This document shows, one piece after another, positions 1 to 35,472 of a DNA stretch of 35,472 nucleotides. The position numbers and the translations under genes were made by a program. Below the pieces are notes generated by a model. It did not search any database, was not told the origin of the DNA, and saw only the letters and a program-made list of their open reading frames with translations. Where the stretch lies: IMG/VR virus record IMGVR_UViG_3300047322_000317, positions 1 through 35,472 of that record; one strand, given 5' to 3'. Position 1 is the stretch's first letter. Each line of letters begins with the position of its first letter. The DNA comes from a virus.

Positions 1-408
1 GACATGGAGGCCCGCGAGGGGCTGCAGCCCGGCGACCTGCCGTTCTACCTCGCGGGGATGCACGCGCTCGACACGTTCGGCATCACGGTGCTCGGCGCGG
101 AGGAACTGGTGGACGGGGGCGCGTGGGCAGGCTGGGTCGATCTGCGCTGTCGGCTCCGAGGGCGCGAGCACCCGCTGGTAGTGGATTTCAAGACGGGCCG
201 CGCCGCCGCGTGGACCCCACTACAGTTGGCGGCATACGCCGCGCCGCAGACGGAGTATCACGACCGCGCGTTCATCGAGCTACTGCCGAGCGGGGCGCCA
301 AAGCTGACGCTCTGCCGGGAGACGCGAGGCGACCTGCGGAAGTGGCACGCGTGCGTCGCGGTCGCGCAGTTGCAGCTGGAACTGGGGGTCCCCGATGAAG
401 ACGACTGA
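1..408 (+). CDS. PD-(D/E)XK nuclease-like protein (5' end cut by window edge)
   Basis: The frame is open to the first base of the window, so the start probably lies upstream; the first ATG in view is at 4. Counted from that ATG, the protein shows the signature of Cas4/RecB-type exonucleases: G43-W-V-D46, then D61-F-K63-T-G, then a Q74-x3-Y78 motif. In the PD-(D/E)XK superfamily the Asp and the D-x-K residues bind metal and catalyse, and the Q-x3-Y motif is typical of the RecB/Cas4 branch. The expected activity is DNA end processing in phage replication or recombination, consistent with the helicase and RusA genes downstream. It overlaps the HNH gene by 14 bases. The family call is fairly safe; the exact role is not. 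Confidence 0.8.
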   Translation, partial: DMEAREGLQPGDLPFYLAGMHALDTFGITVLGAEELVDGGAWAGWVDLRCRLRGREHPLVVDFKTGRAAAWTPLQLAAYAAPQTEYHDRAFIELLPSGAPKLTLCRETRGDLRKWHACVAVAQLQLELGVPDEDD

Positions 409-871
409 CCTGCCGCTGCGGCTGCAGGAGAAGATCCAGCCCGAGCCGATGTCGGGCTGCTGGTTGTGGACGGGCGCGACGACCGCGCAGGGCTACGGGG
501 TGATCTGGCGCGACAGTCGCGTCGTGAAAGCGCATCGCTGGATCTACGAGATACTCGTCGGTCCTGCGTCAGAGAACCTGCACCATCGGTGCGAAGTGAA
601 GGGCTGCGTGAACCCGGACCACCTCGCGGCGATGACCTACGCCACGCACACGCGGCTGCACGCATGGCGCGAGACGTGTGGCCGTGGACACTCGATGGCC
701 GATGCATACGGAGGCATCACGTCGAACCGAACTTGCCGGGAGTGTACGCGGGCCTACCAGCGCACGCACCGAGCGGAGATCAACACACGTCGGCGCGAAC
801 GCTACGCGACCGACCCGGTTTATCGCGAGCAGATCCTTGCGCCAAAGCGCAGCACTGGAGAACCCAAATGA
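395..871 (+). CDS. HNH endonuclease
   Basis: 158 residues. The N-terminal half carries an HNH core: GCWLW at 21-25, H47-R-W, H63-H64-R-C66, C71, N73 and H76 in a CVNPDHL motif. This is the usual layout of phage HNH_3-type homing-like nucleases, where His is the general base and Asn/His bind the metal. A second zinc-type cluster follows (C95-G-R-G-H, then C114-x2-C117), leading into a basic helical tail that probably contacts DNA. It starts inside the end of the preceding nuclease gene, and its stop overlaps the next ATG (ATGA at 868). It may be a free-standing homing nuclease or a phage DNA-processing enzyme; the sequence does not decide which. Confidence 0.9.
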   Translation: MKTTDLPLRLQEKIQPEPMSGCWLWTGATTAQGYGVIWRDSRVVKAHRWIYEILVGPASENLHHRCEVKGCVNPDHLAAMTYATHTRLHAWRETCGRGHSMADAYGGITSNRTCRECTRAYQRTHRAEINTRRRERYATDPVYREQILAPKRSTGEPK

Positions 872-1569
872 GCGATGCCCTTGTGAAATTCCAACCCACC
901 ACCACCGTCGATCTCGCCGACGTGGCGACGTTCGAAGTGACTGGACCGGACACCGCAGAGATCGCGGTCGAGTATAGGGAGGGCTTGAAGCTCCTGATGA
1001 AGGAGATCGAGGCCGCGTACCGCCCCCATATTCAGCGGGCGTTCGTGTCGCACAAGGCGCTCTGCGACGAACTGAAGGCGCGGCTGCTGCCCGCGACCAT
1101 CGCGCTCGACGCGCTGAACCGCGCCATCGGGGGCTACGAGGTGGCGCGCGTGCGGGCCGAGGAGAAGGCGCGGCGCGACGCGGAAGCCGCCGCACTGGCC
1201 GCTGCCGAAGCGGCACGGGCGTCGGATGCCGAGGCCGCACGGCTGCGGGGGAACACGGCGCTGGCGGCGAGCATCGCGAGCGCGCCGGTCGAGGAGTTCA
1301 TGGCGCCGGTCGTGGTGCCGACGACGCGGAAGACCTCTGGTGTCGCGGTGACGGTGAGCTACGAGCCGGTGGTGGAAGACTTCGACCTGCTGCTGCGGTT
1401 CGCGCTGGACCCCGACAGCCCGCCGACGCTGCGCGCCCTGCTGGTGCAGCCCAACCTGAAGGGGCTGCAGTCGCTGGTCGATCAGCTGGGCGAGGGGTTC
1501 AACGTGCCCGGCGTGGCGCGCGTGATGCGGACCCCCACAGTTCGTAGCACGCGGACGGGGCGTTCATAG
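868..1569 (+). CDS. coiled-coil phage protein of a recombination-associated type
   Basis: 233 residues from the ATG that overlaps the HNH stop (ATGA). I chose this start because the frame further upstream lies inside the HNH gene. Residues about 40-135 are helical and rich in Ala, Arg and Glu, giving a long coiled coil. The tail has the pattern of a small globular domain: a basic ARKTSG-like approach, a VEDFD segment, a short helix with repeated Leu, and a final GVARV-type strand. Proteins with this architecture (long N-terminal helices, then an ipGV-like end) recur near single-strand annealing and recombination genes of phages. That resemblance is from memory and not tested. No catalytic motif is visible. 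Confidence 0.7.
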   Translation: MSDALVKFQPTTTVDLADVATFEVTGPDTAEIAVEYREGLKLLMKEIEAAYRPHIQRAFVSHKALCDELKARLLPATIALDALNRAIGGYEVARVRAEEKARRDAEAAALAAAEAARASDAEAARLRGNTALAASIASAPVEEFMAPVVVPTTRKTSGVAVTVSYEPVVEDFDLLLRFALDPDSPPTLRALLVQPNLKGLQSLVDQLGEGFNVPGVARVMRTPTVRSTRTGRS

Positions 1570-1675
1570 ATTTTGTGGCTTGCCCCTGACCGGGGCGACG
1601 ACCGAGAATTACGCCCGACGCGCCGAGTGGGGTCAGCGCGCCGGGTCTTTCCCTTTGGCACCGTGAGGTAGCACG
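1570..1675 (+). other. short non-coding gap before the small coiled-coil gene
   Basis: About 106 bases without a plausible gene. It holds a small CCCC/GGGG inverted repeat near 1584-1597 and a Shine-Dalgarno-like GAGG at 1665-1668, seven bases before the ATG at 1676. I see no convincing promoter or terminator. Confidence 0.4.
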
Positions 1676-1888
1676 ATGACGGCACAATCCTATCAGACCG
1701 CGCCCGAGCTTGCGAGGGAACACCTCGCCCTTTCTGAGCACGCCTTGGCCGAGGAGGTCGCCCGCTACCGCGAGATGCTCTACCGCAGCCTCGACGTGCT
1801 GCATGACACCCTCCAGTCGTTCGACACCCTGCAGGGCCGCTACGAGCGGCTGCTGGCCGAGAACCGCGCCCTGCGGGGCGTGTCGTGA
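1676..1888 (+). CDS. small coiled-coil protein, unknown function
   Basis: 70 residues, nearly all predicted helix, with heptad-like spacing of Leu, Tyr and Phe from about residue 18 to 65 (for example LHDTLQSF and LQGRYERLL). GAGG at 1665-1668 sits seven bases before the ATG, which supports the start. Its TGA overlaps the GTG start of the helicase gene (GTGA at 1885-1888), so the two are probably translationally coupled. It could be a helicase accessory or loader-like partner, but only its position suggests this. I do not recognise the family. Confidence 0.65.
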   Translation: MTAQSYQTAPELAREHLALSEHALAEEVARYREMLYRSLDVLHDTLQSFDTLQGRYERLLAENRALRGVS

Positions 1889-3195
1889 ACAAGCCGCTGC
1901 CCTCGGGCGACGACCTCTTCAAGCGCGACGCGTCCCTGACCTTCCGGGTGGTCGAGGACACCTACCACTTCACGGCGCTCGACGGTAACGTGGCGCTACA
2001 GATCGACCGGCTGCACCGGGAGCGCGGCCACCTCATCGGCGAGATCACCGCCCGCACCAGCCTTGCCGGGGCGCGGACGTTCGGCGCGGACGGCACGACG
2101 CTGTTCTCGACCCGGATCAACCTGATGTTCAACCGGGACAAGCGCGAGGTGGCCGACGCCTGCCGCCTCGCGGCGAACACCAGCCCGAAGGACGTGCGCT
2201 GGCCCGACTACATCGAAGACTTCTGCCAGCGCGTCATCGCCACCGAGAAGGCGGGCAAGCCGCTGCGCTGGATCCATGAGGTGCCGCGCCGGTCCACCGT
2301 GGACCGCCTGATCACCGTCCACGGCTTGCCGGTGCTGCTCGACCACCCGCAGATCCTCTTCGGCGAGTCGATGACCGGCAAGAGCTTCCTCGCTGCCGCC
2401 ATCATCGGGGCGCTCGGGCGGCAGGGGATCCGCACGCTGCTGCTCGACTGGGAGATGGACGAGAGTGTCCACCGCGAGCGGTTCGACGCCATGGGCCTGC
2501 CGCCCACCTTCGCGCACAAGCAGTGCGACGCGCCGCTCACCGTCATCGCCGAGGAGGTGAAGGCGCGCTGCATCGAGGAGCAGATCGGGTTCGTGATGGT
2601 GGACAGCATCAGCCACGCCTGCGATGGCCCGCCCGAGGACGCCGTCGTCGCCAAGAGCTTCTCGTCCGCGCTGCGGCGCATCGGGCGCGGGAGCCTGAGC
2701 ATCGCCCACACGCGCGCCGAAGACGACAAGACCGCGCGTGCCCCCGAGCGCCAGCGGCCCTTCGGCAGCGTCATCTGGCACACCAACGCCCGGTATACGT
2801 GGTTCGCCAAGCGCGTGAACCCCGGCGGGAGCCTCGACATCATCGACGGGATCTACAACCCGAAGTGGAGCTACACGCGGCAGACGCCGCCCTTCGGCCT
2901 GCGGGTCGCCATCACCCAGCGCCCCGATGGGTCGCTCGACTACGTCGAGGTGCGCCCCACCGCCCTCACCGACGAGCCGGAACTGGTCGCCACCCTCCAC
3001 ATCAAGGACCGGCTCAAGGTCGCCCTCGCGCACGGGCCGCGCCTCCTGCACGAACTGGCCGACGAACTGGGCAACGATGTCGAGTCGCTCCGCACCACCC
3101 TCAAGCGCGGCACCAAAGGCGACCGCCCGCTGTTCGTGCTCGTCAAGGGCGCCGATGGCACCGACCGCTGGGGCCGCTGCGAGCCGAATCGATGA
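1885..3195 (+). CDS. RepA-like P-loop ATPase / replicative helicase
   Basis: 436 residues from a GTG start that overlaps the upstream TGA. A Walker A motif GESMTGKS lies at 160-167 and a Walker B strand IGFVMVDSIS at 234-243, followed by a sensor-like SIAHTRAED at about 272-280. This is the RecA-like core of the AAA_25/RepA group, whose members form hexameric helicases or helicase-like ATPases in plasmids and phages. The first 150 residues have no motif I recognise, and the last 80 look like a small winged-helix-like region, possibly for DNA binding. Directly downstream lies an array of CCAGACA half-sites, which would suit an initiator or helicase-loading site. The ATPase assignment is strong; replicative helicase is the likeliest role. 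Confidence 0.87.
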   Translation: MNKPLPSGDDLFKRDASLTFRVVEDTYHFTALDGNVALQIDRLHRERGHLIGEITARTSLAGARTFGADGTTLFSTRINLMFNRDKREVADACRLAANTSPKDVRWPDYIEDFCQRVIATEKAGKPLRWIHEVPRRSTVDRLITVHGLPVLLDHPQILFGESMTGKSFLAAAIIGALGRQGIRTLLLDWEMDESVHRERFDAMGLPPTFAHKQCDAPLTVIAEEVKARCIEEQIGFVMVDSISHACDGPPEDAVVAKSFSSALRRIGRGSLSIAHTRAEDDKTARAPERQRPFGSVIWHTNARYTWFAKRVNPGGSLDIIDGIYNPKWSYTRQTPPFGLRVAITQRPDGSLDYVEVRPTALTDEPELVATLHIKDRLKVALAHGPRLLHELADELGNDVESLRTTLKRGTKGDRPLFVLVKGADGTDRWGRCEPNR

Positions 3196-3198
3196 GCG

Positions 3199-3374
3199 CC
3201 AGACACTGTCTGCCAGACATCCAGACAACTGTCTGGTGCCCTACAGCTGGGGTAGGTCAGACACTTGTCTGGCCGACACCAGACACCCGAACACTTGACC
3301 AGACAAACGACCCCCCCCTCTTTAGAGGGGGGTTTTGTCTGGTGTTGCCCCCACCGCCAGACACTTGCCAGACA
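3199..3374. repeat. CCAGACA / TGTCTGG half-site array (possible iterons)
   Basis: Twelve copies of CCAGACA or its inverse occur in 176 bases, allowing a change in the outer base. Plus-orientation copies start at 3199, 3213, 3221, 3257 (TCAGACA), 3279, 3299, 3357 and 3368. Inverse copies start at 3207 (TGTCTGC), 3230, 3266 and 3336. Three pairs form palindromes with one- or two-base centres: CAGACACTGTCTG at 3200-3212, CCAGACAACTGTCTGG at 3221-3236 and CAGACACTTGTCTG at 3258-3271. Spacing is irregular, so this is not a CRISPR. Clustered inverted half-sites after a RepA-like gene suggest binding sites of an origin protein or transcription regulator. Confidence 0.75.
3299..3342 (+). terminator. 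intrinsic terminator with an extended stem
   Basis: CCCCCCTC (3313-3320), loop TTTA, GAGGGGGG (3325-3332), then TTTTGT: a classic rho-independent terminator after the helicase gene. The flanks also pair: CCAGACAAA (3299-3307) with TTTGTCTGG (3334-3342), so two copies of the half-site motif form an outer stem around the terminator hairpin. The structure could work on either strand. Confidence 0.8.
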
Positions 3375-3385
3375 CTGGAGGCTTG

Positions 3386-3679
3386 ATGACCCTTCGCTCC
3401 GACCCGAGATGGCACCACCTTGTGACCGCCCGCACCTCCGGCACCCACGCCGAACGGCAAGGGCTGCTCGACCTCCACGCCTACTGCGACAACCCCCGCT
3501 GCAGCGTCCGCGCCGTCGAGGTCCGCGTGAAAGACTACGACGACACCCTGCTCGATGGTCCCGTCCCCAAGTGCCCGCTCTGCCAGCGTCCCCTGCTGCG
3601 GGGCTGGGAACCCGGCTACCCGGCCCGCATCCGCGTCAGCGTCGCCCCACTGCCCAAGACGCGGAAGGGCACCCCGTAA
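3386..3679 (+). CDS. small zinc-ribbon protein, unknown function
   Basis: 97 residues from the ATG at 3386. GGAGG at 3377-3381 lies four bases before it, and earlier in-frame starts would run back into the repeat array. Four cysteines in two pairs, C34-x4-C39 and C63-x2-C66 (CPLC), are laid out like a zinc ribbon; between them lies an acidic YDDTLLDG stretch. Many phages carry such small zinc proteins near replication genes, where they may bind nucleic acid or an RNA polymerase. Nothing here fixes the function. It is the first gene after the array and terminator, so it probably has its own promoter within or after the array. Confidence 0.75.
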   Translation: MTLRSDPRWHHLVTARTSGTHAERQGLLDLHAYCDNPRCSVRAVEVRVKDYDDTLLDGPVPKCPLCQRPLLRGWEPGYPARIRVSVAPLPKTRKGTP

Positions 3680-4042
3680 ACGCGGAACTTCGCCGCTGAT
3701 GCGATACTGCTCGGCGCCCCGAGGGGGCCACGGGGGTGGCTGGAGGGCTACGAAGCTCTTCGTAAGTGCCAGAGCAAACGAAAAGCGAAGCGCCCCCGCC
3801 ATTGAACGCTAGGTTGTCGGGTAAGGGGTAGGTGAGGGGTCGAGGGGTCGCGTTCAACCACGGGCAACGTCGTCGGTTCTAGGCCCATGTTCACTTGTGG
3901 GATTATCAACAACTTAGCGGCGGTGGGAAAGATTTCACAGTGTTCCATTCTGGTACGTCGCTGGCACGACTCATGTTAGGTGCTGGAAGTCGTTGCGTCT
4001 AAACGCCTTCGGAGTTAGGGTCAGATGCCCTAAGCGCGAAAT
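3680..4042. other. long non-coding region, possible origin or control region
   Basis: At 363 bases this is the longest gene-free stretch. From about 3885 to 4042 it is clearly richer in A+T than its surroundings. It contains TTATCAACA at 3903-3911, eight of nine bases matching the DnaA box TTATCCACA, and a tandem GAGGGGTC repeat around 3834-3849. I found no convincing -35/-10 pair, no tRNA and no credible reading frame. Its position just after a RepA-like ATPase and the half-site array, and before RusA, makes it a candidate origin or early promoter region. Confidence 0.45.
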
Positions 4043-4432
4043 ATGCAAAAGTGCCAGTGTTTCGTGCCCGGTCGCCCCGTCAGCCAAGGGTCGATGCGGC
4101 ACCTCGGGAAGGGACGCATGACCCACGACAACGCCCACCTGAAGGCGTGGCGCACGGCGGTCGGCTGGCAGGTCAGGGCCGCGCTCGGCAGTGAGCCACC
4201 GGCCTCCGGTGACGTGCAGGTGCGCCTCCGGTTCGTGGTGCAGCCTCGGCACGCGGGCGACGCCCCCGACCTCGACAAGCTCTGCCGGGCGGTGCTCGAC
4301 GCCCTGACCGGCGTCGCGTGGCTGGACGACAAGCAGGTCGTGGCCCTTGACGCCCGGCGTATCCTGCTGGGGCCAGACGCCCTCGCCAGCGACACCGAGG
4401 GCGTCGCCATCACGCTGGAGCCGCTGCCCTGA
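4043..4432 (+). CDS. rusA: RusA-family Holliday junction resolvase
   Basis: 129 residues, the usual size for RusA. The N-terminal strand with the FVPGRPVSQGS motif (7-17) is followed by a helix with W36, a beta strand (VQVRLRFVV, 58-66) and the active-site segment: D76-L-D78-K with D86 and WLDD-K at 93-97. In E. coli RusA, three Asp residues in this arrangement bind the metal that cuts four-way junctions, and the dimer resolves recombination or replication intermediates. In phages it commonly removes branches before packaging. It is the first gene after the long non-coding region. Its stop codon overlaps the likely CTG start of the next gene, suggesting coupled translation. Confidence 0.93.
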   Translation: MQKCQCFVPGRPVSQGSMRHLGKGRMTHDNAHLKAWRTAVGWQVRAALGSEPPASGDVQVRLRFVVQPRHAGDAPDLDKLCRAVLDALTGVAWLDDKQVVALDARRILLGPDALASDTEGVAITLEPLP

Positions 4433-4890
4433 TCTACGAACGCGAGGCCGACCGTATCGCCCAGCGCCAGCTGGTCGAAGACTGCGCGCGGACCTTCGGC
4501 TGCGTCCCGTGGCACCTCTCGACGCTCTGGCCCATCGACGCCAAGCTGGTGCGCGCCAAGGCGGTCGTGGGCACGCTGGAGGTCAAGCGCCGCAACGCGA
4601 ACCAGTTCACCTACCCGACATGCTGGGTCGAGGTGCGGAAGGTGGACGCGCTGCTGCGGCTGACGCCGGACGAGCGCCGCGCCGTGTTCGCCGTGCGCTG
4701 GAACGACGCCACCGGCTGGGTGCGGGCCGTGGTGGCGCAGACGTTCCCGGTGCGCCGCGTCTCGCTCAACGCCCCGCGCGACGAGGGCGACGTGGACGAC
4801 CCGGTCTACGATGTGCCGACCGACGTGTTCCTGCCGCTGCCCGTGCGCGAGCGCGTGGTGGTCGCCACCGACGACTGGAGCCTGACGTGA
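4429..4890 (+). CDS. small PD-(D/E)XK-like protein, probable CTG start
   Basis: The frame is open straight from the RusA stop. The first canonical start (GTG at 4549) would cut off a conserved-looking N-terminus, so I propose CTG at 4429, overlapping the RusA TGA; a GGAG at 4417-4420 lies eight bases before it. That gives 153 residues. Residues 2-9 (IYEREADR), D37 in PIDAKL and E51-V-K53 fit the D...E-x-K core of a minimal PD-(D/E)XK fold; a strand-helix end (TCWVEVRKVDALL) follows. I recall similar phage proteins beginning with a YER-type motif. Activity as a nuclease is inferred. The start codon is the least certain part. Confidence 0.62.
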   Translation: MIYEREADRIAQRQLVEDCARTFGCVPWHLSTLWPIDAKLVRAKAVVGTLEVKRRNANQFTYPTCWVEVRKVDALLRLTPDERRAVFAVRWNDATGWVRAVVAQTFPVRRVSLNAPRDEGDVDDPVYDVPTDVFLPLPVRERVVVATDDWSLT

Positions 4891-5411
4891 TGCCCTCGAC
4901 CGAACCGTTCGACCTCATCAGCGAGCCGGACCACGCGAGCGACGACCTGCGCGACCAGCTGCAGCAGTATGTGCTGGCGGCGGCGCTGGCCGGGCCGCGC
5001 GAGAAGGTGATGCTGCCGTCGCAGGAACTGCACGCCATCGCGGGCGAGGCGCTCGACCTCGTCCAGCAGCTGCTGCTGCTGCGGCGGTGCCTGATTGTGC
5101 TGATGCAGTCGCAGGGGATGGAGGCGCTGGCGCTGCCGTTTGCGGCGACGGTGCTGGCGAGTGCGGTGCCGCTGCGGGTGAAGCACGACCCCCGCGCGCT
5201 GCCGGACCTGCTGCAGCTGCTGCTGCCGGGCGAGGGGCTGGTGACGGTGTCGAGCAGCGCGTATCGGTCGGCGCCGGACGGGTTCGACAGCGAGGGCGAG
5301 ACGGAGAACCGGCGGCTGCGGGCGGCGCTGGGGCGGGCACGGGAGGCGCTGGTGAATCAGGAGGGGCGGGACACGGTGCTGGCGCTGATCGACGTGACGC
5401 TGCGGCGGTGA
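4890..5411 (+). CDS. helical phage protein of unknown function
   Basis: 173 residues from an ATG overlapping the upstream stop (TGATG at 4888-4892). It is Leu-rich and helical: about residues 30-100 hold several hydrophobic helices (for example DLVQQLLLLRRCLIVLMQ), but charged residues are interspersed, so a soluble helical bundle is likelier than a membrane protein. The second half has a GEG turn, a Ser-rich link and an acidic/basic helix to the end. I recognise no family. Its neighbours are the RusA/nuclease genes before it and a lipoprotein after it. Confidence 0.65.
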   Translation: MPSTEPFDLISEPDHASDDLRDQLQQYVLAAALAGPREKVMLPSQELHAIAGEALDLVQQLLLLRRCLIVLMQSQGMEALALPFAATVLASAVPLRVKHDPRALPDLLQLLLPGEGLVTVSSSAYRSAPDGFDSEGETENRRLRAALGRAREALVNQEGRDTVLALIDVTLRR

Positions 5412-5419
5412 GTGCTACC

Positions 5420-5833
5420 ATGCGCCGCATGAAGCCGCTGCTCGTCCTGCTGGCCGTACTGGCGCTGGGGTGCTCGTCGGACGGGCAGGGCGGGCTGCGG
5501 GATCCGGTGACCCCGGCGCCGACGCCGCTGCCTGCGCCCGTGCCGAGGACGATCCGGGTGGATTACCGCGTGACCGGCACCATCCCGGCGACGGAGATTA
5601 CCTACTTCAGTTCGGCGCAGGGGACGACGCAAGTGCGGACGGACCTGCCGTGGGCGATCAGCTACACGACGACGGACCTGCACCCGTTCCTCTACCTCGC
5701 CGCTGAGACACCCGTGTCGAACTTCATCGACGGGTCGCTGACGGTGCAGGTCTTTGTCGATGGCGTGCTGTTCCGCGAGGCGCGCGGCTCGGGCTTCACC
5801 ATCGCGGTGGCCGCGAGCGGAGAGGTGCCGTGA
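5420..5833 (+). CDS. MmpS-like lipoprotein
   Basis: 137 residues; an in-frame ATG at 5429 could give 134. A short basic start, a Leu/Val-rich stretch and LALGC ending at C18 form a lipoprotein signal, followed by a Pro-rich linker. The mature domain (about 42-137) reads like the small beta-sandwich of mycobacterial MmpS proteins: an opening YRVTGT strand, EITYFSS, a TQV segment, DLPWAISY, hydrophobic LYLAAET, then VQVFVDGVLFRE. Phage lipoproteins often alter the infected cell, for example by blocking superinfection. Here the role is unknown and that idea is inference. The next gene encodes an exported or membrane protein, so the pair may work together. Confidence 0.6.
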   Translation: MRRMKPLLVLLAVLALGCSSDGQGGLRDPVTPAPTPLPAPVPRTIRVDYRVTGTIPATEITYFSSAQGTTQVRTDLPWAISYTTTDLHPFLYLAAETPVSNFIDGSLTVQVFVDGVLFREARGSGFTIAVAASGEVP

Positions 5834-6273
5834 TGCGACGAGGGCTGGCGACACTGGTGCTGCTGACGCTGGCGACGCCGGTCAGTGCGGGGCCGCTGCT
5901 GGACAGCGCGCGGCGGCAGTATGCGACGCCCGTGCGGGTCTACACGACGGAGATGCACTCGCCGCTGCTGTTCTGGACGGGGGCGACGCTGGTGGCGGGC
6001 GGGACGCTCGCGATCATCGCGTCGCTGACGTGGGCGCAGCAGAGCGACCTGACGCGGGAAGATCCGAACACGCGGCTGGGGCGCGACCTCGCGCCATGCG
6101 GGACGGACCCGGCGGTGACGCGGATGCCCATCGCCGACTGCAAGACGAACACGGGGCTGCAGGTGTTTGGCATCCTGACGAGCGCAGGCGGCGGGGTGCT
6201 GATGGCGGTGGGCGGGCAGCGCGTGCAGATTGTGAGCAGCCCGTCGCAGGTGGGCGTGCGTGTCCGCTGGTGA
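5833..6273 (+). CDS. exported or membrane protein, unknown function
   Basis: 146 residues from the ATG at 5833 (TGATG overlap with the lipoprotein gene); a GTG at 5830 would add one residue. A purine-rich GGAGAGG at 5819-5825 lies seven bases upstream. Residues 1-20 look like a signal peptide ending in VSAG. Two hydrophobic segments follow, around 45-68 (LLFWTGATLVAGGTLAIIAS) and 108-130 (a Gly-rich VFGILTSAGGGVL run), with a Cys pair (about 88 and 102) in the loop between them that could form a disulfide outside the cytoplasm. I know no family match. It sits in an envelope-directed pair with the lipoprotein. Confidence 0.6.
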   Translation: MRRGLATLVLLTLATPVSAGPLLDSARRQYATPVRVYTTEMHSPLLFWTGATLVAGGTLAIIASLTWAQQSDLTREDPNTRLGRDLAPCGTDPAVTRMPIADCKTNTGLQVFGILTSAGGGVLMAVGGQRVQIVSSPSQVGVRVRW

Positions 6274-6607
6274 CTGGCGCGAGCGGTGCTTACAGGCCGA
6301 GCAGGAGAACGCACGGCTGGCGGCAGACTTGAAACTCTACAAGGACAGGCTCGCAGCGGAAGCCGCAGAAATGCGAGTCTCGGAACTGGAAGGCGCAGTA
6401 GGCGTGCTGCAGAGCCAACGACACTACGAACAGGACCGCGCTGAGCAGGCCGAGCAGCAACGGGACGCGGCGCACGCGGCGCTGATGAAGTATGGGCGAC
6501 ACAACTCGTCATGTGCGATTCACTACCAGAACGGCTGGCCGTGTAACTGCGGCCTCGATGCCGCCCTTCCGCCTGCCCCCGCGCAGGAGACGGAGCGAGG
6601 CCGCTGA
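6260..6607 (+). CDS. coiled-coil protein with a C-terminal His/Cys motif
   Basis: 115 residues from a GTG that overlaps the previous gene by 14 bases. Residues 5-75 form a charged coiled coil with no membrane segment. The end carries H81, C85, H88, then W93-P-C95-N-C97-G98-L-D-A-A-L. This His/Cys cluster followed by CGLDAAL is a recurring ending of small phage proteins in my recollection and looks like a zinc site. The function of such proteins is not known to me. It lies just before the packaging genes, joined to the next one by a TGATG overlap. Confidence 0.62.
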   Translation: MSAGDWRERCLQAEQENARLAADLKLYKDRLAAEAAEMRVSELEGAVGVLQSQRHYEQDRAEQAEQQRDAAHAALMKYGRHNSSCAIHYQNGWPCNCGLDAALPPAPAQETERGR

Positions 6608-7074
6608 TGCCGGTGAAGCGGACGCGCGGGCCGGATCGCTTTCCCAACCGGAACCGGAAGCCTCGCAAGCCGCGCGTGCGGAGCATCGCGAAGGCGGTGG
6701 CGCAGGTGGCGGCGCTGACGACGGCGGTGGGCGACCTGATCGACAAGCACACGGGGGCGCCCAACGGGGAGCGCATCATCGAGGCGCTGGCGCTGCTGGC
6801 GACGGGGTCGCCGGAGCAAGTGCGGAAGTTCTTCGGGCTGACGCGGTGGCAGCGGCTGAGGCCGCAGGACCGGCAGGCGGCGCTGGTGGTCTTGGAGCAG
6901 CGGCGGTTCGGGAAGGTGGCGCAGGCCGACGAGGGGCCGGTGGAGCACGCGCCGACGACGATTGTGAACGTGTTCTCGACGGCGGCAGAGTATGAGTTCG
7001 TGACGCAGGCGCAGCCCAAGCAGGTGGGCAGCAGCCGAACACTGGAGGCCAAGGATGACGACCCCAAGCGGTAG
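6607..7074 (+). CDS. possible small terminase subunit
   Basis: 155 residues from an ATG overlapping the previous TGA. The first 28 residues are strongly basic (KRTRGPDRFPNRNRK and on), suiting DNA binding. The middle is helical (about 28-80), and residues 85-105 read PQDRQAALVVLEQRRFGKV, a pattern found near the ends of phage small-terminase-like proteins. The last 40 residues are polar and probably flexible. It lies three genes before the large terminase, the usual neighbourhood of a small terminase, which recognises the packaging site. The assignment rests mainly on position and general shape; the 7055-7399 gene is the alternative candidate. Confidence 0.42.
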   Translation: MPVKRTRGPDRFPNRNRKPRKPRVRSIAKAVAQVAALTTAVGDLIDKHTGAPNGERIIEALALLATGSPEQVRKFFGLTRWQRLRPQDRQAALVVLEQRRFGKVAQADEGPVEHAPTTIVNVFSTAAEYEFVTQAQPKQVGSSRTLEAKDDDPKR

Positions 7075-7399
7075 CGGCGTAGACATGGTCGATCACGACC
7101 GCACGGCGCTGGCGGTGCGGACGCTGATCGGGCGGCTGCGGGCGACCGACTACAACCCGAACTTCGCCGAAGCGCGCCCGCCGCAGCCGGAGTGGTGGCG
7201 CTACGTGCTGGACGACCACGCGGCGGTGCAGGCGGTGCTGCAGTTCGCGTTGAGCGAGAACGCGCAGACGCTGGAGCGGCGCAACGCGCGCTACGCGCTG
7301 CTGCTGCACTGCGCGATGTTGCAGCTGTGCGACCACGGGGTGACGGCGAACAGCAGCGCGCTGGTGCGGGAGATCCGCGACCTGCTGGGCGGCGCGTGA
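7055..7399 (+). CDS. helical protein next to the terminase, unknown function
   Basis: 114 residues, starting 20 bases inside the previous gene with a GGAGG-type site just upstream. It appears all-helical: a short polar start, helix 16-30, a PPQPEWWRY segment near 42-50, then helices over 52-72, 75-95 and 100-112. No catalytic or zinc motif is visible. It could be the small terminase or an accessory packaging protein, given its place two genes before the large subunit. Its stop overlaps the GTG of a 26-residue membrane peptide gene (GTGA at 7396-7399). Confidence 0.6.
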   Translation: MTTPSGSGVDMVDHDRTALAVRTLIGRLRATDYNPNFAEARPPQPEWWRYVLDDHAAVQAVLQFALSENAQTLERRNARYALLLHCAMLQLCDHGVTANSSALVREIRDLLGGA

Positions 7400-7476
7400 G
7401 CGCCCGGCGCGTGGTCTGGTGGCTGGCGCTGCTGCTGCTGGTCATCGCGTTTTCGTGGTGGCTGGACCGACGCTGA
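7396..7476 (+). CDS. 26-residue membrane peptide
   Basis: A GTG start overlaps the preceding TGA, and the TGA overlaps the ATG of the large terminase (TGATG at 7474-7478), so the peptide fills the gap exactly. After a basic SARR start comes one hydrophobic segment of about 17 residues (VVWWLALLLLVIAFSWW), then a charged LDRR end: a single-span membrane peptide. The reading frame fits its neighbours too neatly to be ignored, but short size makes chance possible. A small holin-like or regulatory peptide is one idea; nothing proves it. Confidence 0.5.
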   Translation: MSARRVVWWLALLLLVIAFSWWLDRR

Positions 7477-8984
7477 TGCCCACGGTGAAAGACTGGTGGA
7501 ACCCGGTCCAAAGCGCGTTCCTGCTGGCCGAGGCGCTGACGTGGCCCTACGTCGATCTGGAAGGCGCGGTGCGGGCGGGCAAGACGACGCCGCTGGTCGC
7601 GAAGGTGGCGACCTACTGCGTCGATTTCCCCGGCATCCACTGCGCGCTCTGCCGGTGGACGCAGGACGCGCTCGACGCGCAGCTGAAGCCGCGCTGGCGC
7701 GACTGGTGCGCGCTGCACGGCATCCGGCTGCAGTGGCACGCGGACGAAGAGTATGACGAGGTCGTCGGGACCGGGTCGCGCGTCTACCTGCGGGCGCTGA
7801 AGGGCGCCGAGGAGACGAGCCGCTACGGCAAGCTGGCGGGGCTGACGTTGGCGGTGCTGGGCATCGACCAGCCCGAAGAGGTGCCCGAGGATGTGTATCG
7901 GCACTACGTGCCGACGCGGCTGTCGCAGCCGGGGTATCCGCATCAGGTGCTGCTGACGCCGAACCCGCCGGGGCTGACGCACTGGCTGGCGGTGGAGTTC
8001 CCCGAGCGCAACACGACGCCGGGCCACCTCTACCTGCGAACGAGCGTCTACGACAACCGGCACAACCTCGGGGACCGCTACATCGACTCGCTGGAGCAGG
8101 CGTATCCCGAGGGGCACGCGCTGCGGCGGCGGTTCATCGAGGGCAAGCGCGGCCTGCCGATTGTGGGCAAGCCGGTCTACGCGGGGGTGTTCCAGTCGCG
8201 GATCCATGTGCAGCGGTTGCGGCTGAACCCCGACGTGCCGCTGCTGGAGGGCTGGGATTTCGGGCACGCCCATCCGAGTGTCGTGTGGGCGCAGGTGCTG
8301 CCGTGGGGCGAGCTACGCGTGCTGGGCGGCATTCTGGGGACGGACCAGTTCATCGAAGACTTCGCGCCGATGGCGGTGGCGCAGCGGGTGATCTGGTTCG
8401 GGGGCGAGCCGGACCCGCTGGGCGAGCGCGAGTTGCCGTGCGAGGTGTGGAGCACGGGCGACCCGGCGGGGGACCAGAACAATTCGCAGGGCACGCGGGT
8501 CAGCGCAGCGGACGTGCTGCGCGAGTATGGCGTGAACCTCTACACGATTGCGGGGGCGAACCATCCTGACGCGCGCGACCGGTGCATCCAGCATCTCGCG
8601 GGCTACATGCAGCGGCTGACCAAGCAAGGCCCAGCGTTCACGGTGGACCCGGAGCGGTGGCGGATGAGTGCGCCGGAGGGCGTGATCGAGAGCACGCACT
8701 TCATCGACGCGCTGGAGGCGGGCTATACGTGGGACCAGCGGAGCATCGCGCACGCGGTGTCGCCGAACACGCGGCGGGCGCGCAAGGACGGGTTCTACGA
8801 CCACGCGATGAATTGCATCGAGTATGTGGTGCTGGCGTATGGCCCGGCGCAGCCGACGAAAGTGAACGTGGAGAAGGCGCAGGCGCGGCTGCGGCAGCAG
8901 ATGACGAAAGACTACGACGAGGCCGACGTGCGGGTGCAGGCAGCGGCGGGGTCGCGGTTCGGGGGCGTGCGGCGGCGTCGGTGA
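7476..8984 (+). CDS. terL: terminase large subunit
   Basis: 502 residues, a normal length. The ATPase half has a Walker [11 protein letters not shown] (29-38) and a Walker B strand [13 protein letters not shown] (123-135) with the acidic pair at the end. The nuclease half shows the RNase H-like acidic sites: D261 in GWDFGH, D329 in STGDPAG and D442 in [11 protein letters not shown]. This is the motor that pumps DNA into the prohead and cuts concatemers. The start is the ATG overlapping the small membrane-peptide gene; the open frame further up has no better start. The Arg/Gly-rich tail after residue 480 is probably disordered. Confidence 0.94.
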
Positions 8985-9007
8985 GACGTGCTATTGTGGC
9001 GCGCGTC

Positions 9008-9175
9008 ATGCCGCTCAAACCCGGATCGTCGCAGAAGGTTGTCTCGACCAACATCAAAGAGGCCATGAACGCCGGGTATCCGCAGAAGCAGGCGGTGGCG
9101 ATGAGCCTCGACAACGCGCGTCGGCATCCGCACAGTAACCTCGGCAAGTTCCTGCACCCGTCGAAGAAGAGGTAA
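9008..9175 (+). CDS. small basic phage protein, unknown function
   Basis: 55 residues starting [12 protein letters not shown], with a helical [19 protein letters not shown] middle and a basic tail. Short proteins with this opening and a P-Q-K-Q-A-V-A motif are common in phages in my recollection, with no assigned role. A GTG at 8981 overlapping the terminase stop would add nine residues; I prefer the ATG because the remembered relatives start there, although the Shine-Dalgarno site is poor. TAA ends the gene three bases before the next ATG. Confidence 0.65.
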
Positions 9176-9178
9176 GCC

Positions 9179-9295
9179 ATGGCGAAAAGCGCCCCGATGA
9201 AGAGCGCGAGCGCGGCGAAGCGCGAGGCGGCGGAAGAGCGCGCGGAACCGAAGAGCAAGCAGAGCAAGTCGGAAGAGAAGACCGAACGCAAGTAG
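9179..9295 (+). CDS. 38-residue Lys/Glu-rich protein
   Basis: It starts at the ATG just after the preceding TAA, with AGAGG about seven bases upstream. The product is almost entirely Ala, Lys, Glu, Ser and Arg (KSAPMKSASAAKREAAEERA and on), highly charged and probably helical or disordered. It could bind nucleic acid or be packaged; nothing more can be said. The next gene's GTG follows its TAG directly. Confidence 0.5.
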   Translation: MAKSAPMKSASAAKREAAEERAEPKSKQSKSEEKTERK

Positions 9296-9865
9296 GTGCC
9301 GGAGCAGCCCTCGCCCGACGCGGTCGCGCAGATGGCGGCATGGTTGCGCCGCATCGCGCAGCAGTATCGCCCGGCGAGCGAGCGCGCAGCGGCCTCGCAG
9401 CCGGACGCGCTGCCGACGCCCCCGGTGGCGCCGGGGATCTTCCAGCCCGACCCGATGCTGGTGGGATCGACGCCGTTGCAGCAGCTGGCGCGGCGGGTGC
9501 TTGATGCCACGCCCGAAGTGAAGGCGCGGCTGTCGCAGGTGCTCGCCGCCCCGGATCTGGGCGCACGCGGGGAGCTAGCCTCCAGCGGCTACGAGGCGCA
9601 AGACTACCCCGACGTGACGCTCTACGGGACGGCGTCGCCGTTTCGCGCGCCGACGGGGCAGCAGGTCAGCCTGAACCCCGGGCTGGACGACGCGGACCAA
9701 GGCGCGGTGCTGATGCACGAACTGGCGCATGTGGCGGGCGCGGACGACGAGCCGGACCAGCGGGCGAACAACGCGGAAGACCTCTGGAATGCTTTGACGG
9801 GCCGGGATGTGATGCCGGTCAAATATCGGGAAGCGCGTGTGCTGACGCGCCCCCTTCTACGCTAA
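9296..9865 (+). CDS. HEXXH zincin-like metalloprotease protein
   Basis: 189 residues if the GTG right after the previous stop is used; an ATG at 9332 would shorten it by 12. Residues 1-60 are Pro/Ala-rich linker with a short helix. The conserved-looking core spans about 85-185: a GYEAQDYPDVTLYG strand region, a substrate-strand-like QQVSLNPG, then GAVLMHELAHVAG with H141-E-L-A-H145, the zinc-binding and catalytic motif of zincins. D150, D151 and E152 soon after could give a third ligand. Placed between terminase and portal, it may act as a maturation or entry protease; this is inference. Peptidase activity is untested. Confidence 0.62.
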   Translation: MPEQPSPDAVAQMAAWLRRIAQQYRPASERAAASQPDALPTPPVAPGIFQPDPMLVGSTPLQQLARRVLDATPEVKARLSQVLAAPDLGARGELASSGYEAQDYPDVTLYGTASPFRAPTGQQVSLNPGLDDADQGAVLMHELAHVAGADDEPDQRANNAEDLWNALTGRDVMPVKYREARVLTRPLLR

Positions 9866-9880
9866 AGGAGCACTGGACCC

Positions 9881-10402
9881 ATGCGATCAGTCGTTGCGCT
9901 CATCACGTTCCTCGGCGACGCGCCGTATCCTGACAACTCGCTGCCGCAGCCGCAGCCGAAACCGCCGTGGGCCGGGGGGCCGGGGGGACCGGGCACGCAG
10001 CCGCCCGTGTATCCGTCGCACCCGATCTACCACCCGTCCTACCCGTCGCAGGGTCTGCCGCCGTTCCCCGACAACAGCCTGCCGGGTCAGCCGCCGTATC
10101 CCTCGCAGGGGTTGCCGCCGTTCCCGTCGCACCCCATCGTGCTGCCGCCCGGCATCCCGCAGCCGCCGCTGGGCATCTGGGGACCGGGGTTTGGGTATCC
10201 CGACAACACGCTGCCGACGCCGCCCGCGCAGCCCGGCTACCCGGTGAACCTGCCCGCGCAGCACCCCGAGGGCGGCTGGGTCTACGCGTTCGTGCCCGGC
10301 GTGGGCTGGGTGTGGGCCTACAAGCCCAGCGACGCGCGGCCTGACAACACGCTGCCCCCGACCGGCGAGGGCGAAGAGACGCCCGAGATCAACCCCCTCT
10401 AG
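9881..10402 (+). CDS. proline-rich protein with PDN(S/T)LP repeats
   Basis: 173 residues. AAGGAG at 9866-9871 precedes the ATG by nine bases. PDNSLP or PDNTLP occurs at 17-22, 63-68, 107-112 and 154-159. Between the copies are YPSQGLPPF (54-62, 73-81) and PSHPI (45-49, 82-86) repeats, all Pro-rich and probably extended. The only folded-looking part is GGWVYAFVPGVGWVWAYKP near 131-149, two short aromatic strands. Similar Pro-rich PDN-type proteins occur beside phage head genes in my recollection, without known function. No signal peptide or catalytic motif is seen. Confidence 0.62.
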   Translation: MRSVVALITFLGDAPYPDNSLPQPQPKPPWAGGPGGPGTQPPVYPSHPIYHPSYPSQGLPPFPDNSLPGQPPYPSQGLPPFPSHPIVLPPGIPQPPLGIWGPGFGYPDNTLPTPPAQPGYPVNLPAQHPEGGWVYAFVPGVGWVWAYKPSDARPDNTLPPTGEGEETPEINPL

Positions 10403-10406
10403 GGCC

Positions 10407-10580
10407 ATGCGCGTCTACCACGTCGTCCTGAGCAACGGCAGCGAGCGCGATGTCACCGCGCACGAAGTGCTCGTCCACAACGGGTCGCTCGTCTTCAGGA
10501 ATGAGGCGGGCGACGACATCCTGATTTACTCGGACACGGCGTGGTTGGCGTGCGAAGTGTCACGCCTCGATGACAAGTAG
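10407..10580 (+). CDS. small beta-rich protein, unknown function
   Basis: 57 residues from the ATG four bases after the previous stop. It alternates short hydrophobic strands (RVYHVVLSNG, VLVHNGSLVFR, DILIYSD, WLACEV), suggesting a small beta barrel or sheet. The TAG overlaps the AGGAGG site of the following gene. Coding style matches the neighbours. I do not recognise a family. Confidence 0.55.
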   Translation: MRVYHVVLSNGSERDVTAHEVLVHNGSLVFRNEAGDDILIYSDTAWLACEVSRLDDK

Positions 10581-10590
10581 GAGGCTCCCC

Positions 10591-11253
10591 ATGCGTCGAT
10601 TGATGGCTCTCGCGCTGCTGGCCCTGCTGGCTCTGCCAGCGGCAGCGCGGGCAACAACGATCACCTCGTTCGGCAACATCAACACCCAGCAGTTCGTCGC
10701 GACGGATAACGGCAACGGCACGACCACGCTGACGATCAGCACCGACGTGAACATCACGCAGATCTTTGCGGGGGGCTTGGACCCGGATGCGCTGCTGACG
10801 TTCACGGCCAACAGCACGGGCGATGCGACGGCGGCGGGCGTGCTCTGGGTCCAGCCGTTCGTCGGCACCTTCGCGCTGACGAATCAGGCGGGGACGTTCA
10901 ACTACCTCGACGGCACGTTCAACGGCGCGCTGCAGCTGGGCGTGGTGAACGGCACCAATTCGCTGTTCACGTCGAACAACACCGTGGGCAACTTGGTGCT
11001 GGCGAGTGATCTGGCGGCGCTGATCTCGCCGGAGAGCTTCTCGCTGTCGCTGTCGAACCTCACGCCGCCGTTCTCGATTGACTCGTCGGGCGGGCACAAC
11101 ACCATCGGCAGCTTCACGGCCTCCTTCACGGGGACGGCGGATGCGTTTGTCGCCACGCCCGTGCCGGAGCCGGGGTCGCTGGTGCTGCTCGGCAGCGGCC
11201 TGCTGGGGGCGGCGGGTGCCGCGCGCCGGACGCTCCGTCGTCGTCGCACGTAA
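10591..11253 (+). CDS. PEP-CTERM sorting-signal protein
   Basis: 220 residues. AGGAGG at 10579-10584, six bases before the ATG, decides the start. Residues 1-22 are a signal peptide (basic start, Leu/Ala core, ARA-T cleavage site). The middle is Thr/Asn/Ser-rich beta structure, like many surface proteins. The last 30 residues hold the full sorting signal: V-P-E-P-G at 191-195, a hydrophobic LVLLGSGLLGAAG segment and a basic ARRTLRRRR end. In bacteria this C-terminal signal is recognised by exosortase, which processes extracellular proteins. A host-type envelope or surface protein between phage terminase and portal is unusual; it may have been taken from the host. Confidence 0.82.
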   Translation: MRRLMALALLALLALPAAARATTITSFGNINTQQFVATDNGNGTTTLTISTDVNITQIFAGGLDPDALLTFTANSTGDATAAGVLWVQPFVGTFALTNQAGTFNYLDGTFNGALQLGVVNGTNSLFTSNNTVGNLVLASDLAALISPESFSLSLSNLTPPFSIDSSGGHNTIGSFTASFTGTADAFVATPVPEPGSLVLLGSGLLGAAGAARRTLRRRRT

Positions 11254-11473
11254 GGACATCACGGCGCCCATCCTCGACAACGAGACATGGGCGCAGTGCC
11301 TCACCTGCGGGCGCACGCGGCGCGTCCAGACGGTGCCGGGGCTACTCTGGACAACCATTCGCGCCTGCTGGCGCTGCGAGCACCGTATGCAAATCAGCGG
11401 AACCTTTCCGGCGTTGAACACCCCGCGCAAGCCGTCGCGCAAGCCGAAGGCACCGAAGCCCCCGAAGAAGTAA
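11216..11473 (+). CDS. small protein with two CxxC pairs
   Basis: 85 residues from a GTG overlapping the end of the PEP-CTERM gene by 38 bases; the frame upstream of that is a shadow. C28-x2-C31 (CLTC) and C51-x2-C54 (CWRC) are placed as in a zinc ribbon, with WAQ before and a TVPGLLW strand between. The tail is Pro/Lys-rich and disordered. The start is uncertain, but the zinc core starts well inside any choice. It ends three bases before the portal ATG, so it may be a head-assembly accessory. Function unknown. Confidence 0.6.
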   Translation: MPRAGRSVVVARKDITAPILDNETWAQCLTCGRTRRVQTVPGLLWTTIRACWRCEHRMQISGTFPALNTPRKPSRKPKAPKPPKK

Positions 11474-11476
11474 GCG

Positions 11477-13705
11477 ATGCCGCCCCCGCCCCGCACCGTC
11501 TACCCGCGTCCGTCCCGGCGCAAGCTGACGCCGCCCAAGCTCGGGGCGACGCCGTGGGACGTGAAGCTCGACCCTGACCAGAAGACCGATCTGGTCAACA
11601 TGCTGTCGGAAGAGATCGACCGGGCGGTGGCGGCGCGCGGGCCGATCATCAACCCCGGCGGTGACCTCGATTACTGGCACTGGCTCTACAAGCAGGGGAA
11701 GCGCAACACGCGCGACCTGCCGTTCCCCGGCGCCGCCGACCTCTCGACGTGGATCATCGCCGAGAAGATCGACGCGATGCGGGCGCGGTTCTGCAAGACC
11801 GTGTTTGTCGAGCCGGTGTGGGTCGTGGACGGCTGGGGCAACGCGGCGCCCAAGGCGCCGATGGTGGAAGAGTTCCACCAGTGGAAGCAGGAAGAGGAGC
11901 GGCTGCAGGGCTGGCTCCAGCGCACGCTGCAGCTGGCGCTCATCGAGGGCACGGGCGTGCTGGAGTGCTCCGAGCGCGCCGACATGATCAAGCGGCGGTC
12001 GATGCGGACGCTGCAGCCGGAGCGCGATCCGGCCACCGGGATGGTCATCGCCGACGACCGGGGCGTCGTCGCGCCGGAGGTCGATGATCAAGGCGCCTAC
12101 ATGGACGCGACGGACCCGAACGAGACGGGCGCGCTGACCGCGCCGGTTGATGAGTTCGTGCCGGTGCGGCGCGGCCCCAGCTACCGCAACGTCTCGCTGC
12201 GCGACTTCCTGATCCTTCCGGCGCACGCGCAGGACGACAGCGAGATCTGGTGCTACGCGAAGCGGTTCTGGCGGCGGCTGAAGGAACTGAAGAGCCGCGC
12301 CAAGAGCGGCCTCTACGACAAGGACGCGGTCGAGAACCTCTCGGCGACCAGTGACCGCACGCGCACCGAACTGCCGCAGTCGGTGATGCAGGGCGGCATC
12401 GACGTGGCCGCGCAGTCGAACGAGACGACCATCGAGAAAGAGCTATGGGAACTGCACGTCCTGCTCGACCTCGATGACGACGGCAGCGAGGAGTGGTACA
12501 TCATCACGCTGTCGGCCATTCACCGGCAGATCCTGCGCGTGCAGCTGGACGACCTCGGTCTGCCGCGCTACCTGCTGTTCCGGCCCGCCCCCAACCCGCT
12601 GAACGTCTACGGCCAGAGCCACGTCGATAAGCTCGCGTCGATTGGCGAAGAGCACATGGGCACGCGCAATGCGATTGCCGACCGCAGCAACCTCGTCAAC
12701 AACGCGCCGATCAAGCGACTCAGGAACAGCGGCTGGGACATGGACGAGGAGCCGTGGGGCGTGGGCGCGGTCATCACGGTGCAGGACATGGGCGACGTAC
12801 AGCCCGTGGCCCTGCCTGATGTACCGCAGTCGATGGCGGGGCGCGAGCAGGCGATCATCGACGCGGCGGAACGCCTGAGCGGGCTGAACGACGTGACGCT
12901 CGGCAGCGCGCCGCAGGAGAGCCGCACGCTCGGCGAAGTGCAGATGGTCACCGAGCAGAGCTTCGTCCGCATCGAAGAGCAGGTCCGCAACATTCAGGAG
13001 ACGATGGAGGATCTGTTCAAGATCCGCCACGAACTGTGGCGCCGCGCGGCGGATGAAGCGCCGCTGGAGGCGAGCGAGCGGTTCATGCAGCAGCTGCAGT
13101 TCCGCCAGATCGACCTCGCCGAGGGCGGCATCACGGGCGAGGCGCTCGCCGGGACGTTCCACGGGAAACCCCACGGGTCGGTCGAGAGCGCGGACAAGAG
13201 CAAGCAGCGGAGCAACTACAACGGGTTCATGCAGGTGATGGGCGGGTTCGCGCAGATGAACCCGACGCTGCAGCAGGTGTTCTCGTCGCCGGACGTGATC
13301 ATCCCGCTGTTTGAGCAGGCGCTGTCGCTCTACGACTCACCGAACAAGGGCCAGCTGATGCGCTCGCTGCGGCAGTGGCAGACACAGCAGGCGATGCAGC
13401 CGCCCCCGCCCCCGCCGGGGATGCAGCCGCCGGGCGCGCAGCCGGGGGCGCCGCCGCCGCCGGGCGCCGGAGCGCCGCCACCGGGACCACCGGGACCACC
13501 GCCGCCGCCGGGAGGCCCGCCGCCACCGGGGCCACCGCCACCGGGACCGCCCCCGCCGGGAGGCCCGCCGATGGGCAACGAGGGCGGGATGCCGCCGCCG
13601 CAGCCGATGCCGCCGGACGTGGTGCCGGGCATGGGGTCGATGCCGCAGGTGCCGCCTGACCTGCTGGCGCAGATGTCGTTGGCGATGTCCCACGGAGTGC
13701 AGTAG
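11477..13705 (+). CDS. portal protein
   Basis: 742 residues, in the range of podovirus-type portals. The N-terminal half has the usual helical wing elements with the DLPFPGAADLSTWI segment at about 80-93 and the LRDFLILPAHAQDDSEIWCYAKR segment at about 240-260. A central strand-rich part (DDDGSEEWYIITL near 334-346) is followed by LFRPAPNPLNVYGQSHVDKL and a long helix with the EEHMGTRNAIADRSNLVNN segment. The portal is the dodecameric ring at one capsid vertex through which DNA passes. From about residue 640 the tail is Pro/Gly-rich (repeated PPPGP), expected to be disordered. Position between terminase and capsid genes supports the call. Confidence 0.88.
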   Translation: MPPPPRTVYPRPSRRKLTPPKLGATPWDVKLDPDQKTDLVNMLSEEIDRAVAARGPIINPGGDLDYWHWLYKQGKRNTRDLPFPGAADLSTWIIAEKIDAMRARFCKTVFVEPVWVVDGWGNAAPKAPMVEEFHQWKQEEERLQGWLQRTLQLALIEGTGVLECSERADMIKRRSMRTLQPERDPATGMVIADDRGVVAPEVDDQGAYMDATDPNETGALTAPVDEFVPVRRGPSYRNVSLRDFLILPAHAQDDSEIWCYAKRFWRRLKELKSRAKSGLYDKDAVENLSATSDRTRTELPQSVMQGGIDVAAQSNETTIEKELWELHVLLDLDDDGSEEWYIITLSAIHRQILRVQLDDLGLPRYLLFRPAPNPLNVYGQSHVDKLASIGEEHMGTRNAIADRSNLVNNAPIKRLRNSGWDMDEEPWGVGAVITVQDMGDVQPVALPDVPQSMAGREQAIIDAAERLSGLNDVTLGSAPQESRTLGEVQMVTEQSFVRIEEQVRNIQETMEDLFKIRHELWRRAADEAPLEASERFMQQLQFRQIDLAEGGITGEALAGTFHGKPHGSVESADKSKQRSNYNGFMQVMGGFAQMNPTLQQVFSSPDVIIPLFEQALSLYDSPNKGQLMRSLRQWQTQQAMQPPPPPPGMQPPGAQPGAPPPPGAGAPPPGPPGPPPPPGGPPPPGPPPPGPPPPGGPPMGNEGGMPPPQPMPPDVVPGMGSMPQVPPDLLAQMSLAMSHGVQ

Positions 13706-14058
13706 TGCCGAGACGGACGACGCCGCGCGCGAGCGCGGACCCAGATGCCCTCCAGCAGCGCGTGGCTGACCTTGAGGCGCTCCTTGTCTCGCCGGGCTGG
13801 GCGGTGGTCTGCGCCGAGGCCACGACGCGCTACGGGGCACGGGTGTTCGCGGAGACGGTCGTGACGCTCCTGCGGTCTGGGAGCGCGCAGGCCATCGGCG
13901 AGAAGGCCATCGGCCTCATCGCGGCGCGCGAAGCCGCCGTGGACATCCTCAGCATCCCCGAGCGGGCGGTCGAGGAATACAAGCGCAAGCTCGCGACGCA
14001 GAGCACACCGGACCCCGACGCGCCGCCGCTCGGCCCGACCGTGGAATATTCTCAGTGA
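13705..14058 (+). CDS. helical protein after the portal, unknown function
   Basis: 117 residues from a GTG sharing a base with the portal TAG. After a basic/polar start it is helical: QQRVADLEALLVSP, then helices with RYGARVFAETVVTLL and EKAIGLIAAREAAVDIL, ending in ERAVEEYKRKLA and a Pro-rich tail. Small helical proteins often follow portal genes in podovirus-type phages. Head-assembly accessory is a reasonable guess only. Its TGA overlaps the GTG of the GroES-like gene (GTGA at 14055-14058). Confidence 0.62.
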   Translation: MPRRTTPRASADPDALQQRVADLEALLVSPGWAVVCAEATTRYGARVFAETVVTLLRSGSAQAIGEKAIGLIAAREAAVDILSIPERAVEEYKRKLATQSTPDPDAPPLGPTVEYSQ

Positions 14059-14318
14059 CCCTGCGAAGCGACCTCGTCTTGGTGGCACTGCCGCCGCGCA
14101 CGGAGTGGCGGTCGCAGTTCTTGGTGTTCCTGCCGAAGCCGCGCGAAGACGCTGACCGCACGGGCATCGTGTTACAAGTAGGCGATGCCGTCACCAGCGT
14201 GAAGCCGCTCGACCGCGTGATCTTCGACAGCTACGCCGTCGAAGAGGTGCAGGTGGATGGGCGACCGTGCGTGCTGGTGCCGGAGACGGCGCTGGACGCC
14301 GTCGTGGAGCGTGAGTAA
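14055..14318 (+). CDS. GroES-like co-chaperonin
   Basis: 87 residues, slightly shorter than bacterial GroES. The order of elements matches the cpn10 fold: an opening strand DLVLVALPP, a flexible loop (about 14-34) with a hydrophobic FLVFL patch that could serve as the GroEL-contacting mobile loop, TGIVLQVGDAV, KPLDRVIFDSYAVEEVQVDG and the final strand/helix VLVPETALDAVVE. Its GTG overlaps the previous stop, and its TAA overlaps the next ATG. Placed between portal and scaffold, it probably helps fold the capsid protein with host GroEL, as T4 gp31 does. The fold call is good; activity is inferred. Confidence 0.77.
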   Translation: MTLRSDLVLVALPPRTEWRSQFLVFLPKPREDADRTGIVLQVGDAVTSVKPLDRVIFDSYAVEEVQVDGRPCVLVPETALDAVVERE

Positions 14319-15280
14319 TGGCCGACGTGGTGCTGGAAGACGCAACCGGGGGAATGCCCCCCGCCACCGCACAGACCCTCCCGCAGGCGCCGCAGCAGGC
14401 GCCCGCTGAACCACCCCCGCCCGATCTGTCGCAGCCGCTGACCGACCCTGACGATCAGGGACCGCCGGAGCCGCCCGAGGCCGAGCCGGAAGAGCCAGAG
14501 GAACCCGACGCCCCGCCGGGACGCCGCAGTGTCGTGGGCGACCTCGTCCGCGAGCGCGAGAAGCGGCAGGGGCTGGAGCAGAACCTCGCGCAGTCGCAGG
14601 AACTGCTGCGGCAGGTGATGAGCCTGCCCGGCGGGATGGAACTGCTGCACGCCGCGACGACGGGGCAACCGCCGCCGCGCAAGCCCGGCGAGATGAGCGC
14701 CGAGGATCAGGCGCTGGTGCAGGAGGCGCAGGAGGTCGCGCAAGACCTCGGCCTCTACGACGCGCAGGGCCAGCCCGACCTTCGCACCGCCGCGCGCATC
14801 GTGCTGCGGGACCGCAAGCGCACCGAGACGATGGTGCGGCAGGCGCTCGGGCCGCTGCAGCAGACGACGATCACGCTGGCCTCGCAGCCGGTCATCAACC
14901 GCGTGCTGCAGGTCGCCGACCAGTTCGGCATCGACCGCAACCTCGTCTATCAGGGGCTGCAGGCGACGCCGCCCGAACACCTCAACAACCCCGAGGTGCA
15001 GCAGGCCGTCCTGATGATGGCGCTGGGCACCCAGACCATGCTCGGGGCGCAGCCCCCGCAGAACGGACAGCCCCGTCAGATGCAACCCAGAGGCACCCCG
15101 ATGCAGCGCATGGGCGCCCGCCCGCCGCTGTTCACTGAAGCGCCCGGCGGGCGTCCGCGCGCAGGCGCGCAGCTGGACGACGTGTTCCGCGAGCGGCTGC
15201 GCTCGACGGGCCTGAAGGACGAGCAGATCAACGCGTCGCTGAACAACTTCATCCCCGGCCAGCCCAACCGATTGGAATAG
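14318..15280 (+). CDS. scaffolding-like head assembly protein
   Basis: 320 residues. The first 65 are Pro/Glu/Asp-rich and disordered (PPEPPEAEPEEPEEP). Residues 65-110 form a charged helix (REREKRQGLEQNLAQSQELL), then further helices with Gln and Met to about 230, a basic/Pro-rich link, and a last helical hairpin VFRERLRSTGLKDEQINASL. This disordered-acidic plus helical layout, and the position between portal and capsid genes, is typical of scaffolding proteins, which guide prohead assembly and leave. No sequence family is certain. The TAG ends the gene four bases before the next start. Confidence 0.6.
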   Translation: MADVVLEDATGGMPPATAQTLPQAPQQAPAEPPPPDLSQPLTDPDDQGPPEPPEAEPEEPEEPDAPPGRRSVVGDLVREREKRQGLEQNLAQSQELLRQVMSLPGGMELLHAATTGQPPPRKPGEMSAEDQALVQEAQEVAQDLGLYDAQGQPDLRTAARIVLRDRKRTETMVRQALGPLQQTTITLASQPVINRVLQVADQFGIDRNLVYQGLQATPPEHLNNPEVQQAVLMMALGTQTMLGAQPPQNGQPRQMQPRGTPMQRMGARPPLFTEAPGGRPRAGAQLDDVFRERLRSTGLKDEQINASLNNFIPGQPNRLE

Positions 15281-15283
15281 CTC

Positions 15284-15958
15284 ATGGCCCATGTGAAGAG
15301 TCGCCTCGAAATAGAAACCGAGAAGCTCCAGAAGGCGGTCAAGGGGCGCGTCAAAGAGACGATCAAGCAGCAGGGGCTGCGCGCGACCGACGCCGATCTG
15401 GTGGACGCGTTCAAAGACTTCGCGAACATCGAGGTCGCCGGGCGGCGCCTGACGGATCCGAACCTGCCCAACGCGCTGCCGATCCGGCTGAAGGACGAGC
15501 CGCTGGAGCACGAAGACCCGCGCGGCATCCGGCGCAAGTGGTACCTCCGCTGGATCAACCTCGCGATGCCGAACCGCCACCACATCGCGCAGCAGAGCCT
15601 CGGCTACGCGCCCGTGCGGTGGGAGGAACTGCAGACGGCGGATGTCATCAGCAACCCGTCGAAGACCGACGAGTTCGTGCGGCGCAGCGAGGGCGGGCGC
15701 GAGGCGCTGATGAAGATGCCGATGGCGCTCTACCGGCGCATCAAGGCCAAGCAGCATGAGAAGCACGCGCGCACGATGACGGGGCGCGCGTTGAAAGATT
15801 CAGCCATCGCGGCTGCGGTCGCGCGTGGGCTGTCCCCGGAGGACAGCGAAGGGGTGGGCGAGGTGGTCGGCTCGATCAAGGTGGGGCGCGACCGCCTCGT
15901 CAGCCCCGACACTGGCCCGCTCGATGCAGCGGCAGATCCCGGTGAACATCAACCATAG
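15284..15958 (+). CDS. phage head-region protein of unknown function
   Basis: 224 residues. The N-terminus is helical and basic (SRLEIETEKLQKAVKGRV); a compact domain follows with RRKWYLRWINLAMPNRHH at about 83-100, SLGYAPVRWEEL, a DVISNPSKTDEFVRR segment and REALMKMPMALYRRIKAKQ near 137-156. The tail is Gly/Asp-rich. The WYLRW and LMKMP segments look conserved-type rather than low complexity, and I recall such proteins beside capsid genes, but no function. It may be an internal or minor head protein. Confidence 0.62.
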   Translation: MAHVKSRLEIETEKLQKAVKGRVKETIKQQGLRATDADLVDAFKDFANIEVAGRRLTDPNLPNALPIRLKDEPLEHEDPRGIRRKWYLRWINLAMPNRHHIAQQSLGYAPVRWEELQTADVISNPSKTDEFVRRSEGGREALMKMPMALYRRIKAKQHEKHARTMTGRALKDSAIAAAVARGLSPEDSEGVGEVVGSIKVGRDRLVSPDTGPLDAAADPGEHQP

Positions 15959-15971
15959 GAGCTTTTGGGCC

Positions 15972-16172
15972 ATGAACCTCAAGGCACTGCTCTGGCGGCT
16001 CGTTTACGCGGTGATCCTCGTCGTCATCCTCGCGTTCGTCATCCCGCTGCTGCTGCAGCTGGTGGGGATGCCGATCCCGGGAGGTCCGGCGATCACGCTG
16101 CTGCGGTTCGCGTTCGCCGCGCTGGTGATCCTCTACGTGCTGTTCGGGCCGGAGCCGCCCGCGTTCTTCTGA
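15972..16172 (+). CDS. two-helix membrane protein, possible holin-like
   Basis: 66 residues, ATG at 15972 with AGGAG about eleven bases upstream. Two hydrophobic segments lie at about 7-31 (a LVYAVILVVILAFVIPLLLQ run) and 39-60 (AITLLRFAFAALVILYVLF), with a short Gly/Pro turn, and the end is PEPPAFF. Small two-span membrane proteins can be holins, but this one lies in the structural cluster with no endolysin near it, so holin is only one possibility. Stops at 16172, just before the promoter-like site. Confidence 0.55.
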   Translation: MNLKALLWRLVYAVILVVILAFVIPLLLQLVGMPIPGGPAITLLRFAFAALVILYVLFGPEPPAFF

Positions 16173-16176
16173 CGGC

Positions 16177-16205
16177 TTGACAGCGACGGCGTCGCGCCGT
16201 AACCT
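16177..16205 (+). promoter_or_regulatory. sigma70-like promoter upstream of the capsid genes
   Basis: A perfect -35 box TTGACA (16177-16182), a 17-base spacer and TAACCT (16200-16205) as a weaker -10 box. The spacer contains a palindrome GCGAC-GGC-GTCGC (16183-16195), which could be an operator. The spacing is ideal and the site stands at the head of the only long leader in the structural region; the -10 box is the weak point. Confidence 0.5.
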
Positions 16206-16407
16206 TCGTCGCTGACGGTCGGGGCAGTTCCAACGGTTCCCGCGTGTTACTCCAGTGGCACGCGCCTCTGTGTCCAGCTGCCCCACCGTCTTTCGCCTCC
16301 CCGGTATCACGCGTGCCGGGGCACACGGTGTGACCCCAGCGCGTGCTGCTGCTCGCGAGCCTCGGTTGGCCGCTTGCGACTGCGTCGAGGCCAACCCGCA
16401 ACCCCGA

Positions 16408-16419
16408 AGACACTTGTCT
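16408..16419. promoter_or_regulatory. AGACACTTGTCT palindrome, second copy
   Basis: This 12-base palindrome is identical to 3259-3270 in the half-site array beside the helicase gene. It lies 35 bases before the ATG of the decoration-like gene. A shared binding site for one phage regulator is the obvious idea. Confidence 0.45.
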
Positions 16420-16453
16420 GCGCGCTCGCGCGGACCATCAGGGCGAGGGTTCC

Positions 16454-16924
16454 ATGGTGACATTCACTGCCGGGGCAGGTGACGGCTTTCGTCCGTACCG
16501 CAACACCCGGATCATGTACTTCCTTGAAGGCGCGGCGCAGACCTTCAGGCCGGGGCATCTCGTCATTCTCAGCGCCGGGAGCATCGTGAAGGGTGCGACC
16601 GCAGCGGTGGCCGCTATCGTGGGCATCGCCGCCGAAGCCGCGAGCGGGGTCACCGGACGCAAGATCGGCGTCTACATGGCCGACGAGAACACCGAGTATC
16701 AGGCCCGCGTCGCCGACACCGGCACGCTCGCGCTCGCCAACGTCGGCGCGCAGTTCGGCCTCACGTACGACGTGGCCGCTGGCCGCGACATCTTCCGCGT
16801 GAACCTTGCCGACACGACCAATAAGGCGGTCACCGTCACGGAACTGATCGACGCGGTCGGCGACGTGAACGGGAAGGTCGTCTGCAAGTTTATGAACGCG
16901 GTGCGGACGCCGCAGACCTCGTAG
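16454..16924 (+). CDS. capsid decoration-like protein
   Basis: 156 residues from the ATG at 16454; the frame further up lies in the leader. It opens VTFTAGAGDGF-Y, then has a hydrophobic ILSAGSIVKGATA segment, a compact GRKIGVYMADENTEYQARV strand region, and a beta-rich end (TYDVAAGRDIFRVNLADT and TELIDAVGDVNGKVVCKF). Small beta-rich proteins encoded directly before the major capsid gene are commonly decoration or stabilising proteins on the capsid surface. The position is the main argument. It follows the long leader and promoter-like site, and shares an operon with the capsid gene 28 bases downstream. Confidence 0.6.
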   Translation: MVTFTAGAGDGFRPYRNTRIMYFLEGAAQTFRPGHLVILSAGSIVKGATAAVAAIVGIAAEAASGVTGRKIGVYMADENTEYQARVADTGTLALANVGAQFGLTYDVAAGRDIFRVNLADTTNKAVTVTELIDAVGDVNGKVVCKFMNAVRTPQTS

Positions 16925-16952
16925 TCGCTCATCAGTTCCCGAGGAGATCATC

Positions 16953-17870
16953 ATGCAAGTACGCGGAACTTTTGCGGCGCTCTACGACAACGTCGATAAG
17001 ACGGTGTACGCGCTGCTCGGCAAGCAGCTGAAAGAGCTTCCCCCCATCTGGACCGACATCTACTCGCGCAAGAGTTCCTCGCGCAAGTTCGAACGGTTCC
17101 AGACCGTCACGCCGTTCGGCGACGTGCCCGAGAAGCCCGAGGGCAGCATCTACGCCTTCGACCTGATTCGGCCCGGCTACAGCAAGGACGTGACGCCGGT
17201 CGAGTTCGGCCTCGGCTTCGAAGTCACCGAGACGGCGATGGAAGACGACCAGTTCGACGTGCTGCAGCGGCAGGCGTCGTGGCTCGCGTTCTCCGCGCGC
17301 GTCGTGCAGGAGAAGTACGCGGCGATCCCGTTCAACCTCGGGTTCTCGACGCAGCTGGCGCCCGATGGTGTGTCGCTCTTCAACACGGCGCACGTCTTGG
17401 CCGGGGGCGGCACCGCGCGCAACCGTCCGGCGACGGATGCCGACCTGAGCTACGACTCGCTGAATCAGGCGATTGTCGATGTGCAGACGGACACGAAGCT
17501 GGAGAGCGGGCAGCTGGTCGCGCCCGTGATGAACTGGATCCTCTACGTGCCGCCGCAGCTGGAGATGCTGGCCGACCGCCTGCTCAACAGCACGCTGCTG
17601 CCGGGGAGCGTGGACAACGATGTGAACCCGATCAAGCGTCGGCGCAACATCCGCATCCTCACCAACCCCTACCTGACGGATCAGGACGCGTGGTTCCTCG
17701 TCGCCGATGCGAAGGAAACGCACGGGCTGGTCTGCGTGGACCGCGTCGGGATCACCGCCGCCCCTGCCATGCAGGACGCGCGCACCGGCAACCGGATCTA
17801 CAAGGTCCGCTTCCGGCAGGCGTGGGACGCGTTCCTCTGGCAGAACATCTACGGCACGGCTGGCGCATAG
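16953..17870 (+). CDS. major capsid protein (HK97 fold, gpT-like)
   Basis: 305 residues; GAGGAG about nine bases before the ATG supports the start. The sequence runs in the order expected of Mu gpT-type capsid proteins: an opening helix with LYDNVDKTVYALLG, a strand/loop FERFQTVTPFGDVPEKPEGS (E-loop-like region), DVTPVEFGLGFEVTETAMEDD, a long helix with SARVVQEKYAA, the LFNTAHVLAGGGTARN loop typical of this family, YDSLNQAIVDVQ, ILYVPPQLEMLADRLL and a final VRFRQAWDAFLW strand region. It builds the icosahedral shell. Two hairpins follow the gene, consistent with the end of an abundant transcript. Confidence 0.9.
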   Translation: MQVRGTFAALYDNVDKTVYALLGKQLKELPPIWTDIYSRKSSSRKFERFQTVTPFGDVPEKPEGSIYAFDLIRPGYSKDVTPVEFGLGFEVTETAMEDDQFDVLQRQASWLAFSARVVQEKYAAIPFNLGFSTQLAPDGVSLFNTAHVLAGGGTARNRPATDADLSYDSLNQAIVDVQTDTKLESGQLVAPVMNWILYVPPQLEMLADRLLNSTLLPGSVDNDVNPIKRRRNIRILTNPYLTDQDAWFLVADAKETHGLVCVDRVGITAAPAMQDARTGNRIYKVRFRQAWDAFLWQNIYGTAGA

Positions 17871-17883
17871 CCCGCCGTGGGAT

Positions 17884-17924
17884 GGCCGAGCGTGCGGGAA
17901 TTAGCCATACCCGCGCGCTCGGCC
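17884..17924 (+). terminator. strong hairpin after the capsid gene
   Basis: GGCCGAGCG-T-GCGGG (17884-17898) pairs with CCCGC-G-CGCTCGGCC (17910-17924) over 15 positions, including one T-G wobble, with an 11-base loop. There is no T-run after it, so it may be an attenuator or RNA-stabilising element rather than a classic terminator. Confidence 0.55.
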
Positions 17925-17928
17925 CGTA

Positions 17929-17949
17929 GTGTTCCACGGGGAACACTTT
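17929..17949 (+). terminator. second hairpin, parS-like palindrome with short T-run
   Basis: GTGTTCC (17929-17935), loop ACGG, GGAACAC (17940-17946), then TTTCGTT. The perfect 7-base stem and short T-run suit a weak terminator. The core TGTTCCACGGGGAACA differs by one base from the parS-type palindrome TGTTCCACGTGGAACA bound by ParB proteins. Either reading is possible. Confidence 0.45.
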
Positions 17950-17977
17950 CGTTCGCTGTTCAGACTAGGAGCCTGCT

Positions 17978-18415
17978 GTGCATCAAACTGGCCTCTTCGC
18001 GATGGGCCGCAAGATCATCGACTACTGCTTCCGTCCGCTCGATCAGGCGGGCTTGCCCAACTACAACACCGCCGGTCCCGTGACGTTCCTCGCGACCGAC
18101 CTGATGCAGCGCCTCATCCTGCGCGACTGCAACGGCGCGGCGCGCAACGACACGACGCCCACGGCGCAGCAGATCGTGGACGCGCTGACGGTGATGGGTC
18201 GGCCTCCGGTGGCGGGGCACACGTACGAGTTCGTGATTCGAAACAGCAGCGCCGCCGCGTTCGCGTCCACGATTGTCGCGGGCACGGGCGTGACGCTGTC
18301 GCCTGCCGCGATCACGGTCACGCAGAACAACGCGCGGGCGTTCATGGTCGTCGTCAACAACCCCGGCCTGAACCCGGCGGTCACCATCTACTCGCTGGCG
18401 GGTGGAGCCTTCTAG
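17978..18415 (+). CDS. beta-rich structural protein, unknown role
   Basis: 145 residues from a GTG with AGGAG about seven bases upstream. After a short N-terminal part (GRKIIDYCFRPLDQ) there is a helix (about 60-72, AQQIVDALTVM) and then a beta domain: TYEFVIRNSSAAAF, STIVAGTGVTLSPAAITV, a Gln-Asn turn, AFMVVVNNPG and VTIYSLAGG. The pattern of N-S/T strands and a GTGVTL turn resembles phage surface or fibre-type beta sandwiches. It is the first gene of the connector/tail set after the capsid. Head fibre or decoration is a guess. Confidence 0.58.
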   Translation: MHQTGLFAMGRKIIDYCFRPLDQAGLPNYNTAGPVTFLATDLMQRLILRDCNGAARNDTTPTAQQIVDALTVMGRPPVAGHTYEFVIRNSSAAAFASTIVAGTGVTLSPAAITVTQNNARAFMVVVNNPGLNPAVTIYSLAGGAF

Positions 18416-18417
18416 CG

Positions 18418-18744
18418 ATGGCTGGCCTGACGGTTCCGCTGATCGACCGTCCGCTGCTCGCCAACGTGGCGTCGGGCACCTCGCCCGGCGTGGACGTGGC
18501 AGGCTGCGCGAACCTCTGCTTCTACGTCGTCGGGGGCGCGGGCGTGAGCGCGGGCGCGGTGACCATCGAAGAGAGTCACGACATCAACTACGCGGGGACG
18601 TGGACGATCATCGGCGCGGCGGTCACCTTCATCGTCGGCGTCGCGGCCCCGGTGCGGCTGGCCGGGACGGCAAAGGCGGTGCGGGCGCGCATCACGACGC
18701 CCCTCACGGGCGGCACCGGCACGGTCTATCTCGTCGGGCGGTGA
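18418..18744 (+). CDS. small beta-sandwich-like structural protein
   Basis: 108 residues from the ATG just after the previous stop. Nearly all beta: CANLCFYVVGGAGV, VTIEESHDINYAGTWTIIG, VTFIVGVAAPVRLAG, AVRARITTPLTGG and GTVYLVGR. The spacing of strands, with an E-S-H-D turn in the middle, suggests a compact sandwich like those of minor head or neck proteins. I recognise no family. The gene sits between the beta-rich gene before it and the adaptor-like gene after it. Confidence 0.55.
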   Translation: MAGLTVPLIDRPLLANVASGTSPGVDVAGCANLCFYVVGGAGVSAGAVTIEESHDINYAGTWTIIGAAVTFIVGVAAPVRLAGTAKAVRARITTPLTGGTGTVYLVGR

Positions 18745-18748
18745 CGCC

Positions 18749-19516
18749 ATGACGTTCGCCGACCTCTACGGCGAGGCCGTCAACCACGAACTGGGCAGCG
18801 CGGATGTCACGCAGCTGTTCACGACCGTGCGGCGGAAGTACGCCGTCAACCGCGCGCAGAAAGAGTTCGCCCGGCTCGGGAAGATCTCGATCTCGAAAGA
18901 GGTCGTCATCCCCGTCATCGCGGGCACGCTGCTCTACAACCTCGACACGGCGAGCGCGAGTCGCTTTGTCGCGTTCGGACGGGCGCCGCTGCGGCTGCGC
19001 GTGACGACGGTGGCGAACAGCGCGAAGACTGCGAGCACGCTCGTCATCCGCTCAACGGCGTATGCGGATGAGGCATTGCCGGGCTGGCGCGACAGTGCGA
19101 GTAGCGGGTCGCCGCAGGCCATCGTCCACGACCCGCGCGACGGGATCAACTACCTCGCGTTCTTTCCGAAGCCTGCGATCCCGGCGAGCGAGACGTGGGA
19201 ACTGGTCGTCCCGATTCAGGCCAACGCCGCCGACATGGTGCTCGACACCGAGGTGCCGTTCGACGGGCGCCCTGACTTGGAGCCGTTCCACTGGGGCATC
19301 GCGCACTACGCTGCCGCCCAGCTGGAGCGGCTGCGGAAGGATCCCGACGCGGAGAAGAACCAGATCGCGAAGTTCGGCGCCTACGTGGAAGACTGGAACG
19401 CGAAGAGCACGCGCCCGCCGGGCGCGCACAAGCGCGTCCTGATGCAGCGCGACTATCTGGGCGAGGTGGCGCGGGCACGCGGCGGCATCACGGTGCAGGA
19501 CGACCCGCGCACATGA
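18749..19516 (+). CDS. tail adaptor-like (head-tail connector) protein
   Basis: 255 residues. N-terminal helices (FADLYGEAVN and VTQLFTTVRRKYAVNRAQKEF, about 3-45) form the beginning of the helical bundle usual in podovirus adaptors; beta structure follows (EVVIPVIAGTLLYNL, FVAFGRAPLRL), with a DPRDGINYLAFFPKP hairpin at about 131-145. The C-terminal helical part (HYAAAQLERLRKDPDAEKNQIAKFGAYV) ends the bundle. Such proteins bind the portal from below and carry the nozzle. Position after the capsid genes and before a nozzle-like gene supports this. Its stop overlaps the next ATG. Confidence 0.6.
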   Translation: MTFADLYGEAVNHELGSADVTQLFTTVRRKYAVNRAQKEFARLGKISISKEVVIPVIAGTLLYNLDTASASRFVAFGRAPLRLRVTTVANSAKTASTLVIRSTAYADEALPGWRDSASSGSPQAIVHDPRDGINYLAFFPKPAIPASETWELVVPIQANAADMVLDTEVPFDGRPDLEPFHWGIAHYAAAQLERLRKDPDAEKNQIAKFGAYVEDWNAKSTRPPGAHKRVLMQRDYLGEVARARGGITVQDDPRT

Positions 19517-19698
19517 AGGCGCTGACGCTCACCTTCGCGTGCGGCTGTCAGCAGGCGCTGCAGGTCAGCGAGGCCAGCAGTGCGGAGCCGCACTGCGTCG
19601 AGCACGATTGTTGGGTGGTGTCGCGCGTGGACGCGCCGCCGCCCCGGTTTCGCGGGGCACCGGGCGTCACCGGCCCGCTCGTAGAGGAGCAGCGATGA
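19513..19698 (+). CDS. small CGC-x14-HC-xx-H protein, first of a pair
   Basis: 61 residues, ATG overlapping the upstream TGA (ATGA). The motif FACGC, 14 residues, then HCVEH (C10, C12, H27, C28, H31) is a likely zinc site. The tail is Pro-rich. The next gene repeats the same motif with the same spacing, so the two are probably duplicates. Function unknown. It lies between adaptor-like and tail genes. Confidence 0.6.
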   Translation: MKALTLTFACGCQQALQVSEASSAEPHCVEHDCWVVSRVDAPPPRFRGAPGVTGPLVEEQR

Positions 19699-19985
19699 TG
19701 GAAACGAAGCCCGACCACCCCAAGGTCGAAGCGAAGCTCGACCCGAAGGCGACGCCGAAGACGACCACCTACGAGACGCGCGAAGCGATCATGGCGTGCG
19801 GGTGCCGCATCATCATGGACGCCGCGACGTACGACGCCGAGGGCGCGCACTGCGCGGTCCACGACTCGACCGAGGTCGTGCGCGTGATCAAGGTGCCGCC
19901 GGTCGAGATCCCCGACGAGCCGGTCGCGCGGGAGAAGGACGGCAACGGGAAGAAGGTGGCGGTCGCGGCGGCAGTGAAGAAGTAG
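19695..19985 (+). CDS. small CGC-x14-HC-xx-H protein, second of a pair
   Basis: 96 residues; ATGATG at 19695-19700 gives two possible starts, the first overlapping the previous TGA. A Lys/Pro-rich charged start of about 30 residues precedes the motif MACGC, 14 residues, then HCAVH, the same layout as in the preceding gene. After the motif comes STEVVRVIKV and a charged, Ala/Lys-rich tail. The shared motif and adjacency suggest tandem duplication with different tails. Zinc binding is inferred; function unknown. Confidence 0.6.
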   Translation: MMETKPDHPKVEAKLDPKATPKTTTYETREAIMACGCRIIMDAATYDAEGAHCAVHDSTEVVRVIKVPPVEIPDEPVAREKDGNGKKVAVAAAVKK

Positions 19986-19989
19986 GCCG

Positions 19990-21162
19990 ATGGCGACCAC
20001 CAACCCCTACAACCCGACGCCCTATCTGTCGGGGAGTTCGGCGGGCAACCCGGCGAGCAGCTACGGCAGCAGTGGCGGCGCGCAGGCGGGGAGCTATGGC
20101 ACGCCCGCGCCGTCGCCCTCGCTGAAGGGTCAGACGTACGTCGCGCCGACGCAGAACTACGCGCAGCAGAAGGCGACGCAGGGCGCGCAGGTGCAGGGCA
20201 CGTACAAGGCGCCGACGAACCAGCAGAGCTACAACTACCCGACGCAGCAGACCGCGCAGACCGGCTACAACTACGCGCCGCCGCAGCAGGCGAGTAGTGG
20301 CCCGACGAACTGGCAGGCGCAGGCGAACTACTACGCGCAGCCGCAGCAGCCGCAAGTGAGCGGGGCGCAGGGGGGCTACCCCGGCCAGCAGTACGGCCCC
20401 GAATGGGGCAACTACAACACGGGCGTGGTGCCGCCGAACATCGCGCAGGGCAACTACCAGCAGCAGTATCAAGTGCCGAGCGGCATGACTGCCCCGCCGC
20501 CGGGCCACGACACCAACGGCTTCCAGTCGCCGCAGGCCGTGCAGCCCCCGGCGAGCCGCTACGCGCTGCCGGGCTGGGACAGCAACAAGTGGAACGACCC
20601 GACCAATCAGGATCCCAAGTACGTCGTCGGGCGCATCCTGAGCAACCTGCCGGGGACCACGGACCAGATGGGCACGGCGGTGCAGCGGATCGCAGCGGCG
20701 TATCCCGGCACCAAGCAGGTCGGGCAGGGCGATATTCAGATCCCCGGCGTCGGCGTCATCGACATCCTGATGAAGTCGAGCACGGGCGGCAGCGGCTGGT
20801 GGTGGGGCGACGCCTCGCAGGTCGCGGCGGGCCAGAAGAAACCCGCGCCCGCTGCCGGGGCTGGTGCCGCCGGAGGCGACCCCTACGCGCAGCTGATGAC
20901 CATGCTGATGTCGCCGACGCCACCGCCTGCGTATCAGGCACCGACCCCAGCGCCGCAGGCGTTCGACATCTCCACGAACCCGCAGTACATGGCCCTGCAG
21001 AAGCAGCTGGCCGACCTCACGTCGCAGCAGTCGGCGTGGCAGACGCAGCAGCAGCAGATGCAGGCCGCGCAGCAGCAGCTGCAGCAGCAGGCGACGACGT
21101 GGCAGACCGAAGCCGCGAAGGCGCGCGGCAACGTGAACAACCCGAACTTCGCGTACTACTAG
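19990..21162 (+). CDS. Gln/Tyr/Pro-rich virion-type protein with a central domain
   Basis: 390 residues. Residues 1-190 are low complexity (Gln, Tyr, Asn, Pro, Ser) with repeated YNYP and QQ segments. A folded-looking module spans about 193-276: LPGWDSNKWNDP, KYVVGRILSN, a GTKQVGQGDIQIPGVGVIDILMKSS strand pair and WWWGDAS. This W-x-x-K-W ... iDi-x-n-WWW pattern recurs in phage tail-region proteins in my recollection. The end (about 325-390) is a Gln-rich coiled coil. It is probably a structural or accessory virion protein; nothing enzymatic is visible. Confidence 0.58.
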   Translation: MATTNPYNPTPYLSGSSAGNPASSYGSSGGAQAGSYGTPAPSPSLKGQTYVAPTQNYAQQKATQGAQVQGTYKAPTNQQSYNYPTQQTAQTGYNYAPPQQASSGPTNWQAQANYYAQPQQPQVSGAQGGYPGQQYGPEWGNYNTGVVPPNIAQGNYQQQYQVPSGMTAPPPGHDTNGFQSPQAVQPPASRYALPGWDSNKWNDPTNQDPKYVVGRILSNLPGTTDQMGTAVQRIAAAYPGTKQVGQGDIQIPGVGVIDILMKSSTGGSGWWWGDASQVAAGQKKPAPAAGAGAAGGDPYAQLMTMLMSPTPPPAYQAPTPAPQAFDISTNPQYMALQKQLADLTSQQSAWQTQQQQMQAAQQQLQQQATTWQTEAAKARGNVNNPNFAYY

Positions 21163-21171
21163 GAGCCGTCC

Positions 21172-22149
21172 ATGGATCTCGGCCAGTCGTTCTCGCCCGC
21201 GAGCCAGCAGTCGCAAGACCCGAACGTCGCGCGCCGCAAGCGCACGCCCGTCCAGCAGGCGCTGCAGACGGTGTCGCTGCAGCTGCCGACGGCGACGGGG
21301 GGTGGCCTCGATCCGGGGACCGCAGCGGGCACGGGGACCGCCCCCGGGACCGCGCCGCCGAATGCCGTCGGCGCCGACCTGCTGTCGGGGCGCTCGGGCA
21401 GCGTCGCGCGCCAGAGCGCGAATCAGCCGCGCACGCAGGCGCTCCTGAACGCGATGATGGCGAGCGGGGGCGGCACGCAGGGGGCGCTCGCACGCGGCGG
21501 CGGGTTCGCAGGCGGCGGGTTCGGTGACCTCGGGAAGTTCAAGCCGCCGTCCGTCGATGCCGGTGGTCCGATGGGCGGGGCCGGAGGCGGCGAGCCGGGA
21601 GGCGGGTTGGCCGACCTCATCAGCAAGCTGCCGGGGCTGCAGCCGCCGGGCGGGGGCTTGCCGGGCTTGCCCGGTCTGCCGACGCCGCCGTCCGCAGGCG
21701 CGAAGCCGCCGATGGGGATGCCGCCGGGGATCCCGCCGATCCCACCGTCGCTGAAGCCGCCCGTGATCGCGAAGCCGCCGGTCGTGAAGCCGCCGACCGT
21801 GACGCTACCGCCGATCAACCCGAACATCCCCGGCGGGGGCGCGGTTGACTTCAACCGGGGCAGCGACCCGCGCTTCAACACGCCGACCGGAGCCGCGCCG
21901 ACGCCGCCGACTAACACGGGGGTAACGGGTGGGCAGTCGGGCGGCGTCGCTCCGGCCCCGTCCGCGCCGGAAGTCGTGCCCATCGGCGCGCAGGGACCGA
22001 ACGGGCCGATCTATACCGGCCCGCCCGCCTCTGGTGGGGCACCGCCCGCCTACGGGGGCGCGAGCGGCACGACCTTCAAGCCGATGCCGCCGGGCATGGG
22101 GCCGGGCGTGCCGGGCTACGCGACGTGGTATGCCGCTGGCTATCGGTGA
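21172..22149 (+). CDS. Gly/Pro-rich low-complexity protein
   Basis: 325 residues; AGGAG six bases before the ATG. A short helical start (VARRKRTPVQQALQTVSLQL, about 19-38) is followed by Ala/Gly/Thr linkers, a QTRT-like helix (RTQALLNAMMAS) and then some 200 residues of Pro/Gly repeats (PPVVKPPTVTLPP and similar), surely disordered. The final SGTTFKPMPPGMGPGVPGYATWY is the only other distinct segment. Probably a virion-associated protein, given the gene order. The high Pro/Gly content shares style with the 9881 and 11477 products. Confidence 0.55.
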   Translation: MDLGQSFSPASQQSQDPNVARRKRTPVQQALQTVSLQLPTATGGGLDPGTAAGTGTAPGTAPPNAVGADLLSGRSGSVARQSANQPRTQALLNAMMASGGGTQGALARGGGFAGGGFGDLGKFKPPSVDAGGPMGGAGGGEPGGGLADLISKLPGLQPPGGGLPGLPGLPTPPSAGAKPPMGMPPGIPPIPPSLKPPVIAKPPVVKPPTVTLPPINPNIPGGGAVDFNRGSDPRFNTPTGAAPTPPTNTGVTGGQSGGVAPAPSAPEVVPIGAQGPNGPIYTGPPASGGAPPAYGGASGTTFKPMPPGMGPGVPGYATWYAAGYR

Positions 22150-22152
22150 GCC

Positions 22153-24039
22153 ATGGCGACGACCGCGCTCGGGCAGAAGCCGTATCAGCTGGTCCCGATC
22201 AACGACCTGACGGCGGGGGTCGATCTCCGACACTCGCCGACGTTGATCCAGCCGGAGCGTGCGCGCTTTCTGCGGAACTTCTCGCTGCAGGAGCCGGGCG
22301 CGCTCACACCGTATCCCGGCTGGCAGACGCGCAGCACGGCCTCGCTGGGGAACCTGCGCCCGCAGGGCGGGCGGCGGATCTATCTGGTCACCGGGACGTT
22401 CCTGCTCGCGAGCTACAACGGGCAGGTCTACAAACCGAGCGATGTCGGTGTCTGGGGCGCAGCGGTGCTCTCTGGGCGCTCGACGGTCAACGAGCACTAC
22501 TTCGTCTACGACCGCAACCTTGTCGCGGTGTTCGACGGCCAAGCGTCGATGCAGAAGAGCAAGGACGGCACGACGTGGACGCAGATGGGCATCACCGCGC
22601 CTGCCGCTGCGCCGACGCTCGCGCTGGTCGCTGGGGGCACGCTCGTCGTCTCCAACACCTACGAGGTCGCGTTCACCTACGGCGACAGTGCGCTGAGCTT
22701 TGAGAGCAGCGCCTCGGCGGTCGCGAGCATCGCGCCGACAGCGGGCAACCTCACGATCCGCGTGACGATGCCGAACAGCGCCGACCCGCAGGTCACGACG
22801 AAATACATCTACTGCCGCAACGTGACGGCGGGCGAGTCGGTGCTGCGGCGCGCGGGCAGCGTCCCGAACGCGACGGCCACCTTCGACATCACGACGCCCA
22901 GTTCGTTCTTCCCTGACGGCGTCGAGATGCCGACGAAGAACACGGTGCCGGGCGCGTTCAGCTTCGGCGTCGTCTGGCGCAACCGCTGGTGGGCGCGCGA
23001 CGCGACGGTCACGAACCGGATCTGGTTTTCGGAGATCTTCCTGCCGCAGGCGTGGCCGGGCCTCTACTACCTCGACATCCCGTTCGAACGCGGCGACCGG
23101 ATCACGGCGATGGTGGCGCTCGGCGACACGCTGGTGATCTTCGGGAACACCGGGGTCTACCTCATCATCGGGCAGACCTCGCTCGACTTCGAAGTGCGCC
23201 CCAGTGCGGGCGCGGTGGCCGGGGCGCTCGGGCCGCGCGCGGTCTACCAGATTGAAGCGGGCGTGCTGCACTGCAGCGACGGCGGGCTGTATCTGTTCGA
23301 CGGCGCGAGCGACTCGCTGCTGAGCGACGACATCTGGGTGGCGTGGCAGGACATGATGCAGCACACCCCGCCCACCGACATCCAGCGGATCCCGGTGGTC
23401 TATCACCCGACGCGCAAGGAAGTGCGCGTGGCGGTGCCGCGCCTCTACGACATCTCGACGCCGGGCGAGTGGGTGCTCGACCTCTCGCGCACCAAGATCG
23501 CCGAGGGCACCTCGGCGTGGACCGCGACGACGCGCAGCCTCGCGGGCTACATCCCGTGGGACGGGCGCGAGCTTGCCATCGGCGACCAGCAGCGGCTCTG
23601 GTCATGGAAGCTCACGGCGGGGCAGCTGGCGGAAGAGTCGCTCCCCGGCGCGGGGAACGACGGCGCCCCGATGACGAGCTTCTATGAAGGCCCGGCGCTG
23701 CTCCCGGCGGCGCGACGGTGGGCGCGCTTCATCGAGATCTTCGGGGAGTTCCGCCCGACAGCGGGGACGTTGACCCTTGAGGTGCTGGTGGACGATTCGT
23801 CGGTCGCGACGCTGCAGATCCCCATCGCCGGGCAGGGGCTGTCGATCTACGGCGCGGGCACCTACGGGCAAGATCCCTATAGCGGACGCCAGCGCAAGTA
23901 TTTCGAGTCGATGCTGCCGCTGATCGCGGAGGGCAACGCCTGCACGGTGCGCGTGACCTACACTGGCCCCGACTCGTTCAAGCTGTTCACCTACGCGCTC
24001 GGCGTGCGGCCCGAGCCGCAGATGCGCGGGATCAATTAA
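22153..24039 (+). CDS. tail nozzle-like beta-propeller protein
   Basis: 628 residues. It opens with LVPINDLTAGVDLRHSP, a segment usual at the start of podovirus tail tube or nozzle proteins; it then runs through repeated beta blades (YLVTGTFLLASYNGQVY, YFVYDRNLVAVFDGQ and on). Further signs are the NRWWARDATVTNRIWFSEIF region, RGDRITAMVALGDTLVIFGNTGVYLI (about 313-338), and a late GTLTLEVLVDDSSVATL sandwich. Proteins of the P22 gp10/T7 gp12 type form the hexameric end of the short tail. The order adaptor then nozzle then fibre supports this. No catalytic motif is seen. Confidence 0.65.
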   Translation: MATTALGQKPYQLVPINDLTAGVDLRHSPTLIQPERARFLRNFSLQEPGALTPYPGWQTRSTASLGNLRPQGGRRIYLVTGTFLLASYNGQVYKPSDVGVWGAAVLSGRSTVNEHYFVYDRNLVAVFDGQASMQKSKDGTTWTQMGITAPAAAPTLALVAGGTLVVSNTYEVAFTYGDSALSFESSASAVASIAPTAGNLTIRVTMPNSADPQVTTKYIYCRNVTAGESVLRRAGSVPNATATFDITTPSSFFPDGVEMPTKNTVPGAFSFGVVWRNRWWARDATVTNRIWFSEIFLPQAWPGLYYLDIPFERGDRITAMVALGDTLVIFGNTGVYLIIGQTSLDFEVRPSAGAVAGALGPRAVYQIEAGVLHCSDGGLYLFDGASDSLLSDDIWVAWQDMMQHTPPTDIQRIPVVYHPTRKEVRVAVPRLYDISTPGEWVLDLSRTKIAEGTSAWTATTRSLAGYIPWDGRELAIGDQQRLWSWKLTAGQLAEESLPGAGNDGAPMTSFYEGPALLPAARRWARFIEIFGEFRPTAGTLTLEVLVDDSSVATLQIPIAGQGLSIYGAGTYGQDPYSGRQRKYFESMLPLIAEGNACTVRVTYTGPDSFKLFTYALGVRPEPQMRGIN

Positions 24040-24041
24040 CC

Positions 24042-24869
24042 ATGGCGAGCTTTCCTACGACCCCGGCGGTCTTCCCGGCGCGCAGCGATGGACAGACGAT
24101 CTTCTCGCAGCACATCAACGCGCTGCAGGATGAGATCGCGGCGCTGGAAGCGGCGATGATCGGCGGCACCTTACCCTCGCCGCAGGTCATCGCGGCCACG
24201 CCGCCCAGTAAGCCGACGCTGATTCTGACGACGGCAGGACAAGTCGCCAAGAGTCGGCTGATCAAGCACTCGTCGGTGCTGGGCGTGAGCGCATGGACCG
24301 ACAATCTCGACGTGGATGGCGCGGGCGCGCTGACCCTCGCCGACGATCTCACGATCCCCTCGGTCTACGCCCAGCTAAACGCGACCAATACCGTCTTCGT
24401 GATCAATTCCGCGCCAGCGGGCGCGAACCCGCGTGCCGCATCGACGCTGTTCAAGGTCGATTGCGCCACGGGCGCGATTGCCGAGCGAGGCCGGGCGTTC
24501 AACATGGGCGAGTGGCAGACCGTGCCCTTCAACATCGCGAACTTCTGGACGGGCGTCACGGCGGCGATGATCGGGGTGAACCGCTACTGCGTGATCGGGA
24601 AGACGGTCATCTGGCAGCTTACGATGGCGGGGGCGCCCGCGCCCGGTGGGACGTGGATGTATTTCGGGATCCCCTACGGGGTCATGGTGAATGTGTCCTC
24701 GGCTGGTCCCGCCGGGACGATCTTCGTGAATGAGGGCGCGAACGTGAACGCCCCCAACTCGCTGTCGTGGGGCAATGCGAGTTCCATCGCCATCACCAAA
24801 CTGGCCTCGGTGTCGTGGACGAGCGTGCTCAACATCGTGTCGGCGACGTTCATCTACGGCATCCAGTGA
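24042..24869 (+). CDS. tail fibre or spike-like protein
   Basis: 275 residues, ATG two bases after the previous stop. The N-terminus PTTPAVFPARSDGQTIFSQHINALQDEIAALEAAM (split as FPARSDGQTIFSQHIN plus LQDEIAALEAAM) is the usual virion-attaching start of podovirus tail fibres. The middle (60-160) is beta-rich with a DNLDVDGAGALTLADDLT segment. The C-terminal part is a jellyroll-like domain with EWQTVPFNIANFW, NRYCVIGKTVIWQLTM and a WMYFGIPYG strand. Such fibres bind the host surface. No chaperone-type cleavage site is seen. Confidence 0.7.
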   Translation: MASFPTTPAVFPARSDGQTIFSQHINALQDEIAALEAAMIGGTLPSPQVIAATPPSKPTLILTTAGQVAKSRLIKHSSVLGVSAWTDNLDVDGAGALTLADDLTIPSVYAQLNATNTVFVINSAPAGANPRAASTLFKVDCATGAIAERGRAFNMGEWQTVPFNIANFWTGVTAAMIGVNRYCVIGKTVIWQLTMAGAPAPGGTWMYFGIPYGVMVNVSSAGPAGTIFVNEGANVNAPNSLSWGNASSIAITKLASVSWTSVLNIVSATFIYGIQ

Positions 24870-24875
24870 CGGCTG

Positions 24876-25241
24876 ATGGCACAGACCAGCTACGTGAATC
24901 AGGTGCTGGCGGGGTTCCCGACCGACCAGCGCAAGGCGCTGCAGCTGGCGTTTGAGTACGTGCTCACGAACCTGCGGCTCGGGCAACCGGACCCCGCGTC
25001 GCGCGCGGAGAACTTGCAGCTGTACTATTTCGACGGCATCACGGCGGCGGTCGCGAACACGGAGTTCTCGCTGGTGCATGGGTTAGCGGCAGTGCCCTAC
25101 AACATGATCCAAGTGCTGCCGGTGCGGATCGTGGGCGCGCAGATCGTGCCGCTGCGGGTGACGCGGAAGGCTGACGGCAACCGCATCTATCTGTCGTCGC
25201 CGACGATCAACGCGCCCTTCATGGTGGCGCTGGAGGTCTGA
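24876..25241 (+). CDS. small tail-associated protein
   Basis: 121 residues. A helical start (VNQVLAGFPTDQRKALQLAFEYVL) is followed by a beta domain: LYYFDGITAAVANTEFSLVHGLAAVPYNMIQVLPV, VPLRVTRKADGNRIYLSSP and FMVALEV. The VHGL-x-x-VP segment is typical of small receptor-binding or tail-tip modules that follow fibre genes. Its TGA overlaps the ATG of the next gene. It may be an adaptor or secondary receptor-binding protein; that is inference. Confidence 0.6.
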   Translation: MAQTSYVNQVLAGFPTDQRKALQLAFEYVLTNLRLGQPDPASRAENLQLYYFDGITAAVANTEFSLVHGLAAVPYNMIQVLPVRIVGAQIVPLRVTRKADGNRIYLSSPTINAPFMVALEV

Positions 25242-26197
25242 TGGCCTACGGTTACAACTCGCAGGGGCAGGTCATCTACTACCCCGACACCGACACCGCG
25301 CCGGGCGGGAACGCGATGCCCACGTCCTACTACGCGGGCAAGGGCGGTGTGATCCCGATGGACCCGAGCGACCCGCGCTACGCCTCGTCGCGGAAGCTGG
25401 ACGACAACGGCTTCATGTCGCTGGCGATGGGCAAGCCCGGCGTCGGGAAGAAGTACAACAGCGCGGGTGAGATCGTGAACACGTCCCCGTGGCAGAAGTT
25501 CAGCACGGGCCTCGACAACACCATCGCCTACGGCATGGCTGGCATGGGCCTCGGCGCGGCGGGCCTCGCAGGTGGCCTCGCGCTCTCGGGCGCGTATGGC
25601 GCGGGGGCTGGAGCAGCAGGCGCAGGTGGCGGCGGCGGTGCGTGGGGGATCGGCGGCGCAGGCACCGGCCTCGGGATGACCCCGGAGGGCGTCCTGCTGC
25701 CCACCGCTGGCGCGGGCGCAGGTGGCGGCGCAGGCGCGGGCCTCGGCGCAACGGGCGATCTCATCTTCGGCACCGGGGGCGCAGGGGCGACACTTGGCGT
25801 GCCTGCAGGCTCAGTCGCGGGCACGGCGGCGGGCGGCGCGGGATCGACCTTGGGAGGAACCGTGGCAAAGAAAGTCGCGCAGACCGCCGCGCAGAAGGCG
25901 GCGAAGAAGTGGATGACGGCGGGCGCGGTCGTGGCCCCGGCGGTCGCGGGGCTGTATGCGGCGACGCGAGGCAAGAGCCAGCCGAACGACATCAATCAGG
26001 CGCTCACCTCGCTGCTCGCGCAGCAGTCGGACCAGATGCAGCAGGAGCAGCCGCTGCGTCGCTTGCTGCTGGGACAGCAGGCCGGGATGCTCCCGACCTA
26101 CATGAAGCAGGATCCGCAGTACGCGCAGTGGCTCCAGAACAGCGCGCCCGCCGCGCAGAGCGCGATGAACGCAGCGGCGCGTCCGCGTTTCGCGTAG
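25241..26197 (+). CDS. Gly-rich internal-virion-type protein
   Basis: 318 residues, TGATG overlap with the previous gene. Residues 1-85 include polar segments (GYNSQGQVIYYPDTDT, KLDDNGFMSLAMGKPG). Residues 95-220 are an extreme Gly/Ala repeat run with hydrophobic character (GMAGMGLGAAGLAGGLALSG), able to insert into membranes or stay disordered. A basic KKVAQTAAQKAAKKW helix and a second hydrophobic stretch VVAPAVAGLYAA follow, then a Gln-rich helical end with LLLGQQAGMLPTYM. First of four large genes that look like ejection proteins. Confidence 0.58.
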   Translation: MAYGYNSQGQVIYYPDTDTAPGGNAMPTSYYAGKGGVIPMDPSDPRYASSRKLDDNGFMSLAMGKPGVGKKYNSAGEIVNTSPWQKFSTGLDNTIAYGMAGMGLGAAGLAGGLALSGAYGAGAGAAGAGGGGGAWGIGGAGTGLGMTPEGVLLPTAGAGAGGGAGAGLGATGDLIFGTGGAGATLGVPAGSVAGTAAGGAGSTLGGTVAKKVAQTAAQKAAKKWMTAGAVVAPAVAGLYAATRGKSQPNDINQALTSLLAQQSDQMQQEQPLRRLLLGQQAGMLPTYMKQDPQYAQWLQNSAPAAQSAMNAAARPRFA

Positions 26198-26206
26198 AGG
26201 TATCTC

Positions 26207-27421
26207 ATGGCATCCCCGTCGCCCTACTGGAACCCCGGTGGCCCGCCCGCGCAATACGGCGGGGCGTCTGGCGGCGGCTATACGGCCCCGACGAACGCGC
26301 CGTCGCCGATGGCGGGTTGGGGCGCCCCCTCGACCGGGAGCGCGAGCAGCGCGCCGTCGTGGGCACCGTCGCCCAGCAGCCCGTTCGGCAACTTCTTTGA
26401 CGACCCGACGAGCCAGCCGATCAACACCGCGTGGAACCAGCGGATGACGCAGCTGAACCAAGCGGCGCCGAACTACGGCGACATCACCAGCACGCTCGGC
26501 AGCTACCTGCAGCCCGACCCGCGCTTCAACGCGGGCCTCGCGGCGCTGGCGGCGTCAGCAGGCGGGAAGGCCGCGCAGGGGAGCGCCCAGAGCGCGAATG
26601 TGCTCGACAACCCCTACACGAAGCAATACGCCGACGCGACCACGGCGCGCATGGCGCAGCTGAACGCGGACCCGTTCTCGACCGCTGACGAGGCGGCGCT
26701 GAAGGCGCGCTTCTTCGATTCGCTCGCGCTCAGTCGAGACGACGCCTACAAACAGAACGCGCAGCAGATGGCCTCGCGTGGCCTCGACCCCGGCTCCGGC
26801 GTCGCGCAGGCGCTCGGCGCGGAGACGAGCGCGGGCTACCAGAAGGCGCGGGCCGGGCAGCAGCAGGCGATGCTGCAGTACGTCACCGACGAAGCGAACC
26901 GGCGTAAGGACGCGGCGGTGCAGATGTCGGGCGCGCTGCAGGGCGCGGGCGGGCAGGACACGGCGCTGAAGCAGAACACGCTGCTGCAGAACGCGCAGCT
27001 GCAGACGCAGGCGTCGCTGCAGAACGCGTCGCTGGCGAACCAGTGGCAGGCGACGCGCGCGGGGATCCTCGGCAACGTGCTGTCGGCGATTCAGGGGCAG
27101 CAGGGGCTGGGCCTCAACGCGGCGACCACGATGGCGTCGCTGCGGCGGCAGCAGTATCTGGACGACATGCAGCGCGGCAGCGACCTGCTGCAGACCTCGG
27201 CGCTGCCGAACGCGCTCACCAACGCGCGGATGCAGGCGCTGCAGCAGACGCTGGCGGGTGGGCCGACGAGCCAGTCGCTCTTCGCCCAGTACAACCAGAT
27301 GCAGCAGAACCAGACCCAGCAGGATCAGATCAACGCGTCGCGCAACGCGGCGATCTGGGGCGCGGCGGGCAACGTCGGCGCGAACGTGGCGAACAACATC
27401 CCGTGGGACAAGGTTTTCTAG
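26207..27421 (+). CDS. helical internal-virion-type protein
   Basis: 404 residues. The first 65 residues are Pro/Ser/Gly-rich and disordered. From about 70 it is one long helical, Gln/Ala-rich array (TAWNQRMTQLNQAAPNYG, AQSANVLDNPYTKQYADA, ALSRDDAYKQNAQQMASRGLDPGSGVAQAL, and the repeated QNTLLQNAQLQTQASLQNAS). Such repeats of small and Gln residues resemble podovirus ejection proteins that leave the capsid with the DNA. The ASRGLDPGSGVAQ segment is a recognisable turn often seen in them, in my recollection. No enzymatic motif is seen. Confidence 0.6.
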   Translation: MASPSPYWNPGGPPAQYGGASGGGYTAPTNAPSPMAGWGAPSTGSASSAPSWAPSPSSPFGNFFDDPTSQPINTAWNQRMTQLNQAAPNYGDITSTLGSYLQPDPRFNAGLAALAASAGGKAAQGSAQSANVLDNPYTKQYADATTARMAQLNADPFSTADEAALKARFFDSLALSRDDAYKQNAQQMASRGLDPGSGVAQALGAETSAGYQKARAGQQQAMLQYVTDEANRRKDAAVQMSGALQGAGGQDTALKQNTLLQNAQLQTQASLQNASLANQWQATRAGILGNVLSAIQGQQGLGLNAATTMASLRRQQYLDDMQRGSDLLQTSALPNALTNARMQALQQTLAGGPTSQSLFAQYNQMQQNQTQQDQINASRNAAIWGAAGNVGANVANNIPWDKVF

Positions 27422-27430
27422 GGCACTCCG

Positions 27431-29476
27431 ATGGTGGATCCGTTCCAGCAGCTGCTCGGCAACCCGAACCCGCTCCAGTCGCTGCTGGCGCCGCAGGCGC
27501 AGTATGCGATGACGCCAGCAGCCTCGATGCCCGCGCCGACGATGCCGGATCTGTCGGCGCTCAGCGGGCCGGGCGCCTCCAGCCCACTGGCGGCGATTGC
27601 CGCGATGATGAGCGCGGGCGGGGGGGCTGGCCCCTCGCCGATGGACGAGTCGCCCTACGCGGGTCCAAACGCCGGGTCGGCCACGGCGGGCCTCGGGCCG
27701 GACCTGCAGCAGGGGTTGGGCCTCGGCGCGGGTCCGGCGGTGACGACCGCAGGCGCGGCGGATCCGGGGCAATACACGCTGGGGGACACGCCCGTCAGCA
27801 CCGGCTACACGCCGCCCCCGACGCCGCCGGGGCCGCTCGATGAGCGCACGCTCTACCCGAGCACCAAGCGCAACATCCTGCAGGGCGTCGTGCCCGGCAT
27901 CGCGGCGCTCGTCGCCGGGCTGACCGGCGGCAAGGCGGCAGCGGCAGGCGTGCTGCAGGGCGCCAACGCGGGCAACCAAGCCTACAACGCGGACCTGAAG
28001 GAGCGCGGCCTCTTCAAGTATCAGCAGGCGAAGGACGCCTACGCGCGCGACCACCAGCTGTGGCAGGACGAGCAGCAGCGGCTGGAGCACAACACGTCGA
28101 TCATCGCGGCGCTCGCCGAGAAGGCGAAGTCGTTTGCGAACCCCGCCGACGGCCTCGCGTGGTTGAAGTCGCAGGCGCCGCTCTATGCCAAGCAGGGCAT
28201 CAACGTGATGGACGCGTGGCGCGGCGTCGAGGTCGGCGCGGACACGCGGCGTAAGGATTACCTCGGGGGCAGGCTGACGAAGGTCATCGACAAAATGCGG
28301 CAGGACGCCAAGGACGCCGGGCGGCTGTTCGATGAGTCGAAGCTCGATGAGACGATGGCGATCCGCATCGACGGCGAGACGAAACCGCTGTCGGTCTGGC
28401 GCGAACTGACTGACGCGCTGCCGGTGAGCGCCGGGCGCGGCGCGACGACCTCGGCCATCGAGCAGAAGGTCGAGAGTGAGGTGCAGGATCACATCGCGAT
28501 GATCAAGGCGCGCACGGGGCAGGAGCCGCTGCCCGCCGTCATCGCGCAGCTGCGGAAGGACGAGTGGAACAAGGTCGCCACCGACGAGACGCAGTCGGAG
28601 GAGATGAAGACGCTCGCGCTGGAGCACGCGCGCAAGGCCAACGCGCTGCTCGACGCGCAGGCCGCGCACCTACGGGACAGCGGCGGCGGGATCTCCCCGC
28701 AGCTGGATATGTTCGCGCGGAGCCGCGCGGCGGAACTGGCGCGCAACAAGGTCTATCAGGCCGCGCAGGTGCAGGGGAACCTCTACGACCAGTTCCTCCG
28801 AACGATGGATGACCCGAACCCCAACGCCGTCACCGACCAGACGCTGATCGCGGAGTTCATTCGCGCGAAACATCCCGGCTCGGCGCGCGTGGGCGATCAG
28901 GAGAGCGCGCGGATCGAATTGGCGCGGGCGGGCGTGTCGAACGCGCGGGCCATCGCCTATCGCGTCTGGGGCGGGCAGTCGCTGCTGCCCGAGCAGCGGG
29001 CGCAGATGGCCGACGTGCTCAAGCGGTCCTACGAGGCATCGAAGGCCGGGGCCGAGCAGCTGGTGGACGGCTACCAGTCGCAGCTGGAGGCGCGCGGGAT
29101 CCCGCCGCAGATCTATATGCTGCCCGGCGTCGGGTCCACCAACGATCCCATCCGACCGAAGTGGGCGCGTGAGGCCGACGCGAAGGACGCCGCCGAGGCG
29201 GCAGCAGCCGAGCAGGCCACGAAGTTCCGGGGTGGCGGCGGGGTGGCGGGCGGTGTCTCGCAGTCGCCCGCGCAGATCCGCGCGAGCGGGGGCCGGAAGC
29301 TGATCCCCGGCGCGACGGAAGCGCAGGCCGCGCCCGCACAAAAAGCCGCCGCGTCCGCGCAGGGCGTCGTCTCGACGGAAGGGGCCGGGCTGATCTACAC
29401 CGACCCGGAGACGAACAAACGCTACAAGATCCTCGGGCGCAACGCCGCCGGGCAGATCGTGCGGCAGGAGCAGTAG
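27431..29476 (+). CDS. large internal-virion/ejection-type protein
   Basis: 681 residues. N-terminal 130 residues are Pro/Ala/Gly-rich. A hydrophobic Gly/Ala helix NILQGVVPGIAALVAGLTGGKAA (about 149-171, membrane-active looking) follows; from there the protein is helical and charged (KERGLFKYQQAKDAYARDHQLWQDEQQRLE, split here at YQQA), typical of coiled bundles. A further conserved-looking part is about 395-560 (ARSRAAELARNKVYQAAQ, AKHPGSARVGDQESARI, RSYEASKAGAEQLVDGYQ). A short beta end TDPETNKRYKILGRNAAG closes it. Gene order suggests a protein ejected into the host envelope. No lytic domain is seen. Confidence 0.6.
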   Translation: MVDPFQQLLGNPNPLQSLLAPQAQYAMTPAASMPAPTMPDLSALSGPGASSPLAAIAAMMSAGGGAGPSPMDESPYAGPNAGSATAGLGPDLQQGLGLGAGPAVTTAGAADPGQYTLGDTPVSTGYTPPPTPPGPLDERTLYPSTKRNILQGVVPGIAALVAGLTGGKAAAAGVLQGANAGNQAYNADLKERGLFKYQQAKDAYARDHQLWQDEQQRLEHNTSIIAALAEKAKSFANPADGLAWLKSQAPLYAKQGINVMDAWRGVEVGADTRRKDYLGGRLTKVIDKMRQDAKDAGRLFDESKLDETMAIRIDGETKPLSVWRELTDALPVSAGRGATTSAIEQKVESEVQDHIAMIKARTGQEPLPAVIAQLRKDEWNKVATDETQSEEMKTLALEHARKANALLDAQAAHLRDSGGGISPQLDMFARSRAAELARNKVYQAAQVQGNLYDQFLRTMDDPNPNAVTDQTLIAEFIRAKHPGSARVGDQESARIELARAGVSNARAIAYRVWGGQSLLPEQRAQMADVLKRSYEASKAGAEQLVDGYQSQLEARGIPPQIYMLPGVGSTNDPIRPKWAREADAKDAAEAAAAEQATKFRGGGGVAGGVSQSPAQIRASGGRKLIPGATEAQAAPAQKAAASAQGVVSTEGAGLIYTDPETNKRYKILGRNAAGQIVRQEQ

Positions 29477-32400
29477 ATGGCGAAGGGCGACATCTCGGTC
29501 GTCGGCCCCAGCACGCCGCTCTCGCTGTCCCCGGCGACCGTGCGCGCGGGCGGTGGCCTCCCGGCGTTGCCGTCCTACGTGGACGTGCCGCCGGAGGAAG
29601 ACACGAGCGAGACGTGGCTCGACCGCCTGCAGAAGCAGCTGATGCCGCCACCCGTGCCCGAGGAATACAAGAACCTGCCGGGCGCGTCGATTTACGACGA
29701 CTACATCCGGCAGATGAACCCGTTCACGGCGCTCGTCGGCGAGGGCAAGAAGATCGCGACCAACGTGATCGAAGCGCCGCTCAACGCCGCGCGGTTCGCG
29801 GCGCGCTTCTCGCCTGACCCGAACGCCGAGCAGTATCTGAGCAGTGAGGATCCTGAGTCGGTCGCGGCGAAGCTGGAGGCGCTGAGTGGCCCGACCGGGC
29901 CGCTCGGGTTGAAGAACGCGGGCGAGCGGCTGGGCGGCGTCGCCGGAGACATCGGCTCGATGCTCGCGATGGATGCCGTGCTGCCGGAGCTACCCGCAGG
30001 CGCGGGGAAGGCGACGAACTGGGCCGCGCAGAACATCGGCAAGGGCGCGCTCTACGGACAGCTGCTCGACAACGACGCGGAGACGGGCGCGGTCTACGGC
30101 GGCATCGGCGGGGCCGTGATCGATTCGGCGACGCCCGTACTGTCGCGGCTCGCGCCGTTTCTGGAGAGCGCCGCCGAGAAGAGCCTCGGGCGCGTCATCG
30201 CGCCGGGCAAAGAGGCGTGGAAGAAGTTCGTCGGCAAGAACGCGCAGCAGATCATTCAGGACGTGCCGCTGTCAGCCGCCTACCCGTGGCGCGAGGGCGG
30301 CGGGCTGCAGGGCATCGTAGACTTCGCGCAGCAGCAGGCCGACAACATCGGCACCTCGCTCGACGCCGCCTACGCGGCACGGCTGCAGCCCGACATCGGC
30401 CCGAAGCTGAAGGGGATCCGCGACAACATCCGCGCGACCGCCGACGGGCTGCTGCAGGCGCATGGCATGGCCGTCGTGAACCTCGCGCCCGAATCGAAGC
30501 AGGCGCTGGAAGAGATCCGCGCATCCCTCGCCACCGGACGCGGCGCGCTGAACCCGTCGGACACGAACATCTCGGCGCTGCAGGACGCGGCGAGCCGCCT
30601 GCAGGACGTGGTCAGCGGCCTCGGGCCGGAGATGCAGCGCGTCGGCATGGCAAGCCCGCGCTCATTCCAAGGGCAGGTGATCCAGCGCGGCATCGCGCGC
30701 GGCGCGCAGAGCACCGCCGAGCAGCAGATCGCGCAGACGATGGGCGACATCGGCGACGTGATCAACACCGACCTGATGGGCACGCGCATGGCGACCGGGC
30801 CGCTCGCGCGGCGCATCGACGCGCTGCGGATGAACTTCGGCGACATTAACGCGGCGGGCGAGTTCGTCTCGACCGATCCGGGGTTCACGAACAACATCGC
30901 GAAGCTGGCCGAGACGGTGCGGTCCTTCGGGCCGGAGATGAACGCGCAACAGCTGCGCGGCCTCGCCGCCGACTGGGGCAACATCGTCGCGGGCGCGAAC
31001 GGGCGCGGGTTCCTCACGTCGATGGCCGACGAGTCGATGAAGGGCGCGATGAAGGCCGCGCGCGGCGAGGTCGAGACGACGCGCGACGCGCTGATGGGCA
31101 CGAAGGTCCGCGACCAGAGCAACGAGTTTGCGTTCTGGAAGCGCCTGAGCGACGCGGCGGCGTCCACCGCCGAGCGGCGCGTGGGACACGTCGGCGGCGG
31201 GCTGTTCGGGTCGATGGCGACGCTGGCCGGGTTTGAGGGCGGGGCCGGGTTCGCCGCGCACCACGCCGGGGCGGGGCTGTTCGGGATGGTGGGCGCGGGC
31301 GCGCTGGCGGCTCCGGCGGCAGCGGTGACGGTGCGCGTGATGCGCTCGCCGGTCTACAACCTGCTGTCGGCGAAGACGAAGCTCGCGATGGCGCAGGCGC
31401 TGCGGACGGGCACCAATGAGGCGATGGCGACCGTGATGCGCCGGGCGCTGCTGGAACTGTCGCTGAAGGATTACGGCGGGCTGGCGGCGCTCGGGCATCA
31501 AGACCTGACCGCGACCGAGGCCGACGCCGAGCACCACAACATCCTGAACGGGCGCGGCCCGACGCCGGGCGTGCTCGATGCGGCCCGCCCCGACACCGTC
31601 TACGGCTCCGGCGGCAGCGTGGACCCGGCCCTTGATGACCATCGGCGGATCCTGCAGCAGCAGGATCAGATCGACTCGACCCTTGAAGAGCAGCAGCTAC
31701 TGGACCCGCAGACCGAGAGCCGCGTCTACGACACGCTCGCGAACACGCCGGTCGCCACGGCGGGGGCCAGCAGCCTGCCCGAGTGGCTGCAGACGCAGAT
31801 GGTCAATGCGCCCGACCTCGGCCCGGCGCACCCGCACCTGCAGAAGCTGGCGAACCTGATCGCCGAGCAGACCTCGCCGCTCAATGCCGCGTTCCTCGGG
31901 GTCGAGGGGGCACGCCCGCTGGCGGCAGCGACCCGGCTCGCCCGGCCCGTCGAGATGATCGGGAAGGGGCTGGCGGCGGCGATGGCCGCTGCGGGCCTCC
32001 AGACGGGCCTAGAAGGCGTCGTGGAGGGCCGACCGGGCAAAGTCATCGGCGGGGGCACCCAAGCCGCCCTCGGGGCACTGGGGCTGCGTGGCGGGGGTCT
32101 GGCGGCGGCGGGCGAGGAAGCGGCAGCGGCGCTGACGCCTGCGGCCCGGCGGGCGGGCGGGTTCGCCACCCGGCTGGGGCAGGGGCTGAAGGCGGCGGGC
32201 ACGCAAGCGGCCATCGGCCCGGCCATCGGGCTGTCGTCGCAGGCGCTGGCCGACACCGACCTCGCGAAGAGCCTGATCCCAGACGACGAGACGCGGCACG
32301 CGGTGTTTGAAGCCGCCGGGATGGGCGCGGGCGTGGTCGGCCTCGGCATGGCGGCGGGCAAGGGCATGAAGGGGCTGAAGCCCCGCGAGTACTTCGACAT

Positions 32401-34282
32401 CAACGGACATCCGGTCGCCGAGCAGCCGCCGCTCACGCCCTCACAGAGCGAGGCGCTCAACAAGCTCAAGGCGTTGGAGGCGCAGGGCTGGCCGACCCGC
32501 ACGAAGAACGGCGGGATCGTCACCGGCATCAACACGACCACGCTGAACAATTTACGAATGGCAGGCTACATCGACGGACGGGTCTGGTTGCGCGGGGTGA
32601 TCTCGGACCCCAAGATCCTCGGCGCGGACGTGCCCGTGTCGAGCGACGTGACGCTGCCGCCCGAGACGGCGACCGACAAAGCCCCGAAGGCCGCGCCGCC
32701 GGTCGATCCCACGTCGGTCGCGATCCCGTCGAACAAGCTCCGGCTCGGCGCGTTCAAGCACACCACCGCGCAGAGCATCTACAACGACATCGTGCAGGGC
32801 GACGGCATCACCGTCGATCTGAAGACCGGGATCAAACCGGACACGGGGTCGATGACGGGCCTCTACCCGAACAGCGACAGCACCAACGTCATGGTGAAGC
32901 CGCTCGCGAACTTCACCGCTGCCGACATCACGAAGTACGTGAAGACGATGCGCCCCGAACTGGCGAAGGGCGACCGCTTCTTCGGCGGCTGGGTGTCGTC
33001 GGCGGAAGACACCCCCTACGGCAAGATCCTCCGCGCCGAGAGCGACGCCGCGCGCACCGCAGGCGACACCGCCCGCGCTGACAAGCTCGCCGCGCAGGCC
33101 GAGGCGCTGCGCCCGACGACCGACGTGGCGTCGCAGTATCCGGTCGGCACTAAGCTCGTCTACCTCGACGCCTCCAAGCGCATCGTGAACGAGAAGGGCA
33201 ACGTCGCCGATCAGGTGCGCTCAGCGACGAAGGTTGCGGAGGGGCCGGAGGCCACGGCGCTCGACCCGAACCCCAACGTGCGTGAGGCGGCGCGGCAGAG
33301 CGCCATCTACACCGCCGACAAGTTGCCGCCGCATCTCGGCACCGGCCCGTTCACCGACGTGCGGAACTGGCGCAGCTTTGTCGAGGGGCCGAAGTACGAA
33401 GAGCGGTATCACGAAATGGCGGCGCTCGGCGACGCGTGGCTCAAGACGCAGGGCGGGCACGCGTGGTGGAAGCTGCAGGGCAGCTACATCGAGCACGTCT
33501 ACGGCCCCGACCTGATGAAGGAGGCAGCGGGCTACCTCGCGGCCACCTCGCCGCGCACGACGGTCGCGCAGAACATCCGGCAGGCGTCGGTCTACCTGCA
33601 GCGCCGCATCAAGGGCGAGCCGCTCATCCAGCCCGACTGGCGGATGCAGGGCGGCGCGTACTACGGCAAGAGCGGGCTGATCCAGATGCCGATGGAGACG
33701 GTGCGGGTCGAGGCGCTCAACCGGGCGATGCGGGGCGAGCCGGTGGGCGACCTGAAGATCGGCGATATGCAGGGCGCGCTCTGGGGTCTGCCGGATCCGG
33801 TGACCGCCGACACGCACCATTCCAAGCTCGCCGAGGATCCGACGCGGGGCATCTACCTCGGCACCGTGCCCGGCAAGATCTCCGACGCGCAGTATCCGAT
33901 CCTGAAGGCGGTGATGCAGGCGCACGCGCGAGCGCGGGGCGAGACGCCCGCCGACTACAGCGCGAAGGCGTGGACGGGCATCATTCAGGAGATCCAGAAC
34001 ACGGGGCAGCTGTACGGCACGCCCTACAAGCTCGACCTCTCCGACGCGACGCCGATGTTTGAGCAGTTCCGGCAGATCGTGGAGAAGGCCGCTGCCCATC
34101 ACGGCTACTCGCTCGCGGAGTTTGAGCACCGGCTGCGGAAGGGCGACGCGAACCTGATGGCGACGCTGCTCTCGACGGGCGTGGGGATGAAGCTCTACCA
34201 GCAGTGGCAGGCGAGTCAGGACGACTCGCCGGAGGCGCAGGACGCGGCGGCGAGCGCGATGCCCGCCGCCCAGCCGATGTAG
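29477..34282 (+). CDS. 1601-residue polyvalent-type virion protein
   Basis: The largest gene, starting one base after the previous stop. Residues 1-560 are helical and charged. Gly/Ala-rich hydrophobic segments occur near 571-625, 826-880 and 944-968 and could insert into membranes, as in large podovirus ejection proteins. After a linker a small winged-helix-like segment lies near 985-1050. A different, folded region follows (about 1090-1290: FKHTTAQSIYND, LANFTAADITKYV, TPYGKILRAESDAA). The C-terminus (about 1300-1545) has LAATSPRTTVAQNIRQA, ADTHHSKLAED and KISDAQYPILKAVMQAHA, which resemble a domain recurring in phage polyvalent proteins. Ejection with the DNA to act in the new host is inferred. 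No lytic transglycosylase motif was recognised. Confidence 0.62.
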   Translation: MAKGDISVVGPSTPLSLSPATVRAGGGLPALPSYVDVPPEEDTSETWLDRLQKQLMPPPVPEEYKNLPGASIYDDYIRQMNPFTALVGEGKKIATNVIEAPLNAARFAARFSPDPNAEQYLSSEDPESVAAKLEALSGPTGPLGLKNAGERLGGVAGDIGSMLAMDAVLPELPAGAGKATNWAAQNIGKGALYGQLLDNDAETGAVYGGIGGAVIDSATPVLSRLAPFLESAAEKSLGRVIAPGKEAWKKFVGKNAQQIIQDVPLSAAYPWREGGGLQGIVDFAQQQADNIGTSLDAAYAARLQPDIGPKLKGIRDNIRATADGLLQAHGMAVVNLAPESKQALEEIRASLATGRGALNPSDTNISALQDAASRLQDVVSGLGPEMQRVGMASPRSFQGQVIQRGIARGAQSTAEQQIAQTMGDIGDVINTDLMGTRMATGPLARRIDALRMNFGDINAAGEFVSTDPGFTNNIAKLAETVRSFGPEMNAQQLRGLAADWGNIVAGANGRGFLTSMADESMKGAMKAARGEVETTRDALMGTKVRDQSNEFAFWKRLSDAAASTAERRVGHVGGGLFGSMATLAGFEGGAGFAAHHAGAGLFGMVGAGALAAPAAAVTVRVMRSPVYNLLSAKTKLAMAQALRTGTNEAMATVMRRALLELSLKDYGGLAALGHQDLTATEADAEHHNILNGRGPTPGVLDAARPDTVYGSGGSVDPALDDHRRILQQQDQIDSTLEEQQLLDPQTESRVYDTLANTPVATAGASSLPEWLQTQMVNAPDLGPAHPHLQKLANLIAEQTSPLNAAFLGVEGARPLAAATRLARPVEMIGKGLAAAMAAAGLQTGLEGVVEGRPGKVIGGGTQAALGALGLRGGGLAAAGEEAAAALTPAARRAGGFATRLGQGLKAAGTQAAIGPAIGLSSQALADTDLAKSLIPDDETRHAVFEAAGMGAGVVGLGMAAGKGMKGLKPREYFDINGHPVAEQPPLTPSQSEALNKLKALEAQGWPTRTKNGGIVTGINTTTLNNLRMAGYIDGRVWLRGVISDPKILGADVPVSSDVTLPPETATDKAPKAAPPVDPTSVAIPSNKLRLGAFKHTTAQSIYNDIVQGDGITVDLKTGIKPDTGSMTGLYPNSDSTNVMVKPLANFTAADITKYVKTMRPELAKGDRFFGGWVSSAEDTPYGKILRAESDAARTAGDTARADKLAAQAEALRPTTDVASQYPVGTKLVYLDASKRIVNEKGNVADQVRSATKVAEGPEATALDPNPNVREAARQSAIYTADKLPPHLGTGPFTDVRNWRSFVEGPKYEERYHEMAALGDAWLKTQGGHAWWKLQGSYIEHVYGPDLMKEAAGYLAATSPRTTVAQNIRQASVYLQRRIKGEPLIQPDWRMQGGAYYGKSGLIQMPMETVRVEALNRAMRGEPVGDLKIGDMQGALWGLPDPVTADTHHSKLAEDPTRGIYLGTVPGKISDAQYPILKAVMQAHARARGETPADYSAKAWTGIIQEIQNTGQLYGTPYKLDLSDATPMFEQFRQIVEKAAAHHGYSLAEFEHRLRKGDANLMATLLSTGVGMKLYQQWQASQDDSPEAQDAAASAMPAAQPM

Positions 34283-34477
34283 CTAGTCGTCGTCGCTCCA
34301 GTGGGGCACCTCGTTCTCCCAGCCCGGCGGGCGCGGCGGCAGCGCCGCGATGTCGGCCTTCAGCTTCTCGATCCCCGCCTCGCCGTCACGCTCGCGAATG
34401 GTCGCCTCAAGCTCCGCGAGGTGCTCGGTGTTCCTGCGGTGCAGTTCGCGCATCGCCTGCGGAAACGTCCAAGTCAT
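34283..34477 (-). CDS. small charged protein, unknown function
   Basis: 64 residues on the minus strand. Its stop codon abuts the stop of the 1601-residue gene (TAG then CTA at 34280-34285), and its ATG overlaps the upstream minus gene's stop. A helical, acidic/basic body (MRELHRRNTEHLAELEATI, then LKADIAALPP) leads to a PGWENEVPHWSDDD end. No motif is recognised. The perfect fit between its neighbours and the coupled start argue that it is real. Confidence 0.6.
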   Translation of the reverse strand: MTWTFPQAMRELHRRNTEHLAELEATIRERDGEAGIEKLKADIAALPPRPPGWENEVPHWSDDD

Positions 34478-34917
34478 GGTGTCGCATCCTCTCTGAGCGC
34501 CAGCGTCTCGCGCAGCGTGTCGCCCGCCAGCCGTCCGCGCAGCGCGACGTGGATCACGTCGGCCAGCGTGCCCTTGTCGAGCGCCATCAGCGTCGAGAGT
34601 AGCGGCTCAGGACAGAGCAGCGCCTCGGAGCGCGGGCGCCCCCGCGACAGCGTGCCGTTCTTCGCCGACGCCGCCTTGCGTGCCGGAGACGTGCGCGAGC
34701 CGAGCGCGACCGCCGGGTTGTCATCTTCCCAGACGACGGTGTAGCCCGCCTCCCGCAGCGTGCGGGCGAGCTTGCGCCGGTCGCCGATCACCTCGGCGGT
34801 GCGCCCCGAGTCGGCGGGGTTGTAGCGGACCTGATGCACCTCCGGGGGCAGGCGCACGGTGGTGCCCTGCGCCCGGTAGTCGGTGCCGTTGGTCTGGATG
34901 GTCACGTCGATGGTCAC
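34474..34917 (-). CDS. basic/helical protein of unknown function
   Basis: 147 residues from the GTG at 34917, which overlaps the upstream gene's TGA and has AGGAG about eight bases before it on the minus strand; the longer frame from 34944 lacks these signs. Residues 1-60 form strands (IDVTIQTNGTDYRAQGTTVRLP, split after NGTD); then a helix KLARTLREAGYTVVWEDD, a basic, Ser/Ala-rich stretch (PARKAASAKNGTLSRGRP) and a helical end. The basic centre may bind nucleic acid. Function unknown. Confidence 0.6.
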   Translation of the reverse strand: MTIDVTIQTNGTDYRAQGTTVRLPPEVHQVRYNPADSGRTAEVIGDRRKLARTLREAGYTVVWEDDNPAVALGSRTSPARKAASAKNGTLSRGRPRSEALLCPEPLLSTLMALDKGTLADVIHVALRGRLAGDTLRETLALREDATP

Positions 34918-35198
34918 GTCGGGTTCTCCTGCTTCTGGACCCACCCGGAGGCCAGCGCGTGGCGCGCAGGCGGGCCGAGGGGGCCAACGATGGTGAAGGT
35001 CACGCCGCGCACGGGCGGGTCGCCCAGCAGCGTCAGCGTGCGGTCGTGGCGCATGGCCTGCGTGGTCGGCATCGAGAGCGAGCGCGCCTCGGTGCAGACC
35101 TCCTGACAGAACATGGCGGTGTGTGTCTCCCAGTCGAGGTGATACTCCTGCGACATCGAGTAGCCGCTCACGCGGGCGATGCTCTTCGGATCTCTCAT
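34914..35198 (-). CDS. small protein of unknown function
   Basis: 94 residues, ATG at 35198 on the minus strand with GGAG about eight bases before it. It contains SIARVSGYSMSQEYHLDWE, a CQEVC pair (residues 31 and 35) and a late strand region VRGVTFTIVGPLGPP. The stop overlaps the next gene's GTG. The Cys pair is too short to call a zinc site. Function unknown; the gene is part of a coupled trio reading toward the main operon. Confidence 0.58.
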   Translation of the reverse strand: MRDPKSIARVSGYSMSQEYHLDWETHTAMFCQEVCTEARSLSMPTTQAMRHDRTLTLLGDPPVRGVTFTIVGPLGPPARHALASGWVQKQENPT

Positions 35199-35217
35199 CG
35201 TCGTGTCTCCAGTGAAG

Positions 35218-35239
35218 GCCGGGGGCCGAAGCCCCCGGC
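35218..35239. terminator. GC-rich hairpin between two minus-strand genes
   Basis: GCCGGGGGC (35218-35226), loop CGAA, GCCCCCGGC (35231-35239): a perfect 9-base stem with a tetraloop, between the 35247 gene and the 35198 start. No T-run follows on the minus strand, so it may attenuate or stabilise RNA rather than terminate. Confidence 0.5.
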
Positions 35240-35246
35240 GGATGAA

Positions 35247-35472
35247 CTACTTGCTGCGGGCCTCGCGACGCGCGCGGCGCTTCGCGGCCTTCAGCTTGCG
35301 TGCGGCCAGCGCCTTCGCGCGGACCTTCGGGTCGAGCAGCGGGTTCGGCCTCGACGGCGCGTCCTGCTGCGTCTCGGCCAGCCGCTGGCCCTGCTTGCGC
35401 TTCGCGAGGTAGGCCACGGCGTCGCGCTGCCGGGCGATGACCTCGGTGACGTGCGGCGGGAACACGATCCGC
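35247..35472 (-). CDS. basic helical protein (5' end cut by window edge)
   Basis: Minus-strand frame ending in TAG at 35247 and still open at the right edge. A GTG at 35465 could start a 72-residue product, but the frame continues upstream, so a longer protein is likely. It begins FPPHVTEVIARQRDAVAYLA and ends in a strongly basic helix (KALAARKLKAAKRRARREAR), suggesting nucleic-acid contact. Function unknown. Confidence 0.55.
   Translation of the reverse strand, partial: RIVFPPHVTEVIARQRDAVAYLAKRKQGQRLAETQQDAPSRPNPLLDPKVRAKALAARKLKAAKRRARREARSK

Follow-up and report, generated by a model that had tools for sequence, protein, structure and literature searches.

The window analyzed here, the whole of a single IMG/VR contig of 35,472 bases, carries phage late genes in the order terminase large subunit, SU10-type portal, and major capsid protein, with a gene for a PEP-CTERM protein between terminase and portal (Table 1). 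The PEP-CTERM ORF starts at ATG 10591, six bases downstream of an AGGAGG sequence. An alternative in-frame ATG at 10570, inside the 3' end of the small ORF before it, is less likely. Although some relatives keep an overlapping minus-strand ORF (10495–11496) open, we rejected it as a real gene, since homology, the pattern of substitutions, and the Pfam match favor the plus-strand PEP-CTERM gene.

Table 1. Features of the PEP-CTERM locus and of the surrounding late genes in the window
Feature	Position	Strand	Evidence
Terminase large subunit	7464–8984	+	phrog_2 (1.8e-12), TIGR01547 (3e-8)
Small conserved ORF, 57 aa, left bound of insertion	10407–10580	+	Kept in relatives with and without the PEP-CTERM gene
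Shine-Dalgarno-like AGGAGG of the PEP-CTERM gene	10579–10584	+	Sequence; alignment with gene-less L013, where it is kept
PEP-CTERM gene (predicted moron), 220 aa	10591–11253, stop codon included	+	PF07589, family alignment, empty site in relatives
Signal peptide, residues 1–21, predicted cleavage after ARA	10591–10653	+	Hydropathy; N-terminal helix in AF2 model
Beta-rich body, barrel-like in AF2 model, mean pLDDT 88	10654–11160	+	AF2 model; distant barrel matches
PEP-CTERM tail: VPEP, hydrophobic helix, RRTLRRRRT	11161–11250	+	PF07589, residues 190–213; AF2 helix 195–218
Small CxxC (zinc-ribbon-like) ORF, right bound of insertion	11249–11473	+	Homologues in relatives with and without the PEP-CTERM gene
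SU10-type portal protein	11477–13705	+	PF23899 (5.2e-21)
Major capsid protein	16953–17870	+	PF25209 (1.1e-18)

The original prediction of a signal peptide, a Thr/Asn-rich body, and a PEP-CTERM tail in this ORF is borne out by Pfam, hydropathy, and composition. The Pfam PEP-CTERM model (PF07589) aligns over its full 24 positions with 25.5 bits against a cutoff of 20.7, and the tail also has matches to many PEP-CTERM families of NCBIfam. Hydropathy identifies an N-terminal hydrophobic segment (residues 3–20), with ARA preceding residue 22 as in a signal peptide, and a C-terminal one (194–211) followed by RRTLRRRR. No transmembrane segment lies between signal and tail, only two short, mildly hydrophobic stretches around strands of the structural model. 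The mature body contains 16.6% Thr, 9.5% Ser, and 9.5% Asn and is devoid of Cys, Lys, and Arg; Haft et al., 2006 (PMC1569441) list low contents of basic residues and Cys and raised Thr/Ser/Asn among the traits of PEP-CTERM proteins. In all these traits, from the signal peptide and body composition to the Pro-Glu-Pro motif, hydrophobic helix, and basic end, the protein resembles substrates of the PEP-CTERM/exosortase (EpsH) system. A loose test for PEP-CTERM tails matched this ORF only in the window, with a chance rate of 0.03 per window in 60 Markov-resampled windows.

The AlphaFold2 model (mean pLDDT 88) consists of an N-terminal helix, long antiparallel strands in a barrel-like arrangement, and the C-terminal helix. 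Foldseek returned nothing at E 0.001 or better for this model among PDB and viral models. A second structure comparison found distant similarity to small beta barrels (PloI4/AbyU cyclases, dirigent proteins, OmpA), the AOC/AbyU-like eight-stranded barrel being a weak match (best Z 9.7, rmsd 3.5 over 127 residues, 13% identity). This likeness may reflect only a common arrangement, and fold matches as weak as these name no function.

The gene is optional and recurs across phage lineages

The PEP-CTERM gene lies directly 5' of the portal gene in independent contigs from other metagenomes, with 52–81% identity to the window protein (L003, 81%; L005/L030, 69%; L017, about 67%; L006 and L025, 56%; L019/L022, about 54%). 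It is absent from relatives with an equally close portal (89%), namely L010–L016 and L031. An alignment of the window with L030, L013, and L010 reveals a clean empty site: L013 and L010 lack exactly the PEP-CTERM gene, with both flanks intact. With 88% identity, L013 follows the window as far as the ribosome-binding sequence TAGGAGGCTTCCCA; next in L013 come the intergenic region downstream and the small CxxC ORF, so that the whole PEP-CTERM ORF is missing. In this alignment the CxxC ORF, next to the portal gene, is 78–80% identical. Related phages had been suggested as a place to look for further PEP-CTERM signals, and a tail above the cutoff is indeed present in 21 of 37 records of the window's clade and its relatives. 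Fifteen have no match, among them the 38–43 kb contigs G011, G023, and G024; most of the 37 records are fragments, and absence of the gene is firm only where the site itself is seen. Since some close relatives do without it, the gene is not essential.

Homologues of the PEP-CTERM protein, with about 31–85% identity, occur at differing positions in several unrelated phage lineages. The pattern VPEP.SL.LLG.GL matched at least 111 ORFs (94 distinct) in viral contigs, the viral status of the other scanned contigs being that of their listing among viral contigs. Among the matches listed, 43 of the 94 distinct ORFs group with the window protein in a single family of homologues; further members came from a scan with the FGQ subgroup. 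Family members sit beside window-type terminase and portal genes (the window, L064, L075, L121, L124, and L141; 65–79%), phrog_979 terminases (L054, L105, L127, L180), phage DNA polymerase or replication genes (L136, L091, L178), an endolysin and a phrog_1216 portal (L083), or a head protease (L104). Members of the phrog_156 portal group (L045, L046, L055, L072, L079, L090, L115) have tails of the type GLGLVRQRRA. In L053, the gene lies on the minus strand, flanked by scaffold and capsid genes on the plus strand. Homologues are thus found in early modules (L136, L091) as well as in late ones, so the timing of expression may differ among phages. A second, unrelated PEP-CTERM gene adjoins the family member in L009, L017, L054, and L123; in L009 and L017 its product has a long poly-proline stretch ahead of the tail. 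About half of the distinct viral-contig PEP-CTERM ORFs among the matches listed belong to other, unrelated families, and the carriage of PEP-CTERM proteins by phages may be general in soil.

At the L013 and L010 site, an extra gene is placed between conserved genes, is missing from close relatives, and leaves intact flanks. Together with the changing positions in unrelated lineages, this empty site argues that the PEP-CTERM gene is a moron, a mobile accessory gene that, judging from the sequences compared, moves between phage lineages. It shares with lambdoid phage morons the insertion of a single gene between conserved structural genes, the presence or absence among close relatives, and, in L053, the opposite strand. 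Unlike those morons, it has no recognizable promoter or terminator of its own in the window: a scan of positions 9800–11600 for sigma-70 consensus promoters and terminators, a consensus that may not be that of the host, found neither.

PEP-CTERM proteins are normally bacterial (PMC1569441), and the gene could in principle be bacterial DNA brought into a viral contig by insertion, contamination, or an assembly join. We give this explanation next to no weight. The recurrence at the same site in independent metagenomes, the clean empty-site allele, and the homologues across unrelated phage lineages rule it out and establish the gene as phage-borne; moreover, no bacterial homologue of the body was found in the genomes searched. 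A tyrosine integrase is encoded in four of 47 viral records and in none of the window's clade; the PEP-CTERM contigs are therefore not prophage edges with host DNA.

The gene's neighborhood also bears on whether the protein belongs to the particle or disrupts the envelope during lysis. It lies within packaging and head genes in the window's clade and beside an endolysin gene in L083, but it is optional in close relatives and sits among replication genes in other phages, and a Sec signal combined with a PEP-CTERM tail is ill-suited to a capsid protein. A virion or lysis function is thus very unlikely.

Sequence conservation centers on the sorting tail

For most pairs of relatives, dN/dS of the PEP-CTERM gene is 0.31–0.57, with 0.10 in one pair; values for portal and terminase are about 0.3 and that for the capsid is 0.035. 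The differences fall mostly at third codon positions, which, with the dN/dS values, supports the plus strand and the annotated frame, and this frame is open in 30 aligned relatives. The protein is thus under constraint but evolves fast, as would be expected if it were exposed.

Conservation differs along the protein. Across 30 members, the mean majority-residue fraction is 0.84 in the first 15 columns of the tail versus 0.56 in the body. All 30 retain PEP, and their last 14 positions include two to six basic residues; as the aligned members were partly found by their tail, its universal presence is partly by construction, but members found through the body or the portal keep it too. The tail is the best-conserved part of the family and is under selection.

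Such a pattern could also arise if the protein were a decoy, an abundant substrate that saturates the host exosortase and thereby depletes the cell surface of host proteins, among them possibly receptors or barriers. Conservation of the tail far above that of the body fits this idea, as does the occurrence of the same kind of tail on unrelated bodies in viral contigs. However, a pure decoy would need neither the defined predicted fold nor the purifying selection that the body retains, and we consider a decoy function unlikely.

Exosortase and candidate hosts

No exosortase (PF09721) is encoded in any of 47 viral records, 44 of which bear a PEP-CTERM gene, so the host must supply the enzyme. 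With the tail as the most conserved part of the protein, this strongly implies the predicted use of the host sorting system. As a pointer to the host group, which the tag had also been thought to provide, it is weak.

Alignment of the terminase with 84,980 species genomes identified one relative, L154, a phage contig binned in a Gemmatimonadaceae metagenome-assembled genome (MAG). L154 represents a distant sister group (terminase 48%, portal 41%, capsid 63% identity to the window) and lacks the PEP-CTERM gene. No exosortase was detected in the MAG that contains it, and the link of this MAG to the window phage is weak. L154 thus gives a weak hint at a possible host; a single terminase match at 48% is too distant to name Gemmatimonadaceae, and we rejected this assignment. 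Among 200 Gemmatimonadota genomes, 43 encode an exosortase and 28 have PEP-CTERM tails that match the family model, 25 of the latter with both, indicating that the phylum has suitable hosts. The window contains no tRNA genes that could serve as a host clue.

A search for the nearest bacterial homologue, suggested along with the original prediction, yielded none for the body of the protein, either in the 200 Gemmatimonadota genomes or in a narrow scan of GTDB with only two peptide patterns. The body likewise had no match in plasmids or in cultured-phage genomes (INPHARED), and a tail-only query of INPHARED, in which the BLAST low-complexity filter may have masked the tail, found nothing. Exosortase systems are found preferentially in bacteria of soils and biofilms (PMC1569441), and exosortase status is a possible predictor of phage host range.

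Possible roles at the host surface

PEP-CTERM proteins are exported by Sec, retained by their C-terminal helix, processed by exosortase, and released to the surface or into exopolysaccharide (PMC1569441, PMC12188702). From this known biology, it is very probable that the phage protein undergoes Sec export, exosortase processing, and surface display. In the mechanism that we propose, the host would be an exosortase-bearing Gram-negative soil bacterium. After export by Sec, the protein would be retained in the inner membrane by its PEP-CTERM tail until the host exosortase (EpsH) cuts the tail, upon which the body would pass to the outer surface or the exopolysaccharide. There, late in infection, the displayed body may shield or block the phage receptor, which would exclude superinfecting phages and keep new virions from sticking to debris.

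We advance receptor masking tentatively, by analogy: the T5 lipoprotein Llp alters the receptor FhuA and so puts an end to further infection, a precedent for surface conversion by a phage-encoded protein (PMC9586334). Its main rivals are exosortase titration, discussed above, and remodeling of the matrix or floc, in which the displayed protein would bind exopolysaccharide and alter the aggregation of infected cells or the retention and spread of virions. PEP-CTERM proteins have a known role in flocs and biofilms (PMC12188702), the subject also of Gao et al., 2018, as far as that work is relayed in PMC12642866, and the two unrelated PEP-CTERM genes found side by side in four contigs look as if several surface functions were delivered. 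Pfam and structure searches, however, recognized no carbohydrate-binding fold or domain, and we regard matrix remodeling as rather improbable.

Lysogenic conversion is unlikely to be the main use of the gene because most of these phages lack a tyrosine integrase, a marker of lysogeny; a function during lytic infection is the better fit. Taken as a whole, the reading that we favor, a mobile phage moron whose product is displayed on the surface by the host exosortase, with receptor masking or superinfection exclusion as its likeliest purpose, is on balance probable. We place somewhat more confidence in a strategy shared by unrelated soil phages, which would swap small genes for proteins sorted by the host exosortase and so convert the surface during lytic infection by means of a Gram-negative sorting signal.

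Relation to known systems

The gene differs from the components of bacterial PEP-CTERM/exosortase systems in that it is a predicted mobile accessory gene of phages, which encode no exosortase in the records searched, and in that its body is absent from the bacterial genomes searched. By function, its product may be likened to the superinfection-exclusion lipoproteins Llp of T5 and Cor of T1/phi80, which are also small, exported phage proteins dispensable for the particle. Those proteins, in contrast, use a lipoprotein anchor and jam an outer-membrane receptor (PMC9586334), whereas exosortase sorting is predicted for the window protein.

Our literature search for PEP-CTERM together with phage, prophage, or viral auxiliary genes, and for exosortase together with bacteriophage, found no description of such a protein. 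The closest precedent is a brief reference to TIGR03118 proteins, which carry a putative exosortase-interaction domain, in a survey of Yellowstone hot-spring viruses (PMC11003980). These proteins likewise place an exosortase-type C-terminus on viral contigs, but they are another family and were reported there only as transferred cellular genes, without a mechanism (PMC11003980). Phage surface-conversion genes and PEP-CTERM proteins are thus each known already, and their combination as a mobile phage family is apparently new.

If the proposed mechanism is true, it represents an apparently undescribed way for phages to re-dress the host surface with the cell's own exosortase and may give soil phages a new means of excluding superinfection or manipulating the matrix. 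To our knowledge, roles have been assigned to few exosortase substrates. The mobile phage family, with its preserved sorting tag and drifting body, offers direct access to the question of what viruses gain from a protein on that surface.

Other genes of the window

Three further genes and one protein region merit mention. A putative metallopeptidase (9296–9865), with a HELAHVAG motif and weak DUF6782 and IrrE-like matches, is encoded between the terminase and a Pro-rich ORF; among the loci searched it occurs only in near-identical contigs and is likely another optional gene. The C-terminal extension of the portal protein (about 13390–13640) is of low complexity, rich in Pro and Gly, and homology to most relatives ends near residue 637. 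Positions 5429–5833 encode a lipoprotein (MKPLLVLLAVLALGCSS...) that weakly matches an MmpS-like family (PF05423, E 0.032). It is conserved in the window's clade, including relatives without the PEP-CTERM gene, is found in other phage groups as well (L127, L091, L178, L043), and by its sequence would be a second envelope-directed protein of the window phage. The gene directly 3' of it (5833–6273) encodes a secreted or membrane protein that is shared, at 73–75% identity, with the L019 and L006 groups only.
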